Below, in pieces: positions 1 through 64,000 of a DNA stretch of 64,000 nt. The notes under the pieces were generated by a model, which did no database searches, was not told where the DNA came from, and saw nothing but the letters and a program-made list of their open reading frames with translations. Origin of the DNA: a virus; the IMG/VR virus record IMGVR_UViG_3300030104_002385, positions 28,750-92,749 of that record. One strand, 5' to 3'. Positions within the stretch are counted from its first letter, which is position 1. Each line of letters begins with the position of its first letter. Made by a program: the position numbers and the translations under genes.

Positions 1-1
1 T

Positions 2-1228
2 GAATTGGATCTTGATAATAATTACATATACGTGACTGAATACGCTGGATCATTTGCTCTAGGTGACTTCATTGGTGATTATGGACTTGAATCAAATCCA
101 ATTGGTTACGCAACTGTAAGTACAAGGGTTGTGACACCTGGTGCTGCTGCAGCACAAGTACAAGATATTAGAGTTAGTGGTGTTAATAAGAGATTATATC
201 TTTCAGACATAGTTGGAACATTTGATCTTAAGGATGCAATTGTTGGACCTGAAAGTTACGAGTCAATCATATTGACTAAGGTTGATCTCAAGGCACGTGT
301 GAAGAGAGCATTTAAAGGATTTGATGGTACTACAACATCATTCAAGTTAACACAACAGAATGGTACTTCATACCTTCCAGATCCTGCTGGACACCTATTG
401 GTATTCGTTAATGGTATTCTGCAACCTCCAGGTGCTGCAAACGCATATACAGCGTTCTCAGACACTATACAGTTTACAGAAGCACCAGATCTAGGAGCAT
501 CATTTACAGGGTTCTACGTAGGTAAGTTGAGACAGTTGGATGATATATCCTTCGAGTTCGACTCCTTACGTCAGTCATTCAACCTTAAACGTAATGATGT
601 ATTCTACTCACTAACACTAACAGAAGGTGTTCAATCTTCTACCATACGTCCAGAAAACAATATTCTTGTTTCGCTTAACGGTGTTCTTCAGGAACCTGGA
701 ATTGGTTTTGAAATTGTTGGTTCTAGAATTATCTTCTCTGAAATTCCTCGTGTGGGATCGACATTCGTTGCCTTCTCCTACGTTGGTTCTGAGGCAGACG
801 TTGATGCTGCTGAGGTTGTACCTCCAGTCGAACCAGGTGACTTTATTGACATCCAAGGTGAGACAGACTCCAGAGAAGTTGCTGTTATTGAATCATCAAA
901 CTCCTTAATCACCTTCGACTATCTTGGATCAGTCTTTGGTAAGGATGCTCAAGGATCAGCAGCAATAACCCAAGGGTTCATAGATACAGTCCAAGTTACT
1001 GCTGGTGGATCTGGATATACTTCTAGACCAACAGTAAGAATTGACTCGATCTCTGGTTTTGAGGGTTCTATCAAGGCACTAGTTGGTGTCGGTGGTGTTG
1101 AAATAAGTAATCCTGGATCTGGATATGAAACTCCAGGTATCGCAGTTGAAACCTCAGTCCCTGACGATTGGACTGCTCCTGACTTAAGTGCTTATGGAGA
1201 AGAATTCGTCGATCCTGAAATAGGATAA
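2..1228 (+). CDS. Virion structural protein, C-terminal part (5' end cut by window)
   Basis: The frame is open to the left edge, so the true start lies outside; at least 408 residues are visible. The protein is acidic and beta-rich with no transmembrane segment. Two related segments of about 75 residues (roughly residues 105-180 and 185-265) share the pattern L-V-x-L-N-G-x-L-Q-x-P-G followed by a G-x-x-F end, so the protein holds an internal duplication. The C-terminal part has G-x-GY-x-S-x-P repeats that recur in the 1461-residue protein downstream. This style is typical of cyanophage tail or fibre proteins, and position next to other fibre-like genes agrees. The exact role is not recognised. 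The stop is followed by a late promoter-like site. Confidence 0.8.
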   Translation, partial: ELDLDNNYIYVTEYAGSFALGDFIGDYGLESNPIGYATVSTRVVTPGAAAAQVQDIRVSGVNKRLYLSDIVGTFDLKDAIVGPESYESIILTKVDLKARVKRAFKGFDGTTTSFKLTQQNGTSYLPDPAGHLLVFVNGILQPPGAANAYTAFSDTIQFTEAPDLGASFTGFYVGKLRQLDDISFEFDSLRQSFNLKRNDVFYSLTLTEGVQSSTIRPENNILVSLNGVLQEPGIGFEIVGSRIIFSEIPRVGSTFVAFSYVGSEADVDAAEVVPPVEPGDFIDIQGETDSREVAVIESSNSLITFDYLGSVFGKDAQGSAAITQGFIDTVQVTAGGSGYTSRPTVRIDSISGFEGSIKALVGVGGVEISNPGSGYETPGIAVETSVPDDWTAPDLSAYGEEFVDPEIG

Positions 1229-1237
1229 TCAAACACT

Positions 1238-1245
1238 AATAAATA
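1238..1245 (+). promoter_or_regulatory. T4-type late promoter motif
   Basis: The octamer AATAAATA lies 20 bases before the next start codon, in the only gap between the two flanking structural genes. It matches the NATAAATA motif seen before many virion genes here, the site read by gp55-bound RNA polymerase. Confidence 0.5.
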
Positions 1246-1264
1246 ACTAAAAAAGTAGCGAGTA

Positions 1265-2491
1265 ATGGCTAAACAATCTCTAGGTCTTGGTACTGCAGCA
1301 AACGACAATACAGGGGATACTCTGAGAGTTGGTGGTGACAAGATAAATGATAACTTTAATGAGATTTACAGTGCTATTGGTAACGGTACAACATTAACCC
1401 TCAGCGTTACTAACCCTGCTGTTGGTCAGGTGTTGCGTTATAATGGTTCTAGTTTTCTCCCGTCGGATTATTCCAATTTAACATCAGCTTTAGATGTTAA
1501 TGGAAATTCCATTATTTCTAGTACCAATGGCAATATAGTAATTGCTCCTAATGGGACTGGAGATGTAACAATATCTAATGGTGGTGTTACTAACACATTT
1601 GAAGGTAGTGATGGAACAATAGATTTACCAACAAAGGTAAAGTATAAGAATGAGTATGCTAGTGTTGGTGCAGCTCCTGCTGCAGCGACATACACGGGAT
1701 ATTTCTTTACTGTAGATGGTGATGACAATCCATATGTAAACATTAATATTACTGCTGGCGGTGCTGGTGATGTTAGGGCAAAGGTTGCAACAGAATATTC
1801 TAGTGTTGATCTTTTATCAGACGTTGATACTACAACGGCTGCTCCTACTAATAACCAAGTTTTGAAATGGGATTCTACTGCTAGTAAGTGGAAACCTGGA
1901 GATGATTCTGCTGGTATTTCTTCTATTAACCTTTGGTCATCTATTGTAGGTGATACTGGTACAACAACAGCAAATAGTCAGACAGACACATTAACTATTG
2001 CAGGTGGCACAAATATAACTACTGCAATTTCTGGAGATACTTGTACAATCAACTTCTCTGGAACTTTAACAACTACACTTGCTGCTTTAACAGATACTGA
2101 TACTTCTAGTGTAGTACAAGGTGATTCATTATTCTATAATGGAACTGGTTGGATTGTAACTAGAAGTCCAATTATATGGTGGGAAGTAAATGCAAGTGGT
2201 TCATCTGATTATACTATCAATGGACCTGGTTTTGCATCTCCTCAAAGTGATCCTACTTTGTATGTTCAAAGAGGATTTACTTATGCATTTGACAATACTA
2301 TACAATCTACTGCACATCCTTTTAGAATACAAAGTACTCAAGGATTGAGTGGTACTCCATATACAGATGGTCAATCTGGTAGTGGAACTGCGGTTCTTTA
2401 TTGGACTGTACCTATGAATGCTCCAAGCACACTTTACTATCAATGTACAATCCATGCTGCGATGCAAGGACAAATTAACGTTGTGAGTTAA
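1265..2491 (+). CDS. Tail-fibre-like protein with C-terminal cupredoxin-like domain
   Basis: The N-terminus (residues 1-40, a G-TAANDN-TGD segment and DKINDNFNEIY) is the kind of adaptor found at the start of cyanophage and T4-like fibre proteins. The middle is beta-rich and low in complexity. Residues about 308-408 form a domain that ends in a cupredoxin signature: H351 in an AHPF context, then C394, H397 and M400 in YYQCTIHAAM. His, Cys, His and Met are the type-1 copper ligands of plastocyanin and azurin; the C-x2-H-x2-M spacing is tighter than in plastocyanin. The 1461-residue protein next door carries the same spacing. Whether metal is bound is inference. It is probably a virion protein expressed late with its neighbours. 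Confidence 0.75.
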   Translation: MAKQSLGLGTAANDNTGDTLRVGGDKINDNFNEIYSAIGNGTTLTLSVTNPAVGQVLRYNGSSFLPSDYSNLTSALDVNGNSIISSTNGNIVIAPNGTGDVTISNGGVTNTFEGSDGTIDLPTKVKYKNEYASVGAAPAAATYTGYFFTVDGDDNPYVNINITAGGAGDVRAKVATEYSSVDLLSDVDTTTAAPTNNQVLKWDSTASKWKPGDDSAGISSINLWSSIVGDTGTTTANSQTDTLTIAGGTNITTAISGDTCTINFSGTLTTTLAALTDTDTSSVVQGDSLFYNGTGWIVTRSPIIWWEVNASGSSDYTINGPGFASPQSDPTLYVQRGFTYAFDNTIQSTAHPFRIQSTQGLSGTPYTDGQSGSGTAVLYWTVPMNAPSTLYYQCTIHAAMQGQINVVS

Positions 2492-2494
2492 TAA

Positions 2495-5400
2495 ATGGCA
2501 AGAACTGTTTCTGGAAGTGGTGCTGTAATCGAACCAATTTTTGATGAAGTATTTGGTGTTCGTGCAGTCAAAGTAGTCAACGGAGGTACTGGATATACAT
2601 CAGCAGACCCTCCAAGGTTGACGGTGACGGGTTGTGGTACTCCGACTCAAGAAGCATTATTATATCCTATTATAGATCAGGATTCTGGTAGAATAATCCA
2701 TGTACGTGTTCTTAATAGAGGTAAGGGATACGATCCTTTAAGATTGGGAATTTATCCTCAAGCAGAAACTCCCAATGTAGTAGATTCATTTGATATTAAT
2801 AAGGTTTGGCAATCACATCCAAATTCCCCTACTACTGGTTTATTTGCTTTAAATACTGCTACACCACCACAAAAGACTGATAGATTAAGGATACAATCTG
2901 ATAACCATCCCAAACCCACTCCTACACAGGCTGAGAGGGTTCCTGGTGGTGGTCCTTTAGTTGATAGGGCATTTGATCAGACTTTCATTTATAGAGGTGG
3001 TAAAGACGTTCCTAATCCTGGTACTAGAGAAGCACAACCAGATAAGGTTACAGGTATTTTAGCGAATGGTGGTTTATTACATACTCCAGAATGGGGTCCA
3101 GATGGTAATCCATTTCCAGGATTTGCTCTTGATAGTGTAAAGAACAGTTACGTAAAGAATAATACAACATATGATGCTGTAGTTGAGAATAATATTAGTT
3201 ATTATCAATCAAGTAGAGTTCTTAATGAATTTGCACTTAAAAATGGTACTTTTGAATTTGGTAACTTAATCCAATTTACATGGTATGTCAAAGTAGAATT
3301 TGATAATATCATGTTAACAGTTACTAATATTGATGAATCTATAGGAACTATTGAAGTAGGAAGAACTGTTGATGTAATTAGTGGAAATGGTAGAGGTGAA
3401 GTTGCAAAAATTGTTAGAGATGGTAGTAATAATATTACTAGAATATATCTTAGACAAACAAGTGGAACTTTTAATGATCAAGATTTAGTTTTAGGATCAA
3501 CAGGATTTGGATTTAAAATTAATACAGTCCCTACATTATTACCCAACGGTATTTTTTATATCGATTTTGGTACAGATTCTGATGAATTTGGTCCATTTAT
3601 TTCAGGAACATATTACTTTGCACCACAAAATATTAAGGTTCAAAGAAATTATTTAATTATTTGGAACCAATCAGATAGCAGTAATGGTATAACTGGTACT
3701 CATACTCAAGGACACCCTATGCAGTTTAGCATAACTGCTGATGGTACATTAAATGGTGGTACTCTTTATTACAACAGCACTTCTTTAGATTATCCTGCTG
3801 CGGATTATGAGAATGAGTTCCAACCATTATTGATAATGAATGCTGATGAAAATACTAATCGCATTTATTATTTTTGTAAGCATCACAGATATATGTCTGG
3901 ATATGCTGGAGATGAGGGATATATTACGTTTGAGGCAGAGATCGATGACGACCCATTAGCTAATGATTATTACGTAACTGACTTTTTTGCAACTGGTCCT
4001 GATTATTCAAGACATGCTGATGGACATTCCAAGATTGTTGGTATGTCATTTGATGGATATCCTATTTACGGACCTTATGGATATACCTCTACTGGTACTG
4101 TTGCTAAAGAAGTATCTGGATTTAGATTTAAAACAACTGGGGAACTTGATGGTGGTAGACCAGAGGTAATTACAGCATCTACAGAAACATTTGTTGTAAC
4201 TGTTTCTAGTGGTAAGTTCTTATTTGGTGGTACTACTCCACCATTCTTAGATTTGAAGAGAGGGAAAACATATGTCTTCCAGCAAAATGATGCTAGTAAT
4301 GATAATGAAGCACTACTAATATCATCTACTGAAGATGGTTGGCATGCTGGTGTAGCAGGTACTGCATCGTACGTTTACACTACAGGAGTTAAGTATTACT
4401 TAGAAAGTGTAGAAAAAACATATACTGAATACTTAGCTGGATTTGATACAGCTACTGCAAGAGAATTAAGGTTTACAGTACCTTCAAATTCTATCACTGC
4501 ATTATATACATTTGCTGAAACAACGGCATCTGTTGGTGTAAGAACTGTTCAGGAAGGTTATATTCTTGGTGATGTAGTTCAGGATAATATTTGGGATAAT
4601 TCATCTACTTGGGATAGTGGTACTGCTTATGCTCAATATGCTACTGTAAGAAACTCATCTGGAATAATTTATGAAGCAACTGCTGCTATTAGTAGTGGTG
4701 GATCACAACCTGTACATACAAGTGGCACTACTAGTAATTGGAAATATGTGCAACCTGTTGGAACTTTAGATGAGCATAATGGTAAGTTTGGAGTAACTCC
4801 TGAGTATCCAAATGGAACGTATGCTTACTTTATGACAGAGGATGGTGCAGGTACTCCTGTTTTTCCTTATGTTATTGGTCCAAGATTTTACGGAGTTCCT
4901 TTATTTGAAGGCGATACACCTCCTGAAGCAAACAATGTATTCCCTGCTGGTGCAGAAGGTGAGGTTGTTTTAAGTACCGATAATCCAGGTACGATTGCTT
5001 ACGTTAAGATGACCCAAAAGGGTGATAACTATTTTGGTTCTGCAACTGCAAGAATTTTAGGTGGTACAGGAACAGGTGCTACAGGAAGTCCAACAGTTCA
5101 AACAATTACGGGTCTTTCACTACTTAGTGGTGGTAGGCAATATGCATCTCCCCCAACATTAATCTTTGAAGGTGGTGGTGGATCTGGTGCAGAAGGTGCT
5201 GCTGCGATTGATACTTTAGGTAAGGTTACTTCAATATCTGTTGTAGATAGTGGTGAATATTATCAAGAACCTCCTTACATTTTAATCAATGGTGGTGGAG
5301 GTTTAGGTGCAAAAGCAATTGCAACTATTTCTCAAGGTTCTATTAGTTCTATAACAGTTACTGATCAAGGTAAAGGATATACTTCTCAACCATCTGTTAT

Positions 5401-6880
5401 ATTCACAAAACTCGTTAATCTTAAACGTAAGACTAGAGCAAGACAGGCATATAACTCAGGTGCAAATTATCTTACTGGTCTTGTTAAGGATATGACTGCA
5501 TCGGATACAACAGTATTTGTTGATTCTACTGATGCATATCCTGGTTCTGGAAAACTTATTATTAATAAGGAAACTATATCATATACAAGTAAAGCAGCTG
5601 GTAAATTCTCTGGTATAACTAGAGGTGTTAATTTTAATTACGACCAGAGAGTTATACTTGATGCTGGACAGAACGCAGAAGATGGTAGTTCAAACTACAA
5701 ATTCAAGGTAGGTGACCGTGTTATTAGAAGAGTTGAAAATGCTGGTAACAAGATTGCTAAAGTATATGATTGGGATTCTTCTACTAGAGAGTTACTTGTT
5801 ACATTTGAAGTTGATGAATTAGCATTTATTGATGCTGGTATTCCATCTACAGAAGATGCTATTGTACAGTTTGATGGTGGTGTTGCTGATAGTGCTAATT
5901 CAGCATATCAACCACACACTATTCTTGATTTACAAAATAGTGTAATAACAACTTTAACAGTACCTATTTCGACTTTACAGGATAAAGCATTCCAAGATAT
6001 TTTGCCTACATCAATAGGTGATGGTATTCCTGACTTAGTAAATACATCAACAGATTATGAAAATCAGATACAATTAGATGGTGGTATCTTTAGTTCACTT
6101 TACGGTATTGAAGAAACATTGGGTGGTCAGAATACAACTTTATTCCAAGTTGGAGATAGTATTAAAGATGGTGATATACCATTTAAGTATGCGACTATAT
6201 CAACTGCAGGTGGATTGAGTGATGGTGTAGAACATACTGCACTTACTACATTATATCTTGATAACGCCACTGGTAATGGTGGTAGTTATAACGTTAATGA
6301 AATTGTTACTGGTTCTATATCTGGAGTTCAAGGAACAGTTGTTTCTTGGGATACTACAAATCAAATATTGGTTCTTAAAGCAGTAACACCATTTAACACT
6401 GGTAATATAAATGTTGGAGTTAATGGTTTACTTTATGAGTTCTCTCACAATTCCAGTATAATTGATTTTATCATTCAAAATCCAGGAACTAACTATAGTG
6501 CAATTCCGCTTTTAGAAATACAAGGACTATTATCACCTACAAGTGAAACCAGAAATGCGGAAACGATAAACTGGGGTGGTCCTATGGGTGATATACAGGC
6601 AACTGGTACTGCAGTAATGACGATTGCAGGAGACCAAGTTGCATCAATCAATATAACTAATGGTGGTTATGGATATAAGAAAACTATAGATAGTCAGTAT
6701 TATGATCATCCATATGTTTTATTTACGGATAGTTCTAATAATATACTAGATGGTAAATTTAATAGCACTTCAAGCGGTGCTATAGCACAGGCAGTATTGG
6801 GTGGAGAACTCTGCACAGGTACTGGTGGTGCTTCTTATAGAATTAAAAGAATTGAGTATCAAACACAGGTTCGTGCGTAA
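2495..6880 (+). CDS. Giant virion protein with cupredoxin-like and YHYH domains
   Basis: This 1461-residue protein starts 3 bases after the previous stop. Residues about 365-480 look cupredoxin-like, with H407 (GHPMQF), C461, H464 and M467. Directly after it, residues 507-530 hold a DGHSK...FDGYPIYGPYGY segment, the hallmark of YHYH-domain proteins. Around residues 580-680 lies a second cupredoxin-like copy whose ligand positions are lost (ALYTFAETTASVG at 669-681). From about residue 830 there are several G-x-GY-x-x-P repeats, then near residue 990 a module that ends in GITRG and recurs in gp15. The protein is a probable tail or fibre component; no signal peptide or membrane segment is seen. 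Identification of the domains is from motifs only. Confidence 0.75.
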   Translation: MARTVSGSGAVIEPIFDEVFGVRAVKVVNGGTGYTSADPPRLTVTGCGTPTQEALLYPIIDQDSGRIIHVRVLNRGKGYDPLRLGIYPQAETPNVVDSFDINKVWQSHPNSPTTGLFALNTATPPQKTDRLRIQSDNHPKPTPTQAERVPGGGPLVDRAFDQTFIYRGGKDVPNPGTREAQPDKVTGILANGGLLHTPEWGPDGNPFPGFALDSVKNSYVKNNTTYDAVVENNISYYQSSRVLNEFALKNGTFEFGNLIQFTWYVKVEFDNIMLTVTNIDESIGTIEVGRTVDVISGNGRGEVAKIVRDGSNNITRIYLRQTSGTFNDQDLVLGSTGFGFKINTVPTLLPNGIFYIDFGTDSDEFGPFISGTYYFAPQNIKVQRNYLIIWNQSDSSNGITGTHTQGHPMQFSITADGTLNGGTLYYNSTSLDYPAADYENEFQPLLIMNADENTNRIYYFCKHHRYMSGYAGDEGYITFEAEIDDDPLANDYYVTDFFATGPDYSRHADGHSKIVGMSFDGYPIYGPYGYTSTGTVAKEVSGFRFKTTGELDGGRPEVITASTETFVVTVSSGKFLFGGTTPPFLDLKRGKTYVFQQNDASNDNEALLISSTEDGWHAGVAGTASYVYTTGVKYYLESVEKTYTEYLAGFDTATARELRFTVPSNSITALYTFAETTASVGVRTVQEGYILGDVVQDNIWDNSSTWDSGTAYAQYATVRNSSGIIYEATAAISSGGSQPVHTSGTTSNWKYVQPVGTLDEHNGKFGVTPEYPNGTYAYFMTEDGAGTPVFPYVIGPRFYGVPLFEGDTPPEANNVFPAGAEGEVVLSTDNPGTIAYVKMTQKGDNYFGSATARILGGTGTGATGSPTVQTITGLSLLSGGRQYASPPTLIFEGGGGSGAEGAAAIDTLGKVTSISVVDSGEYYQEPPYILINGGGGLGAKAIATISQGSISSITVTDQGKGYTSQPSVIFTKLVNLKRKTRARQAYNSGANYLTGLVKDMTASDTTVFVDSTDAYPGSGKLIINKETISYTSKAAGKFSGITRGVNFNYDQRVILDAGQNAEDGSSNYKFKVGDRVIRRVENAGNKIAKVYDWDSSTRELLVTFEVDELAFIDAGIPSTEDAIVQFDGGVADSANSAYQPHTILDLQNSVITTLTVPISTLQDKAFQDILPTSIGDGIPDLVNTSTDYENQIQLDGGIFSSLYGIEETLGGQNTTLFQVGDSIKDGDIPFKYATISTAGGLSDGVEHTALTTLYLDNATGNGGSYNVNEIVTGSISGVQGTVVSWDTTNQILVLKAVTPFNTGNINVGVNGLLYEFSHNSSIIDFIIQNPGTNYSAIPLLEIQGLLSPTSETRNAETINWGGPMGDIQATGTAVMTIAGDQVASINITNGGYGYKKTIDSQYYDHPYVLFTDSSNNILDGKFNSTSSGAIAQAVLGGELCTGTGGASYRIKRIEYQTQVRA

Positions 6881-6883
6881 CGA

Positions 6884-6891
6884 CATAAATA
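6884..6891 (+). promoter_or_regulatory. T4-type late promoter (CATAAATA)
   Basis: CATAAATA lies 3 bases after the stop of the 1461-residue gene and 26 bases before the gp8 start, in a 37-base gap. Confidence 0.6.
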
Positions 6892-6917
6892 AACAAGAGG
6901 ACAATAGTCACTAGGAC

Positions 6918-8450
6918 ATGGCAGCTCTATTAACTGATCAATTTAGGATTTTTTCAGCAAAAAAATTCATTAAGGCACTTGAAGGTCCAGATGCGACTCA
7001 ATCCGATACGGCAGCTGGTGCCAATCGTGATAGGGTATATCTGTTCATTGGAAGACCACAATCGTGGGATAACGAAAACTCTCCACCGCAAGCGGTAGAT
7101 TCATTTTCGGAATTCTCTGGATCATATGATGATATGATCTCTCTGAAAAGAGTACTTGCTGCTGATACCGTACAGGTTGTTCGTAGGATTGACTGGGTTT
7201 CCCCAGAACAAACTACTGGTGGATTAGGTTTCACCTATGACATGTATCGTCATGATTATTCACCAACTAAAACTGCTGCATCTGGTGCTACTAAACTGTA
7301 TGATTCTGACTTTTACGTTGTAAACTCTCAGTATCAAGTATATAAGTGCATCTATAACGGAACGTCTCCTAGCGATCCTAACGGAAAACCCTCGACTGTT
7401 GAACCTACTGGTACATCTACTTCAATCATTACTACTGGTGATGGTTATAGATGGAAGTACATGTATACTATTCCTGTTGCATCTGTTCTTAAGTTCTTCT
7501 CGAACGATTATATGCCAGTTTTCACTAACGCTGCAGTGAAAACTAATGCTGTTGAAGGTGAAATTGATACAGTAGTTATTACTGCTGCAGGTACAGGTTA
7601 TAATAATGGAACGTATGATAACGTTTCTATCAACGGTGATGGTACTGGTGGTCGTCTTAGCGTTGTTATAGACGGAGGTAAGATTATTTCTGCTACTGTT
7701 ACTAGTGGTGGTACTGGTTATACTTTTGCTAAAATATCTGTTGATAATATTACAGGTATTGGTACTGGTACTGGTGGGCAGGTTGATGTTATCATTCCAC
7801 CTCCTGGTGGTCATGGAAGTGATGCAGTGGTTGAAATTGGTGCTTTCAGAACCATGATTAACGCCAAACTATCATATGATGAAGGTGCTGGAGATTTCCC
7901 AGTTGATAACGACTACAGAAGAATTGGTTTAATTACCAATCCTCTTAAGTTTGGTACAACTGAGTTGATATCAGACCTTACAGTTTCTGCTACTAAAGCA
8001 GTTATATTCTCTCCTACATTCCAAGGTAATTATGTCCCAGATGAAATTATCACTCAAACTAGAGTTGTTGGTGGTGCAAACGTCACTGCTCGTGCGAGAG
8101 TTATATCCTGGAACTCGACTACTAAACTATTAAAGTACTATCAAAATGCTGTTGATGGGATTTTCCCAGAAGTTACTGGTACACAAAACGAGTTTGATGG
8201 TTCCAACCCTATAAGTGGTGCAACTTCAGGTGCAGCTGGGCAACCAGATGTAAACTTCCCTGCAGTTCCAAACTCATCTTCTAGAACTATTAATAACACC
8301 GAATATGACCTCGGTATGAGATTTAATAACGGTTACGCAAAACCAGAGATTAAGTCAAATAGCGGTCAGGTTGTTTACATAGATAATAGAAGATCAATCA
8401 GTCGTGCAAACGACCAAGTAGAAGATATTAAAATCGTAATAGAATTCTAA
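6918..8450 (+). CDS. 8: Baseplate wedge protein gp8
   Basis: This is the T4 gp8 family, a wedge protein that helps form the hexagonal baseplate. Similarity is collinear: the N-terminal GRPQSW-x-NEN-x-PP-x-x-VDS segment followed by VVRRIDW, the central VYKCI and GDGYRWKYMYTIP segments, the INAK...RRIGLITNPL block, and the C-terminal VYI-DNRRSISRANDQVEDI end all have counterparts in T4 gp8. The protein has 510 residues against 334 in T4. The extra length is beta-repeat sequence inserted at about residues 215-300 (two G-x-GY modules) and a segment near 370-430 that ends a VxSWN module. A late promoter motif precedes it, and the next gene starts 4 bases after its stop. Confidence 0.88.
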   Translation: MAALLTDQFRIFSAKKFIKALEGPDATQSDTAAGANRDRVYLFIGRPQSWDNENSPPQAVDSFSEFSGSYDDMISLKRVLAADTVQVVRRIDWVSPEQTTGGLGFTYDMYRHDYSPTKTAASGATKLYDSDFYVVNSQYQVYKCIYNGTSPSDPNGKPSTVEPTGTSTSIITTGDGYRWKYMYTIPVASVLKFFSNDYMPVFTNAAVKTNAVEGEIDTVVITAAGTGYNNGTYDNVSINGDGTGGRLSVVIDGGKIISATVTSGGTGYTFAKISVDNITGIGTGTGGQVDVIIPPPGGHGSDAVVEIGAFRTMINAKLSYDEGAGDFPVDNDYRRIGLITNPLKFGTTELISDLTVSATKAVIFSPTFQGNYVPDEIITQTRVVGGANVTARARVISWNSTTKLLKYYQNAVDGIFPEVTGTQNEFDGSNPISGATSGAAGQPDVNFPAVPNSSSRTINNTEYDLGMRFNNGYAKPEIKSNSGQVVYIDNRRSISRANDQVEDIKIVIEF

Positions 8451-8454
8451 ACGA

Positions 8455-11400
8455 ATGGCACAAAATACTAACTTAAACGTCACCCCGTATTACGACGACT
8501 TTGATAAAAGTAAAAACTTTTATCGAGTGCTGTTCCGACCTGGATTTCCTATACAGGCAAGAGAACTATCCACGATGCAAAGCATCATGCAAAATCAGGT
8601 TGAGAACATTGGTTCTCATACCTTTAAAGATGGTGCAATGGTCATACCAGGTCAGGTTGGTTATGACTTAAATGTTGACTGTATCATGCTTCAAGAAAGT
8701 TTTCTTGGTGCTGATGTTGAGAATTATCGTAGTCAACTTACAGGTAAAATTATTACAGGTTTGACTTCTGGTGTTAAAGCCAAAGTCCTTTATAGTATAT
8801 CTGCTGCTGAATCTGACAAAAGCTACATTACAATATATGTAAAGTATATTGAATCTGGTGGTGCTGCATTAAATCAAGATACATTTTCAAATAATGAACA
8901 GTTAATTACTGAAAGTGAAATTACTTTTGGAACTACTTTGATTGAAGTTGGTTCACCATTTGCACAGTTGTTACCTACTTCAGCAATTCAAACAGGATCT
9001 GTTGCTTATGTACAATCTGGTGTATACTTTATTAGAGGGTTCTTTGTAGACGTACCCTATCAATATATCCTTCTTGATCAATATGGAACTTCACCAAAAT
9101 ATAGAATTGGACTTGAAATCCTCGAGTCAATTGTTACCCCAGAAGATGACCTTAGCCTCAATGATAACGCTGCAGGAACATCTAATTATGCTGCTCCTGG
9201 TGCTCATAGGTTCAGAGTAACAACAAACTTAATTAAAAAATTACTTACAGATGATGCTGATAAGGACTTTATAGAATTACTAAGACTTAATGGTAATAAG
9301 GTTGAGAAGATTGTTGATCGTAGTGCTTACGATGAATTAGAGAAAAGTCTTGCCTTAAGAACATTTGAAGAAAATGGTGACTATGTTGTAAAAGATTTCC
9401 AAATCAGTATGAGGGAAAACCTCAATGATGGATTTAATAATGGTGTTTATTCCATTGGAGATATTACAAGTGGTGGTGCAACTGCTACTGAATCTAATTA
9501 CTCTGTTGAAATTGGACCTGGTATTGCGTATGTAAGGGGTTATAGAGTTAAGACTACAGCACCAACCTACATTGACTTAATAAAACCAAGAGAAACGGAT
9601 TCTGCACAGAACACTAACATAGCATTTGAACTTGGAAACTGGTCTACTATAGAAAACCTATTTGGTTTCCCTAATGTTGCTGGATCTACAATTACTAATG
9701 CATATCAAACTTTAGAATTACGTGATACTTTAACAGCAAGTGCTGGAACTGCTGCTGGTAATCTTATTGGTTATGCTAGAGTTGCTTCATGTGAATATGT
9801 AAGTAATCCAGATACGACATTTGGTAATACTGATGACAGGTATAAATTAAATCTGTTTGATGTACAAATGGTAACTACAATTCAGTTGAATTCTGCTAAG
9901 ACTATTGCTCAAGGATCAATAGTTGTTGGTGCAACAACTGGTGCAAGAGGTTATTTAATTGATGCTGTAACTGCAGCAACTCATATAAACTTGTATCAAG
10001 TAGAAGGAACATTTGCTGCTAGTGAGTATTTACTTTTAGATGGTGAACAATTAGATACGATTACTAATGTTCACACATACAAATATTCAGATACCAGACA
10101 GATTGTTGGTAAAGATGAAGGTACTACTGCTGTAGAATTTACTTGTGATGTTCGTTTAGAAGATGCACTATTCCTTCAAGGTGCTACATTTACCTATGAT
10201 GCGACTGGTGGTTCTGAAAAGATTACTGGTTTAAATTCTAATTTTGCATCTGATTTAAGACCAGGTGATAGAATTTACTTCTCTGAGACTAAGTATGTTG
10301 ATGTTGATTTTGTAGATCCTACTAACTTAGCATCTTCAAACGTATCTACAATATTCAACTATCAAGCTCAAACTGTTAATGTTACTCCTGGTGCTGGTGG
10401 TGCTGCTCCTACTGCAGGAACTTATACTGTAATGGTAAGATATAGATCTAAATTAAATCAAACTGAAAATGCAGATCTATTCAGTGCTCTAACTAAACCA
10501 TATGTTAAGAGTATTTCTGATGAATCTATGGTTTGTAGAAGAACCTTTGATGCTCAAACTGTTGCATCAAGTTCTATCTCCATAACCCTTCCTGAAAATG
10601 AGCAGTTTGAACCAATAACAGATCAGAATTATACTATTACTGTACTCGGTAGTACTAACGGTACTTATCCTGCTGGTGATCAAATACCTATTGATATAGC
10701 AAACTCTGGTGCTTTAGGATATACTTCTTTCACATCTTCTGAAAGAACTACTATTCAGATAGATAACCTAACAAATATATCATCTGTTAAGGTAACAGCA
10801 ACAATTTCTAAGAACGTAACGCAGAGAAAGACAAAGGCGTTACAGAAAATGTTTATCTTAAAAGTCAATAAGACTACTAAGAATTTAGATAAGATAAATT
10901 ACGGTTTAACATATTCAAACTTATATGGAACAAGAATACAAGATAAAGATGTATCTCTTGGTCTAGTAGATTCTTATAAAGTTCATGCTGTGTATGAATC
11001 ATTAGATGATAGTGATCCAGTAATACCATCTGTTACTTTAGTTGAACCTACATTCTTTGCTGTAGGAACAGTTGTAACTGGTAGAACTTCCAAAGCAAGG
11101 GCAACAGTAGTTGATTTTAACTCAAGTACTTTAAAACTAACAATCGTTTATCTATCTGGTGCATTCACATCTGGTGAAACTGTTAATGGTTTCAATACTG
11201 CAGGTGCTGCTATTAGTGGAATTATCAATGATTCTGTTGGATCTGTTGTAGCAGGTTCTAAAGTAATTACAGATCGATATATTGTAGATAATGGTCAAAC
11301 ACCATTCATGTATACTTGTGCTAGATTAACTAGAAAGAAAGGATTTGTTCAACCAATTAGAAAGTTAAAAATCGTTATAGATTACTATAGTCATTCTGCT

Positions 11401-14400
11401 ACTGGAGATTACTTTGGTGGTCAGTCTTACTTAGAAACTGATTATAAGAATATCAATATATTTGAGAATAGGTTTATGGCTGACTTCTTGGACTTCCGTC
11501 CAGGTGTCAAGAACTTATATACTGGAACAGGAACCGTTGCTTCACCAGCATATGTAAACTGTTCTACGTTTGACTTTAAGTCAAGAGTATTTCCAACTTC
11601 AGGTACTCCTGCTGCTACATTATTTGATATACCAAAACTCAATAGCAACTTTAAGTGTGACTTTGATTGGTATCTTGCTAGAATTGATAAACTATATTTA
11701 CTACCTAATGGTAAATTCCAAATCATTAAAGGTAAGTCTTCAGAAAATCCTTCTGAACCAGATAACCTTAATGATGGTATGCTCTTAGGAATATTAAGAC
11801 ATGCACCATATGGATTTAATCCAAATAAAGATGTATCTATAGCTAAATCTGATCATAAGAGATTTACTATGAGAGACATTGGTGCTCTAGAAAAACGTCT
11901 TGATCAGGTTGAATATTTTACATCTCTCAATATGTTGGAGACAGATACCTTCAACATTGAAGTTACTGATGCTTCTGGTAAGAACCGTTTGAAGAATGGT
12001 TTCCTTGTAGATGATTTTACAGATCATTCAAAATCAAACCTCAAATCAGAAGATTGGGGTGCATCTCTAGACTTTAGGGAAGGTGTTGCACGTCCATCTC
12101 ACTTCACAACAAACGTTTCATTGATTATTAATGAAACATTATCTCAAAATTATCAGAAGACTGGTCCTGTTGTTACCCTTCCATATACAGAAGAAGCATT
12201 AATAACACAACCATATGCATCTAGGACTGAAAACGTTAACCCATTTAACGTCTTTACATACATCGGACGTATTGATTTAACTCCAGCATCAGATGACTGG
12301 GTTGATACTAATAGATTACCTGAAGCTGTTCAAAGTATAGAAGGTGACTTTAGAGATACAACAGAAAGATTGAATACAGATCAAAATGGATTTGCTGGAA
12401 CTCAGTGGGGTTCATGGGAAACTACATGGACAGGATCGGGAACGAGAGAATCATTAGGAAGAAGAAATACAAGTAGACGTAGTGATTGGGGTGGTGGACT
12501 TGCAGTTGATGAAACTACAAGAATAACCGTACCTTCTAGACAGACAAGAGCTGGTGTTAGAACAAGAGTTGTACCCAGAATTGATAGAATTTCTCAAGGA
12601 GATACAGTTGTTTCTAGAACATCTACACCTTGGATCCGTTCCAGAAACATTGATGTTAGTGTTGTACGTATGAAGCCTAGAACTTCATTCTTCTCATTCT
12701 TTGATGGACAATCAGTTAATGACTACTTCACACCTAAGATTATTGAACTTATTAAGGATAGTACAACTGATGCTAGAACAAACTCAACACCATTTGTTGT
12801 TGGTGAAACAGTAACAGGTCTTACTAGTGGATGCAAATTGAAAGTTGCAGCTCCTGATGACTACTACAAATTCAATCCATATGATGATACTGAATTAGCA
12901 AGTTCTTATTCTTCTACTACAGCATTCTTAAATATTGATACTGTATCACTTGCTGCACAAGCAACAGGTACTTACTACGGTAACATGCAAGTTGGTGAAG
13001 TATTATTAGGTACTTCTGGTGCTAGAGCAGTAGTTAGAGATCGTAGATTTATTACTGACAGAAGAGGACAATATAGAGGAAGTTTATTCATTCCACCAGC
13101 AAATGTAGATACAAACCCACGTTGGGCAACTGGTACTAGAGTTCTTAGATTTACAACAAGTGCTACAGATTCTAGAACAGGGGGAACTGTTTCATCATCT
13201 GCACAAGCAGATTATCAAGCAACAGGTACTCTTGAAACTATTCAAGAAAATATACTTGCTGTAAGAAATGCTGATGTTGTTACTGACACTGTAACTCAAA
13301 CTGAAAGTAGAAATACAGTCAGAACAGAAACACGTCAGGTTGGTTGGTATGACCCTCTTGCACAGTCCTTTATTATTGACGAGGAAGGTGGTTCATATGT
13401 AACTTCAGTTGATGTTTACTTTAATGCTAAGGATGCTAATATTCCTATTTCCATGCAGATACGTTCTATGGAAAATGGATATCCAACTACATCAATTTTA
13501 CCATTTTCTGATACTACATTAAATCCTGATAATATTCAAATCTCTGAGACAGGTTCTATTGCTACGAAGTTTACCTTCCAAGCACCAGTTTATATACCAC
13601 AGTCTCAAGAACATTGTTTCGTTCTCTTATCAGACTCTAACTCTTATCAAGTTTGGATTTCTAGGATGGGTGAATTGGATATTACTGGAGATAGAACTAT
13701 ATCTGAACAACCTTATGCTGGTGTTCTGTTTAAATCACAGAACGCATCAACATGGACTGCTGATCAGTATGAGGACATGAAGTTTATTGTTAACAGAGCA
13801 GTCTTTAATACTAGCGTTAATTCACAATTAGTTTTAAACAATGCTTCATTAGATAGGGGTAATGGAGGACAAGTAGTTCTTCAAACAGATGCTATACAAA
13901 CATTCCAACCAGAATTGCAGTTGGTAATGAATGCTAACAACCTTCCATATACAGTTGGATCTAGACTTTATCAGAAGACTACTAATGCTGAAGGTACAGT
14001 TACTTCAGTTGGATCTAGTGGATCTGCAGTTCTCTTAACTATTAATGATATTTCAGGTACTTGGGCTGCTGGTTCTAATACTGGTGGTGTTATTTCCAAT
14101 AGAGTTGTTTCATCCAAAGCACTTGCTACTATGGTAGTAACTGGTGCATCAGGTGACTTCACGGTTGGAGAAACAATCACTGGTAACTCAGCTACTGCTC
14201 CTACTGCAGAAGTTGTTACTTGGACTGCTGGTACAAATACACTTACACTTAAGTATGTTTCTACTGACTTTACTGCATCTACTGAAACTATTACTGGTGC
14301 TCTATCCTCAAAAACTGCAACTGTGGGTTCTATAACTTATAGTGGTGATACTATCGTTGCTTCTGCAGTTGCTGATGCTTTCGTAGGAACTTCACCAACA

Positions 14401-15627
14401 TATACAAGTTCTCAAAGAAAGATTAGAGTATTCCATTCTAACCATGCTATGCATGATTTAGATAACAACGTCATTATCTCTGGTATAGAATCTGAAGTTA
14501 CACCAACATATTTAACATCTGCAATTGCTGCAGGTGATACCAGTTTACAGGTTAATGATGCTAGTGCGTTCCATAAGATTATTAATGGAGTTGCAATAAG
14601 TGCATCTAACGTTGCATACATTAAGATCAATGATGAGATTATGTCTTACAGTGCCATTAGTAATGACGGTAAAACAATTACTGTTTATGAAAGAGGTGTA
14701 TCAGGAACTGCTGTAACACAAGCAGACGAATCTATTGTCGAATGTTACAACTTAGATGGTATACCATTGACAGAACTTAATAAGACACATACAGCATTAC
14801 AGACACCAACCCTAGATTCATATGATCTAGTAACGACTTCTATTGCTATACAAGGAATTAAGTCAGGTGGATCTTCGATACTTGCTTCTCAGAATATACA
14901 GTATGAATATGTAACACCTTCTGTTCAAAAGGTTCTATTACCTAATACGGATATGACAGGTAGGGTTAATTCAATTAGTGGAACTTCTATTAATAATGGT
15001 GTTACTCTAAGTCAGAATTCATTCAGTAATAATGGTAAGTTCTATGATGTTCTGATTAATCGTAGTAATGAGTTCATAAGTCCTCAATTAATATGTTCAA
15101 ATATTAATGAATCAACAGAATTGGGTGGTGCGAAATCATTTAGATTAGATTTAAATCTAACAAGTACTGATAGCAACGTTTCACCAATTATTGATACTGA
15201 TAGAATGTCTATTATCTTGACATCTAATAGGATTAATAATCCAAGTAATGTAGATTCTGCTAAGTTACCAGTTGGTGATGAGCATGAAGCTGCTTATATA
15301 ACTAAGATTGCTGATCTAACAAATCCATCTTCATCTATCAAACTAATATTTTCGGGATACCGTCCACCAGATACACTTATTAAACCTCTATATAGAGTAT
15401 TGCCATCTGGATCAACTGACTCCATTGAGAAATATGGATTTGAGTTCTTCCCAACTAATGATGCAACTATTCCAAACACAACAGAATTGGAAGAGTATAG
15501 GGAATATGATTATGAGGTTTCTGGATTAGACTTCACACAATATCAAATTAAGGTATTGTTTGTGTCTGCTAACCAAGCATCTATCCCAAGAATAAGTGAC
15601 CTAAGAGCGATTGCACTTGCTATCTAA
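8455..15627 (+). CDS. Very large tail/baseplate structural protein (DUF4815 type)
   Basis: This 2390-residue protein begins with NLNVTPYYDDFDKSKNFYRVLF and RPGFPIQARELSTMQSI, the start of the DUF4815 family found in long virion proteins of T4-like cyanophages. Residues about 480-1000 and 1840-1960 contain repeated modules of the form G-x-FTxGETVTG-x-S-x-x-A-x-V. Residues about 2015-2090 hold a D-x-SLQV...I-x-DEIMSY...VYERG module like one in gp15. The middle, around residue 1330-1400, is rich in Arg, Ser and Thr. No membrane segments are visible. By position after gp8 it may be the functional counterpart of T4 gp9/gp10, linking baseplate and fibres, but I cannot show homology to them. Translation is coupled to the next gene (TAATG overlap). 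Confidence 0.8.
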   Translation: MAQNTNLNVTPYYDDFDKSKNFYRVLFRPGFPIQARELSTMQSIMQNQVENIGSHTFKDGAMVIPGQVGYDLNVDCIMLQESFLGADVENYRSQLTGKIITGLTSGVKAKVLYSISAAESDKSYITIYVKYIESGGAALNQDTFSNNEQLITESEITFGTTLIEVGSPFAQLLPTSAIQTGSVAYVQSGVYFIRGFFVDVPYQYILLDQYGTSPKYRIGLEILESIVTPEDDLSLNDNAAGTSNYAAPGAHRFRVTTNLIKKLLTDDADKDFIELLRLNGNKVEKIVDRSAYDELEKSLALRTFEENGDYVVKDFQISMRENLNDGFNNGVYSIGDITSGGATATESNYSVEIGPGIAYVRGYRVKTTAPTYIDLIKPRETDSAQNTNIAFELGNWSTIENLFGFPNVAGSTITNAYQTLELRDTLTASAGTAAGNLIGYARVASCEYVSNPDTTFGNTDDRYKLNLFDVQMVTTIQLNSAKTIAQGSIVVGATTGARGYLIDAVTAATHINLYQVEGTFAASEYLLLDGEQLDTITNVHTYKYSDTRQIVGKDEGTTAVEFTCDVRLEDALFLQGATFTYDATGGSEKITGLNSNFASDLRPGDRIYFSETKYVDVDFVDPTNLASSNVSTIFNYQAQTVNVTPGAGGAAPTAGTYTVMVRYRSKLNQTENADLFSALTKPYVKSISDESMVCRRTFDAQTVASSSISITLPENEQFEPITDQNYTITVLGSTNGTYPAGDQIPIDIANSGALGYTSFTSSERTTIQIDNLTNISSVKVTATISKNVTQRKTKALQKMFILKVNKTTKNLDKINYGLTYSNLYGTRIQDKDVSLGLVDSYKVHAVYESLDDSDPVIPSVTLVEPTFFAVGTVVTGRTSKARATVVDFNSSTLKLTIVYLSGAFTSGETVNGFNTAGAAISGIINDSVGSVVAGSKVITDRYIVDNGQTPFMYTCARLTRKKGFVQPIRKLKIVIDYYSHSATGDYFGGQSYLETDYKNINIFENRFMADFLDFRPGVKNLYTGTGTVASPAYVNCSTFDFKSRVFPTSGTPAATLFDIPKLNSNFKCDFDWYLARIDKLYLLPNGKFQIIKGKSSENPSEPDNLNDGMLLGILRHAPYGFNPNKDVSIAKSDHKRFTMRDIGALEKRLDQVEYFTSLNMLETDTFNIEVTDASGKNRLKNGFLVDDFTDHSKSNLKSEDWGASLDFREGVARPSHFTTNVSLIINETLSQNYQKTGPVVTLPYTEEALITQPYASRTENVNPFNVFTYIGRIDLTPASDDWVDTNRLPEAVQSIEGDFRDTTERLNTDQNGFAGTQWGSWETTWTGSGTRESLGRRNTSRRSDWGGGLAVDETTRITVPSRQTRAGVRTRVVPRIDRISQGDTVVSRTSTPWIRSRNIDVSVVRMKPRTSFFSFFDGQSVNDYFTPKIIELIKDSTTDARTNSTPFVVGETVTGLTSGCKLKVAAPDDYYKFNPYDDTELASSYSSTTAFLNIDTVSLAAQATGTYYGNMQVGEVLLGTSGARAVVRDRRFITDRRGQYRGSLFIPPANVDTNPRWATGTRVLRFTTSATDSRTGGTVSSSAQADYQATGTLETIQENILAVRNADVVTDTVTQTESRNTVRTETRQVGWYDPLAQSFIIDEEGGSYVTSVDVYFNAKDANIPISMQIRSMENGYPTTSILPFSDTTLNPDNIQISETGSIATKFTFQAPVYIPQSQEHCFVLLSDSNSYQVWISRMGELDITGDRTISEQPYAGVLFKSQNASTWTADQYEDMKFIVNRAVFNTSVNSQLVLNNASLDRGNGGQVVLQTDAIQTFQPELQLVMNANNLPYTVGSRLYQKTTNAEGTVTSVGSSGSAVLLTINDISGTWAAGSNTGGVISNRVVSSKALATMVVTGASGDFTVGETITGNSATAPTAEVVTWTAGTNTLTLKYVSTDFTASTETITGALSSKTATVGSITYSGDTIVASAVADAFVGTSPTYTSSQRKIRVFHSNHAMHDLDNNVIISGIESEVTPTYLTSAIAAGDTSLQVNDASAFHKIINGVAISASNVAYIKINDEIMSYSAISNDGKTITVYERGVSGTAVTQADESIVECYNLDGIPLTELNKTHTALQTPTLDSYDLVTTSIAIQGIKSGGSSILASQNIQYEYVTPSVQKVLLPNTDMTGRVNSISGTSINNGVTLSQNSFSNNGKFYDVLINRSNEFISPQLICSNINESTELGGAKSFRLDLNLTSTDSNVSPIIDTDRMSIILTSNRINNPSNVDSAKLPVGDEHEAAYITKIADLTNPSSSIKLIFSGYRPPDTLIKPLYRVLPSGSTDSIEKYGFEFFPTNDATIPNTTELEEYREYDYEVSGLDFTQYQIKVLFVSANQASIPRISDLRAIALAI

Positions 15628-15854
15628 TGAAACAACCAATTGAAAATCATGATGGGTGGTGGAAAGACACCACCACTGGTGCTATTCAATCTGCCGATAC
15701 TAAGGCATATGAAAAATATATGAAGATGTATAAGGCAGATCGGAATAAAGAAGAAGAATATCAGGCTTTACAAAATGATGTTTCTACGCTAAAATCTGAT
15801 ATGGGTGAGATAAAAGCCCTCTTAACCCAGTTAGCTAACAAAGAAAGGACTTAA
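15627..15854 (+). CDS. Small coiled-coil protein, unknown function
   Basis: A 75-residue charged protein whose start overlaps the stop of the preceding giant gene by one base. The N-terminal half has a W-W pair and Thr-rich stretch; residues 35-72 (EEEYQALQNDVSTLKSDMGEIKALL) show heptad spacing of hydrophobic residues and probably form a coiled coil. It sits with the fibre genes and may be a fibre or baseplate accessory. I do not recognise a family. Confidence 0.65.
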   Translation: MKQPIENHDGWWKDTTTGAIQSADTKAYEKYMKMYKADRNKEEEYQALQNDVSTLKSDMGEIKALLTQLANKERT

Positions 15855-15856
15855 TT

Positions 15857-16135
15857 ATGCCAACGACTACTGCATCAATAGATGCCCCTGCTACACCTAA
15901 TGTACCTACTACACCAGTTTCTGAAACTGGAACTCCTGTAGAAAAGGTATCTCAGGATGAGATGCTCAAGAATTTTCAAGATAGATTAAAAAATATCCTT
16001 AATGAGAATAAGCAGATTTCAGACAAACTTAAAGAAAATGAAATTATAGCACTTAAATTACAAGGTGCTATAGAAGCATTAACTTATTATAATCCACAAG
16101 AAGAAACGGTGGATAACGTTACAACTGAAGAATAA
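15857..16135 (+). CDS. Small Thr/Pro-rich coiled-coil protein, unknown function
   Basis: A 92-residue protein. Residues 1-35 are rich in Thr, Pro and Ala; residues 36-75 are a probable coiled coil (MLKNFQDRLKNILNENKQIS then KLKENE); the tail is acidic. It follows the similar 75-residue gene by two bases and is closed by a strong terminator, so the pair ends the upstream late transcript. Function unknown. Confidence 0.65.
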   Translation: MPTTTASIDAPATPNVPTTPVSETGTPVEKVSQDEMLKNFQDRLKNILNENKQISDKLKENEIIALKLQGAIEALTYYNPQEETVDNVTTEE

Positions 16136-16137
16136 TT

Positions 16138-16163
16138 AAAGGGGGATTAAGTTCCCCCTTTTT
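16138..16163 (+). terminator. Intrinsic terminator
   Basis: AAAGGGGGA (16138-16146) pairs with TCCCCCTTT (16153-16161) around a 6-base loop, and the T run continues to 16163. It stands directly after a stop codon and before a late promoter. Confidence 0.85.
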
Positions 16164-16168
16164 AATGA

Positions 16169-16176
16169 CATAAATA
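16169..16176 (+). promoter_or_regulatory. T4-type late promoter (CATAAATA)
   Basis: CATAAATA lies 6 bases after the terminator and 36 bases before the start of the 2168-residue fibre gene, so the fibre gene appears to have its own late transcript. Confidence 0.65.
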
Positions 16177-16212
16177 ACTGAGAAGCATGTTTTATAGAGT
16201 TGTTCCAATAAA

Positions 16213-19200
16213 ATGGCAAATAGAATACAGTTAAGACGAGGTGGTGCTCAGGAATGGGCAAACTCAAACCCTACATTGGCACAAGGTGAATTAGGGATAG
16301 AATTAGACACAGGCCGATTTAAACTTGGCGATGGTGTTTCAGCATGGAACTCTTTGAGATACGAGAGACCAGTTGAATCAACATCTAATACAGCAAATAC
16401 GTTAGTACAGAGAGACGCAGACGGCAATTTTTCTGCTGGTACTATAACGTCAACTCTAATTGGTAACGCTTCAACTGCTACACGTCTTGCTTCAACTAGA
16501 CAAATTCAACTCTCTGGGGATGTACAATCATCTGGTGTATTCGATGGTTCTGCAAACCTAACATTAAACTCAGCATTAGGTTTAGTATCAACACTACCTC
16601 ATTATGATGGTACTGCAACACCTACAGGTACATATACAAAACTTACTGTAGATGCAAAGGGTAGAATTACTAATGCTACAAACCCAACAACTCTTGCTGA
16701 TTACAATCTTAATGGAACCGTAGAAGGTTCATCTGCACAACCATATGATTTAGACCTTGTTGCTGTTGCAGGTCTTACTAGTACTGGTTTAATATCTAGA
16801 ACTAGTACTGGTACTATGGCAACCAGAGCAATTGCTGGTACTGCCACAAGAATTGCTATTACAGATGGTAGTGGTCTTTCTGGAAACCCAACAATTGATC
16901 TTATAACAACTGCTGTTACTGGTGCTGCTTATAACACAGCATCTCTAACATCTATTGCTGGATCACAAACTGTTAATACTACAGCATATACAGTTGATGA
17001 TTACGGTAGACTAACAGCATCAGTAGCACTTCCTATTGCAACTGCTGTAGAGGGAACAGATGCACTTGCATATGCTGCAGGTACTACATATGTTCGTGAT
17101 GATAAAATTACTAATGCATCAAAACTTTATCAAGCAATAGCAGGTATTGCTGCTGGTGCTGGTGCTCCAACTCATTCAGATGCTACTGATGCTGGATCTT
17201 GGAGATATCTTGGTGCAGTTACAACTAAACAAAAAGGATTAGCGTCATTCGCACAGGAAGATTTTGACGTATCTGCAGCAGGTCATGTCACTATTTCTGC
17301 TAATGGGGTTGATAATACTCAACTACAAAATAGACGTATCGGTTTTGCTGATGGAAATACTGTAGAGAATTTTGAATTAGATCAGGAACTCACAGCAACA
17401 TCTGGTTATAGAGGTTTTAATTATTTAAATTATATAAAGGTCAATGACACTTCAGGTAATCTTCTGTTTGGTGCTAATAACACTGGCGATAGTAGTGCTG
17501 GTGAGATCGATGTCAATGTAAGATCATACTTTAGTGATCCAGATATTACTTTGGATGGTGCTGTTGCACAAACTTTAGACAAGACTGGAGATGGTAATCT
17601 AACATTCCAGACTACACAGAACTCAACATCCGCTAGAACATTAAGTATTTTAGCAACTAATGCTGGCACTGGTGCTAGTGGTGTTGTAGTAACTGCAGAA
17701 AATACAGTTACTATCACTGCATCAGACGCTGCTGGTAAAGTTCAAATAGAAGACATATATCTTCAAGGAGATTATATCGCTTCCTCTGCTGCTACTATGA
17801 TCTTGGATCCTGGTGATGACAGAGCGACTAGTGGTAAAGTTCAGATAATGGGGGATTTACAAGTTGATGGAACGACTACGACAGTTAATTCAACCGTTAC
17901 TACGTTGGATGATCCTATTATCACTCTTGGCGGTGATACTGCTCCAGGTTCAGATGACGGTAAGGATAGAGGAGTTGAATTCAGATATTACGACACACAA
18001 GCAAGAGTTGGATTCTTTGGTTACGACGATTCGGCCGCTGATCTTGGAGGCCATTCAGGAGCGTTCTCATTCGTCTACGATGCCACAAATACCGCAGAGG
18101 TATTCGCTGGAACAGATGCAGGGATCATCGCTGGTAACTTAAAATTAACAACTAATACTAACTCAACCTCAAATACTACTGGAGATTTAGTAGTAGCAGG
18201 TGGTGTTGGTATTGGAGATGATGTTAATATTGGTGGTACTTTAGATGTTGATACTAACTTCAGAACTCATGGTACATCTAGGTTTGATGATGAAGTAGTT
18301 ATTCAAGGTGCATCTAAAGACTTCATAATGAAGAACGGAAGTGGTACTGCAAAATTTACAGCAGGATCTACAACTGGTAACCTTACTATGGCAGGTGTTC
18401 TTGCCGTCACAGGTAATGTAGATGTTAATAGTAATAAGTTTAATATAACAGCAGCATCTGGTAATACTGCTATTGCTGGTACTCTAACGGTATCAGATGA
18501 GACTATAGTTAAGGCAGACAATAAAACCTTTAAAGTTCAAACTGCTGCTGGAGTAGATAAGTTTGTTGTTGATACAGATAACGGTAATCTAGATTCTGCA
18601 GGTGGTGCAAATATTGCAGGACTTGTTTATCTTGAAAGTACAGATGAACCTGATATCTTATCTGGTGCTCCACATACAATTCAGAATGCCGACTACGGTG
18701 CATTACGAGTAGATGGTGGTGGATACTTTGATAAGAACGTTCTCTTTAATGGTGACATCTTCCTGAATGGTGACTTTAACCAGCAAGAAGACGCAACTGA
18801 GAACTACGGTTTAAGGAACTATCTATCCATCAGATACAAGATGCGAGCAGGTTCTGTTGCTGCATATACTCCAAGTTATTCAAACCATAACACTTCTAAC
18901 TTAAGAGTTTTTGGTGGTGCTGGTATTAACACAACACTACACGTTGGTGGAACTGGTGCTAGTCAAGGTTTATTTGTAGGTAAAAAGAACTCTGGAGATA
19001 CAGTTAAGTTTAGTGTTCTAGGTGCTTCAGGAGATATCACATCTGAAGGTACACTAACACAGAATGGTAATGCTGAGTTTAATGGAACTGTAGATGTCGA
19101 TGGTAACTTTGCTGTTCGTAATAGTACAACAGATAAGTTTACTGTTGCTTCTTCTACTGGTAATGCAGTTGGTGAAGGAGATCTAAACATTAAAGGTGCA

Positions 19201-22200
19201 GTTGATTTTGATACTACACTTAATGTTGATGGTGCTACAACTATCCAAGATGATCTTATCGTCAAGTCTGACAATAAGACGTTCAAGGTTCAGAATGCAT
19301 CTGCTGCAGATAAGTTTACTATTGATACTGATAATGGTAATACAGAGACACAAGGTACATTAACAGTACAAGGTCAAACAAACATCATTGACTCTCTTGT
19401 AATTAATGCAGCGAATGAAAATTTATATATTCAGAATGGTTCTGCTGTTACTAAATTCTCAGTTGATACTGATAACGGTAACACTAACATTATTGGTACT
19501 CTTACCGTTGGTGATGCTACACAGATTAATGACACCTTCGGTGTTTCTGGTGTAGTAACAGCAACAAATAACACAGAGCAAACACTTACTGGTTCATATG
19601 CTGCTGATGGTTCTGTAAGACTTTCTGGTGGTGTTGGATTAGCAAAGAACTTAGCAGTTGGTGGAGACGCAAGAGTATACGGTACTTTAGAAGTAACACA
19701 GACTGTAGATATTAATGACGCTGTTGATGTATCAGGTAATTTAGTTGTAAGTAATACACAAGAAGCAACATCTCTTGCAGATGCTTCTGTTGCTCTACAA
19801 GTTGCTGGTGGTGCAACGATTGATAAGAACACCTACATTGGTGGAAACCTTGTAGTCTATGATGCTGGTAATACTCGTGCTGCATTTACAGTAACTAACA
19901 GTTCAGGTGATGGTGAGTTCCACAATGACCTTACAATTGGAGGTAACTTAATAGTCAATGGATCAACAACTACTGTCAATAGCACGGTCACAACTCTCGA
20001 TGACCCTATTATTACTTTGGGTGGTGACACAGCACCATCGTCTAATGATGCTAAGGATCGTGGTGTTGAATTCCGTTACTATGACGGCTCTGCTAAAATT
20101 GGGTTCTTCGGATTTGATAGATCCACACAAGAATTTGCATTCCTAACAAGTGCAACTAATACTTCAGAGGTTCTAGCAGGTACAGATGGTCCATTAAGAG
20201 TTGGATCTATTAATGTAACTGGTGCTGGTACTTCAGTTGATATTGATAATAATTTAAATGTAGATGGTACAGCAACAGTTGATGGTCAAATAATTTCTCA
20301 ACTTGCTCAAGGTACTGCTCCATTTGTAATTGCATCTACAACTAAAGTTAATAACCTTAACGCAGATCTACTAGATGGCATGACAACTGCTACTGCTAAT
20401 ACAGTATCTACAGTTGTTAATAGAGATGCATCTGGAAACTTTGCTGCAGGAACAATTACTGCTGCCCTAACAGGTAATGCAGATACTTCTACTGAAGCAA
20501 CAAATGTAACTGTTAGTGCTAACAATACTGCTAATGAAACTGTATATTTAACATTCGTTGATGGTGCCACTGGCACTCAAGGAGTTGAAACTGATACAGG
20601 ACTTAATTACAATCCAAGTACAGGAATTCTAACTACTACCCAAGTAACTGGTAATGTAGTTGGAGATGTAACTGGAGATCTTACAGGTACTGCTGATGTT
20701 GCAACTACAATTACTCTTGCTGACGAATCTACTGACACTTCATGTAACGTTCTATTCGCAACAGCAGCAACTGGCAATCTTGCAGCGAAGACTGGTACTA
20801 ACCTCACGTTCAATTCCAACACTGGTATTTTAACTGCTACTGGATTTAGTGGTCCTATTACTGGTGAAGTTACAGGTAATGCTGCTACTGCTACAGTCCT
20901 CGCTACAGCGAGAAATATTGGTGGGGTATCATTCAATGGTTCTGCTGATATAACCCTTCCAGGCGTTAATTCAAGCGGTAATCAGGACACCTCTGGTAAT
21001 GCTGCTACTGCTACTGCTCTTGCAACAGCAAGAAACATTGGTGGAGTATCATTTGATGGTACTGCTGCAATTAACCTTCCAGGCGTTAATACAGCAGGTA
21101 ATCAGGACACCTCTGGAAATGCTGCAACTTCTACTCAGGCAGCAAACCTAACCAATCATAATACTGGTGGTCTATCAGAAGGAACTAACCTCTATTATAC
21201 AGAAGCAAGAGTACAAGCAAAACTAGATAATGCTTATTCTCAGTTGAAGTCTATGCTCAATAACCTTGCAACTTCAACTACATTGACTATGAATTTATCT
21301 GGAGACCCAACACCAGGTGTCGTTGTTACTCTCGGATCAATTACTGCTAATGGTATTGGTGGATTTTCGAGTGCTTCAAACGTTGCTACATCAGGTGGAA
21401 CAGGATCTTCATTAACAGTTGATACTACAGTTAACGCTGCTGGTGCTATAACTGGAATAGCATTGAATACTGCTGGTACAGACTATCTTGTATCTGATAC
21501 TTTGACAATCACTAACCCAAATCTGGGTGGTGTTTCTGCTCTTAACGTTGGTACTTTAAGTGCTGGTACTGGATATGCTACAGGAACTACTATCGCAACA
21601 ACTTCGTCTGGATCTGGTAGTGCATGTACAGTTGATATTACTGGTGTTAGTGGCACTGGTGCCATCACTGGTATATCAATCAATGCAAATGGTTCTGGTT
21701 ATGCAATCGGTGAAACACTAACAATCGCCAATGCTAATGCCACTGGTGCTAAGACCCTCGGTTCTATCGCTACTGCTGGTACAGGTTATGCTGCTGGATC
21801 TGCTATTGCTACTTCTGCTTCTGGATCTGGATCTTCTGCAACTGTTGACATTACAGTTGATGGATCTGGTGCTGTAACAGGTGTCACAATTAATGATGAT
21901 GGTACTGGATATGCAGCATCTGAAGTATTGACAATTACTAACGCTAATGCATCTGGTGTTAAAACACTCGGATCTATTAGTGTTGCTGGTACTGGATATA
22001 CTACAGCATCTGGAGTTGCTACAACTTCATCTGGTTCAGGAACTGGATTGACAGTTGATGTAACAGTATCTTCAGGTGGTCTTGCAACTCTAACAATTAA
22101 TAATGATGGTTCTGGATATGCTGCATCAGACACTATTACAGTTGTTAATGCTAACGCATCTGGAGTTAAAACTCTTGGAACTATCTCTGCTGCTGGTACT

Positions 22201-22719
22201 GGATATACTGAAGGAAGTGCTACTGGTGTTTCAACAACAGCAAGTGGATCAGGTACTGGTCTGACGGTAGATATTGTTGTTGATGCATCTGGTAACGTTA
22301 CTAGTGTTGCAATTAATAATGATGGTTCTGGATACGCAGCATCTGAAGTTATCACAATTGCAGGTGAAGGTGATGGTAATGCTACTATCCCAGTCTCTGC
22401 TATTCATGGAAATGGAGGAACATCATCTGTTTCTGCTATTCATGGTAACGGTGCAACGATCCCTGTATCAGCAATACATGGTAATGGTGCATCGATTAAT
22501 ACTTCTACAGTATTCACCAATGCTACATTCGCTCTATCTGACATCACAACGATGGAAGTTGGTGCAACTGTAACAGGTGGAACCTCTGGTACAACTGGTG
22601 TTATTACTGCTCTTGGTACTAATGCAATTACAGTTAATACCGTTGACGGATTCTTCAAAGTCGGAGAAACCGTTGGTGCTAATGATGTTACTAACTTGAC
22701 GATCTCCTCATTCGCTTAA
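16213..22719 (+). CDS. Long tail fibre protein with repeat-rich shaft and Mtd_N-like start
   Basis: This 2168-residue protein starts with IQLRRGGAQEWANSNP, then LAQGELGIELDTGRFKLGDG, a signature shared with the N-terminal domain of the Bordetella phage major tropism determinant and many cyanophage fibres. The shaft has NFSAGTITSTLIGNASTAT-type repeats, several KTFKVQ...DKFxxDTDNGN repeats, and a duplicated block (residues about 547-643 and 1243-1326). From about residue 1557 there are two exact-length 40-residue repeats, then five tandem repeats of 69-71 residues (residues 1705-2054), then three 12-residue repeats with VSAIHGNG. The final ~60 residues carry the GATVTGGTSG module. It is a likely receptor-contact fibre; homology to T4 gp37 or gp12 cannot be shown from sequence alone. 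It is preceded by a terminator and a late promoter. Confidence 0.8.
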   Translation: MANRIQLRRGGAQEWANSNPTLAQGELGIELDTGRFKLGDGVSAWNSLRYERPVESTSNTANTLVQRDADGNFSAGTITSTLIGNASTATRLASTRQIQLSGDVQSSGVFDGSANLTLNSALGLVSTLPHYDGTATPTGTYTKLTVDAKGRITNATNPTTLADYNLNGTVEGSSAQPYDLDLVAVAGLTSTGLISRTSTGTMATRAIAGTATRIAITDGSGLSGNPTIDLITTAVTGAAYNTASLTSIAGSQTVNTTAYTVDDYGRLTASVALPIATAVEGTDALAYAAGTTYVRDDKITNASKLYQAIAGIAAGAGAPTHSDATDAGSWRYLGAVTTKQKGLASFAQEDFDVSAAGHVTISANGVDNTQLQNRRIGFADGNTVENFELDQELTATSGYRGFNYLNYIKVNDTSGNLLFGANNTGDSSAGEIDVNVRSYFSDPDITLDGAVAQTLDKTGDGNLTFQTTQNSTSARTLSILATNAGTGASGVVVTAENTVTITASDAAGKVQIEDIYLQGDYIASSAATMILDPGDDRATSGKVQIMGDLQVDGTTTTVNSTVTTLDDPIITLGGDTAPGSDDGKDRGVEFRYYDTQARVGFFGYDDSAADLGGHSGAFSFVYDATNTAEVFAGTDAGIIAGNLKLTTNTNSTSNTTGDLVVAGGVGIGDDVNIGGTLDVDTNFRTHGTSRFDDEVVIQGASKDFIMKNGSGTAKFTAGSTTGNLTMAGVLAVTGNVDVNSNKFNITAASGNTAIAGTLTVSDETIVKADNKTFKVQTAAGVDKFVVDTDNGNLDSAGGANIAGLVYLESTDEPDILSGAPHTIQNADYGALRVDGGGYFDKNVLFNGDIFLNGDFNQQEDATENYGLRNYLSIRYKMRAGSVAAYTPSYSNHNTSNLRVFGGAGINTTLHVGGTGASQGLFVGKKNSGDTVKFSVLGASGDITSEGTLTQNGNAEFNGTVDVDGNFAVRNSTTDKFTVASSTGNAVGEGDLNIKGAVDFDTTLNVDGATTIQDDLIVKSDNKTFKVQNASAADKFTIDTDNGNTETQGTLTVQGQTNIIDSLVINAANENLYIQNGSAVTKFSVDTDNGNTNIIGTLTVGDATQINDTFGVSGVVTATNNTEQTLTGSYAADGSVRLSGGVGLAKNLAVGGDARVYGTLEVTQTVDINDAVDVSGNLVVSNTQEATSLADASVALQVAGGATIDKNTYIGGNLVVYDAGNTRAAFTVTNSSGDGEFHNDLTIGGNLIVNGSTTTVNSTVTTLDDPIITLGGDTAPSSNDAKDRGVEFRYYDGSAKIGFFGFDRSTQEFAFLTSATNTSEVLAGTDGPLRVGSINVTGAGTSVDIDNNLNVDGTATVDGQIISQLAQGTAPFVIASTTKVNNLNADLLDGMTTATANTVSTVVNRDASGNFAAGTITAALTGNADTSTEATNVTVSANNTANETVYLTFVDGATGTQGVETDTGLNYNPSTGILTTTQVTGNVVGDVTGDLTGTADVATTITLADESTDTSCNVLFATAATGNLAAKTGTNLTFNSNTGILTATGFSGPITGEVTGNAATATVLATARNIGGVSFNGSADITLPGVNSSGNQDTSGNAATATALATARNIGGVSFDGTAAINLPGVNTAGNQDTSGNAATSTQAANLTNHNTGGLSEGTNLYYTEARVQAKLDNAYSQLKSMLNNLATSTTLTMNLSGDPTPGVVVTLGSITANGIGGFSSASNVATSGGTGSSLTVDTTVNAAGAITGIALNTAGTDYLVSDTLTITNPNLGGVSALNVGTLSAGTGYATGTTIATTSSGSGSACTVDITGVSGTGAITGISINANGSGYAIGETLTIANANATGAKTLGSIATAGTGYAAGSAIATSASGSGSSATVDITVDGSGAVTGVTINDDGTGYAASEVLTITNANASGVKTLGSISVAGTGYTTASGVATTSSGSGTGLTVDVTVSSGGLATLTINNDGSGYAASDTITVVNANASGVKTLGTISAAGTGYTEGSATGVSTTASGSGTGLTVDIVVDASGNVTSVAINNDGSGYAASEVITIAGEGDGNATIPVSAIHGNGGTSSVSAIHGNGATIPVSAIHGNGASINTSTVFTNATFALSDITTMEVGATVTGGTSGTTGVITALGTNAITVNTVDGFFKVGETVGANDVTNLTISSFA
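17851..18140 (+). repeat. Duplicated fibre module, copy 1
   Basis: This block encodes GDLQVDGTTTTVNSTV, then TTLDDPIITLGGDTAP and a DRGVEFRYYD segment. It matches copy 2 at 19941-20190 at protein level. In the 22-residue core TVNST...GGDTAP all residues are identical, yet 15 of 22 codons differ between copies. Confidence 0.85.
19941..20190 (+). repeat. Duplicated fibre module, copy 2
   Basis: This is the second copy of the block at 17851-18140. It is shorter because it lacks the DLGGHSGAFSF-type insertion of copy 1. The protein core is identical while most codons are synonymous alternatives. Confidence 0.85.
20881..21120 (+). repeat. Two 120-bp tandem repeats inside fibre gene
   Basis: Units start at 20881 and 21001 with the same GCTGCTACTGCTAC lead. 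Each encodes a TARNIGGVSF...LPGVN...GNQDTSGN unit. The two are close at DNA level too, and a truncated third unit begins at 21121. Confidence 0.9.
21325..22374 (+). repeat. Five tandem repeats of 207-213 bp inside fibre gene
   Basis: Units begin near 21325, 21538, 21751, 21961 and 22168. Each encodes KTLGSI-x-x-AGTGY, then a SGSG-x-x-x-TVD segment, a V-x-INNDGSGYAAS segment and ITNANASG. The first unit is the most degenerate and the last three are the most alike. Confidence 0.9.
22393..22500 (+). repeat. Three 36-bp repeats encoding VSAIHGNG
   Basis: Copies start at 22393, 22429 and 22465, each 36 bases. They encode VSAIHGNG followed by a short variable linker and sit at the end of the five long repeats, close to the fibre C-terminus. 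Confidence 0.9.
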
Positions 22720-22724
22720 AATAA

Positions 22725-23531
22725 ATGTCCACAACTAGACCCGCAAGTAAAACTGAATTGAAGAACTATGCTCTTCGTAGGTTAGGATATCCTACGATAG
22801 ACATTAACGTTGCTACTGAACAACTAGATGACCTAGTTGAAGAAGTAATTGATTACTATCAGGAATATCATTATAACGGAAGTTATAAGACGTTCATGAG
22901 AGTTGAAGTTACACAGGCAATGTTGACTGCAGGACAAGGGTTTACTCAGCAAGGTTCAACTCCTTGGTATGGTGCGGATAATTATATCGACACACCTCCA
23001 GGTATGTTAAACATCAATCATGTTTATACAAACATTGGTTTGTCAAAAATGTCTAGTGGTAATATATTCAATATTAAATATCAACTTTTCTTGAATGATA
23101 TTCATAATATGACACATGGTCGTATTTTACATTACTATATGACTTCTCAATATCTTGAGACTTTAGATTGGATAACCAACTCTCAAGCAAATCGTAGAGT
23201 TAAATGGAATGAAATGCAAGGCAAACTTTATATGGACTTTGATTGGAAAGATATTGCAGTGGGTGATTTTATTATGGTTGATTGTAACATGCGTCAAGAC
23301 CCAGATACATACACTGACATGTATAATGATAATTGGTTAAAGGATTATACCGAAGCATTGTTCCAACAACAGTGGGGTAGAAATCTAAGTAAGTATGATG
23401 GTATTCAGATGATAGGTGGTGTTACACTTAATGGTAGACAAATACTTGAAGATGGTAGTACTTATAAAACTTCTTTGGAAGAGAAGTTACGTGATACTTA
23501 TGAACTTCCACCTATGGACTTAGTAGGGTAA
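22725..23531 (+). CDS. 13: Neck protein gp13
   Basis: This 268-residue protein resembles T4-type gp13, the neck protein that joins the portal vertex with gp14 after packaging. The N-terminal segment LKNYALRRLGYPTIDINV followed by QLDDLVEEVIDYYQEYHYNG is the family signature in T4-like cyanophages. It lies immediately before gp14 and gp15, the same order as in T4. No late promoter octamer of good quality is in the 5-base gap, so it is probably read from the fibre-gene transcript. No insertions relative to the family are obvious. Confidence 0.85.
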   Translation: MSTTRPASKTELKNYALRRLGYPTIDINVATEQLDDLVEEVIDYYQEYHYNGSYKTFMRVEVTQAMLTAGQGFTQQGSTPWYGADNYIDTPPGMLNINHVYTNIGLSKMSSGNIFNIKYQLFLNDIHNMTHGRILHYYMTSQYLETLDWITNSQANRRVKWNEMQGKLYMDFDWKDIAVGDFIMVDCNMRQDPDTYTDMYNDNWLKDYTEALFQQQWGRNLSKYDGIQMIGGVTLNGRQILEDGSTYKTSLEEKLRDTYELPPMDLVG

Positions 23532-23538
23532 TTACTAA

Positions 23539-24465
23539 ATGGCATATTCAAATTCACCAGCACAGGATTACGTTCAGTCTGACTATAGTAATTCTTCACG
23601 TTTGAACGTTAATGGGTCTGCTCAAGAGCAGAAGTTTATAGAAAATCTAATTGTAGAAACAATTGAAATTTACGGGCAAAATATTTACTACGTGCCGAGA
23701 ACTATTGTCAACCGTGATAGTGTCTTCGGAGAGGATTCTGATGGCAAATTTGAAAGTGCCAAAGCGATTCGTGCCTATGTCAATAATGTTGAAGGATGGG
23801 AAGGACAAGGCGAACTTCTTACGAAGTTTGGGATCCGCATCGAGGATAAGACAACATTTGTATTCTCCCGTGAAAAATTTAAAGAAAAGGTTGATGACAG
23901 CACTGTCCTCAATGTCGAAGGAAGACCCAACGAAGGGGATTTAATTTGGTTCCCTATAACTAAACATTTATTTGAAATTAAGTTTGTAGAAGTCGAACGT
24001 CCTTTCTATCAGTTAGGTAAGAATTACGTTTGGGAATGTCAGTGCGAACTCTTTGAGTACAGTGATGAGGAGATTGACACTGGTCTTACAGAACTTGATG
24101 CTATTGAGACTGCCTTTGCTAATGCAATTACAGTTGGTCTTGCTGCTGGTGGTTCTGGAGACTTCACTGTTGGTGAGACTGTTACTGGAGGTAGTTCTAA
24201 TGTAACTGCTGAAGTTAAGTCTTGGGATTCTAGTACTAGAACACTTATTGTTATTAACCGTTCTGGTACATTTACTATACCAGAAACATTGACAGGTGGT
24301 ACATCTAGTGCATCTTGGACTACTGCTACATATAATACAATAGACAATAAAAATACAACGTACGATCAGAACTACGAATTTGAAACTGCTGATAATGATA
24401 TCATAGACTTCAGTGAAGCAAACCCATTCGGATCAGTTGGATCATCCACTGACTTAACAATCTAA
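23539..24465 (+). CDS. 14: Neck protein gp14
   Basis: This is gp14, partner of gp13 in the head-tail neck. Residues about 38-130 align with T4 gp14: E-x-IEIYGQNIYYVPR, V-x-RDSVFGEDSDGKFESAK, AYVNNVEGWEGQGELLTKFG and the following FVFSREKF segment. At residues about 200-270 there is an insertion of the G-x-FTVGETVTGG-x-S module that recurs in several virion proteins here; T4 gp14 lacks it. Its stop overlaps the start of gp15 (TAATG). Confidence 0.9.
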   Translation: MAYSNSPAQDYVQSDYSNSSRLNVNGSAQEQKFIENLIVETIEIYGQNIYYVPRTIVNRDSVFGEDSDGKFESAKAIRAYVNNVEGWEGQGELLTKFGIRIEDKTTFVFSREKFKEKVDDSTVLNVEGRPNEGDLIWFPITKHLFEIKFVEVERPFYQLGKNYVWECQCELFEYSDEEIDTGLTELDAIETAFANAITVGLAAGGSGDFTVGETVTGGSSNVTAEVKSWDSSTRTLIVINRSGTFTIPETLTGGTSSASWTTATYNTIDNKNTTYDQNYEFETADNDIIDFSEANPFGSVGSSTDLTI

Positions 24466-25496
24466 TGCTAGGAACCTACAACTATAACCAAATATTTAGA
24501 AAGACTATTGTTTCTTTTGGTACTCTTTTCAATAACATTGAAATAAGAAGATCAGATGAGGTAATGAAAGTTCCTCTAGCTTATGGTCCAAAACAAAAAT
24601 TCTTAGCACGTCTGGATCAAAACCCAGATCCAACCAATAAAAGGGTTCAAATTACATTACCCAGACTTTCGTTTGAAATAAATTCTGTTAGTTATGATTC
24701 TACAAGGAAAGTCTCACCCACACAAAAGATCAAATTCAAGAAAGACGTAGATGAAGTTAAGTCAGCTTTCATGCCTGTGCCTTATAATATTGGATTTGAA
24801 TTGGCAATTATATCGAAAAATCAAGATGACGGATTACAAATCATTGAACAAATTCTTCCGTACTTTCAACCTCATTATAATCTCTCAGTTAAACTCCAAA
24901 CATCAATAGGGGAAACTAAAGATGTTCCTGTAGTATTACAGAACATAGATTATGAGGATGATTACGAAGGAGATTTTGCAAGTCGTAGAGCAATTATATA
25001 CACATTACAATTTATTGCTAAGACTTATCTATACGGTCCTGTTACAGAGGCTAAGACAATCAAAAAGGTTATTACCGATTCTTATACCTCTGTCAATACG
25101 ACTACAGCACCAAGAGAGAAGAGGTATACTGTTACACCTCAAGCATTAACAGATCAGGATGGAGTAGGACTTACTACTCTTACTGCTGCAATGGACATTA
25201 ACGATGGAATTATATCTGTTGCTAGTGTATCATCTCTTGCACAAGGAGATGACATTCAGATTGGTACTGAGGTTATGCATATTAACAGAGTTGTTGGTAG
25301 TACGCTTCATATCAGTCGAGGATGGAACAGCACAACTATTGCAGGACATGCAAATGGATCAGGAATTCTTAAGTTAGATGCTGCAGATGATGCACTATTA
25401 ACTTCTGAGGATGATTTCGGATTTGGTGAAATATTCTCAGACTTTACTGATCTCAAGAAACGCAACCCAGTTAGCGGTGCTGATGAAACAATCTAA
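24465..25496 (+). CDS. 15: Tail completion/sheath stabiliser gp15
   Basis: This is gp15, which caps the tail tube and sheath and receives the head. Collinear matches to T4 gp15 include the YNYNQIFRKTIVSFGTLFNN start, the VPLAYGPKQKFL block, LPRLSFE, and IEQILPYFQPHYN with the following V-x-LQN-x-DYEDDYEGDF block. It has 343 residues against 272 in T4. The extra C-terminal part, residues about 235-305, is a module (D-x-ND-x-IISVASVSSLAQGD...ISRGWN) also present in two fibre proteins of this phage. Confidence 0.92.
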   Translation: MLGTYNYNQIFRKTIVSFGTLFNNIEIRRSDEVMKVPLAYGPKQKFLARLDQNPDPTNKRVQITLPRLSFEINSVSYDSTRKVSPTQKIKFKKDVDEVKSAFMPVPYNIGFELAIISKNQDDGLQIIEQILPYFQPHYNLSVKLQTSIGETKDVPVVLQNIDYEDDYEGDFASRRAIIYTLQFIAKTYLYGPVTEAKTIKKVITDSYTSVNTTTAPREKRYTVTPQALTDQDGVGLTTLTAAMDINDGIISVASVSSLAQGDDIQIGTEVMHINRVVGSTLHISRGWNSTTIAGHANGSGILKLDAADDALLTSEDDFGFGEIFSDFTDLKKRNPVSGADETI

Positions 25497-25498
25497 TT

Positions 25499-25912
25499 AT
25501 GGATGAAGATTTTACAGGATTAACAAAAGCTTTTGGTGAAGAACCTTCTGAACTGGAACAACATGTTGAGAAAACTAAATCACTGAGAACTGATACTCCT
25601 GACGTACAACAGGATTACGAGACTTCTCGTGCTCAACTACATAGCCTAGTAATGAAAGGGCAGGAGGCAGTAGATGGTATACTTGATGTGGCACGAGCAA
25701 GTGATCATCCAAGAGCTTATGAAGTTGCTGGTCAACTCATCAAACACGTGGCAGATACGACAGACAAGTTGATAGATCTGCAAACAAAAATGAAAGAATT
25801 AGATAAAGAAGATAAGAAAGGTCCGACTAGTGTCACTAATGCTATGTTTGTCGGGAGTACTTCTGATCTTCAGAAGATGTTAAAAAACATAAATAAAGAG
25901 GAATCTAACTAA
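25499..25912 (+). CDS. 16: Terminase small subunit gp16
   Basis: This 137-residue protein is gp16, the small terminase that recognises concatemeric DNA and stimulates gp17. The diagnostic central part is QDYETSRAQLHSLVMKGQEA with ASDHPRAYEVAGQLIKHVAD, which is strongly conserved in T4-like phages. The C-terminal half has coiled-coil character. It starts three bases after gp15. Unlike in T4, gp17 is not adjacent: about 4 kb of small genes lies between. Confidence 0.92.
   Translation: MDEDFTGLTKAFGEEPSELEQHVEKTKSLRTDTPDVQQDYETSRAQLHSLVMKGQEAVDGILDVARASDHPRAYEVAGQLIKHVADTTDKLIDLQTKMKELDKEDKKGPTSVTNAMFVGSTSDLQKMLKNINKEESN
25888..25895 (+). promoter_or_regulatory. T4-type late promoter (CATAAATA)
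   Basis: CATAAATA lies inside the last codons of gp16, 29 bases before the next start codon. Confidence 0.55.
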
Positions 25913-25923
25913 CTCGACACGAC

Positions 25924-26457
25924 ATGACTGTACTTAATGTATTAAGCACAAATGCAATATCTGGATCTGGAACGGAATATCAAACTATTCAGACTGGATT
26001 TTATCGTATAAGTGCTACTGCTGCAACGACTGTTCAATTTGGTGCTGGTCCTGCAATCCAAGTGTTTGCAAATTCACCTGTTCTTTTGAAAGGTGGTAAA
26101 CCAGGTCAAGCAAGAGTTGTTAAAGCGATTGATGATTCTACTGCAGATTATATCCTTGGGCAACACCTTCAGGATTCATCTAGCAATCATCCTTTCTCGG
26201 TTGGTGATTTTATCGCAGTTGTAGATGCTTCTACTGATCCTGCAATTGATAGTAATTTTCTATCTGCTGGAACTGTTGGTAAAAAAATTACCGCAATTGA
26301 TGGTAATAAAATAAGTACAGATATTGATTCTTCTTCAGCATCTGCTGATTACACATACGCACAGTCTGGTAATCAAGCAATCGTGCAACGTGCCATAAAG
26401 ATCACAGCTGGCGGTCAGGCAATTACGGTTGAAGAGGTACAAGTGGTCGGAGGTTAA
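25924..26457 (+). CDS. Probable small virion protein, unknown family
   Basis: A 177-residue beta-rich protein (FYRISATAATTVQFGAGPAI, a PV-LLKGGKPGQARVVKA segment, and a VGDFIAVVDAS segment). It has no membrane segment or signal peptide. A late promoter octamer directly upstream suggests it is made with the virion proteins; it may decorate the head or tail. I do not recognise the family. Confidence 0.65.
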   Translation: MTVLNVLSTNAISGSGTEYQTIQTGFYRISATAATTVQFGAGPAIQVFANSPVLLKGGKPGQARVVKAIDDSTADYILGQHLQDSSSNHPFSVGDFIAVVDASTDPAIDSNFLSAGTVGKKITAIDGNKISTDIDSSSASADYTYAQSGNQAIVQRAIKITAGGQAITVEEVQVVGG

Positions 26458-26458
26458 G

Positions 26459-27130
26459 ATGCCTTTGGTTAATCAAGAAGCCGAACGTATAGTTCGTGGA
26501 ATGAAAAGTAAAAGTGGTCATCGCTTTAGAAAACTCTATGGGAAGCGTGATAAAGAAGTGATGCATGCAACGGCAAATAAATTAGCTCAAAAGGAACAAC
26601 TGAAAGTTATGTATTATTCAGACTTTATAAAACTTGCAGAAGGTAATCCTACTACCAGAATGCTTACCAAGTCAAAGACAAAAACGACTGGTAATATATC
26701 TGCGGATAGAGGATCCGATGAATCTAAGAACCGTGAGAAACGTAAAGGTCTGGAAAAAGATTTTAAAAAGAAAGGTATTGGATATAAAAAGGGTGTAGGT
26801 GAATACAAATATAAATCTGATGATGGAAAAGAAGGGACTGGAAGAGAGGTCTCTTACCAAACAAGCAAACCTGATAACATGAGCAAGCGTAGGTTTGGTA
26901 AAACAATGAGAAGATTAGGACGTAAGCATGGACAGGAATCCGTCATCACCAAAGATAAGGACAAACCTGCAAGATTACATGATACCCAATCCAAGAAACC
27001 AGATAAATCTATTAACTTAGGTAAGTCTGCACCAGGCAAACATCCCAAAGGAGATGGTGAAACATCAGGGACTAAAGTTAGGTCAGGTAAATTATCTAAA
27101 ACATCAAAGCCAGCGTACCACTACAAATAA
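26459..27130 (+). CDS. Very basic protein, unknown function
   Basis: A 223-residue protein starting at an ATG one base after the previous stop, with GGAGG six bases upstream; an in-frame earlier start at 26429 would overlap the upstream gene and lacks a ribosome site. It is very rich in Lys, Arg and Gly. Residues 1-60 look folded (EAERIVRGMKSKSGHRFRKL then YYSDFIKLAEGN). Residues about 65-223 are likely disordered (KSKTKTTGN, KPDKSINLGKSAPG). A nucleic-acid-binding role or packaging with DNA is possible but is inference only. Confidence 0.65.
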   Translation: MPLVNQEAERIVRGMKSKSGHRFRKLYGKRDKEVMHATANKLAQKEQLKVMYYSDFIKLAEGNPTTRMLTKSKTKTTGNISADRGSDESKNREKRKGLEKDFKKKGIGYKKGVGEYKYKSDDGKEGTGREVSYQTSKPDNMSKRRFGKTMRRLGRKHGQESVITKDKDKPARLHDTQSKKPDKSINLGKSAPGKHPKGDGETSGTKVRSGKLSKTSKPAYHYK

Positions 27131-27147
27131 GTAAAGGACGCAAAACC

Positions 27148-27303
27148 ATGTCAGAATCTGAACGTAAGTACAGAGAAGAATTAGATCGATATAGACAATT
27201 ATTAAATAGGCAAAAAGAAGAGGATGAAAAGAAAGGTTTAAAACCCTATAGTCATCCAGATCACTACGATAAACTGTGTTCAAAGGAGAACAAAGGTAGT
27301 TAA
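27148..27303 (+). CDS. Small charged helical protein, unknown function
   Basis: A 51-residue ORF starting at ATG 27148 with AAAGGA 9 bases upstream. The sequence (ERKYREELDRYRQLLNRQKE then a Lys-rich tail with SHPDHYDKL) is almost entirely charged and predicted helical. It follows the basic protein by 17 bases. Function unknown. Confidence 0.55.
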   Translation: MSESERKYREELDRYRQLLNRQKEEDEKKGLKPYSHPDHYDKLCSKENKGS

Positions 27304-27314
27304 TTATACTTACA

Positions 27315-27323
27315 TGGTATAAT
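27315..27323 (+). promoter_or_regulatory. Extended -10 host-type promoter / overlapping late motif
   Basis: TGGTATAAT is an extended -10 (TGnTATAAT), 31 bases before the start at 27355. No clear -35 is seen. The same place also reads as AATAAATA (27321-27328), so either sigma70 or gp55 could use it. Confidence 0.45.
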
Positions 27324-27354
27324 AAATACTTATCAGTATGGGATTGAAAAAATC

Positions 27355-27585
27355 ATGCCCCTGACTCATCAGAAGCATTATACCGTAGGTTACCATGACC
27401 TACAAAAAAACAAAGGAGAAATTTGCGAGTATGCCGTAGATGCATATTCAGCAATGCAACAAGCAAAAGAGGATGTACCTTTTCTAGAAGGGCATCCTCA
27501 TTTTATTGATTCGTGTGAAATGAATCCAACTGAGATTGATAACATTACTCGGTTGATGGCATCAGGAATTCCAATGGGACATTAA
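27355..27585 (+). CDS. Small soluble protein, unknown function
   Basis: A 76-residue protein with the pattern YTVGYHDLQKNKGEICEYAV and AYSAMQQAKEDVPFLEGHPH. It looks globular, with two Cys and several His. A promoter-like element precedes it. It is not recognised; it belongs to a run of small accessory genes between gp16 and gp17. Confidence 0.6.
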   Translation: MPLTHQKHYTVGYHDLQKNKGEICEYAVDAYSAMQQAKEDVPFLEGHPHFIDSCEMNPTEIDNITRLMASGIPMGH

Positions 27586-27587
27586 TT

Positions 27588-27701
27588 ATGACTACTATAA
27601 CAAAAAATAAACATGAGATAATGTGGTGGATGAGTAGACTCACCATCATGGGAACATCTCTAGGTATGGCAACATGGCTTGCAGCACAAGCATGGGTTTA
27701 G
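27588..27701 (+). CDS. 37-residue membrane peptide
   Basis: ATG at 27588 is two bases after the upstream stop. The peptide has a short polar start (TTITKNKHE) and then one probable membrane span, residues 12-36, with four Trp. Its end overlaps the following gene by 10 bases, as is usual in this cluster. It does not match a small photosystem subunit that I know. Function unknown. Confidence 0.5.
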   Translation: MTTITKNKHEIMWWMSRLTIMGTSLGMATWLAAQAWV

Positions 27702-27925
27702 ATTATTCATATGTAGAGGCACAAGTCACTGAGGGTAAAAAGTATTATGATAAAGATGGGTGGGAGATTTCTCCACCCATTTCTGATAGGGAATGTATCT
27801 ATCGTGCCCTAGAGAACTGTCAAAACCTTGCTGGACTTGATAGAAAACAAGTTCAGAAATTGATGGAAGATTTCAAGACTAAGAAAACTGAATTCGTACG
27901 CAACGAAGAGTACCCTGTGCTATAA
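27692..27925 (+). CDS. Small soluble protein, unknown function
   Basis: A 77-residue protein if read from ATG 27692 (MGLDYSYVEAQ); an in-frame ATG at 27674 would add six residues and a longer overlap. It is charged, with a W-x-ISPPISDRECIYRALENC core and a Lys-rich helix (KQVQKLMEDFKTKKTEF). No family recognised. Confidence 0.6.
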   Translation: MGLDYSYVEAQVTEGKKYYDKDGWEISPPISDRECIYRALENCQNLAGLDRKQVQKLMEDFKTKKTEFVRNEEYPVL

Positions 27926-27926
27926 T
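27918..27926 (+). promoter_or_regulatory. Extended -10 host-type promoter
   Basis: TGCTATAAT (TGnTATAAT) overlaps the stop of the preceding gene and lies 30 bases before the next start at 27956. No convincing -35 is seen. Confidence 0.4.
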
Positions 27927-27955
27927 TACTATATAAATTATGAACTATATTAACA

Positions 27956-28261
27956 ATGATTTTTCTATCAAAACCATCTGTATATAATCTTCCTGGTACA
28001 TGGGAGAAGCAACCCGATGTTCTCGTTCAACATTTAAATCTTACACCTGATCAAGGATTAATTTTATTCTTTGGTTTATTATTAGGTGCTTTAGTTGCGT
28101 ATGGTATTTACTATACATTTGGAGCAGGAAAGAAAGAACTGAGGGATCAGATTGACGAACATGCTAAGATGCATGAACTAGGTATTGCTCACGGACATGA
28201 AGGGAAGAGAGCAATGATAACAAAAGTAGATAAGGACTACCCCAAACATCAACATAAATAA
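27956..28261 (+). CDS. Single-span membrane protein, unknown function
   Basis: A 101-residue protein with a short N-terminal region, one strong membrane helix at residues about 34-56 (LILFFGLLLGALVAYGIYYT) and a charged, His-rich C-terminus with likely helical start (KKELRDQIDEHAKMHEL). It could be an inner-membrane accessory of infection; there is no evidence for holin activity. Confidence 0.6.
   Translation: MIFLSKPSVYNLPGTWEKQPDVLVQHLNLTPDQGLILFFGLLLGALVAYGIYYTFGAGKKELRDQIDEHAKMHELGIAHGHEGKRAMITKVDKDYPKHQHK
28253..28260 (+). promoter_or_regulatory. T4-type late promoter (CATAAATA)
   Basis: CATAAATA overlaps the last codons of the membrane protein gene and stands 22 bases before the start at 28282. 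Confidence 0.5.
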
Positions 28262-28281
28262 AATTAACAACTTAATAATAT

Positions 28282-28581
28282 ATGCTATCAACACAATATC
28301 GTTTGAGATTAGCATCTATATGTAAGGACATAGGTGCTGGAGTTGAAGTAAGTCTAGATGATATGATCTGGGCAGAGAAACTAGCAAAAGCAAATACTGC
28401 TGCTAGAGGTATGTTACAGAGTGCTAGAAGAAGTAGTACAGATCCTACAGACTCTTTTCTGAATAGCTTGAATATAGGAGACCCCGATTCAAGCAATCAC
28501 CGTAGGGGTTTTGGAGATCCACAAGATGTGGTAGACTGGTTCCATCAAGAACGATCTGATGATTGGAGACAACGTGATTAA
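28282..28581 (+). CDS. Conserved-looking small phage protein, unknown function
   Basis: A 99-residue protein. The first half is helical (YRLRLASICKDIGAGVEVSL then MIWAEKLAKANTAARGML); the second half is Gly, Asp and Ser rich and ends with VVDWFHQERSDDWRQRD. The first half has the feel of a small helical adaptor. I recall similar proteins in T4-like cyanophages but no function. Confidence 0.6.
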   Translation: MLSTQYRLRLASICKDIGAGVEVSLDDMIWAEKLAKANTAARGMLQSARRSSTDPTDSFLNSLNIGDPDSSNHRRGFGDPQDVVDWFHQERSDDWRQRD

Positions 28582-28906
28582 AAAGTTAACTAAGGAGGAG
28601 ATAGGTTACAAAACTACCGATAAAATTCGTCAGATGTGGCTCCTTAATCCCCATGATCATCACATGTTATATGTGAGAGATGATGGGACTTTTTATGGGT
28701 TTACTCACATGAAAGGGGAGGATCCAGAGGAATGGTTTTGGGAAGCACATGGTATACAGACTGAGTTATTTCCACCTGAACCACCTAAGTCTAATCCACC
28801 GACAGAAGAGCAGATTGCTCGTGCCCCACATCTCAATATGTTAGAGAAATACTATGGTAAGGGTTGGAAACCTGAACCAGTTGAAGGGTTGGGAGATCAC
28901 TTCTAA
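28574..28906 (+). CDS. Small protein, unknown function
   Basis: I prefer a GTG start at 28574 because GGAGA lies five bases upstream and the overlap is then only 8 bases; an in-frame ATG at 28559 is the alternative. The roughly 110-residue protein contains MWLLNPHDHHMLYVRDDGTF and a conserved-looking MKGEDPEEWFWEAHG segment, followed by a Pro-rich part. Function unknown. Confidence 0.6.
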   Translation: MIKKLTKEEIGYKTTDKIRQMWLLNPHDHHMLYVRDDGTFYGFTHMKGEDPEEWFWEAHGIQTELFPPEPPKSNPPTEEQIARAPHLNMLEKYYGKGWKPEPVEGLGDHF

Positions 28907-29064
28907 TGTTTGTTGTACCAGAATACACTTGTAAACATCCTATATTTCCTCATCACAATACTGTTGATATAATGTATGATGCTATTAACAAACATGAGTG
29001 TGAGCAAAAGGATTGGTATGCATACCTCGATTTTATAAGTAACAATCAATATGACTTCCAATAA
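28906..29064 (+). CDS. 52-residue protein, unknown function
   Basis: ATG 28906 overlaps the previous stop by one base (TAATG). The sequence has VPEYTCKHPIFPHHNTVDIM and a KHECEQKDWYAYLDFI segment with two Cys and several His. The end overlaps the next gene by 14 bases. Unknown family; the coupled layout supports that it is translated. Confidence 0.5.
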   Translation: MFVVPEYTCKHPIFPHHNTVDIMYDAINKHECEQKDWYAYLDFISNNQYDFQ

Positions 29065-29350
29065 CGGTTACACACAAGAGATGATCAAGGAGATGCTAGG
29101 CACTGCTTGGTTGGACAAATCCAATATGCCTGAGACTGGTAATCAAATTAGAAGAAGAAAGGGACAAGAGATGAGAGCAGGAACAAGACCTTATCCTAAG
29201 TATCCATCAAAGGAGTCAAGAATATTAGACACTTCAGGTATGTTTGATGATGAGGGACAATATGTTTACCCACCTAACAGTGGATTTAATTGGGTGGAGA
29301 AATGTGATCCTAATCACGAAGGATATCTGCCAGGTGGTAAAGTATCATGA
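29051..29350 (+). CDS. Small protein, unknown function
   Basis: A 99-residue, Gly- and Pro-rich protein (YTQEMIKEMLGTAWLDKSN, RTRPYPKYPSKES-like middle and GFNWVEKCDPNHEGYLPGG end). No membrane segment. The stop overlaps the following start by four bases. Function unknown. Confidence 0.6.
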   Translation: MTSNNGYTQEMIKEMLGTAWLDKSNMPETGNQIRRRKGQEMRAGTRPYPKYPSKESRILDTSGMFDDEGQYVYPPNSGFNWVEKCDPNHEGYLPGGKVS

Positions 29351-29523
29351 GTGAAGTAGTATGGTCAGTTAATATAATGGTTGCTATTCTACTTGTAGCT
29401 GTAGGTATTGTAATCTACTACATATTTAAGTACGATGAATTTTGGCCAAATGGGAGCGATGACACCACCGAGCAGGAAGAGCTGCTACAACTTTCGAGTG
29501 ACGGAGATAAACCGTGTTCTTGA
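29347..29523 (+). CDS. 58-residue membrane protein overlapping the nuclease gene
   Basis: ATG 29347 overlaps the previous stop (ATGA). Residues 6-27 (WSVNIMVAILLVAVGIVIYY) form one membrane span; the tail is acidic (SDDTTEQEELLQL). The last 89 bases are shared, in another frame, with the thermonuclease gene. The coupled start and clean membrane helix support it, while the long overlap is unusual for this genome. Confidence 0.5.
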   Translation: MSEVVWSVNIMVAILLVAVGIVIYYIFKYDEFWPNGSDDTTEQEELLQLSSDGDKPCS

Positions 29524-29914
29524 CGGTGATACTATTGACGTTACCATTGACCTCGGTTTTGATCTATTCAAGAAAGAAAGAGTTAGAGTTGCAGGAGTTG
29601 ATACGCCAGAGAAAAGAACAAGAAACCTTGAGGAGAAGGCATTGGGAATAGATGCTACTAATTGGTTGAAACAAAAACTAGAAGATACTATTGCAGGTGA
29701 TGGAGATGAACTTACTGTTAGAACAGAACTTGTGGGTGGGACTGGGAAGTATGGTAGGCTTCTTGGTTGGCTCTATATTAACGAGGATACTGTTTCATTA
29801 AACGAACAGATGATTACTGAAGGGTATGCTCACGCATATGATGGTGGAACCAAAGATATGAACCTTGAAAAACTACGTGTTATACGTAGATCATTCGGAA
29901 CACTAAATGAGTAA
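29435..29914 (+). CDS. Staphylococcal-nuclease-like thermonuclease
   Basis: This is a small SNase-family nuclease that would cleave DNA or RNA with calcium. The catalytic set is complete: Asp in VLDGDT, Arg in ERVRVAG, Asp-Thr-x-Glu in VDTPEK, and Arg in GKYGRLLGW. The C-terminal half has VSLNEQMITEGYAHAYDGG, as expected for the family. It has 159 residues, without signal peptide, so it acts in the cell. The start could instead be the ATG at 29459, which reduces overlap with the upstream 58-residue gene. The stop overlaps gp17 by 8 bases. Host DNA degradation is a likely role but is inference. Confidence 0.88.
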   Translation: MNFGQMGAMTPPSRKSCYNFRVTEINRVLDGDTIDVTIDLGFDLFKKERVRVAGVDTPEKRTRNLEEKALGIDATNWLKQKLEDTIAGDGDELTVRTELVGGTGKYGRLLGWLYINEDTVSLNEQMITEGYAHAYDGGTKDMNLEKLRVIRRSFGTLNE

Positions 29915-31571
29915 AACGCAAGAACTATACTTAGGCAATCCTAATCTAAAGAAGGCAAACGTTTCCCAAAACTTCACTAAGAAACAAATTGCTGAGTATT
30001 TGAAATGTGCTGAAAATCCTGTTTACTTTATTAGGGAATATATTAAAATTGTATCACTTGATGAAGGTGTTATACCCTTTACCATGTATGATTTTCAGGA
30101 AGACATGGTACAAAAGTTTCACGACAATAGATTTAATATAGCAAAACTTCCTCGTCAGTCTGGTAAGTCAACTATTGTTACAGCATACTTACTATGGTAT
30201 GTTCTTTTTAATGATAATGTTAACGTAGCAATACTTGCTAACAAAGCAGCAACTGCTCGTGAGATGTTAGGTAGGTTACAATTATCATATGAGAACTTAC
30301 CAAAATGGTTACAGCAGGGTATACTAGGATGGAACAAAGGTAGTCTAGAGATAGAAAATGGATCAAAGATACTAGCAGCATCTACGTCTGCAAGTGCTGT
30401 CCGAGGTATGTCATTTAACATCATCTTCCTTGATGAATTTGCGTTCGTTCCTAACCATATTGCAGAACAATTCTTTAGTTCTGTTTATCCCACTATATCT
30501 TCTGGTACAAAAACCAAAGTCATCATCATCTCCACTCCACATGGAATGAACATGTTCTATAAGTTGTGGCATGATGCAGAGCGTAAGTCAAATGAATATA
30601 TTCCTACAGAAGTACATTGGTCTGAGATACCTGGTAGGGATGAAGTATGGAAAGAACAAACTATAAGAAATACATCAGAAGCACAATTCAAAGTTGAGTT
30701 TGAATGTGAGTTCTTAGGATCAGTTGATACATTAATCAGTCCAAGTAAGTTGAGAGTCATGCCATATGAAGAACCAATACAACAAAATAGAGGGTTGGCA
30801 GTCTATGAGCAAGTCCAAGAAGATCATAATTATATCTTAACTGTTGACGTGGCTCGTGGTATTGGTGGTGATTATTCAGCATTTTGCGTAATGGATACAA
30901 CTACGTTACCATATAGACTGGTAGCAAGGTATAAGAATAATGAAATCAAACCTATCATATTACCTAATATTATTGTTGAAGTAGCTAAGAATTATAATGG
31001 TGCTTATGTTCTTTGTGAAGTAAATGATATTGGTGGGCAAGTAGCAGATATAATTCAATACGATTTAGAATACGAGAATTTATTACAAGCTGCTATGAGA
31101 GGAAGAGCAGGTCAACAATTAGGACAGGGGTTCTCAGGTAAGAAAACTCAGTTAGGAGTTAAGATGTCAACTGCTGTAAAGCAGGTAGGTTGCTCTAACC
31201 TAAAAGCATTAATAGAAGATGATAAATTGATGATACCCGACTATGATACGATTGCGGAATTGACAACGTTTATTCAAAAGGGTAATTCATTCCAAGCGGA
31301 AGATGGATGTCACGATGATCTTGCTATGTGTTTAGTGATATTTGGGTGGATGGCGATGCAAGAATACTTTAAAGAGATGCATGACAACGATGTTAGACAA
31401 CGCATTTATGATGATCAGCGAGAAAATATTGAACAGGACATGGCACCATTTGGATTTATCAGTGATGGTATGGATGATGAGGTTATTGTAGATGCTCAAG
31501 GAGAGAGATGGGAAGTTGCGGAGAAGCTGTCGGAATACGGGGATAGGGCTTACATGTGGGAGTTTCAGTGA
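29907..31571 (+). CDS. 17: Terminase large subunit gp17
   Basis: This is the ATP-driven DNA packaging motor and headful nuclease. The ATPase domain has Walker A PRQSGKST (residues 82-89) and Walker B FLDEF with D176 and E177. The nuclease domain has D314 in TVDVARG, E371 in CEVND and H469-D470-D471. These match the three acidic clusters of T4 gp17. The length, 554 residues, is close to T4 (610). It is translationally coupled to the thermonuclease gene and is followed by a late promoter for the tail sheath gene. Confidence 0.97.
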   Translation: MSKTQELYLGNPNLKKANVSQNFTKKQIAEYLKCAENPVYFIREYIKIVSLDEGVIPFTMYDFQEDMVQKFHDNRFNIAKLPRQSGKSTIVTAYLLWYVLFNDNVNVAILANKAATAREMLGRLQLSYENLPKWLQQGILGWNKGSLEIENGSKILAASTSASAVRGMSFNIIFLDEFAFVPNHIAEQFFSSVYPTISSGTKTKVIIISTPHGMNMFYKLWHDAERKSNEYIPTEVHWSEIPGRDEVWKEQTIRNTSEAQFKVEFECEFLGSVDTLISPSKLRVMPYEEPIQQNRGLAVYEQVQEDHNYILTVDVARGIGGDYSAFCVMDTTTLPYRLVARYKNNEIKPIILPNIIVEVAKNYNGAYVLCEVNDIGGQVADIIQYDLEYENLLQAAMRGRAGQQLGQGFSGKKTQLGVKMSTAVKQVGCSNLKALIEDDKLMIPDYDTIAELTTFIQKGNSFQAEDGCHDDLAMCLVIFGWMAMQEYFKEMHDNDVRQRIYDDQRENIEQDMAPFGFISDGMDDEVIVDAQGERWEVAEKLSEYGDRAYMWEFQ

Positions 31572-31582
31572 CGTTTCAAAAA

Positions 31583-31590
31583 TATAAATA
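31583..31590 (+). promoter_or_regulatory. T4-type late promoter (TATAAATA)
   Basis: A perfect TATAAATA lies 42 bases before the gp18 start, and AAGGAGTTT serves as the ribosome site nearer the ATG. Confidence 0.8.
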
Positions 31591-31632
31591 ATCTTAGACA
31601 ACTGACAAGGCAATTACAAGGAGTTTATAAAC

Positions 31633-33885
31633 ATGGCAGCCAATCAATTATCGCCAGGTGTAGTCGTTCAGGAAAGAGACCTGACAACGATTACCACTCT
31701 GTCAACAGCAAACGTTGGTGTAATAGCAGCACCTTTCGATATTGGTCCTGTCGAAGAAATAGTAGATATTAGTACCGAAAGAGGACTAGTAGATAAATTC
31801 GGTAAACCAAACGATGCAAACTATGAGTTTTGGTTCACTGCATCACAATACTTAGCATACGGTGGTTCACTTAAAGCAATTAGAACTAATGCAGCATCTC
31901 TAAAAAATGCTGTTAATACAGGAACTGCTCCTCTAGTTAAGAACTTAGATGATTATGATGCTAACTGGGTTGCCTCAAATAATAACTGGAATTGGTCTGC
32001 TAGAACTCCTGGTACCAAAGGAAATTCGATTGGTGTATTTGTAACTGATGCTGGTGCTGATCAGATTGGTGTAATACCTGCTCCTGGATCTGGTAACGAT
32101 TATGAATTCGTTGCAGATGCTGCAGTTTCTGCTACATCTGGTGCTGCTGGTAAAGTATTTAAGTATTCAATTCGTCTAACAGTAACAACAGTTGTTGGTG
32201 ATTTCACTCCTGGTGCTACTACAACAATTAACATTGGTGGTTCAAATGAAACTGTTAATGTTCTTGCTTACGATCCAGCTAATAAGTATATTGAAATTGG
32301 ACTACCTTCTGGTGGTGTAACTGGTATCATTGCTGATGGTCAGACAATTACCCAAGGAGCAAATACTGCTGTTATCGCAACTACTGGTATTGAGCGTCGT
32401 CTATACATTGCTAAAAACAAAGGATCTATAGATTTCGCTGCTGCTGATAGTGTTCAGGATACTAACTCAACTGCTGTTGCAATTACTTCAGTAAGAGTTG
32501 AGTATAACGAGCGTGAGTATCTTCCTGGTATTAAGTGGATTAACGTTGCTACACGTCCTGGAACTTCACAGTCAGTTGATGCTGCTGGTGGTTTCCGTGA
32601 TGAAGTACACATTATTGTAACAGACGTTGATGGTTCTATCACTGGTACTGCTGGTGCTGTTCTTGAGCGTTTCATCGGATTGTCCAAAGCATCTGATGCT
32701 AAGACATCTGTTGGTGAGACTAACTACTACGTAGAAGTAATTAAGCAAAAGTCTAATTACATCTATTGGGGTAAGCATGAAGCTACTGTATTCAATGCAA
32801 CTGGTACTCCTTCTGATGGAGATTGGGGATTGAGTGGTGCTTCTAAGCAGTTCAACTTACTACGTTCTGCTGATGGATCTACTGATTATCCTGTAGGTCG
32901 TACAACTGTTGGTTCTAAAAATAACTCAACATTCTACTACAGACTTGCATCTGGTGCAGACTACACAACTTCAGGTGGTAGTTACGCTGTTACTAATGCA
33001 GACTTCGAGACTGCTTATAATTTAGTTGCTGACCCTGAGTCACAAACAATCGACTTTATCCTTACTGGTCCTTCTGGTGCTGATAATGGTGCTGCTCTTT
33101 CTAAAATAACTGCAATTGCAAACATTGTTGAAGAGCGTAGAGATTGTCTAGCATTTGTTTCTCCACGTAGAGGAAACGTTGTTGGTGTAAGTAATGCACA
33201 AACAGCAACAGATAATACTATTGAGTTCTTCGATTTACTTCCAAGTTCTTCTTACATGGTATTTGACTCAGGATACAAGTACATCTATGACAAGTTTAAT
33301 GATGTATATCGTTACATCCCTTGCAATGGTGATACTGCAGGTCTATGTTTACAAACAACTGAAGTTGCTGAAGCATGGTTCTCACCTGCTGGTTTCCAAA
33401 GAGGAACTCTAAGAAATGCAATTAAACTTGCTTTCACACCTAATAAGTTACAAAGAGATCAACTTTATGCTTCACGCATAAACCCAGTTGTATCTTTCCC
33501 TGGACAGGGTATTGTATTATTCGGTGATAAAACTGCTCTTGGATATGCATCTGCATTTGATAGAATTAACGTACGTCGTTTGTTCTTGACAATTGAGAGA
33601 GTTATATCTGGTGCTGCTAAGGCACAACTCTTCGAGCAAAACGATGAGTCACAAAGAAGTCTATTCCTCAACATCGTTGAACCTTACATGCGTGATGTTC
33701 AAGGTCGTCGTGGTGTAACTGACTTCTTAGTTAAGTGTGATAGTGACAATAACCCTGCTGAGTCAATTGACCGTGGTGAATTCTACGCAGAGATATTTGT
33801 AAAACCAACTCGCACAATTAACTACATCACTCTAAGTTTTGTTGCTACAAGAACTGGTGTTGCATTTAGCGAAGTCGCTAACTAG
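31633..33885 (+). CDS. 18: Tail sheath protein gp18
   Basis: This is the contractile sheath subunit. The N-terminal LSPGVVVQERDLTT start and the PFDIGPVEE-type segment, together with the C-terminal domain (SRINPVVSFPGQGIVLFGDK, RRLFLTIER then FEQNDESQRSLFLNIVEPYM), are diagnostic. It has 750 residues against 659 in T4. Residues about 150-260 contain a beta-rich inserted region with a module (VGDFTPGATTT...) like those in gp14 and the fibres. Inserted domains in sheath proteins usually lie on the tail surface. A strong ribosome site (AAGGAG) and a perfect late promoter precede it. Confidence 0.96.
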   Translation: MAANQLSPGVVVQERDLTTITTLSTANVGVIAAPFDIGPVEEIVDISTERGLVDKFGKPNDANYEFWFTASQYLAYGGSLKAIRTNAASLKNAVNTGTAPLVKNLDDYDANWVASNNNWNWSARTPGTKGNSIGVFVTDAGADQIGVIPAPGSGNDYEFVADAAVSATSGAAGKVFKYSIRLTVTTVVGDFTPGATTTINIGGSNETVNVLAYDPANKYIEIGLPSGGVTGIIADGQTITQGANTAVIATTGIERRLYIAKNKGSIDFAAADSVQDTNSTAVAITSVRVEYNEREYLPGIKWINVATRPGTSQSVDAAGGFRDEVHIIVTDVDGSITGTAGAVLERFIGLSKASDAKTSVGETNYYVEVIKQKSNYIYWGKHEATVFNATGTPSDGDWGLSGASKQFNLLRSADGSTDYPVGRTTVGSKNNSTFYYRLASGADYTTSGGSYAVTNADFETAYNLVADPESQTIDFILTGPSGADNGAALSKITAIANIVEERRDCLAFVSPRRGNVVGVSNAQTATDNTIEFFDLLPSSSYMVFDSGYKYIYDKFNDVYRYIPCNGDTAGLCLQTTEVAEAWFSPAGFQRGTLRNAIKLAFTPNKLQRDQLYASRINPVVSFPGQGIVLFGDKTALGYASAFDRINVRRLFLTIERVISGAAKAQLFEQNDESQRSLFLNIVEPYMRDVQGRRGVTDFLVKCDSDNNPAESIDRGEFYAEIFVKPTRTINYITLSFVATRTGVAFSEVAN

Positions 33886-33908
33886 ATTACAATTACATAG
33901 ATTAAGAG

Positions 33909-33934
33909 TAGCGGAGTATATCTCCGCTATTTTT
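33909..33934 (+). terminator. Intrinsic terminator after gp18
   Basis: TAGCGGAG (33909-33916) pairs with CTCCGCTA (33922-33929) around a 5-base loop, followed by five T. It separates the abundant gp18 transcript from gp19. Confidence 0.85.
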
Positions 33935-33954
33935 ATGTTGAAAATATTCATTTT

Positions 33955-33962
33955 TCTAAATA
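33955..33962 (+). promoter_or_regulatory. T4-type late promoter variant (TCTAAATA)
   Basis: TCTAAATA lies after the terminator and 28 bases before the gp19 start. It differs from the consensus at one position. Confidence 0.5.
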
Positions 33963-33990
33963 TTAAGGACAAGGGAGTAACATAACAATC

Positions 33991-34581
33991 ATGGCACAAA
34001 AAGGAACTATTGATGATTTTAAGGCGAAAGTCGCAGCAGATTTTGCCCGTCCTAATCTATTCCAAGTGGATTTGGCATTCCCATCAACAATACCACAGTT
34101 GAATAATTCTGCAATTACTGATACTGGTAAGTTTACAGTCCGTGCAGCAAATTTACCTGCTTCACAGATTGGTGTAATAGAAGTTCCTTTTAGGGGAAGG
34201 GTTTTAAAGATTGCAGGAGATCGTACATTCGAGCCTTGGACAATCACAATTCAGAACGACAGCAACTTCGTTCTTAGAAGTGCGTTTGAACTTTGGGCAC
34301 AATCTATTCAAGCATACAATGAGAACTTTACTCAAGCAAAAGGTTTGGGTGATACTGATGACGCAACAGGTTACTTCGCTGATATGCAAGTTCATCAGTT
34401 AGCAAGAGATATTAAGGATGGTGATGCACCTAAGATCCTTAAGTCTTATAAGTTCTACAACGTCTTCCCATCAAGTATCGCAGCCATAGATCTTGACTTC
34501 GGAAACAATGACGCAATCGAGGAGTTCACTGTTGAACTACAAGTTCAGTACTGGACAGATATGCCTCTCAAAAATTCATGA
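33991..34581 (+). CDS. 19: Tail tube protein gp19
   Basis: This 196-residue protein is the tail tube subunit. DFARPNLFQVDLAFP near the start matches T4 gp19 (FARPNLFQV), and AGDRTFEPWTITIQNDSNF matches the T4 AGDRTFDDWTVTVMND segment. The C-terminal EEFTVELQVQYW end also agrees. It follows gp18 as in T4, and has its own late promoter variant and ribosome site (AAGGGAG). Confidence 0.96.
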   Translation: MAQKGTIDDFKAKVAADFARPNLFQVDLAFPSTIPQLNNSAITDTGKFTVRAANLPASQIGVIEVPFRGRVLKIAGDRTFEPWTITIQNDSNFVLRSAFELWAQSIQAYNENFTQAKGLGDTDDATGYFADMQVHQLARDIKDGDAPKILKSYKFYNVFPSSIAAIDLDFGNNDAIEEFTVELQVQYWTDMPLKNS

Positions 34582-34592
34582 TCAGGCAACCT

Positions 34593-34600
34593 GATAAATA
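34593..34600 (+). promoter_or_regulatory. T4-type late promoter (GATAAATA)
   Basis: GATAAATA lies 25 bases before the gp20 start, in a 44-base gap after gp19. Confidence 0.6.
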
Positions 34601-34625
34601 GAACAGGAACAATAGAAATTTAGTA

Positions 34626-36230
34626 ATGTCGCAACTCTTTGGATTTAGTTTAGAGAGGGCAAAGAAGGTTCCAAAGGGGCCTTCTTTTGTTCAGAAGGAT
34701 AGTTTAGATGGATCACAACCTATAGTAGGTGGTGGTTACTATGGCTATTCTATTGACATGGATGGTACTGTTCGTAATGAGTATGAATTGATCACCCGTT
34801 ATAGGGAGATGGTTTTACAACCAGAATGTGATAGTGCTGTCGATGATGTAGTTAATGAAACAATATGTGGAAACTTTGATGATGTTCCTATTGCTGTAGA
34901 GCTATCAAATTTAAAAGCATCTGAAAAAATTAAGAAATTAATTCGTGAGGAGTTCGATGAAATCCTACGTCTTCTTGATTTTGATAATAGATCTTACGAA
35001 ATCTTCCGTCGATGGTATGTTGATGGGAGACTTTTTTATCATAAGGTAATCGATCCTAAAAACCCTAAAGGTGGATTGATAGAACTTAGATATATCGATC
35101 CTCGTAAGATACGTAAAGTAACTGAGTACGATCAAAAACGTCCAGAAGAATTCAGATCTACTGATCTCAATACTCAACTCACACAGAAGTCAGCATCATA
35201 TTATCTGTATAATCCAAAAGGATTAAGGAACGCAACAAATCAGGGTATGAAAATTGCTCCTGATTCCGTGACATATTGTCACTCTGGTATACAAGATCTC
35301 AATAAGAATATGGTCTTGTCTCATTTGCATAAAGCAATTAAGGCAGTCAATCAGTTAAGAATGATTGAAGACTCTCTTGTTATCTACAGATTATCAAGAG
35401 CACCAGAAAGAAGAATTTTCTATATCGATGTAGGTAACCTTCCCAAAAATAAAGCGGAACAATATCTACGTGAGGTAATGGGTCGTTACAGAAACAAACT
35501 TGTATACGATGCAAACACTGGTGAGATAAAGGATGACAAGAAGTTCATGTCCATGATGGAAGACTTCTGGTTACCTAGAAGAGAAGGTGGAAGAGGAACT
35601 GAGATTACTACATTACCTGGTGGTCAGAACCTTGGAGAACTAGAAGACGTTAAGTACTTCCAGAAGAAACTATACAAATCACTCAACGTTCCTAACTCAA
35701 GATTAGAATCAGAAACTACATTTAACATCGGACGTGCTGCTGAAATCACACGTGATGAAGTTAAGTTCCAGAAGTTTGTTGCAAGATTGCGTAAGAGATT
35801 TGGAGAATTATTCACAGATCTTCTAAAAACTCAATTGGTTCTTAAGGGTGTCATCTCCATTGAAGAATGGGATGAAATGAAAGAGCACATTCAATTCGAT
35901 TATATTGCAGATAACTATTTCACAGAACTGAAAGAGATAGAGATCCGTAATGAAAGAATGAATGAAGTCAATCAAATGGATCCTTACGTTGGTAAATACT
36001 TCTCTCTAGACTATGTTCGTCGTCAAGTTCTAAAACAGACTGACGTTGAAATCAAGGAAATTGATAAGCAAATCGAACAAGAAATGGCAGATGGATTAAT
36101 CATGGATCCTGCGGAAGCTGCTGCTATGGAAATGGGTATAGATCCTGCTGCTCCTGCAGAAGGAGCACCACCAGAAGCTGATACAAATTCCGCAGTTTCA
36201 CCTGCTGATCAACGCAAAGGTGAGTTTTAA
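34626..36230 (+). CDS. 20: Portal vertex protein gp20
   Basis: This is the dodecameric portal through which DNA is packaged and ejected, and on which head assembly starts. Diagnostic segments include ITRYREMVLQPECDSAVDDV, VNETI, PERRIFYIDVGNLPKNKAEQ, YLREVMGRYRNKLVYD, and LPGGQNLGELEDVKYFQKKL. The length (534 residues) matches T4 gp20 (524). The C-terminus ends in an acidic, Ala/Pro-rich tail. A late promoter motif precedes it. Confidence 0.97.
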   Translation: MSQLFGFSLERAKKVPKGPSFVQKDSLDGSQPIVGGGYYGYSIDMDGTVRNEYELITRYREMVLQPECDSAVDDVVNETICGNFDDVPIAVELSNLKASEKIKKLIREEFDEILRLLDFDNRSYEIFRRWYVDGRLFYHKVIDPKNPKGGLIELRYIDPRKIRKVTEYDQKRPEEFRSTDLNTQLTQKSASYYLYNPKGLRNATNQGMKIAPDSVTYCHSGIQDLNKNMVLSHLHKAIKAVNQLRMIEDSLVIYRLSRAPERRIFYIDVGNLPKNKAEQYLREVMGRYRNKLVYDANTGEIKDDKKFMSMMEDFWLPRREGGRGTEITTLPGGQNLGELEDVKYFQKKLYKSLNVPNSRLESETTFNIGRAAEITRDEVKFQKFVARLRKRFGELFTDLLKTQLVLKGVISIEEWDEMKEHIQFDYIADNYFTELKEIEIRNERMNEVNQMDPYVGKYFSLDYVRRQVLKQTDVEIKEIDKQIEQEMADGLIMDPAEAAAMEMGIDPAAPAEGAPPEADTNSAVSPADQRKGEF

Positions 36231-36233
36231 CTA

Positions 36234-36241
36234 AATAAATA
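36234..36241 (+). promoter_or_regulatory. T4-type late promoter (AATAAATA)
   Basis: AATAAATA lies three bases after the gp20 stop and 16 bases before the start of the small core gene. Confidence 0.45.
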
Positions 36242-36257
36242 AGAAAGTGGGGTTATT

Positions 36258-36590
36258 ATGCCTAGTGAAATCGCAAACACAATTGTAAATCACATCTTTA
36301 GCGATGAGAAATCTAAAGCTATTGATGCGACTAATGATGCAATTAGTGCGACATCATACGATATGATTCAACAAAAGAAAGTTGAATTTGCAAAAGAGTG
36401 GGGATTTGATCCAGATCAAACTGGACAAGCAACTGCTGATGAAATTGATAAAATATATGATGGTCAAGAACCGCCAGAGGTTGCACCTACCGCAGGTGAG
36501 ATTGCTCAACAAGAGCAAGAACCAGAGGCAAGTCTTGAACCCACCGAAGAACAACCTGTAGAGGAACCAAAAGATGAGACTGATAGCTGA
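36258..36590 (+). CDS. Small acidic prohead-core-like protein (gp67/gp68 position)
   Basis: A 110-residue acidic protein. Residues 1-60 are helical (SEIANTIVNHIFSDEKSKAI, then VEFAKEWGFDPDQTG); residues 70-110 are Glu/Pro-rich and likely disordered. It sits between portal gp20 and protease gp21, where T4 has the internal core proteins gp67 and gp68. Function by position only: I cannot show sequence homology. Its end overlaps the gp21 start by 17 bases. Confidence 0.65.
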   Translation: MPSEIANTIVNHIFSDEKSKAIDATNDAISATSYDMIQQKKVEFAKEWGFDPDQTGQATADEIDKIYDGQEPPEVAPTAGEIAQQEQEPEASLEPTEEQPVEEPKDETDS

Positions 36591-37218
36591 GGAAATTACT
36601 AACGTCAAGTTTTTTGCCGAAGAAAAGGAAGGTAAGAAGAGTCACTTTATAGAAGGTGTATTTCTTCAAGCTGAAATTGAAAACCGCAATGGACGAAAGT
36701 ATCCTTTTAAAACTCTTCAAAGAGAAGTCGCAAGGTATGATGAAAATCATATTCAGAAGGGACGTGCTCTTGGTGAGTTAGGACATCCTGATGGACCTTC
36801 AGTTAATCTTGATCGTGTCTCTCATAAAATATTATCTCTTTCCGAAGAAGGTAATAATTTTGTAGGTAGAGCGAAGATCCTCGAAACACCTATGGGTAAG
36901 ATTGCCAAGAACCTTTTAGATGAAGGTGTAAAACTTGGTGTATCCTCAAGAGGTATGGGTTCTCTTAGACAAGAACAGAACTGCAATATCGTTCAAGATG
37001 ATTTTATGCTTGCTACTGCTGCAGATATAGTTGCAGATCCTTCAGCTCCTGATGCTTTTGTTGATGGAATTATGGAAGGAAAGGAGTGGGTTTGGGCAAA
37101 TGGCATACTTAAAGAGTCTGCTGTTGCTGAAATCAAGCAAGAAATTGATGAAGCAACTCTAATAAACTTACAAGAACGGAAGGTTTCCGCATTCTCTAAG
37201 TTTTTGCAGAGTTTATAA
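36574..37218 (+). CDS. 21: Prohead core protease gp21
   Basis: This is the maturation protease that cleaves the scaffold and capsid proteins. The family pattern is visible: EIENRNGRKYP early, RALGELGHPDGPSVN with H71, and KLGVSSRGMGSL with S124/S125 as the nucleophile region; these correspond to the His and Ser of T4 gp21. It has 214 residues, close to T4 (212). The ATG overlaps the preceding core-protein gene, so translation is likely coupled. Confidence 0.95.
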   Translation: MRLIAEEITNVKFFAEEKEGKKSHFIEGVFLQAEIENRNGRKYPFKTLQREVARYDENHIQKGRALGELGHPDGPSVNLDRVSHKILSLSEEGNNFVGRAKILETPMGKIAKNLLDEGVKLGVSSRGMGSLRQEQNCNIVQDDFMLATAADIVADPSAPDAFVDGIMEGKEWVWANGILKESAVAEIKQEIDEATLINLQERKVSAFSKFLQSL

Positions 37219-37220
37219 TT

Positions 37221-37228
37221 TATAAATA
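37221..37228 (+). promoter_or_regulatory. T4-type late promoter (TATAAATA)
   Basis: A perfect TATAAATA lies two bases after the gp21 stop. With transcription starting about 10 bases downstream, the first ATG at 37245 would have almost no leader, which favours the gp22 start at 37266. Confidence 0.8.
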
Positions 37229-37265
37229 AACATAGACAAACGTAATGTTAACGGAGTTAGAACCA

Positions 37266-38351
37266 ATGTCTGAGACCTCGACAAAAGAGCTTGATAATAT
37301 GGATCCAGTGAACGAAGACGCTGCTACTGGCACTGCTGCTATAACCAAGGGAGCGAAACCAGGAGAAAAGATTGACACATCTGGTGCCAATGATACCATA
37401 ATTGGTGGATCTGATAGTAAGGGTAATCCTGAAGGAACCGCAAATTTAGGTAAAGCCGCCTCTGCCCCTGTAGGAGTAGAAAAGGATAAGTCAATTAAGA
37501 CGAAACCGTCTGGAGCTGGAACTGGTAACGTATCTGCTGGATTGTCTGGTAAGATCTTTGACAGTGAGGAGCACAATGGCGAAGAAACAATCTCAGAAAA
37601 AGAAGAGACCTCTGAAACCAAGTACGACTTTAGTCAAGATGTTGACGCTCTTGTCGCTGGTGAAGAGTTAAATGAAGAATTCAGAGAGAAAGCTAAGACA
37701 CTCTTTGAAGCGGTTGTAACTCAACGTGTCAATGAAGAGACAAAAACACTTCAAGAGGCATATGAATCTGCCTTGACCGAAGAGGTTGAAAAGATCAAAA
37801 CAGAATTGGCTGAGAAAGTCGATGACTACATCTCTTATGCTGCAAAGCAATGGTTAGAAGAAAATAACCTTGCTGTGGAGCATGGCATTAAAACAGAGAT
37901 GGCAGAATCGTTCTTCGATGGCCTAAAGAAACTGTTCATCGAACAGAACTTCACTGTACCTGAAGAGAAGTATAACCTACTAGACGGTATGGCTGAAGAG
38001 CTAAATGATATGGAGACTAAGCTCAACGAACAAATCGACTCTAACGTATCTTTAAATAAGAGAATTGGGGAGTTTGTTAAAATGGAAATTGTGAACGAAT
38101 GTGCAACTGGACTTGCTGAGACCCAAAAGGAAAAGCTTGTTTCATTAGCAGAGGGTGTTGAGTTTGAAACTGAAGCAGATTTTCGCAAGAAAGTCGAAAC
38201 TATCAAGGAATCATACTTCACTAGGAAGGCTGAAGTCGTTGCAGAAGCAAAGACTGACCCCACCGAAGAAGCAACTGCACCTTTGGTAGAAGAAACCACG
38301 ACTGGTACTATGTCTAAGTACGTAGATACACTATCTCGTTGGTCCAAATAA
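37266..38351 (+). CDS. 22: Prohead core scaffolding protein gp22
   Basis: This is the main scaffold of the prohead, removed by gp21 after capsid assembly. I place the start at ATG 37266 because GGAG lies ten bases upstream; the in-frame ATG at 37245 has no ribosome site and falls close to the predicted transcript start. About 361 residues: the first 110 are low in complexity (Gly, Thr, Asp), residues about 120-350 are strongly acidic and helical (EKIKTELAEKVDDYISYAA, EKYNLLDGMAEELNDMETKL), as in T4-like gp22. Position between gp21 and gp23 confirms it. Confidence 0.92.
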   Translation: MSETSTKELDNMDPVNEDAATGTAAITKGAKPGEKIDTSGANDTIIGGSDSKGNPEGTANLGKAASAPVGVEKDKSIKTKPSGAGTGNVSAGLSGKIFDSEEHNGEETISEKEETSETKYDFSQDVDALVAGEELNEEFREKAKTLFEAVVTQRVNEETKTLQEAYESALTEEVEKIKTELAEKVDDYISYAAKQWLEENNLAVEHGIKTEMAESFFDGLKKLFIEQNFTVPEEKYNLLDGMAEELNDMETKLNEQIDSNVSLNKRIGEFVKMEIVNECATGLAETQKEKLVSLAEGVEFETEADFRKKVETIKESYFTRKAEVVAEAKTDPTEEATAPLVEETTTGTMSKYVDTLSRWSK

Positions 38352-38384
38352 TAAACAACTACTTTTTAAAAAAAGGAATAACTA

Positions 38385-39782
38385 ATGGCTGACATTAAGC
38401 AACTCCAAGAAAAGTGGGCACCCGTTCTTAATCACGATGCTCTTCCAGAGATAGGTGATTCATATAAGAAAGGCGTAGTCGCACAACTCTTAGAAAACCA
38501 AGAAAGAGCTTTAACAGAAGAAGGACAAATTCTTACTGAGACTCTTCAAACTGCAGGAACAGGTGGATTTAGTGGTGGTTCAACCGCTACAGGTCCCGTA
38601 GCTGGTTTCGACCCTGTTCTAATTTCATTAATCCGTCGTTCAATGCCTAAGCTAATTGCTTATGACATTGCGGGTGTTCAACCGATGACAGGACCTACTG
38701 GTCTTATCTTCGCAATGAGAACCAACTACAACGAGACAAGAGATCCTAACTCAGGTAACTTCCGTGAGGCATTCTTTAATGAGCCTAACGCTGGTTTCTC
38801 TGGTGGTGCTGGAACTGGTCTTTCTAATTATGACCCTAACGCATCAGATGCAACTAACGACGCTCAAGGTGCTAACCCTGGACTTCTTAACGATTCCCCT
38901 GCTGGAACTTATGAGAAGACTGGTGATGCTGAAGGAATGGCAACAGCTACTGCTGAAGGTTTAGATGACAGTTCTGCATCTACTGCTTTCAGAGAAATGG
39001 GTTTCTCAATCGAGAAGGTCACAGTTACTGCGAAGTCACGTGCTTTAAAAGCTGAGTACTCAATCGAGCTTGCTCAAGACTTGAAAGCAATTCATGGTCT
39101 TGATGCCGAGCAAGAGTTAAGCAACATTCTCTCTACAGAGATCCTTGCTGAAATTAACAGAGAAGTTGTTAGAACTATCTACGTTAATGCTGTTGCTGGT
39201 GCTCAGAACAATACTGCTAACGCTGGTATTTTCGACCTTGACGTTGACTCTAATGGTAGATGGTCAGTTGAGAAATTCAAAGGACTTCTATTCCAGATAG
39301 AAAGAGATGCTAACGCTATCGGTCAGCAAACTCGTCGTGGAAAGGGCAACGTTCTCATCTGTTCTGCTGATGTAGCTTCTGCTCTAGGAATGGCTGGTGT
39401 ACTTGACTACTCTCCTGCTCTTAATGGTAACAACGCTTTGACAGGTGTAGATGATACATCTTCAACTCTTGTTGGAACACTTAACGGTAAGATTAAGGTT
39501 TACGTTGATCCTTATTCTGCTAACGTTGCTGATAAGCACTTCTACGTTAATGGATACAAAGGTACTTCACCTTATGATGCTGGATTATTCTATTGCCCAT
39601 ATGTACCTCTACAGCAGGTCAGAGCAATTAATCCTAACACCTTCCAACCAAAAATTGGGTTTAAGACTCGTTACGGAATGGTTGCTAACCCATTTGCTCA
39701 AGGTCTTACACAAGGTTCTGGTGCTCTTACAGCTAATACTAACAAGTATTACAGAAGAGTTCAGGTTGCAAACCTAATGTGA
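38385..39782 (+). CDS. 23: Major capsid protein gp23
   Basis: This 465-residue protein is the hexamer-forming capsid subunit. Family segments include LIRRSMPKLIAYDIAGVQPM, GPTGLIFAMR, the VTAKSRALKAEYSIELAQDL block, HGLDAEQELSNILSTEI, INREVVRTIY and FKTRYGMVANPFA. The start lies after AAGGA. T4 gp23 has 521 residues, so this is a compact form, as in other cyanophages. gp21 is expected to remove the N-terminal about 60 residues during maturation. A terminator follows. Confidence 0.98.
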   Translation: MADIKQLQEKWAPVLNHDALPEIGDSYKKGVVAQLLENQERALTEEGQILTETLQTAGTGGFSGGSTATGPVAGFDPVLISLIRRSMPKLIAYDIAGVQPMTGPTGLIFAMRTNYNETRDPNSGNFREAFFNEPNAGFSGGAGTGLSNYDPNASDATNDAQGANPGLLNDSPAGTYEKTGDAEGMATATAEGLDDSSASTAFREMGFSIEKVTVTAKSRALKAEYSIELAQDLKAIHGLDAEQELSNILSTEILAEINREVVRTIYVNAVAGAQNNTANAGIFDLDVDSNGRWSVEKFKGLLFQIERDANAIGQQTRRGKGNVLICSADVASALGMAGVLDYSPALNGNNALTGVDDTSSTLVGTLNGKIKVYVDPYSANVADKHFYVNGYKGTSPYDAGLFYCPYVPLQQVRAINPNTFQPKIGFKTRYGMVANPFAQGLTQGSGALTANTNKYYRRVQVANLM

Positions 39783-39790
39783 TATAAATA
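39783..39790 (+). promoter_or_regulatory. Perfect late promoter octamer directly after gp23
   Basis: TATAAATA begins on the first base after the gp23 stop codon. Only a 28-base region separates it from a strong terminator (39811-39839), so it cannot drive a normal gene unless the terminator is read through. Confidence 0.5.
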
Positions 39791-39810
39791 TCTCGGTTCG
39801 AGATGGATCA

Positions 39811-39839
39811 AGAGAGACCCTACGGGGTCTCTTTTTTTT
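39811..39839 (+). terminator. Strong intrinsic terminator after gp23
   Basis: GAGACCC (39814-39820) pairs with GGGTCTC (39825-39831) around a TACG tetraloop, a stable UNCG type, followed by eight T (39832-39839). The stem can extend by a few A-T and G-T pairs. Confidence 0.92.
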
Positions 39840-39872
39840 GCCTAAATATTTTTATAATTGTAGTGAGTGACT

Positions 39873-40043
39873 ATGCAATTCAACGAAAAGGAAATGAACC
39901 GCATCTTATTGGCATGCGAATATTATCAACATTATCAAACTGGTGCAAAAAAACAGGAGTACGAAAAGATCATTGGTAAACTCCATAGTTATGAAGAAGA
40001 ATATGAATGTCCTGATTGTGTCATTTGTTCTTTACATATGTAA
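39873..40043 (+). CDS. 56-residue Cys-rich-tail protein, unknown function
   Basis: A small ORF from ATG 39873 after the gp23 terminator. It reads as two helices (NEKEMNRILLACEYYQHYQT and KQEYEKIIGKLHSYEEEYE) and ends with CPDCVIC, which could bind a metal. A TATAAT at 39853-39858 lies 14 bases upstream but has no -35. Unknown family. Confidence 0.45.
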   Translation: MQFNEKEMNRILLACEYYQHYQTGAKKQEYEKIIGKLHSYEEEYECPDCVICSLHM

Positions 40044-40059
40044 GACCTTGTGGTATATT
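40031..40059 (+). promoter_or_regulatory. Host-type promoter for the DUF2997/Ycf35 unit
   Basis: TTTACA (40031-40036), a 17-base spacer and TATATT (40054-40059) with an extended TG form a sigma70-type promoter. It lies 17 bases before the start at 40077 and opens a short unit inside the late region. Confidence 0.6.
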
Positions 40060-40076
40060 AGAAAGGTATATACCCT

Positions 40077-40232
40077 ATGAAAATGAGCGAAGAATTTACA
40101 CGCATTGCTAATTCACTGGAAAGAATTGCTAATGCATTAGAACATCTTCATATTGAGAAGATTGATCATGCTCACATAGATGACATCGGTGAGATACATG
40201 GTGATGTAGTAACCCATCCTAAACAATTTTAA
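40077..40232 (+). CDS. 51-residue helical protein, unknown function
   Basis: A small ORF with a repeated RIANSLERIANALEHLH motif that gives an amphipathic helix, followed by a His/Asp-rich tail. It lies just after a sigma70-like promoter and two bases before the DUF2997 gene, so it appears to be the first gene of that unit. Unknown function. Confidence 0.5.
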   Translation: MKMSEEFTRIANSLERIANALEHLHIEKIDHAHIDDIGEIHGDVVTHPKQF

Positions 40233-40234
40233 TT

Positions 40235-40459
40235 ATGCCTCAGCAAACCATTAAGTTTATTATCGCACAAGACGGTACAGTTACCGAAGAGGTGCAAGGT
40301 GCTGAGTCAAAGCAGTGCCTAGATATTACACTACCATTTGAAGAAGCACTTGGTACAGTTTCAACACGAGAACTCAAACCAGAATACTATGTCACACTTC
40401 AGCAAAATCAAAACGAAGATCAAAGACAAACCAGCATTAATTCAAGCACTGATGCTTGA
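40235..40459 (+). CDS. DUF2997 family protein (Ycf35 partner)
   Basis: A 74-residue protein matching DUF2997: IKFIIAQDGTVTEEVQG then CLDITLPFEEALG and a RELKPEYY segment. In cyanobacteria DUF2997 genes usually stand next to DUF1257/Ycf35 genes, exactly as here; the biochemical function of the pair is not known to me. The C-terminal 25 residues are polar and are encoded in the region that overlaps the ycf35 gene in another frame. This is a host-derived gene, probably expressed early. Confidence 0.8.
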   Translation: MPQQTIKFIIAQDGTVTEEVQGAESKQCLDITLPFEEALGTVSTRELKPEYYVTLQQNQNEDQRQTSINSSTDA

Positions 40460-40772
40460 TGGTTTGCCAGTTGATATTAATAGAGAGTTAGTAAATCCTA
40501 TAGGACATGATCATGAGAAAATAAGATGTGAGGTAACTATAGGTGATGACATAGGGTTTGTTTGGAATAAGCAAACTCAATGTTATGAATTAATTACTGA
40601 TAGACAAACTTGGTCTCGTAAGATACCAATAGAAAGATTTCTTGAAAAGATTACACAGTTGTATTGTATACAATTACTAACTAGTGTTGCTAAGTCTCAA
40701 GGATTTAAAGTAGAAAGTCAAAAGATTGATTCTAGTAATGCTGTTGAACTAGTTGTTAATCGGTGGGTATAA
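40389..40772 (+). CDS. ycf35: Ycf35 / DUF1257 family protein
   Basis: I start at ATG 40389 because the family begins MSHFS-x-IKT-x-IKD, and this start reads MSHFSKIKTKIKDKPALIQA. Further matches are DIGFVWN, YELITDRQTWSR, the IERFLEKITQLYC block with a SQGFKVES segment, and the VVNRW end. The 127-residue length fits the family. It is found in cyanobacteria and red-algal chloroplasts (ycf35). The first 71 bases overlap the DUF2997 gene. Function is unknown in hosts; a role in photosynthetic cells is likely from its distribution. Confidence 0.85.
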   Translation: MSHFSKIKTKIKDKPALIQALMLDGLPVDINRELVNPIGHDHEKIRCEVTIGDDIGFVWNKQTQCYELITDRQTWSRKIPIERFLEKITQLYCIQLLTSVAKSQGFKVESQKIDSSNAVELVVNRWV

Positions 40773-40775
40773 ATA
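40768..40775 (+). promoter_or_regulatory. T4-type late promoter (TATAAATA)
   Basis: A perfect TATAAATA overlaps the ycf35 stop codon and lies 20 bases before the tube-family gene at 40796. Confidence 0.75.
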
Positions 40776-40795
40776 ATTAAAAAAGTACTGCTATA

Positions 40796-41341
40796 ATGGC
40801 AAACTGGTATCAAGATCAAATAACAAATAAGAACTTTCTTTCCCCAATAGGATTTATTTTCCTATTAGAAAAAGCAAAGAAGGTTTCTTTTCTATGCCAA
40901 AAAGCAGAGATCCCATCATTGTCTGTAGGTAATATAGATATTCCTACTAGAGGTATGGCACGTATTCCAATTGAAGGTAATATTGTTTATGGTGATCTTT
41001 CTCTTGAGTTTGTAGTTGATGAAGATCTACAAAACTATATGGAGATCCATAATTGGATAAGAGCATTAGGTACACCACAAGATTTTAAAGAAAGAAGAGA
41101 TTGGGTTAATAAATTTTCTAATCAAGAAAGTGATGCTAGGTTCTCAGATGCTACACTACAAGTTTTAAACAATAACAATCTTGTCAATTTTGATGTTGTA
41201 TTTAAACAATTGTTCCCTATTGAATTAACTTCTCTACCATTTGATGTAACACAAACTGATAATGAATATTTTACTGCAACAGCAATGTTTAAGTATATGA
41301 CCTACGAAGTAAGAAATAAGAATAGTCAGAAGAGAAGGTAG
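40796..41341 (+). CDS. Tail-tube-family protein (gp19-like; gp3 position)
   Basis: A 181-residue protein with NFLSPIGFIFLLEKAKKVSF, AEIPSLSVGNIDIPTRG and LSLEFVVDEDLQNYMEIHNW. The beta-rich pattern is that of tail tube and tube-like proteins in T4-like phages. In cyanophages the gene between gp23 and uvsY is usually called gp3, the tail terminator; I recall that from gene order, not from sequence. It may be gp3 or a tube-initiator-like paralogue of gp19. It has its own perfect late promoter, consistent with a virion protein. Confidence 0.65.
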   Translation: MANWYQDQITNKNFLSPIGFIFLLEKAKKVSFLCQKAEIPSLSVGNIDIPTRGMARIPIEGNIVYGDLSLEFVVDEDLQNYMEIHNWIRALGTPQDFKERRDWVNKFSNQESDARFSDATLQVLNNNNLVNFDVVFKQLFPIELTSLPFDVTQTDNEYFTATAMFKYMTYEVRNKNSQKRR

Positions 41342-41410
41342 TTGCAAAATTTATAAATCTGTGCTAAGGTACTAAGGTCTATACATATTGTGGTATGGGA
41401 GGTATAACCA

Positions 41411-41680
41411 ATGGGATTAAGAAAGGGAGATCACCCAAGAAAAGAACCAATCACCGAATGGGATGATAGCAATTGGAGAGAGGAGCAGAAAGCTTACACT
41501 ACCAATAAGCATGAATTAGAATTACTAGAGAATGGTCCTAAAAGTCTTTCTCAATCATGGTTACTGAGTGCATTGAGACAAAAATGGATGAAGAGGAATA
41601 ACTATGGTTATCCAGAACCACCTGATGTATCATCATCAATGAAAGAATTTTTTGCTAAAACTAAGGATCAAGGTATATGA
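41411..41680 (+). CDS. Small protein near uvsY, unknown function
   Basis: An 89-residue charged protein preceded by a good ribosome site (GGGAGG). It begins GLRKGDHPRKEPITEWDDSN, has a KSLSQSWLLSALRQKWMKRN helix and a KEFFAKTKDQ end. It overlaps the next gene by four bases and begins the uvsY-uvsW run. Unknown family. Confidence 0.65.
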   Translation: MGLRKGDHPRKEPITEWDDSNWREEQKAYTTNKHELELLENGPKSLSQSWLLSALRQKWMKRNNYGYPEPPDVSSSMKEFFAKTKDQGI

Positions 41681-41958
41681 TATTCTGGATTGGTTTCACT
41701 CTCATGTTTTTCAATGAGGGTTTTGTTATGATGAGACACGTATCTCCGTGGTTCGGAAAACAGAGAGATAAATTTATTGATAAGTACGGTGCTAATGTAT
41801 GGTATAGATTTCATGGTACATTAGATTATACTTGGATAGGACTGGTAACCATTGGATTAATAGTTCATCCTAATAGGTTGTTGCATACAGCAGCATTAGG
41901 AATATTTTGGACTACTTCATTTTTAGTATTCTATGCACCAAGGTGGATTAAAAGATAA
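41677..41958 (+). CDS. Multi-span membrane protein, unknown function
   Basis: A 93-residue protein with probable membrane helices at residues 1-16, 48-63 and 67-86 (WIGLVTIGLIVHP, ALGIFWTTSFLVFY). Basic residues surround the first helix and close the C-terminus (RWIKR). It is coupled to both neighbours by ATGA/TAATG overlaps. Function unknown. Confidence 0.6.
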   Translation: MIFWIGFTLMFFNEGFVMMRHVSPWFGKQRDKFIDKYGANVWYRFHGTLDYTWIGLVTIGLIVHPNRLLHTAALGIFWTTSFLVFYAPRWIKR

Positions 41959-42386
41959 TGAATTTAGAAAATCTTCAGGAGATGTGGAAGACTGATAGTG
42001 TCATAGATCCTGATAAGTATGGTGAGGAATCTGTAAGGATCCCTCAACTCCATCAAAGATGGATGGCATTTTATAATACATTTTCTCTAATGAAGAAAGA
42101 AAGAGAAGGTGAAATGAAAGGTTTAGTTAAACAGAAGTGGATATATTATAAAGGAAAGGCACCTGCTACAGTGTATAGAGAGGTGCCTTTTGATTTTAAA
42201 CTGACTACTAGAGAAGAAATTAATATGTTTATTGACGGTGATGAAGAGGTCAGAAAACTTCAGTACAAGATAGACTATATAGAACAAGTGATATTCTTTC
42301 TCGATGGTGTTTTGCGACAGATAAATGGTCGTAACTTTCAGATTAAAAATGCTATTGAATGGGATAAGTTTCAATCTGGTATGTAA
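41958..42386 (+). CDS. uvsY: Recombination mediator UvsY
   Basis: UvsY loads the UvsX recombinase onto single strands covered with gp32. The 142-residue protein has the family layout: LQEMWKTDSVIDPDKYGEES, IPQLHQRWMAFYNTF, QKWIYYKGKAP and a C-terminal YIEQVIFFLDGVLRQINGRNF-type helix. T4 UvsY has 137 residues. uvsX itself is not in the window. The stop and the next start overlap by one base. Confidence 0.9.
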   Translation: MNLENLQEMWKTDSVIDPDKYGEESVRIPQLHQRWMAFYNTFSLMKKEREGEMKGLVKQKWIYYKGKAPATVYREVPFDFKLTTREEINMFIDGDEEVRKLQYKIDYIEQVIFFLDGVLRQINGRNFQIKNAIEWDKFQSGM

Positions 42387-42958
42387 TGAATTACGGCAAG
42401 TATTTTAAATTAGTAACTTTTAATCAGCAATCGTTAAACACTGTAAGAACTGCTATAGCAGGTGCTGATTTAGATTTTATTCCTGCAACTCTTTATAACA
42501 ATAAAGAAAACGAAGGTACTGGAACAAAAAGAAATAGTCAAGTAACATGGTTGAAAGATCAAAAACTTTCGACCATGCTAATGAAAATGGTACAGGTAAT
42601 AAATGAAAGTGCTGGATGGAATTTTAATATAACTGGTGTAGAACCTGTACAGTTTGGTGTCTATCCTAAAGGTGGTTTATATGATTGGCACGTTGATCAA
42701 CACCCTAGACCCATTCGTGGTGTTGTTAGAAAAATAAGTATGACCCTCTTTATGAGTGACCCTGAAGAGTATGAGGGAGGGGAGTTTGATTTGGAGATAT
42801 ATAAACCAGGGACTAATCCAAGATACGAAACCTTTAAAGGTAAGAAAGGTTCTGCTATATTTTTTCCTTCTGGAAAATGGCATAGAGTACGTCCTGTAAC
42901 ATCTGATGATGTGAGAAAATCTATTGTGGCATGGTTTTATGGATCTCCTTATACGTAA
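42386..42958 (+). CDS. 2OG-Fe(II) dioxygenase (PKHD type)
   Basis: A 190-residue double-stranded beta-helix enzyme that would use 2-oxoglutarate and oxygen to hydroxylate a substrate. The iron ligands are H102 and D104 in WHVDQH and H166 in KWHRVRPV; R177 (RKSIVAWF) should bind 2-oxoglutarate. This is the layout of prolyl-hydroxylase-like PKHD enzymes. Such enzymes are frequent in T4-like cyanophages, but the substrate is unknown. It lies between uvsY and uvsW and overlaps both. Confidence 0.88.
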   Translation: MNYGKYFKLVTFNQQSLNTVRTAIAGADLDFIPATLYNNKENEGTGTKRNSQVTWLKDQKLSTMLMKMVQVINESAGWNFNITGVEPVQFGVYPKGGLYDWHVDQHPRPIRGVVRKISMTLFMSDPEEYEGGEFDLEIYKPGTNPRYETFKGKKGSAIFFPSGKWHRVRPVTSDDVRKSIVAWFYGSPYT

Positions 42959-44408
42959 GAAGAATGAAGTTTATTTAAAAGTTGATGCAGAACCTCATCT
43001 CAAACAAGAGTTAACAGAATATTTTACCTTTGAAATTCCCTCTGCAAAGTACATGCAGAAGACGAGAAGATACAAAGGTTGGGATGGTAAGGTGCGTTTA
43101 TTCTCACCTGCTACTGGGGAAATTTATTGCGGTTTAGTAGACTATCTAACTGACTGGGCAACTGAAAGGGGATATCAATATCAGGTTTTGGAAAGTCAAC
43201 ACTTTGGATTTCCAAAGGAAGAGAACTCTCTGGTAACGCCTCAGTCTGTAGTTCAATTTGTTCGAGCTTTAAAGCTTCCTGTGAAGGCTCGTGATTACCA
43301 ATACGCAGCAATATACGAGTGCCTAAAATACAACAGAAGACTCCTATTGTCGCCAACTGCAAGCGGGAAATCGTTAATGATTTATGCATTAGTTCGGTTC
43401 CATGTAAATGTTAAGAGGAATATACTTATTATAGTACCAACTACGTCTCTTGTCGAGCAAATGTATAAAGATTTTACACAGTATGGTTGGAACGCTGAGT
43501 ACCACTGCCATAAAATATACGGTGGACAAGATAAATATGTGCAGAATGATGTAGTTATATCAACTTGGCAGTCTATCTATAAGGAACCAAGGAAATTTTT
43601 TGAAAGGTTTGATGTTGTGATTGGTGATGAAGCTCATTTATTTAAAGCTAAATCACTTACTACAATTATGAATAAGTTACATGGATGTAAGTATCGTATT
43701 GGATTTACTGGTACGTTAGATGGAACAGACTGTAATCAATTAGTATTAGAAGGTGTGTTTGGTAAATGTTCTAAGGTTACTAAGACATCTGAGTTGATGA
43801 AGAAAGGACATGTTGCTAAATTAAATGTTAACGTCATTGTACTTAAACATCAAGAACAAATCTTTGATGGGTATCAAGATGAGATGGATTACCTTTGTGA
43901 ACATGAACAACGTAATAAATTTATCCGTAACTTAGCGTGTGACCTTAAGGGAAACACATTGGTACTATTCAACTATGTTGAGAAGCACGGTCTACCTTTG
44001 TATGACATGATAAATAGTCATACCGACAGACCAGTACATTTAGTTTATGGTGGAGTGGATGTCGATGACCGAGAACATATACGGAGTTTAGTTGAAAATG
44101 AAGATGATCAAATCATTGTTGCCAGTTATGGCACTTTCAGTACTGGGATTAACATTAGGCGGTTGCACAACCTCGTCTTCGCCAGTCCCTCCAAGTCCAG
44201 AGTCAGAAATCTCCAATCTATCGGGAGGGTACTTCGACAGTCTAGGGGAAAAGAAGTAGCAACTTTGTATGATATCGCAGACGATATTAGTAGAGACAAT
44301 GGGAAGAATTATACTCTTCTCCATCTCTTTGAGAGATTAAAAATTTACAAAGAAGAAAATTTTAATTATGACATTGTAGAGATTAAACTCAAAACTAATG
44401 ACACTTAA
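42939..44408 (+). CDS. uvsW: Recombination DNA/RNA helicase UvsW
   Basis: UvsW is a superfamily 2 helicase that migrates branches, unwinds R-loops and switches T4 origin replication to recombination-dependent replication. I begin at ATG 42939; upstream in-frame codons have no ATG. Residues 1-70 match the UvsW N-terminal domain (VDAEPHLKQELTEYFTFEIP, RYKGWDGKVRLF). Walker A is PTASGKS (139-145), the DEAH box is D230-H233, and motif VI is QSIGRVLRQSRG. The length, 489 residues, fits T4 (503). Confidence 0.95.
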   Translation: MDLLIRKKNEVYLKVDAEPHLKQELTEYFTFEIPSAKYMQKTRRYKGWDGKVRLFSPATGEIYCGLVDYLTDWATERGYQYQVLESQHFGFPKEENSLVTPQSVVQFVRALKLPVKARDYQYAAIYECLKYNRRLLLSPTASGKSLMIYALVRFHVNVKRNILIIVPTTSLVEQMYKDFTQYGWNAEYHCHKIYGGQDKYVQNDVVISTWQSIYKEPRKFFERFDVVIGDEAHLFKAKSLTTIMNKLHGCKYRIGFTGTLDGTDCNQLVLEGVFGKCSKVTKTSELMKKGHVAKLNVNVIVLKHQEQIFDGYQDEMDYLCEHEQRNKFIRNLACDLKGNTLVLFNYVEKHGLPLYDMINSHTDRPVHLVYGGVDVDDREHIRSLVENEDDQIIVASYGTFSTGINIRRLHNLVFASPSKSRVRNLQSIGRVLRQSRGKEVATLYDIADDISRDNGKNYTLLHLFERLKIYKEENFNYDIVEIKLKTNDT

Positions 44409-44853
44409 CTACGCTAAACACGAAGAAGAATTTCACGGAGTATTTAAACTTGTCAGTGGTGAGGAGATCCTTGCGAAAGCAGTGCTTACTGTAGAAGACT
44501 ATGGTGGTACAGATGCAAAGGAAAGTTTAGCATTTCTACAAGACCCAGTATGTATTCAAATTGTTGACAAACCAATAAGTGAGAACAAGATGATGAGAGG
44601 CATGGGGTTTCATAAATGGATGAATATGTCTGACGAGGAATTTTTTATAATACGTGAAAAAGATATCTTGAGTGTCGCATCGATGAGTAAAGAAATTATT
44701 TTTATGTATGAGGCATTTATAAAAAGTTTAGAACCTGAAGATAAGGTTAGAGAAAGAACTACTAAAAGAAGATCTAGTGCAGAAGACGCAACAGGTTATC
44801 TCGGTAGGATAGATAATGCAAGAAAACTATTTGAAAAATTATATAATACATAA
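44398..44853 (+). CDS. Sm-like small barrel protein (putative)
   Basis: A 151-residue protein overlapping the uvsW end by 11 bases. The pattern FKLVSGEEILAKAVLTVED, then VCIQIVDKP, and a DEEFFIIREKDILSVASMS segment fits a small Sm/LSM-type beta barrel seen in T4-like cyanophages, where a loop carries large hydrophobic residues. The C-terminal 40 residues are basic and probably disordered. An RNA-binding role is a guess from fold only. Confidence 0.55.
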   Translation: MTLNYAKHEEEFHGVFKLVSGEEILAKAVLTVEDYGGTDAKESLAFLQDPVCIQIVDKPISENKMMRGMGFHKWMNMSDEEFFIIREKDILSVASMSKEIIFMYEAFIKSLEPEDKVRERTTKRRSSAEDATGYLGRIDNARKLFEKLYNT

Positions 44854-44892
44854 TATATCCCTCAACCCTTGACATGGTTAGTCTACAGGTGA

Positions 44893-44908
44893 TTGACATT
44901 CTTGTCAA
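44893..44908 (+). repeat. Inverted repeat over the -35 of the gp55 promoter
   Basis: TTGACA-TTCT-TGTCAA is a perfect palindrome that covers the -35 box. A further direct CTTGACA copy stands at 44868-44874. It could be an operator, or a chance consequence of the TTGACA box. Confidence 0.55.
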
Positions 44909-44921
44909 GCCCTGTTACAAT
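44893..44921 (+). promoter_or_regulatory. Host-type sigma70 promoter for gp55 operon
   Basis: TTGACA (44893-44898), a 17-base spacer and TACAAT (44916-44921) with an extended TG. It is 22 bases before the gp55 start at 44944 and appears to drive gp55 and about 13 downstream genes. Confidence 0.8.
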
Positions 44922-44943
44922 ATAATCAAAGGAAAAAAACCAT

Positions 44944-45414
44944 ATGAGGCGTACCACAAAAAAGAAAGAGCATTACGTTAATAACGCTGAGTTTCTTGCT
45001 GCTATTGTAAAGTACAAGGATAAGGTTAATATTGCCAAGGAGAAAGGTCTTCCTAAACCCCGTGTCAATAATTATATCGGTGGATGTTTTTTAAAGATAG
45101 CACAACATCTATCGTATAGACCAAACTTTATCAACTACATGTATAAAGATGATATGGTTTGCGATGGTATAGAAAATTGTATACAATACATAGATAACTT
45201 TGATCCTGCTAAAAGTAAAAATCCATTTGCTTATTTTACACAAATAGTGTACTATGCGTTTCTACGTCGTATTGCTAAGGAGAAACGACAGATGGACATC
45301 AAAGAAAAAATCTTAGAGAAGTCTGGGTTTGAGCATGTCTTCTCAGTTGATGGTGAAGCAACTGCTGATATGGCACAAATTAAAAATCGTGTTGAGATGA
45401 ATACCAAAAGATAA
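44944..45414 (+). CDS. 55: Late-transcription sigma factor gp55
   Basis: gp55 replaces sigma70 on host RNA polymerase and reads the TATAAATA late promoters found in this window. The 156-residue protein has the compact layout of the family: basic N-terminus, NNYIGGCFLKIAQHLSYRPN, the sigma region 2-like CIQYIDNFDPAKSKNPFAYF and TQIVYYAFLRRIAKEKRQ, as in T4 gp55 (185 residues). It starts the largest early/middle transcription unit here, so late gene expression is tied to this promoter. Confidence 0.95.
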   Translation: MRRTTKKKEHYVNNAEFLAAIVKYKDKVNIAKEKGLPKPRVNNYIGGCFLKIAQHLSYRPNFINYMYKDDMVCDGIENCIQYIDNFDPAKSKNPFAYFTQIVYYAFLRRIAKEKRQMDIKEKILEKSGFEHVFSVDGEATADMAQIKNRVEMNTKR

Positions 45415-46064
45415 TGTATCCGATAACTATCGTTGATGATTTCTTTCCAAATCCAGATAAGATTCTAGAGTATTGTAAAACTCTAGAATTTCAACCTGAT
45501 CCTAGAGGTCAATGGCCAGGTAAAAGAACACAAACATTAGAAGTTCTCAATCCTGATTTGAATAATTATATTTGTCAGAGGATTTTAAGAAATTGGTATC
45601 ACACCTATCAGATGAACTGGGGTGCTGCACTTAATTTTCAAATGGTAGAACCATTCCATGATGATCAATATCATATTCAAAATCATGGGTGGGTACATGT
45701 GGATGACGATGTTAAATTTGGTGGTATAATATATTTGAACAAATATCCAGAACCTGATACTGGAACAAGTATATATGAAGAACACAATGGATATGCTTGG
45801 TGTCAACCTAAAGACAACGATGCACAGTGTAAATTTTATAGAGGAGAACCAATTAAGGATGAGGAGTATAAGGAATCATATGATAGATTTCATTCACAAT
45901 ACACAGAAACTGTAAGAGTTAGTAATGTATACAACAGAATGTTTTGTTTCAACAATCAAACTCCACATGGGATGCAAACGTTTGGTAAAAATCAAACAAG
46001 ATTAACTCTCGCATTCTTCTTCCATGAAGTAATGGGACCAAACCCTCCATACCATAGGTGTTAG
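45414..46064 (+). CDS. 2OG-Fe(II) oxygenase-like protein
   Basis: A 216-residue protein starting one base inside the gp55 stop (TAATG). The putative iron site is H95 and D97 (VHVDDD) with H185 in TPHGMQTFG and R196 (QTRLTLAFFF) as 2-oxoglutarate ligand. The N-terminal part (VDDFFPNPDKILEYCKTLEF) is typical of the phage and marine-bacterial group with this fold. The substrate is unknown. It is the second of five such enzymes in the window. Confidence 0.8.
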   Translation: MYPITIVDDFFPNPDKILEYCKTLEFQPDPRGQWPGKRTQTLEVLNPDLNNYICQRILRNWYHTYQMNWGAALNFQMVEPFHDDQYHIQNHGWVHVDDDVKFGGIIYLNKYPEPDTGTSIYEEHNGYAWCQPKDNDAQCKFYRGEPIKDEEYKESYDRFHSQYTETVRVSNVYNRMFCFNNQTPHGMQTFGKNQTRLTLAFFFHEVMGPNPPYHRC

Positions 46065-46065
46065 T

Positions 46066-47097
46066 ATGAAAGTTTTATTAATTACAGATCAACACTTTGG
46101 TGTTCGTAATGACAATCTACATTTTGTAGAGCACTATAGAAGGTTCTATAGTAAAATTGTTATACCTTTTATTAAAGCATCAGGTATTAAAGAGATTATA
46201 AATCTAGGTGATACCTTTGATAAACGTAGGTCTATTAATTACATGTCTCTCGAAGCAGCGAAGGAGATGTGGTTTGACCCTATTAAAGAATTGGGATGTA
46301 ACATGACTGCCTTGATTGGCAATCACGACATATATTATAAGAACACATTAAGAATTAACTCACCAGAAGAGTTGCTCGGAGGATATGATATAGATGTTAT
46401 CGATGAACCCACTACCCGTAATTATGACGGTACTGACATTCTATTTCTTCCTTGGATATGTGATGAGAACAGTGACAGAACCTTACGAAGCATCACAGAA
46501 AGTACTGCACCTCTCTGCATGGGCCATCTTGAGCTTAACGGTTTTGAAGCTCATCCAGGTCATGTAATGGATAATGGTATTGATATGAATATCTTTAGTA
46601 AGTTTAATAAGGTATTCTCTGGTCACTATCATACAAAATCTAATAAAAATAATTGTTATTATCTTGGTAACCCTTATCAGTTGTATTGGAATGATTATGC
46701 ACAGAAGAGAGGGTTTCATGTTTTAGATACTGATACTCATAAGACAACATTTTATAGAAATCCCTTTGACACTTTCTATAAGTTGTACTATAATAATGGT
46801 GTTGATATACCAGATGAAAATGAACTGAAGGGTACCTTTGTTAAACTCATAGTAGAAAACAAAGGTGATTATTCCAAGTTTGATTATGCAGTAAGAAAAC
46901 TTCAAGACATTGGTCTTGCTGATCTTAAGATTGTAGAAGATCTAAGTGTTGATCTTGAGAGTGGTTCTTCAGTCGTAGAGACCGAAGATACTATGACTTT
47001 ATTGGACAACTACATAGATGAGATAGATCTTAAAGTCAGTAAGGATAGTGTTAAGAACATTATGCGATCTCTATACATGGAAGCCTCGGAACTCTGA
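46066..47097 (+). CDS. 47: Recombination endonuclease subunit gp47
   Basis: gp47 is the Mre11/SbcD-type nuclease partner of gp46; together they resect DNA ends for recombination-dependent replication. All five calcineurin-like phosphoesterase motifs are present: DQHFG (D8, H10), GDTFD, GNHD, GHLE and GHYH. The length, 343 residues, matches T4 (339). In T4, gp47 and gp46 are adjacent; here they are separated by the 83-residue DUF3110 gene, with ATG overlaps at both joints. Confidence 0.97.
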   Translation: MKVLLITDQHFGVRNDNLHFVEHYRRFYSKIVIPFIKASGIKEIINLGDTFDKRRSINYMSLEAAKEMWFDPIKELGCNMTALIGNHDIYYKNTLRINSPEELLGGYDIDVIDEPTTRNYDGTDILFLPWICDENSDRTLRSITESTAPLCMGHLELNGFEAHPGHVMDNGIDMNIFSKFNKVFSGHYHTKSNKNNCYYLGNPYQLYWNDYAQKRGFHVLDTDTHKTTFYRNPFDTFYKLYYNNGVDIPDENELKGTFVKLIVENKGDYSKFDYAVRKLQDIGLADLKIVEDLSVDLESGSSVVETEDTMTLLDNYIDEIDLKVSKDSVKNIMRSLYMEASEL

Positions 47098-47348
47098 TGT
47101 TTATTCTAACTGAAAAAGAAACTGGTGGTGTGTATTCTCAAAAGGATAAGAATAACGTTAGAACAGTAGTATCTTTTGTACAGAAGGATGATGCTGAACG
47201 TTATAAAACTCTTTTAGAGGCTAATGATTATGCACATCCATTAGAATTAATGGAGATAGATGAGGAATCTGTTGCTGTTAATTGTGATAATTTTGGTTAT
47301 CAATATTCAGTTGTTTCTAAAGATGAATTGATTATCCCTAAAGTATGA
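47097..47348 (+). CDS. DUF3110-like protein between gp47 and gp46
   Basis: An 83-residue protein resembling the cyanobacterial DUF3110 family: a GG-VYSQ-x-x-x-x-x-x-TVVSFVQKDDAERYK stretch, TLLEANDYAHPLELMEID and an NFGYQYSVVSKDELIIP end. DUF3110 genes occur almost only in cyanobacteria and plants, which suggests host origin. Function unknown. Both ends overlap the recombination genes, so it is co-translated with them. Confidence 0.65.
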   Translation: MFILTEKETGGVYSQKDKNNVRTVVSFVQKDDAERYKTLLEANDYAHPLELMEIDEESVAVNCDNFGYQYSVVSKDELIIPKV

Positions 47349-49066
47349 TTACATTTGAAACTCTTAAGTGGAAAAACTTTCTTTCCACTGGTGATCAATG
47401 GATTGAAATTGATTTAACAAATTCCAAATCAACTTTAGTTGTAGGATCAAACGGTGCAGGGAAGTCTACTATGCTAGATGCTCTGTGCTTTGCTTTATTC
47501 AATAAACCTTTTCGTAAGATTACTAGATCACAGATGGTCAATAGTATCAATGAGAAGGGTACAAAAGTAGAAGTTACATTCTCTATTGGTAAGGATGAGT
47601 ATCGTGTCTTTAGAGGAATTAAACCCAATACTTTTGAAGTATATAAAAATAACAAATTAGTAGATCAAGATGCAGCAGCACGTGACACCCAAAAGTACCT
47701 CGAACAAACAGTCCTCAAACTCAACTTCAAGAGTTTTACCCAAGTCGTCATTCTTGGTTCATCCACATTTGTCCCATTCATGCAACTCGGAGCAAGTATC
47801 AGGAGAGAAGTTATCGAAGATCTATTGGACATCCAGATCTTCTCAGACATGAATACACTCCTTAAGGAGAGAATTCGTGCTTCAAATAAATCAAATCAAG
47901 ACTGTATTTATATGATGGATCGTGCAGAAGAACGTGTTTCTTCTCAGGAAAAATTAATAAATTCTTTAAAAGAAGTTAATAAAACAAGAAAGAAAGAAAA
48001 AAATGATAAAACTATATCAAATGAAAGTAAAATAAAAGAAAAAGAGTCAATAAAAGAAACAAAAAAAGACCATCTGCAAGAGGTGGAAATCTTATGTGAG
48101 GGAATGAATACACATAAACAACTACTACAATCTTTACGTGGAGATGAAAGGGAATCAAATACAGAATTAAAACGTCTTAAGAAAGAAGCAAAGTTTTTTG
48201 AAACTAATGATCAGTGTCCTACCTGTACTCAGGAGATTGGTAAGGACTTTAAGAAAAGTCGAATGTCAAGTTTAAGTAAACAAGGAGTTAAATTAACTAA
48301 GACAGTTACTAAATATAAAGAAAATATTAAAGAAGCAGTAGATAAATTAACTGAATACGAAACATTTTCTTTAGAATTGTATGAATTGCGTAGTGAAATC
48401 TCTTCTATTGAAAGAGAAATTATTCGTATAGAGAAAGAAAATCTTCAAATAGAAAAAGAACTTAACGAGTTGGATGTCAATACTCCTAACATAGATAAGG
48501 AAAAGAAACTACTTAAAGAGTTATCTGAACAATTATCACAAACTCAATCTAGTTGTGCAGAAGTTAAAAAAACTTTAGATGAGTATCAAATAGTTGGTAA
48601 TTTGTTAAAGGACTCTGGCATTAAGAAGCAAATCATTAAGAAGTATATACCAGTTTTTAATAATTTAATCAATAAGTACTTACATAGTATGGATACTTTT
48701 TTTAACTTCACATTAGATGAGGAGTTTAATGAAGTAATCAAGAGTAGATTTAGGGATGAGTTTAGTTATTCTTCTTTCTCCGAAGGTGAGAAACAGAAGA
48801 TTGACTTAGCTCTTCTTTTTACATGGAGAGAAGTAGCAAGGATGAAGAACTCTGCTGCTACTAATCTTCTTATACTTGATGAGGTATTTGATAGTTCTCT
48901 AGATGCATCTGCAACAGGAGAGTTACTTTCTATACTTTTAAAGTTAGGTGAAGGAACTAATCTATTTGTTATATCACATAAGGGTGACTTACTTATGGAC
49001 AAGTTTAAGCGTTGTCTTAGATTTGAAAAGGTCAATGATTTTTCAAAATTACTAGAGGAAGAATGA
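47345..49066 (+). CDS. 46: Recombination endonuclease subunit gp46
   Basis: gp46 is the Rad50/SbcC-type ATPase that holds DNA ends for gp47. Walker A is GSNGAGKST (residues 34-42); the long coiled-coil arms are interrupted by the zinc hook C291-P-T-C294; the C-terminal half has the signature FSEGEKQKIDLAL and Walker B LLILDEVFD. The length, 573 residues, matches T4 (560). The stop overlaps the lipoprotein start (ATGA). Confidence 0.97.
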   Translation: MITFETLKWKNFLSTGDQWIEIDLTNSKSTLVVGSNGAGKSTMLDALCFALFNKPFRKITRSQMVNSINEKGTKVEVTFSIGKDEYRVFRGIKPNTFEVYKNNKLVDQDAAARDTQKYLEQTVLKLNFKSFTQVVILGSSTFVPFMQLGASIRREVIEDLLDIQIFSDMNTLLKERIRASNKSNQDCIYMMDRAEERVSSQEKLINSLKEVNKTRKKEKNDKTISNESKIKEKESIKETKKDHLQEVEILCEGMNTHKQLLQSLRGDERESNTELKRLKKEAKFFETNDQCPTCTQEIGKDFKKSRMSSLSKQGVKLTKTVTKYKENIKEAVDKLTEYETFSLELYELRSEISSIEREIIRIEKENLQIEKELNELDVNTPNIDKEKKLLKELSEQLSQTQSSCAEVKKTLDEYQIVGNLLKDSGIKKQIIKKYIPVFNNLINKYLHSMDTFFNFTLDEEFNEVIKSRFRDEFSYSSFSEGEKQKIDLALLFTWREVARMKNSAATNLLILDEVFDSSLDASATGELLSILLKLGEGTNLFVISHKGDLLMDKFKRCLRFEKVNDFSKLLEEE

Positions 49067-49263
49067 AACATTTACTACTCCTTACACCCCTTCTCTTAAT
49101 GGGGTGTGGAATCGGAATGAATAATGGAGGTGGAGGATCTTTTGGATCTGGGTTCAATCCCACATTTCCTGGTGTAGCAGATGAATACACTTGCGAGTCA
49201 GCAGGTGAAAATGCTGCTGCTTACTATGCCACAGGAGAACACCCTAACCTATCAGACTGTTAA
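49063..49263 (+). CDS. Small predicted lipoprotein
   Basis: A 66-residue protein with a short positive start (KH), a Leu-rich signal (LLLLTPLLLMGC) and a lipobox LMGC at residues 12-15, so it should be lipid-anchored after cleavage before Cys15. The mature part is Gly/Asn-rich and then has YTCESAGENAAAYYATGEHP with two Cys. Small phage lipoproteins sometimes change the cell surface or block superinfection; that is inference here. It lies directly before psaJ. Confidence 0.75.
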   Translation: MKHLLLLTPLLLMGCGIGMNNGGGGSFGSGFNPTFPGVADEYTCESAGENAAAYYATGEHPNLSDC

Positions 49264-49407
49264 ATGAAATCACTATTCAAAATCTTTAGTACAAAATGGT
49301 TTAGATCTGCACCAGTTGTAGCAACTATATGGTTGACTATTACAGCAGTTATTCTTATTATGTTTAACTACTTCTTCCCTGATCTTTTATTCCATCCTAT
49401 GTCATGA
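49264..49407 (+). CDS. psaJ: Photosystem I subunit IX, PsaJ (stand-alone)
   Basis: This 47-residue ORF begins on the base after the upstream stop (TAAATG) and overlaps purS by four bases (ATGA). After a short basic start it reads [18 protein letters not shown], then [12 protein letters not shown]. Cyanobacterial PsaJ has the same arrangement: short N-terminus, APVVA-x-x-W-x-T-TAG-x-LIE, then [11 protein letters not shown], about 40 residues with one membrane helix. PsaJ sits in photosystem I next to PsaF and helps shape the electron-donor side. No psaF or other PSI subunit lies in the window, and it is not fused to PsaF. The Gly-x-x-x-Glu of the usual AGILIEFNR segment is replaced (AVILIMFNY), which is notable. 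Confidence 0.88.
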
Positions 49408-49724
49408 GATTTAAAGCAACTGTGAATGTGAAGTTGAGAGGGTCTGTATCAGATGCTGCTGGTAATGCCGTGATGAATAATGTCAAAAGAGTTGCTCCTT
49501 CTCTTGAACCTCATCTATTGAGAATTGGTAAGTGTATTGATTTTTGGTTTGACGCACCAGACTATGAAACAGCAGATAAGGAAATGTATCTTCTTAGTGA
49601 TCAGATGTTAGCAAACACTGTGATAGAAGATTGGGAATATGAATTTCATGAAACCGAAGAGACTGGCATTGGAAATATATCGAATGATAATGCTGGTACA
49701 TCAAAACACCATTTATTTAAATGA
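49404..49724 (+). CDS. purS: Phosphoribosylformylglycinamidine synthase subunit PurS
   Basis: PurS is the small structural subunit of the PurS/PurL/PurQ complex, which converts FGAR to FGAM in purine synthesis. The core matches the family: [35 protein letters not shown] and [14 protein letters not shown]. It has 106 residues; family members have about 80-85, and the extra 25 C-terminal residues are polar. No purL or purQ is in the window, so it would have to act on host subunits. purS is known as an auxiliary metabolic gene in T4-like cyanophages. Confidence 0.88.
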
Positions 49725-49969
49725 TTAACCTATGGAGGATATGGAAGTATGCACTGGGTTCATTCTCTGATGCAAAAACTAAACGCTACGACAATCACAT
49801 TGTTCTGGTACGTTCTGTTATTTTCATATCTTATCTCGTCACTAACTGTTTTATTACTGCAGGGGTCATAAGACACTGGGGTGACGGTCATGAAAGTGGC
49901 ACACCAATCCCTGCAAACCTCTCTGTTAATGCTATGATGTATACATCAGAGGAAAACAATGACAGTTAA
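49721..49969 (+). CDS. Single-span membrane protein, unknown function
   Basis: An 82-residue protein with one membrane helix at about residues 28-48 (VLVRSVIFISYLVTNCFITA), a basic N-terminal side and a polar C-terminal tail. It overlaps purS by four bases and the next gene by 11 bases. Family not recognised with confidence. Confidence 0.6.
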   Translation: MINLWRIWKYALGSFSDAKTKRYDNHIVLVRSVIFISYLVTNCFITAGVIRHWGDGHESGTPIPANLSVNAMMYTSEENNDS

Positions 49970-52106
49970 CACCGAAGTAAAAGGCACTCTTGCTAAACTA
50001 TTAGCTACAGAAAATCTTACTGTAGAACATCGTAATGTTCAGACTGCTTCGTTTGATGTTAATAATCGTGTATTGACACTACCTATTTGGAAAGATGCAT
50101 CTGGTACAATCTATGACCTTCTAGTAGGACATGAAGTTGGACATGCTCTATACACACCCAATATTCCAATTGATGCTCCTAAAGGGTTTGTAAACGTCAT
50201 AGAGGATGCTCGTATTGAGCGTATGATGAAAGAGACTTATCCTGGTCTTAAGAGATCATTCTATCAAGGGTATAGAGAACTATGGCATAAAGATTTCTTT
50301 GGAGTTAGAGATGAGAATATATCAGAACTAGCATTTATTGATCGTATTAATTTATTTTTTAAAGGTAATAATGAAATAGAATTTAATGCTGAGGAACAAG
50401 TATGGGTTGATCGTGTAGCAACTACAAAAACATTTGAGGATGTCTTACAACTTTCTAGAGAGTTATATGAGTGGGCAAAGTCACAAGACAAAGCAAATGA
50501 AGAACAGCAACCTATACAGGCAGATATTGATTGGGACAATCCTGCTGCTGGTAATGAGTTAGAGCAAGAGTACCAACCTGAAAATACGGAAGAAGGTGAA
50601 GGTGAAGGTGAAGATAAAACACCTAGTAATCAAAAGTCAATTGAACAGCAACTTGATGAATTAGAAGATGCTATGTATGATGACGATATGATTGGAGGAA
50701 TGGAGGGTGGAGTTAAAGAGACTGAGAGTATTACTGATACAGCATTACAAGAGAGTTTAGAAACTTTAGTTGATGATAAAGCACAAGAGTGGAAATATCT
50801 AGATCTTCCTAAAATAGATCTTAATAAGGTGCTGGTATCACATAAAAAAATACAAGAAGATTTGAATTTTGGAATATATGGATTTACTTCTAGTAATAAG
50901 AATGATCATGATTATCGTAGAGAGAGTATTACTTATGGTGAAGATCATTACAAAACATATAAGAAGGATGCACAACGTAGTGTCAACTATCTTTTAAAAC
51001 AGTTTGAGATGAAGAAATCTGCTGATGAGTATAAGAGAGCAGCAACATCTAAGACTGGTGTTCTTGATACACAATCTCTATACAAGTATAGATTGAGTGA
51101 TGATATCTTTAAAAGAGTTACGGTAATTCCAGAAGGTAAAAATCATGGATTAGTATTCTTCCTTGATTGGTCTGGATCTATGGGTAATTGTTTATTGGAT
51201 ACTCTTAAGCAAACATATAATCTAGTATGGTTCTGTAGGAAAGCACAAATTCCATTTAGAGTTTATGCATTCCAAAATGTTTGGAATAGTAGTGGAGTTC
51301 ATCCAGCAATTACATTGGATGATGATAAAACTACACTTGGATTTGATCCTGGTTTTAGACTTCTAGAATTCTTTTCTTCAAGACAAAACAAAAAGTCTCT
51401 AGAAAAATCTATGGAGTTAGTTTACTTACAAGCATTTGCTATGAGTGGTCATAGGTTCCAGTTTGTACAAGAGTATACTTTGGGAGGCACTCCTCTTGCT
51501 GATGCTGTAATGTGTACACCACAGTTAGTTAATCTAATGAAGAGTGTTGAGAAGGTACAAAAAGTTAATGTAGTTTGCTTAACAGATGGTGAATCAAATC
51601 CATTATCAATAATTCAAGAAAGTGCTGGTTACTATACAAATGAAAGTGAATACTGCACAAGACAGTTGCGTTATGGTGGTATTAAGTATATACTAAGAGA
51701 TAGTAGAACTGGTTACAGTTGTGAAATTTCTCCTAGTCCTTACATGACCACTAAAGAAATTGTTAATTTCTATAGACAGATTACTGATTTCAATTGGATA
51801 GGTATTCGTATCTGTAGTAAGAACGAAATGAAGAGAACTCTTCGTGTTCTAGATTTTGAAGATGCAAATAGAATGGAACATCAGTGGAGTAAAGAAAAGT
51901 TCTCATCAGTTAAAAAACTATTAGGATATACTGAAGCATTCTTTATACCATCTCAGGGTATGGGTGAAGGAACTTCTGACCTTGAAGTTAAACAGAAGGG
52001 TGAAGTAGCAACGAGGGCAGAACTTAGTCGTGCATTTAAAAAGCACATGGGTTCTAAGATGACAAACAAAACTATCTTAAATAAATTTGTGGAGCAAATA
52101 GCATGA
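49959..52106 (+). CDS. Zincin-like plus von Willebrand A domain protein (CobT-like)
   Basis: A 715-residue protein. The N-terminal domain has H58-E59-V60-G61-H62 (GHEVGHAL), a metallopeptidase zinc motif, followed by IEDARIERMM as a possible third-ligand region. Residues about 185-260 are acidic and low in complexity. The C-terminal half is a VWA domain with MIDAS D403-W-S405-G-S407, a GGTPLADA threonine and a CLTDGE aspartate. CobT-like chelatase subunits and MoxR-partner proteins have such VWA domains. The AAA+ ATPase gene at 54232 is the expected partner. Whether the zinc motif is catalytic is unknown. Confidence 0.82.
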   Translation: MTVNTEVKGTLAKLLATENLTVEHRNVQTASFDVNNRVLTLPIWKDASGTIYDLLVGHEVGHALYTPNIPIDAPKGFVNVIEDARIERMMKETYPGLKRSFYQGYRELWHKDFFGVRDENISELAFIDRINLFFKGNNEIEFNAEEQVWVDRVATTKTFEDVLQLSRELYEWAKSQDKANEEQQPIQADIDWDNPAAGNELEQEYQPENTEEGEGEGEDKTPSNQKSIEQQLDELEDAMYDDDMIGGMEGGVKETESITDTALQESLETLVDDKAQEWKYLDLPKIDLNKVLVSHKKIQEDLNFGIYGFTSSNKNDHDYRRESITYGEDHYKTYKKDAQRSVNYLLKQFEMKKSADEYKRAATSKTGVLDTQSLYKYRLSDDIFKRVTVIPEGKNHGLVFFLDWSGSMGNCLLDTLKQTYNLVWFCRKAQIPFRVYAFQNVWNSSGVHPAITLDDDKTTLGFDPGFRLLEFFSSRQNKKSLEKSMELVYLQAFAMSGHRFQFVQEYTLGGTPLADAVMCTPQLVNLMKSVEKVQKVNVVCLTDGESNPLSIIQESAGYYTNESEYCTRQLRYGGIKYILRDSRTGYSCEISPSPYMTTKEIVNFYRQITDFNWIGIRICSKNEMKRTLRVLDFEDANRMEHQWSKEKFSSVKKLLGYTEAFFIPSQGMGEGTSDLEVKQKGEVATRAELSRAFKKHMGSKMTNKTILNKFVEQIA

Positions 52107-52729
52107 GTATTTGGGAAGGATATAGGGAAGCAGTATTTGATACGTTTCCCGATTTAAAATTTGAAAGTAATCACACAACTTGGAAGAATAAAAGAGAAGT
52201 AAATCTTACTGCTGATCTATACTCTGGTAAGTATTTTATTAAATCTAGACACGTTGATATATGGGATGGCACTATTGATATCCATAACAATATAATATAC
52301 CCTAAGACTGGACATAATCTTCCTTGCTTTGGTATGGATTTGATGGGGTTTAATAAAAAGAAAGTTATAATAGTATTTGACTTCCAACATCCAGTAGAAA
52401 ATTATCTATTGAAAGTCCCACCACTACCTCAGACAACAGAGACCTATCGTTTCTTTGAGAAGGGTAATCACTTCTCTGATAATATCTTTGTAAGGTATTG
52501 TGAGATGGATGGAGTTGATACATTCTTACCAACATTCAAATACTATCTGTCACTCTATAAGGAGATGATAGATAAAGCAAAACCTACTGGTACTGATACT
52601 AGTTTGTATAAAGATTTTGATAGTTATATGGTAAGACTAGATCCCATATCAAGTTATCTTTCCCATCAGTTTGGTAAAGATGAATCAGAAAAATTAATCA
52701 AGGAGTTCTTTTTTAGTTATGCAGAATGA
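52103..52729 (+). CDS. pebS: Phycoerythrobilin synthase PebS
   Basis: PebS is a ferredoxin-dependent bilin reductase that reduces biliverdin to phycoerythrobilin in two steps; it is known only from cyanophages such as P-SSM2. The match is close along the protein: LPCFGMDLM, KKVIIVFDFQHP, YRFFEKGNHFSDNIFVRYC and YKDFDSYMVRLDP. The catalytic aspartates of P-SSM2 PebS (D105 and D206) correspond to D79 and D180 here, the same 101-residue spacing. At 208 residues it is about 25 shorter at the N-terminus. It overlaps the VWA gene and pcyA. No heme oxygenase gene is in the window to supply biliverdin. PcyX-type function is the alternative. Confidence 0.85.
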   Translation: MSIWEGYREAVFDTFPDLKFESNHTTWKNKREVNLTADLYSGKYFIKSRHVDIWDGTIDIHNNIIYPKTGHNLPCFGMDLMGFNKKKVIIVFDFQHPVENYLLKVPPLPQTTETYRFFEKGNHFSDNIFVRYCEMDGVDTFLPTFKYYLSLYKEMIDKAKPTGTDTSLYKDFDSYMVRLDPISSYLSHQFGKDESEKLIKEFFFSYAE

Positions 52730-53411
52730 TATAGTACAAGACATAGCAGTATTACTTTCATACACTATGCAAGATCTACCTGATGTAGAACCATTAAAGT
52801 GTCCTATAGAAGAGGTTAAGAAAGATGATCTTATTATTAAAAATACAATGTATAAGACTGCTAAACTTAGGAAAGTTCATTTAGAATTAGCAGAACTTAA
52901 AGGGTTAAAAATATTACACTGTGTATTTTTTCCTGACCCAAATTACAATCTTCCTATATTTGGATGTGATATTGTTGCTACTGAGAAAACAGTAACTGCT
53001 GCTATTGTTGACATTTCTCCTATAAAGGGTTATGATAATTGGGATGATATACGAGAGATTAGTAATGAATATAATTTTAAAGGTAAAAGACCATTGCCAC
53101 TGTGGGGTGATGATGTATTCTCACCTTACTGTAAGTTCACACGTTTAAGTGAAGATATAGATACTGCAAATTTTTATTGTCTTGTTATGCAGTACCTTAG
53201 AATATATCTTCTTGAAGTTAATAAATGTGAACGAGATGCTGATTGGGTTAAGACAATGTTGAGGTTTGATGATCAAATCTATTACTGTGATCAACAGAGA
53301 AAGAATGATAAGACACGTGGTATTTTAGAAAAATTATTTGATAAAGACTTTGCAACTAATTACATAGATAATGTATTATTTGATAAACCAATAATGAGGG
53401 TTGCTCTATGA
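52719..53411 (+). CDS. pcyA: Phycocyanobilin:ferredoxin oxidoreductase PcyA
   Basis: PcyA reduces biliverdin to phycocyanobilin. Family segments are VHLELAELKGLKILHCVFFP, NLPIFGCDIV and a QQRKNDKTRGILEKLF end. The active-site residues of Synechocystis PcyA (E76, H88, D105) correspond to E56, H67 and D84. It has 230 residues, against about 245. It overlaps pebS by 11 bases and the following small gene by 4. PebS and PcyA use the same substrate, so their side-by-side presence suggests control of which bilin is made. Confidence 0.9.
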   Translation: MQNDIVQDIAVLLSYTMQDLPDVEPLKCPIEEVKKDDLIIKNTMYKTAKLRKVHLELAELKGLKILHCVFFPDPNYNLPIFGCDIVATEKTVTAAIVDISPIKGYDNWDDIREISNEYNFKGKRPLPLWGDDVFSPYCKFTRLSEDIDTANFYCLVMQYLRIYLLEVNKCERDADWVKTMLRFDDQIYYCDQQRKNDKTRGILEKLFDKDFATNYIDNVLFDKPIMRVAL

Positions 53412-53569
53412 AACCAGTCAAGTGGGAGGCATATATACTATTAGAATCAAATAGATTGCAGAAGGTTGAGTTTCTATGTCCATCTAACTTAAGACAAGAT
53501 GCTGAACAAAAATGCAAAGCAATATTTGGAACAACTGACATTAGACAATTAAAAAGAATTTGGGAATGA
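53408..53569 (+). CDS. 53-residue protein after pcyA, unknown function
   Basis: A small ORF coupled to pcyA (ATGA) and to the next gene. The sequence (VKWEAYILLESNRLQKVEFL, then DAEQKCKAIFG and DIRQLKRIWE) looks globular, with two Cys. The tight overlaps support translation. Unknown family. Confidence 0.55.
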   Translation: MKPVKWEAYILLESNRLQKVEFLCPSNLRQDAEQKCKAIFGTTDIRQLKRIWE

Positions 53570-54174
53570 AGTATTTTACCGTTGATGCTCCTTGCGTTAT
53601 TAAACCATTTTTAGCACATGATGCATATAAGACATTTGTACTTACTGCAATAAATGATGATCCTATGAGGAAAGAAATTTCTGCAGAAGGTATGAAAATC
53701 TGGACAGATTATAGACCTGAAGTTGCAGAGTATACTCCACCTTATTGGGAACCAATTAAAGATGATATGATGGATCATATGCAAAAAGTTCTTGTAGATG
53801 ATCTTAGGTACAATAGGATGGAGATGGGAAACATATGGTTCCAACAGTATGAAGAAGGTTTTGAACATAGATGGCATGTACATGATAAGACAATGTTCAC
53901 TTCAGTTTATTACCTCGAACATCCTGAAGGTTCTCCACCTACAGAAATTTTAAATACTTTGAATGGTGATATCTCTAAGGTAGATTGTATACAAGAAGGT
54001 GATATATTAACTTTCCCTAGTTTTATTGTACATCGTGCTCCAACAATAAATGAAAAAGATTGTAGAAAAACAATCATATCATGGCATAATGAGGTTGAGT
54101 TTGATAGGTGGAGACCACGTGATCCAGTTCCAGCAAGGGTGATCACTTCTGAGGACAGTTTACAAACTGTCTAA
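53566..54174 (+). CDS. 2OG-Fe(II) oxygenase family protein (HxH type)
   Basis: A 202-residue protein starting at ATG 53566 in an ATGA overlap. The metal site reads H104-V-H106 (RWHVHDKTMFTSVYYLEHP) with distal H156 (FIVHRAPTI) and R167. This HxH...VYYL pattern is the one in a group of putative 2OG-Fe(II) oxygenases common in marine phages. D107 follows the second His and might act as the acidic ligand. It closes the gp55-led transcription unit; substrate unknown. Confidence 0.8.
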   Translation: MKYFTVDAPCVIKPFLAHDAYKTFVLTAINDDPMRKEISAEGMKIWTDYRPEVAEYTPPYWEPIKDDMMDHMQKVLVDDLRYNRMEMGNIWFQQYEEGFEHRWHVHDKTMFTSVYYLEHPEGSPPTEILNTLNGDISKVDCIQEGDILTFPSFIVHRAPTINEKDCRKTIISWHNEVEFDRWRPRDPVPARVITSEDSLQTV

Positions 54175-54181
54175 AGATTGG

Positions 54182-54208
54182 TTGCAAGATCCATTTTGAT
54201 GCTATAAT
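54182..54208 (+). promoter_or_regulatory. Extended -10 promoter for the cobS-like/gp45/gp44 unit
   Basis: TGCTATAAT (54200-54208) is a perfect extended -10. TTGCAA at 54182-54187 is a candidate -35, but its 15-base spacer is short; the TG may substitute for it. It is 24 bases before the start at 54232 in the only gap of the region. Confidence 0.65.
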
Positions 54209-54231
54209 TAGTACATAATCAAAAGAGATCC

Positions 54232-55305
54232 ATGCCAATCAAGTCTGAAGTTACTGCTCAAGAAATCATTTCTTATTTAAAGGATAAGCATGCTCCTAGC
54301 AATGAAGTTGATACTATTGCATTAAGAGCTGCTGGAAACAAATTTAAGATTTCTTATCCTACTGTTCTTAAACGTCTTAAGAAATTTAAGAAGGGTAGAG
54401 GCACTTGGGACTTGACTGCATTGGATATTGAAAAATCATATAAAGCACCTGCTGCTGAACCCGTCACACAAAAAGTTTCTTATGTTCCAGAAAGTGATCC
54501 GAACTATGTACCCTTCGGGAATGCCCCGTCTCTCAAGAAGGTTATTAATTCTGGACAGTTTTACCCTGTGTTTATTACTGGTCTTAGTGGTAATGGTAAG
54601 ACATTGGGGGTAGAGCAAACATGTGCATCTCTAAATAGAGAATTGATACGTGTTAACATTACAATAGAAACAGATGAAGATGATCTTATCGGGGGTTTCC
54701 GTCTTGTCAATGGTGACACCGTTTGGCACAACGGACCAGTTGTTGAAGCTCTCGACAGAGGGGCTGTCTTGCTCCTTGACGAAATCGACCTTGCCTCAAA
54801 CAAGATACTCTGTCTCCAGTCCGTCCTTGAAGGTAAAGGAATTTTCCTTAAAAAGACTGGAAGATACGTCAAACCAGCAGCAGGGTTCACAGTTATTGCC
54901 ACCGCAAATACTAAAGGTAAAGGTTCAGACGACGGAAGATTTGTTGGAACTAACGTGCTCAACGAAGCCTTCCTTGAAAGGTTCCCAATAACCTTTGAGC
55001 AAGAGTATCCATCACCTGTTATTGAACAAAAGATACTAAAGAATGTTGGATGTGAATTGACATTTGCTGAAAATCTGGTAAAATGGGCAGGAGTGATACG
55101 TAAAACATTCTTCGATGGAGGAGTGGATGAAGTAATCACAACACGTCGTCTAGTACACATTGCACAAGCATACACCATCTTTGGTGATCGTTTACAAGCA
55201 ATAACAAACTGTGTAAATAGATTTGATGATGATACTAAGCAATCATTCTTAGATCTTTATACTAAGGTTGACGCTGGTGAAGACACTACCGAGGAGAATT
55301 ATTAA
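54232..55305 (+). CDS. cobS: MoxR/CobS-like AAA+ ATPase
   Basis: A 357-residue AAA+ protein annotated cobS in related cyanophages. Residues 1-65 form a helix-turn-helix-like N-domain (SEVTAQEIISYLKDKHAPSN, then LKRLKKFKKGRG). Walker A is GLSGNGKT (117-124), Walker B is AVLLLDEIDLA (about 178-188), and the ATANTKGKGSDDGRF sensor-1 region is typical of MoxR and CobS. In cobalamin synthesis CobS works with CobT, a VWA protein, and CobN. The phage carries a VWA partner at 49959 but no CobN. A MoxR-type chaperone or unfoldase role is an equally good reading. Confidence 0.85.
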   Translation: MPIKSEVTAQEIISYLKDKHAPSNEVDTIALRAAGNKFKISYPTVLKRLKKFKKGRGTWDLTALDIEKSYKAPAAEPVTQKVSYVPESDPNYVPFGNAPSLKKVINSGQFYPVFITGLSGNGKTLGVEQTCASLNRELIRVNITIETDEDDLIGGFRLVNGDTVWHNGPVVEALDRGAVLLLDEIDLASNKILCLQSVLEGKGIFLKKTGRYVKPAAGFTVIATANTKGKGSDDGRFVGTNVLNEAFLERFPITFEQEYPSPVIEQKILKNVGCELTFAENLVKWAGVIRKTFFDGGVDEVITTRRLVHIAQAYTIFGDRLQAITNCVNRFDDDTKQSFLDLYTKVDAGEDTTEENY

Positions 55306-55508
55306 TGCATGGAGAATTAGAACCAGAGGAGCATGTGTGGGGGGAGGATCCCGACCCCCGACATGTAAATGATCTCTGGGAGGACATGGACCGCCTTAAT
55401 GCTTTGTATGAAGAAATGATGTGGCCACATGATGACGTATTAGAATTTGTACCCGATCATGCAAATGATCAAATTATTATTAAAAACAAATCTAGACAAG
55501 GTTTATGA
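55305..55508 (+). CDS. Small acidic protein, unknown function
   Basis: A 67-residue acidic protein (EPEEHVWGEDPDPRHVNDLW, then ALYEEMMWPHDDVLEFVPDH). It starts on the last base of the cobS-like stop (TAATG) and overlaps the next gene by four bases. I recall similar small proteins next to cobS-like genes in cyanophages but no function. Confidence 0.65.
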   Translation: MHGELEPEEHVWGEDPDPRHVNDLWEDMDRLNALYEEMMWPHDDVLEFVPDHANDQIIIKNKSRQGL

Positions 55509-55813
55509 AGTACAATGAAAATGAGATCTTGAAAGAGGTCTCTGATTATATTAGTGGAACTTACAGAGGTCACTACTCCTCAAACAATGTTCAGACACTT
55601 GACTTGATTGATGCATGTGGTGACGCAGAGGCATTCTGTAGGTCTAACATATTGAAGTATGCCTCAAGGTATGATAGAAAGGGTACAGCACGTAAGGATA
55701 TCATTAAGATTATCCACTATGCTGTGTTACTTTGTCACTTCAATGACAAAACAGCAGCATCGTATGCTACCCAGACTGGAGCTACCCCCTTTTCCGTAGA
55801 TTATGACAAGTAA
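55505..55813 (+). CDS. DUF3310-type small nucleotide-kinase-like phage protein
   Basis: A 102-residue protein with YRGHYSSNNVQTLDLIDACG, then FCRSNILKYASRYDRKGTAR and DIIKIIHYAVLL. This is the pattern of DUF3310 (SaV-like) proteins: HY near the start, FC-x-x-N-x-KY-x-R in the middle, then a charged helix. The function is not established. It lies one base upstream of gp45. Confidence 0.7.
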   Translation: MKYNENEILKEVSDYISGTYRGHYSSNNVQTLDLIDACGDAEAFCRSNILKYASRYDRKGTARKDIIKIIHYAVLLCHFNDKTAASYATQTGATPFSVDYDK

Positions 55814-56473
55814 ATGACTGTATTATCCAAACCAACAATTGAAGTCCTTAAGAACTTTTGTTCTATTAACAAGTCTCTTGTTATTAAACCAGGCAACAAG
55901 TTGAGTACCTTAAGCATCAATAAGAACATTCTTGTTTATGCTGATGTTGATGAAGAATTTGATTCTCAACTGTCCATATATGATCTTGGTGTATTCCTTG
56001 GTGGTCTATCTCTATTTGAGCAACCATCTATTGACACATCAAAAGATAATTATGTCACTGTAAGTGACACTAAGGGTAGATCTAAGACTAGGTTCTTTTA
56101 TGCTGACCCTGATATTATTACACAACCACCAGATAAAGAAATCGATCTTCCATCTGAGGATGTTAACTTTGCTTTAGATGCTACAACTTTACAACAACTA
56201 CAACGTGCTGCTTCAGTATATCAATTACCTGATCTATGTTTATATGGTGACGGCACTGAGATGAGTTTACGTGTAACTGATAAGAAGAATGATACTTCTA
56301 ATAGTTACTCTGTTAAGGTAGGTGATACACAGGATACATTCTGTTATTGTTTCAAAGTTGAGAACTTGAAGTTGCTTCTTGCTGATTATGATGTTACAAT
56401 AAGTAAGTCTAACGTTGCTCTCTTTCAAGCAGAGGGTATCAAATACTTTATAGCACTCGAACCAAACACATGA
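55814..56473 (+). CDS. 45: DNA polymerase sliding clamp gp45
   Basis: gp45 is the trimeric processivity ring for the DNA polymerase and also activates late transcription with gp55 and gp33. The 219-residue length matches T4 (228). Family features include IEVLKNFCSINKSLVIKPGN at the start, LSIYDLGVFLGGLSLFEQPS, and an FALDATTLQQLQRAASVYQL segment. The expected gp55 contact is consistent with the late promoters here. It is followed by a four-base overlap with the next gene. Confidence 0.94.
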   Translation: MTVLSKPTIEVLKNFCSINKSLVIKPGNKLSTLSINKNILVYADVDEEFDSQLSIYDLGVFLGGLSLFEQPSIDTSKDNYVTVSDTKGRSKTRFFYADPDIITQPPDKEIDLPSEDVNFALDATTLQQLQRAASVYQLPDLCLYGDGTEMSLRVTDKKNDTSNSYSVKVGDTQDTFCYCFKVENLKLLLADYDVTISKSNVALFQAEGIKYFIALEPNT

Positions 56474-56967
56474 ACATTTTTGTGACTGACCCCGACCCTA
56501 TTGTATCAGCACAAGTATTACCTGACAAACATGTAGTCAAGATGCCATTAGAAACATGTCAAATGCTTTCTATTGTTGCATGTCAAGACTGGGGTCACAA
56601 CTTTGGTTTATTACCAAAGAAAGGCGGTGGTTTTTATGCTACTGCTAAGGGTGCATTTCGTAATCACCCTTGTACAATATGGGCACAGAGTAACTTTCGT
56701 TGGTTAATAGCACATGGTCTTGCACTATGTGCTGAGTATACACACCGTTACAATAAAGTACATAGTTGCGAATATACGCTAGACTATGCTGACAATCTAT
56801 TTCCTGGTTGTCCTTCTCCTGTATCCTTTACACGAGCTATGCCTGATGAGTATAAACATGACACAAGCATTGACACTTTTACTGCTTACAAAAATTACAT
56901 TAGCAGCAAACCTTGGGTTGCAGATAATTATCTACGTGACCCATCCAGAAAACCAGATTGGTTATGA
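56470..56967 (+). CDS. Pyrimidine-dimer-glycosylase-like phage protein
   Basis: A 165-residue protein: MNIFVTDPDP then AQVLPDKHVVKMPLETCQML, an NHPCTIWAQSNFRWLIAHG segment and RAMPDEYKHD. The KHVVKMPLE-x-CQ plus HPC-x-x-W arrangement resembles phage proteins distantly related to endonuclease V-type pyrimidine dimer glycosylases (Pyr_excise). The link is by pattern and enzymatic activity is not shown. A repair role would fit sunlit hosts. It overlaps gp45 by four bases. Confidence 0.6.
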   Translation: MNIFVTDPDPIVSAQVLPDKHVVKMPLETCQMLSIVACQDWGHNFGLLPKKGGGFYATAKGAFRNHPCTIWAQSNFRWLIAHGLALCAEYTHRYNKVHSCEYTLDYADNLFPGCPSPVSFTRAMPDEYKHDTSIDTFTAYKNYISSKPWVADNYLRDPSRKPDWL

Positions 56968-57203
56968 TTGATAATGATGTGAAGATCACTATCAACCTTA
57001 ACAAGTTGGTAGAGGCAAGAGCAAAACTTCAAACTCAATATGGAGACTATTCTGAAAAGATAGTAAGGGGTGTGTTCCTTAATGGAGATGATATAGGTAA
57101 CATAGCATCTAAATTAAGAGATACATTGACTTGGGAAAGTTTGTATAGTATGATCGATAAGGAAGTTTTAGAATACGTGACCCATCAAGATAATAAACTA
57201 TGA
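56964..57203 (+). CDS. Small protein before gp44, unknown function
   Basis: A 79-residue protein from ATG 56964 (ATGA overlap with the upstream stop). It reads NDVKITINLNKLVEARAKL and then YSEKIVRGVFLNGDDIGNIA. It occupies the place between gp45 and gp44, but it is not gp62, which I find at 60102. Family not recognised. Confidence 0.6.
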   Translation: MIDNDVKITINLNKLVEARAKLQTQYGDYSEKIVRGVFLNGDDIGNIASKLRDTLTWESLYSMIDKEVLEYVTHQDNKL

Positions 57204-58141
57204 GTGATTTTTTATGGGTAGAGAAGTATAGACCTCAGAAAGTTGAGGACTGTATACTTCCTACAGATGTGAAGAAGACCTTCCAGAGTTTTATAGAGCA
57301 AGGAGAGATACCAAATCTTCTACTCTCTGGGACTGCTGGTGTAGGTAAGACAACTATTGCAAAGGCATTATGTAATGAATTAGGAGTAGATAGTTATGTC
57401 ATTAATGGGTCTGATGAAGGTAGATTCTTGGACACTGTTCGCAATCAGGCAAAATCCTTTGCTAGTACTGTTTCTCTTACATCTAGCAGTCGTCACAAAG
57501 TTCTCATTATTGATGAAGCAGATAATACAACACCAGATGTCCAACTCCTCTTACGTGCGTCGATTGAGGAATTCCAAAAGAATTGTAGGTTCATATTCAC
57601 GTGTAACTTTAAGAATAAAATAATAGAACCGTTACATAGTAGAACAACAGTAATTGATTTTAATGTTCGTGGAAAAACAAAACAACAACTTGCAGCAGAA
57701 TTCTTTACTAGATGTAGAGAGATCCTTACAGCAGAGAAAGTTGAGTATAACTCATCAGTTCTTGTTGAAGTTATACAGAAGTATTTTCCAGACTTCAGAA
57801 GAACCATCAATGAACTACAACGCTATAGCTCCACGGGATCAATCAATACGGGCATCCTGGCAACGCTGAATGATGCTAATGTTGATAATCTAGTAACCTT
57901 TCTTAAAGAGAAAAAGTTTAATGATGTTAAAAAATGGGTAACTCAAAATATAGATAGTGATGCAACTTCTATTATGAGAAAGTTGTATGATAGTCTAGCA
58001 GGTTCAATGACTGGTGCTAGTGTTGCTGCAGCAGTTCTCATTATTGCTGAGTATCAATACAAGGCTGCCTTTGTTGTAGATCAAGAGATTAATTTACTTG
58101 CTTGCTTAACTCAATTGATGTTGGAATGTGAATTTAAATGA
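57200..58141 (+). CDS. 44: Clamp loader large subunit gp44
   Basis: gp44 is the AAA+ ATPase of the clamp loader that opens and loads gp45. The start FLWVEKYRPQKVEDCILP, Walker A GTAGVGKT (44-51), Walker B VLIIDEADNT, the sensor-1 FTCNFKNKII and SRC-related region (LHSRTTVIDF) all match T4 gp44. The length, 313 residues, matches T4 (319). It overlaps the following endonuclease gene by four bases. Its partner gp62 is 2 kb downstream. Confidence 0.97.
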   Translation: MSDFLWVEKYRPQKVEDCILPTDVKKTFQSFIEQGEIPNLLLSGTAGVGKTTIAKALCNELGVDSYVINGSDEGRFLDTVRNQAKSFASTVSLTSSSRHKVLIIDEADNTTPDVQLLLRASIEEFQKNCRFIFTCNFKNKIIEPLHSRTTVIDFNVRGKTKQQLAAEFFTRCREILTAEKVEYNSSVLVEVIQKYFPDFRRTINELQRYSSTGSINTGILATLNDANVDNLVTFLKEKKFNDVKKWVTQNIDSDATSIMRKLYDSLAGSMTGASVAAAVLIIAEYQYKAAFVVDQEINLLACLTQLMLECEFK

Positions 58142-58638
58142 CACCGAAAAAATGGTTCCCTCAAGTTAGAAATGGTGGGAGTTATATACTTACTGAGATT
58201 GATATTACAAAATCAAAAAAATGTAAACAGTGTGGAGAAATAAAAACTTTAGATTTGTTTAGAGTAGAAAGAAAAAGATGTACTGATGGAACTACCAATA
58301 CATGTAAGAAGTGTTATAGTAGAAATCAAACTATAACAAATAAGATTAGAGAGGATGCAAAAAACTCTGGTAAACCTCTTCCAGATTTTTGTCAGTGTTG
58401 TGGAAAATATCTTCCTGATTTTACTGATGTGCATGCAGATCATATTAGATCTACAGAGGAACATAGAGGATGGTTATGTGCTGATTGTAATAGATCTATA
58501 GGAATGTTGGGTGATAATCTTGAAGGTGTTATGAATGCTGTACGATATTTGGAAGGTAATCCAAGAACTGAACCTAGAACAGAACGTATTAAAAAAATTG
58601 ATTTACCTAACCCACTTGAAAAAATCTTAGACATGTAG
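58138..58638 (+). CDS. Endonuclease VII-like HNH nuclease
   Basis: A 166-residue protein with two parts. The N-terminal part has a CxxC zinc-ribbon pair (KKCKQCGEIKTLDLF...CKKC). The C-terminal part is endonuclease VII-like: C85-x2-C88, D101-H102 (HADHIRS), C114-x2-C117-N118 (CADCNRSIGMLGDN); T4 endonuclease VII has the same C-C, D-H and C-C-N order. It could resolve Holliday junctions like gp49 or be a free-standing homing-type HNH enzyme. The four-base overlap with gp44 favours a stable phage gene. Confidence 0.8.
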   Translation: MTPKKWFPQVRNGGSYILTEIDITKSKKCKQCGEIKTLDLFRVERKRCTDGTTNTCKKCYSRNQTITNKIREDAKNSGKPLPDFCQCCGKYLPDFTDVHADHIRSTEEHRGWLCADCNRSIGMLGDNLEGVMNAVRYLEGNPRTEPRTERIKKIDLPNPLEKILDM

Positions 58639-58644
58639 TATAAT
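58616..58644 (+). promoter_or_regulatory. Host-type sigma70 promoter for the dam/gp62/regA unit
   Basis: TTGAAA (58616-58621), a 17-base spacer and a perfect TATAAT (58639-58644). It overlaps the end of the endonuclease gene and lies 20 bases before the next start at 58665. Confidence 0.75.
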
Positions 58645-58664
58645 ATCGATAGACTAATTATATT

Positions 58665-58907
58665 ATGACTAATTCTTATCCGACACCACCATTACCTGAA
58701 TGGGGTTCAAGAAAACAAAAACAAAGAGCACAAGTTAAATCTAGATTTTATTATCTTTTCTGGGGTGTAGCTACTGTATCTGTTTTAGCAGGACAACTTT
58801 ATGTTGGTTCTGGTTATCGTCAAATGGCAAGATCATTTAATCGTATAATGGATGCCATAGTTGTTGAAGTAGAAAGAGGGATCGGATCAGGACCAAGGTA
58901 CTATTGA
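58665..58907 (+). CDS. Single-span membrane protein, unknown function
   Basis: An 80-residue protein with a basic N-terminus (SRKQKQRAQVKSRFYYLFWG) and one membrane helix at about residues 29-46 (FYYLFWGVATVSVLAGQLYV). The C-terminus is amphipathic. It is the first gene after a sigma70-type promoter. Function unknown. Confidence 0.6.
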   Translation: MTNSYPTPPLPEWGSRKQKQRAQVKSRFYYLFWGVATVSVLAGQLYVGSGYRQMARSFNRIMDAIVVEVERGIGSGPRYY

Positions 58908-59086
58908 TGAGACTAACACAAGAAGTAATTGACAAAATCCAAGTTGCAATGCAACACACCAAAATGAATGGTGATGTTAATTGGGTGGATGGTGATGAGA
59001 TTGATGTGTGTCTTGGTGGTACATTTGCTGGAGATAAGTTCATAGCAATTCATAACAGAACAAGAAGTAACACAACAAAAAAATAA
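58907..59086 (+). CDS. Small protein, unknown function
   Basis: A 59-residue protein from ATG 58907, overlapping the upstream stop by one base; an in-frame TTG three bases earlier is less likely. The sequence has TQEVIDKIQVAMQHTKMNGD and a VCLGGTFAGDKFIAIHNRTR segment. Unknown family. Confidence 0.55.
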   Translation: MRLTQEVIDKIQVAMQHTKMNGDVNWVDGDEIDVCLGGTFAGDKFIAIHNRTRSNTTKK

Positions 59087-59157
59087 TGTGGTATGTTATA
59101 GGGTGGACAATAGTAACACTTTGGTTACTATCTAAGTTAGGTGTATTTAAGAAGTGA
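59086..59157 (+). CDS. 23-residue membrane peptide (putative)
   Basis: The ORF begins on the last base of the upstream stop (TAATG) and its stop overlaps a GTG start of the next gene. It encodes WYVIGWTIVTLWLLSKLGV plus a basic end, i.e. one membrane span with three Trp. Tight coupling on both sides argues that it is translated, but it is very short. Confidence 0.35.
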   Translation: MWYVIGWTIVTLWLLSKLGVFKK

Positions 59158-59288
59158 AAACCTTAGAGGATTATTTCTTTATTGGATTGATATTATTGGA
59201 AGAGTTTCTTAAAAGAACTCTAATTGGTGTATATTACATATGGCAAAAATTTGATTACTGGAACTTTAATCGCAGATTACCTAAATGA
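59154..59288 (+). CDS. 44-residue membrane-associated peptide (putative)
   Basis: A GTG-started ORF overlapping the preceding peptide and the dam start (ATGA). It reads LEDYFFIGLILLEEFLKRTL and then an aromatic-rich basic tail (YYIWQKFDYWNFNRRLP). Both overlaps match the coupling pattern of this cluster. Unknown function. Confidence 0.4.
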   Translation: MKTLEDYFFIGLILLEEFLKRTLIGVYYIWQKFDYWNFNRRLPK

Positions 59289-60112
59289 AATCATTGAAAA
59301 CCCCTCTTCGTTATCCTGGTGGTAAGTCTCGTGCTATCACAAAGATGTCACGCTTCTTACCAGATATGAATAAGTATAAAGAGTATAGAGAACCTTTCCT
59401 TGGAGGTGGTTCTGTTGCTTTATACATTACAAAAACTTATCCTCATTTAGAGGTATGGGTTAATGACTTGTATGAACCTTTAGCAAACTTTTGGCAACAA
59501 CTACAACACGAACCAGATGAAATTACGACCAGGCTCAAAATCTTTAAAACAAAATACCCAACCCCAGATAGAGCACGTGAACTTTTTCTGGAAAGTAAAG
59601 AATTGGTTAACGATGAGGGAGCCAGTCTCGTTACCCGTGCTGTTAGTTTTTATATTGTTAATAAGTGTTCTTTCAGTGGTCTTACCGAATCGAGTTCCTT
59701 CTCCAAACAAGCCTCAGACAGTAACTTTAGTTTACGAGGGATAGAAAAGTTACCAGCATATTCGGTGGTGATACAGAACTGGGTTATAACTAATCTATCT
59801 TATGATAGGATGTTGACTGATGATAAAGGAATATTTACTTATCTAGATCCTCCTTATGAGATTGGAGATAAACTCTATGGTAAGAAAGGTGATCTACATA
59901 AGTACTTTGACCATGATCATTTTGCAGAAGATTGTGATAGACAAACTAACCATCAAATGATATCATACAATAGTAGTCAGGTGATTAAAGATCGCTTTAA
60001 AGACTGGAACGCTGCTGAGTTTGATTTAACTTATACTATGCGTAGTACAGGTGACTACATGAAAGAACAGCAAGAACGCAAAGAACTTGTCTTAACTAAC
60101 TATGCCATATGA
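59285..60112 (+). CDS. dam: D12-class DNA adenine methyltransferase (Dam)
   Basis: This enzyme transfers a methyl group from S-adenosylmethionine to adenine N6, as T4 Dam does at GATC. The start KTPLRYPGGKSRAI, the SAM-binding EPFLGGGSVAL, and the catalytic D188-P-P-Y191 are visible. The order (SAM motif before DPPY) is that of the alpha/D12 class. The 275-residue length is close to T4 Dam (259). Target specificity cannot be read from sequence. It is inserted between gp44 and gp62; in T4 those are adjacent. Confidence 0.93.
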   Translation: MKSLKTPLRYPGGKSRAITKMSRFLPDMNKYKEYREPFLGGGSVALYITKTYPHLEVWVNDLYEPLANFWQQLQHEPDEITTRLKIFKTKYPTPDRARELFLESKELVNDEGASLVTRAVSFYIVNKCSFSGLTESSSFSKQASDSNFSLRGIEKLPAYSVVIQNWVITNLSYDRMLTDDKGIFTYLDPPYEIGDKLYGKKGDLHKYFDHDHFAEDCDRQTNHQMISYNSSQVIKDRFKDWNAAEFDLTYTMRSTGDYMKEQQERKELVLTNYAI

Positions 60113-60500
60113 TGATCGGTATCCTCTTAAGGATTACCTGAACAGTATTAATAACAATAAGGAAAATCTTATGCAAGATGATCCTGGTTGGGAAAAGAAT
60201 TATCCTCCTTATGTCATTAACAAATGTATGTCACATCATATGGACACACTAGCATTTGCTAATGAGATGAATCGGTATCCTAACTTGGATAAGAAATTAC
60301 AATATTCGTTTTATCTAAATACAGTGAGACCTAAGAGGAGATATTCTCCTTGGGGTAAAAAGGAAAAGGTGAAAGATCTTGAATGCATTAAATCATACTA
60401 TGGTTATAGTAATGAAAAAGCCAAACAAGCATTAGGGATTTTATCTCCAGACCAACTTAACTACATCAAAGAAAAACTGAATAAAGGAGGTAAGAGATGA
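60102..60500 (+). CDS. 62: Clamp loader small subunit gp62
   Basis: gp62 is the non-ATPase subunit of the clamp loader and works with four gp44 copies. The 132-residue protein shows the cyanophage gp62 pattern: YPPYVINKCMSHHMDTLAFA, NEMNRYPNLDKKLQYSFYL then a KRRYSPWGKKEK segment and a helical end. T4 gp62 has 187 residues, so this is a compact form. regA follows with a four-base overlap, as in T4 where 62 and regA are neighbours. Confidence 0.88.
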   Translation: MPYDDRYPLKDYLNSINNNKENLMQDDPGWEKNYPPYVINKCMSHHMDTLAFANEMNRYPNLDKKLQYSFYLNTVRPKRRYSPWGKKEKVKDLECIKSYYGYSNEKAKQALGILSPDQLNYIKEKLNKGGKR

Positions 60501-60919
60501 ATGAAGTCGAAGTCCAGTGGACTAAAGATGATATGGTGGAGGTGAATTTAAAGGAGCCTGATGATTTCCTTAAAGTTCGTGAAACTCTTACACGTATTGG
60601 TGTTGCTTCTCGTAAAGAAAAGAAGTTGTATCAATCTTGTCATATCCTTCATAAGAAGGGACAGTATTACATAGTACATTTTAAAGAATTATTTGCTCTT
60701 GATGGTAAGAAAGCAAATCTATCTGAGAATGATGTACAAAGAAGAAATAGAATAGTTAAACTTCTATCTGATTGGGGTCTAGTACAGATCGTTAAAGAGG
60801 AATCTATATCTGAAGCAGCACCGCTTAGTCAGATAAAAGTGATCGCTTATAAAGAAAAAAGCGAATGGACTTTAGAGTCCAAATATAACATTGGTAAAAA
60901 AAAGCAAACGAATGAGTAA
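60497..60919 (+). CDS. regA: Translational repressor RegA
   Basis: RegA binds the ribosome sites of early mRNAs and blocks translation. The protein matches T4 RegA closely: VNLKEPDDFLKVRETLTRIG, LYQSCHILHKKGQYYIVHFK, LLSDWGLVQIV and EWTLESKYNIGKK. The 140-residue length is slightly above T4 (122) because of an N-terminal and C-terminal extension. It sits after gp62 with a four-base overlap and precedes an oxygenase gene with an 8-base overlap. Confidence 0.96.
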   Translation: MNEVEVQWTKDDMVEVNLKEPDDFLKVRETLTRIGVASRKEKKLYQSCHILHKKGQYYIVHFKELFALDGKKANLSENDVQRRNRIVKLLSDWGLVQIVKEESISEAAPLSQIKVIAYKEKSEWTLESKYNIGKKKQTNE

Positions 60920-61574
60920 ACCTTTTGAAGTTGATGTACATGTTGAGTGGTTTCATTCACCTGGTTATCTATTAGCAGAAGTACCACCTGAAGTTCGGGA
61001 AGAAATTGAGGTGTCTATTCATAATATACAGAAAGATAAAAAGTTAGATGCAAGAGCAGGTCTGAAAGGACACCTTGCTGAAGAATATCATCTACCTATT
61101 ACACCAAAGATTTCTAGGTTGATGAGAACTTTGTCATATGAATATGAAAAACAATTTAAGTTTAAAGTAAATCATATGTCTCCTGTAAATGTTGACGAGT
61201 ATGATTTTGAATTACAAGGTTTGTGGATTAACTATCAAAAGAAGCATGATTTTAATCCTATTCATATTCACAATGGAGCATTCTCTTTTGTTATATGGGT
61301 TCAAATACCTTGGGATAATATAGATGTTGAGATGGCACAATATAAACCTAATGGTAATGAGACTGCTATGTTTTCCTTTAGGTATATCGATGCTATGGGG
61401 TTTCAAGCAGCAAAATATTTTCCTTTAGATAGTAGTTGGAATTGGAAGATGGCATTCTTTCCTGCTGGATTAAATCATTCTGTTAATCCATTTTACACTA
61501 CTGATGATTATCGCATTTCAATTTCTGGTAATGTTTTTGTAGTTCCAACTAAAGCAGATTTTCTTGATAAATAG
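60912..61574 (+). CDS. 2OG-Fe(II) oxygenase-like protein (HxH type)
   Basis: I begin at ATG 60912, which overlaps the regA stop; earlier in-frame codons have no ATG. The 220-residue protein has H118-I-H120 (NPIHIHNGAFSFVIWVQIP), H189 (GLNHSVNPF) and a DYRISISG arginine near residue 201. This resembles the HxH-type oxygenase at 53566. No Asp is next to the histidine pair, so enzyme activity is less certain. It closes the regA transcription unit. Confidence 0.7.
   Translation: MSKPFEVDVHVEWFHSPGYLLAEVPPEVREEIEVSIHNIQKDKKLDARAGLKGHLAEEYHLPITPKISRLMRTLSYEYEKQFKFKVNHMSPVNVDEYDFELQGLWINYQKKHDFNPIHIHNGAFSFVIWVQIPWDNIDVEMAQYKPNGNETAMFSFRYIDAMGFQAAKYFPLDSSWNWKMAFFPAGLNHSVNPFYTTDDYRISISGNVFVVPTKADFLDK
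61566..61573 (+). promoter_or_regulatory. T4-type late promoter (GATAAATA)
   Basis: GATAAATA overlaps the last codons of the oxygenase gene and lies 21 bases before the start at 61595. It marks a switch back to late-type genes. Confidence 0.55.
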
Positions 61575-61594
61575 AATGGCCTTGATGTATAAAA

Positions 61595-62023
61595 ATGCCT
61601 GAAGAAATAAAAGAAGAAGTAGTAGAAGAAGAAGTCAAAGAAGAAAAGAAAGGTTTCTTTGGCAAGGCAAAAGCCGCACTACTACCAGATGCTGACGAAC
61701 AAGCAGCAATCATCTCAACCGCAGTGAGAATAACCGTTCTTGCCTGGTCGGGTGGAATATTGACTCTTAATTATGTGGCGATTCCAGGTATACCACAACA
61801 AAAAATAGATCCAACTTTTATAGCTTCGGTTTTTACTGGAGTTTTAGCTAGCTTTGGAATTCAAACTGCATCTAAGAAAGGTGACGGTACTATGAAGATG
61901 AATGGTAATGGTAATGGTGGTGGTAACGGTGGTCCTACTCAGACTATTCGTATCGAACAAGCACCCCTAAAAATTATTGCTGTTGATCCTAACAGTAAAG
62001 ATAAGAAAACTTACGAATTATAA
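61595..62023 (+). CDS. Two-span membrane protein, holin-like layout
   Basis: A 142-residue protein with an acidic-then-basic N-terminus (EEIKEEVVEEEVKEEKKGFF), two membrane helices at about residues 41-61 (STAVRITVLAWSGGILTLNY) and 72-90 (PTFIASVFTGVLASFGIQTA), a Gly/Asn-rich linker and a C-terminal KIIAVDPNSKDKK end. Two helices with charged ends and a late promoter fit a holin, but small structural membrane proteins look alike, so the role is uncertain. Confidence 0.55.
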   Translation: MPEEIKEEVVEEEVKEEKKGFFGKAKAALLPDADEQAAIISTAVRITVLAWSGGILTLNYVAIPGIPQQKIDPTFIASVFTGVLASFGIQTASKKGDGTMKMNGNGNGGGNGGPTQTIRIEQAPLKIIAVDPNSKDKKTYEL

Positions 62024-62025
62024 TC

Positions 62026-62271
62026 ATGCAAAAACTAATCAATGTACTCGCTGTTGCGTCTGCTGTTGTATCTCTTGCCGTTGTTGGCACTGCTGGCTAC
62101 GTTTATGTACGCAAGGATGCAATAATAGAAAACATAAAAGAAAAAGCACTCGGAGGAATAGGTGGAGGACTAGTTGGTGGTGCTCTTACAGGAGACGTAG
62201 GATTGCCTATAGGAGGCGATGTATCTACTACTCCTAGTATGGGATTACCTGTTCCTGGATCACCTCTCTAA
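62026..62271 (+). CDS. Small membrane protein, unknown function
   Basis: An 81-residue protein with an N-terminal membrane helix (NVLAVASAVVSLAVVGTAGY), a short charged stretch and a Gly/Pro-rich C-terminus (GGIGGGLVGGALTGDVGLP). It could be exported with an uncleaved anchor. It follows the holin-like gene by two bases. Confidence 0.55.
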   Translation: MQKLINVLAVASAVVSLAVVGTAGYVYVRKDAIIENIKEKALGGIGGGLVGGALTGDVGLPIGGDVSTTPSMGLPVPGSPL

Positions 62272-62284
62272 GATTTAAATCATT

Positions 62285-62896
62285 ATGAACTTTGTGAAAA
62301 AGATTAGTAAGGGTAAATTTACACCCTTACTCAATCCTAAGACTGATGAATTTTATCAGTTAAAGAAATTAATTTTAGGAAAAACTTTTAACTGGCAGTA
62401 CCGTCCAGCATCAACTTATGGTGACATGGGACTGTTTGAGAAACAAACATATAAAAATGTTCCTTTTTATTCTCATTGCTTTTTAGCAAGACCTTGGGAT
62501 AAACGTTTCGCACCATCAGAAGAGTACGAAAATGAAACAAGGTACCCTAGAGTTATTGATTCAGATCTTATGCCATTGGTTAGCACTGTAATAGAGCAAA
62601 TCTTTCAGCATAATGTTTTAGAGATTGTAACTCTATTGAGAGTAAATGCTAATCAAGTTGAACCTCAACGTGAAATGGCACAGACATTCCCTCATGTAGA
62701 TCATCAATTTGATCACAGGAATATGTTAATATATTTTACAGATGCTGGTGGGGAAACTATTTTATATGATGATGATAAACAACCTCATATACATGATCCG
62801 AAAGAGGATGACATTGTAGCATTTGGTGGTAGTACACATCATCATGTAACTCCTAAAGATAATCGTAGAGTAGTATTGGTATTAACTTACATATAA
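62285..62896 (+). CDS. 2OG-Fe(II) dioxygenase (HxD type)
   Basis: A 203-residue oxygenase. Iron ligands are H137 and D139 (FPHVDHQFDHRNMLIYF) and one of H185-H187 (STHHHVTPKDNRR); the following Arg pair would bind 2-oxoglutarate. The AGGETILYD segment between them is the usual beta strand. It is the fifth such gene here. Substrate unknown. Confidence 0.85.
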   Translation: MNFVKKISKGKFTPLLNPKTDEFYQLKKLILGKTFNWQYRPASTYGDMGLFEKQTYKNVPFYSHCFLARPWDKRFAPSEEYENETRYPRVIDSDLMPLVSTVIEQIFQHNVLEIVTLLRVNANQVEPQREMAQTFPHVDHQFDHRNMLIYFTDAGGETILYDDDKQPHIHDPKEDDIVAFGGSTHHHVTPKDNRRVVLVLTYI

Positions 62897-62898
62897 CT

Positions 62899-63156
62899 AT
62901 GGACATTCAAAAAGTAACATCAGGTGTAACAGCAGCAGCAGTCGTAGGGACTGGTGCATTTGTTGGTGGTGGTCACGTGATTGATCAGAATACTGGTGGT
63001 CCACAGAAACGTGAAGATGCTAAGATAGAAAGAATAAGAGAAGTAGTAAGAGAAGAAGTATATCTACAATTAATTAATGCTTGGCCACAAACTAGTGGTC
63101 CTGTTAAGGGATTGAAAGATCCTAAAGACTACAAAAATCAAATTCCTAAAAAATGA
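62899..63156 (+). CDS. Small membrane-anchored protein, unknown function
   Basis: An 85-residue protein. Residues 5-25 (KVTSGVTAAAVVGTGAFVGG) could be a membrane helix; residues 37-60 are a charged helix (KREDAKIERIREVVREEVYL). It is coupled to the next gene (four-base overlap). Unknown family. Confidence 0.55.
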   Translation: MDIQKVTSGVTAAAVVGTGAFVGGGHVIDQNTGGPQKREDAKIERIREVVREEVYLQLINAWPQTSGPVKGLKDPKDYKNQIPKK

Positions 63157-63368
63157 ACTTATTAAACACATTCGCTGCTGCATCATTAGATCTTAATGAA
63201 GCTTGGAACATGTCATGGGGTGAAGGTATCCAGTTCCTACTGGTACTTACCTTTGTATATTGGTTGAAGGTTAAGATAGATGCAAGAGCAGGTCTTGGTA
63301 AAAAGAAACTAAGACAATTAAAGACTGTAATTAAAGAGGCGATAATAGAAGCAAATGGAACCAATTGA
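63153..63368 (+). CDS. Small membrane protein, unknown function
   Basis: A 71-residue protein with a possible short N-terminal domain, a central hydrophobic segment (GIQFLLVLTFVYWLKVKIDA, residues 24-43) and a basic C-terminal helix (KKKLRQLKTVIKEAIIE). The stop overlaps the next gene by 14 bases. Unknown family. Confidence 0.55.
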   Translation: MNLLNTFAAASLDLNEAWNMSWGEGIQFLLVLTFVYWLKVKIDARAGLGKKKLRQLKTVIKEAIIEANGTN

Positions 63369-64000
63369 AGTACCTAATATTACTCTCCGTGGACTTGATA
63401 TACCTAACATAACAGTTAATGGTACTGGTATACCTTTGATTGGTAACTATGGTATAGGTATTAGACCCACTTATGTTTCAAACATACGGAATGTTAATAT
63501 TCGTGATACCCGTAATTGGTTAGCAAATCCACCACAGGCAGTTCCAATAGCTGTTCCAGTCACTGTTAATGCTGGTACACCTATTGTTGATATGCCTGGT
63601 TGTGTAACAGTACACAAAGAGAATGCTAAGAAGGATCCATCTACCAATAAGAATCTAGTAAACGATGATCCTAAAGGACAGACCACACTATGTGATGCTG
63701 GTATGCCCTACTACCAACCACCTGACTATGACTATAGAGAATTATTTTGGCAGACAATTAATACAGAACCTGATGAGGTTGATGAGGGTGTAGATACTAA
63801 TCCTGATGTAGATACAGATTTTGAGACACCTGGAACACCTGAGATACCAAGTACAGGTTCAGACGAGGTAGAGTGTCCTCCACCTAATGCTAGACGCATA
63901 GGTGATAGGAATCAGAAGGGTGATGAGCAAGTTAAAGAATATAAACTAACACCTGACGGTAAAATCTGTGAGACAATCTGGGAACCTATACCAGCAGTGG
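63355..64000 (+). CDS. Proline/Asp-rich protein, cut by window end (probable virion protein)
   Basis: ATG 63355 opens a frame that stays open to 64000, so at least 215 residues. The N-terminal part has short Ile/Pro/Asn repeats (EVPNITLRGLDIPNITVNG) and then VPVTVNAGTPIVDMPGCVTV, NLVNDDPKGQTTLCDAGMP and a Pro/Asp/Glu-rich linker. The late promoter upstream and its style suggest a baseplate or tail component. I recall similar proteins in cyanophages without a known role. The C-terminus is outside the window. Confidence 0.65.
   Translation, partial: MEPIEVPNITLRGLDIPNITVNGTGIPLIGNYGIGIRPTYVSNIRNVNIRDTRNWLANPPQAVPIAVPVTVNAGTPIVDMPGCVTVHKENAKKDPSTNKNLVNDDPKGQTTLCDAGMPYYQPPDYDYRELFWQTINTEPDEVDEGVDTNPDVDTDFETPGTPEIPSTGSDEVECPPPNARRIGDRNQKGDEQVKEYKLTPDGKICETIWEPIPAV

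Follow-up and report, generated by a model that had tools for sequence, protein, structure and literature searches.

Organization of the gp9 and gp10 locus

The analysed window is a stretch of 64,000 nucleotides covering bases 28750-92749 of a 92,749-base IMG/VR virus record (IMGVR_UViG_3300030104_002385). The record belongs to a T4-like cyanophage-type myovirus: its gp9 and gp10-position proteins are about 60-78% identical to those of the closest Synechococcus and Prochlorococcus phages and are followed by gp8 and the usual terminase, sheath, portal, head, and replication genes. Upstream of gp9, an open frame of 7,974 aa (record positions 6053-29974, ending at window position 1228; phrog_701 / 18802 virion protein) carries its own PF14240 (YHYH) domain in its N-terminal fifth. 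Further along, a porphyrin/cobalamin biosynthesis-type ATPase (phrog_249), an auxiliary metabolic gene, lies at window 54232-55305.

The first of the two large structural proteins (1265..2491, + strand, 408 aa) is a homologue of gp9, the baseplate wedge / tail-fibre connector (phrog_677, E 4.8e-197). Its N-terminal wedge-binding module scores above the cut-off of PF07880 T4_gp9_10_N (E 4.2e-10; 40.4 bits, cut-off 25) and matches the T4 gp9 and gp10 chains in the PDB (1pdp/1qex; T4 gp9 at E 4.7e-6). Detectable sequence similarity to T4 gp9 (288 aa), which contains no C-x2-H-x2-M, is confined to this N-terminus. The C-terminal domain of the window protein (residues 302-408; 2168..2488, +) harbors the putative ligands H351 (2315-2317), C394 (2444-2446), H397 (2453-2455), and M400 (2462-2464). 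Thus, a T4-type socket protein appears to have a cupredoxin at its fibre end.

The second protein (2495..6880, + strand, 1461 aa) is a gp10-position baseplate wedge protein (phrog_708, E 0) that contains a PF14240 domain (63.5 bits, cut-off 25). Its first cupredoxin-like domain, termed d1 (residues 355-480; 3557..3934, +), carries H407 (3713-3715), C461 (3875-3877), H464 (3884-3886), and M467 (3893-3895). All eight residues named in the preliminary description, which proposed cupredoxin-like domains with complete H-C-H-M sets in both proteins, are found exactly at the positions given there. C-x2-H-x2-M occurs once in each protein and in no other ORF of 60 aa or more of the 92.7-kb contig. In composition-preserving shuffles, this motif appeared in 0 of 20,000 (gp9) and in 0.015% (gp10), while the full HP...YxCxxHxxM pattern appeared in none, and we reject a chance origin of the motif.

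Predicted cupredoxin fold of the gp9 C-terminus and gp10 d1

AlphaFold2 prediction of gp9 from 48 aligned rows yields a pLDDT of about 83-93 for residues 300-408 and low confidence for much of the remaining protein. Foldseek comparison of the model with the PDB returns rusticyanin (E 4.8e-5), three-domain nitrite reductase, amicyanin, pseudoazurin, and laccases, with a probability of about 1.00 for the leading hits. The 50 listed matches are all cupredoxins or multicopper oxidases. Interestingly, the list includes nitrite reductase and azurin variants engineered with the loops CTPHPFM, which is that of amicyanin, or CAAHAAM, the same C-x2-H-x2-M spacing as CTIHAAM in gp9.

For gp10, the evidence rests more on sequence profiles than on the model. 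The prediction for residues 345-800 is moderate for d1 and for the third copy (d3, see below) and poor for the YHYH part, and its best hits are SufI, nitrite reductase, laccases, and the AcoP cupredoxin, none of which reaches E<=0.001. In contrast, profile-profile comparison (hhalign) joins d1 to the domain family at 96.7% probability with H, C, H, and M in register, against 0.1-0.2% for an unrelated gp9 control. Comparisons of the narrow alignments alone were inconclusive (22%; 1.5% for one alignment against Copper-bind), and single-sequence PDB searches of both domains gave only noise; only the profile built from diverse copies resolved the relationship. This profile matches 48 PDB sequences at E<=1, all but one of them cupredoxin-fold copper proteins, with plastocyanin at the top (2.6e-4) and the ligand columns in register with Prochlorothrix plastocyanin. 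The clustering of the four residues around one site is inferred from this alignment.

Neither the gp9 nor the gp10 rows reach the curated cut-off of PF00127 (Copper-bind), which is one library's threshold rather than a biochemical criterion. Close bacterial relatives of the same family pass it in a genome search (24.0 and 24.5 bits, cut-off 21.2), although one of them scored just under it in hmmscan (20.2 against 21.2), so the shortfall reads as divergence below threshold. Recent capture of a host or phage plastocyanin gene (petE) is unlikely, as the loop spacing is amicyanin-like rather than plastocyanin-like and PF00127 finds nothing in this contig.

Conservation of the ligand set

Counting the window and 80 related IMG/VR loci, H351, C394, H397, and M400 of gp9 are each conserved in 81 of 81 rows, and the gp10 set is conserved in 72/72, 70/70, 70/70, and 69/70 of the rows covering it. 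However, the gp9 domain is highly conserved throughout (about 50 of 109 columns invariant), so that ligand invariance within gp9 alone is weak evidence. We therefore aligned 16 copies from different proteins and phages, which are 24-76% identical to gp9. Here, the only invariant columns are H, P, Y, C, H, and M, and the chance that all four ligands fall among these six columns under random placement is 3.5e-6. Among 300 copies collected from all loci by a profile, 272 keep all four ligands, and most of the others are partial matches of the ligand-less d3. A few differ only at Met (S-RIM4 and the loci L036 and L113), and two entries are the halves of one intact domain split by a long loop. Since the collecting profile was built on members with the complete set, this tally favors intact sites.

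This near all-or-none pattern bears on the possibility that the domain works as an empty stable fold, in which the ligands are kept because they pack the core and no metal is bound in nature. Such a reading would agree with the retention of the fold in d3 and with the folding of virion proteins in the cytoplasm, where free copper is scarce. Nevertheless, four chemically different residues are among the only six conserved across the 16 diverse copies and are mostly lost together rather than piecemeal, and a lone Cys beside two His and a Met is an unlikely thing to keep without a metal. We consider this explanation improbable.

A third, ligand-less copy interrupts the YHYH domain

The PF14240 domain of gp10 is split in two. 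Its first half (residues 505-547; 4007..4135, +; profile positions 90-133, E 4.7e-6) contains the core H-x3-H-S-K...DGYPIYGPYGY, in which H511 and D520 are invariant in 68 of 68 rows, and its second half (residues 735-783; 4697..4843, +) matches profile positions 135-183. The preliminary description assigned a YHYH motif to residues 507-530; this is right at the family level, but the stretch is the PF14240 core without the literal letters. No YHYH string is present in gp10 or in the copy of the 7,974-aa protein, whereas it is present in cellular members. Iyer and colleagues predicted YHYH to be a tail-associated metal-dependent hydrolase with a Zn site (PMC7824862), without mention of cupredoxins or copper.

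The gap is occupied by d3 (residues 560-695; 4172..4579, +). As proposed in the preliminary description, this third copy is real and has lost the ligands: it matches the domain family at 97.1% probability, against 0.1% for an unrelated control, and the pLDDT of most of its blocks is 76-95. Remarkably, the copy at the same place in phage ACG-2014d, to which d3 is 32% identical, is complete and reads ...DAHPLALS...YFCRYHGLMG, while the window copy aligned to it has E, A, T, and V at the four ligand positions. ACG-2014d in turn shows no d1 in the stretch read (2292-4282 of its locus). Thus, each of these two lineages keeps one complete site in gp10, although two cases are only suggestive.

The insertion point (profile 133/135; gp10 residues 548-736, window 4136-4702) also holds a different, ricin-B-like insert in a SAR86 YHYH protein, indicating that this loop tolerates insertions and looks like a general insertion site. 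Downstream of d3, a 36-residue W..Y..V...Y...P...W stretch (residues 698-733, window about 4586-4693) resembles CBM5/12. It is present in the window and in two further loci (L042 and L033) but absent from most relatives, and a carbohydrate-binding reading obtained no Pfam support.

The module is mobile among outer tail proteins

The same module appears in the T7-like Prochlorococcus phage P-GSP1, the long tail fibre of S-SCSM1, S-TIM5, the tail fibre of the pelagiphage Baldr, and a subtilase-type protein of S-H9-1, as well as in at least 600 IMG/VR stretches. Moreover, it is found in 21 bacterial or MAG contigs, mostly of marine groups such as SAR86, SAR116, Woeseiaceae, and Actinomarina, there partly in secreted cadherin, Big_9, and RTX-type proteins. 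Two Woeseiaceae loci, for example, encode a 627-629 aa cadherin-like protein, in one case seen to contain a peptidase-like HEYFH stretch, that ends in the same copper-type domain. Some of the MAG contigs may be phage, as one of them also shows a weak match to the gp9 N-terminus. The module belongs to an unnamed cupredoxin family whose members are currently annotated as "hypothetical" or named after the carrier protein.

In a phylogenetic tree, the gp9 copies group with tail-fibre copies (100/100), apart from d1 and d3 of gp10, which join only weakly (96/77). Consequently, duplication between the neighbouring genes gp9 and gp10 is not supported, and gene-level duplication, which the preliminary description inferred from the third copy, is supported at most within gp10, and weakly.

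Possible roles of the putative metal site

Taken together, we interpret the gp9 C-terminus, with strong support from the predicted fold, and gp10 d1, mainly by profile, as cupredoxin domains with a complete type-1-like mononuclear metal site (His, Cys, His, Met, amicyanin-length ligand loop), used by marine phages as a building block of the outer tail at the baseplate rim, tail-fibre socket, and fibres. Copper binding itself is inferred rather than shown. In the mechanism that we favor with moderate confidence, the protein folds empty in the host cytoplasm, which contains little free copper, picks up copper after assembly or at lysis, and the bound metal locks the small β-barrel where long tail fibres join the baseplate, while the surface of the module makes the protein-protein or host-surface contact. 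Cupredoxins are well-known copper proteins, but we found no earlier report of one in a phage virion among the open-access papers searched. In contrast to amicyanin, plastocyanin, and rusticyanin, whose ligand set and order it shares, the module is a domain of large virion proteins rather than a soluble electron carrier.

Zinc or iron might be bound instead of copper, since Zn can occupy type-1 sites in recombinant cupredoxins and the neighbouring YHYH domain has been predicted to bind Zn (PMC7824862). However, the Cys-Met pair and the amicyanin spacing favor copper, and the relatives in the PDB are copper proteins, rendering this alternative unlikely. Redox activity, in which Cu(I)/Cu(II) switching or electron exchange with surface components senses arrival at a cell and helps to trigger the baseplate, appears less likely still. 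Although the ligand set is that of electron-transfer cupredoxins and T4 gp9 is annotated as a trigger for sheath contraction, no redox partner domain was recognized in gp9 or gp10, the carrier proteins are structural or adhesive, and d3 shows that the fold is useful without the metal.

The main rival is a direct part of copper, or another metal, in host recognition, for example by bridging to a surface ligand or by docking to a metal-uptake receptor, as a copper counterpart of the iron "Trojan/Ferrojan horse" idea. In T4, gp9 is where long tail fibres attach, and the module also occurs in tail fibres and in bacterial adhesin-like proteins. Further, iron-binding HxH tail fibres (T4 gp37, alterophage R22Y) have been proposed for marine phages (PMC11705849), albeit with octahedral HxH sites in a trimeric fibre rather than a His2-Cys-Met site in a β-barrel. 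On the other hand, the domain is among the most conserved parts of gp9, unlike typical receptor-binding tips that vary between phages, and it occurs in phages of different hosts, so we regard this role as possible but doubtful. Marine tailed phages as a group might carry copper in their tails through this mobile module, with the metal site needed for attachment or triggering, which would make virions copper proteins and a small pool of organically bound copper in the sea.

Beyond these copper proteins, 30 of 31 gp9 C-domains match the plant At5g54830-like domain PF25489 over residues 353-407 (window 2321-2485), below its cut-off (best E 1.4e-4); this plant domain may be an unrecognized cupredoxin relative.
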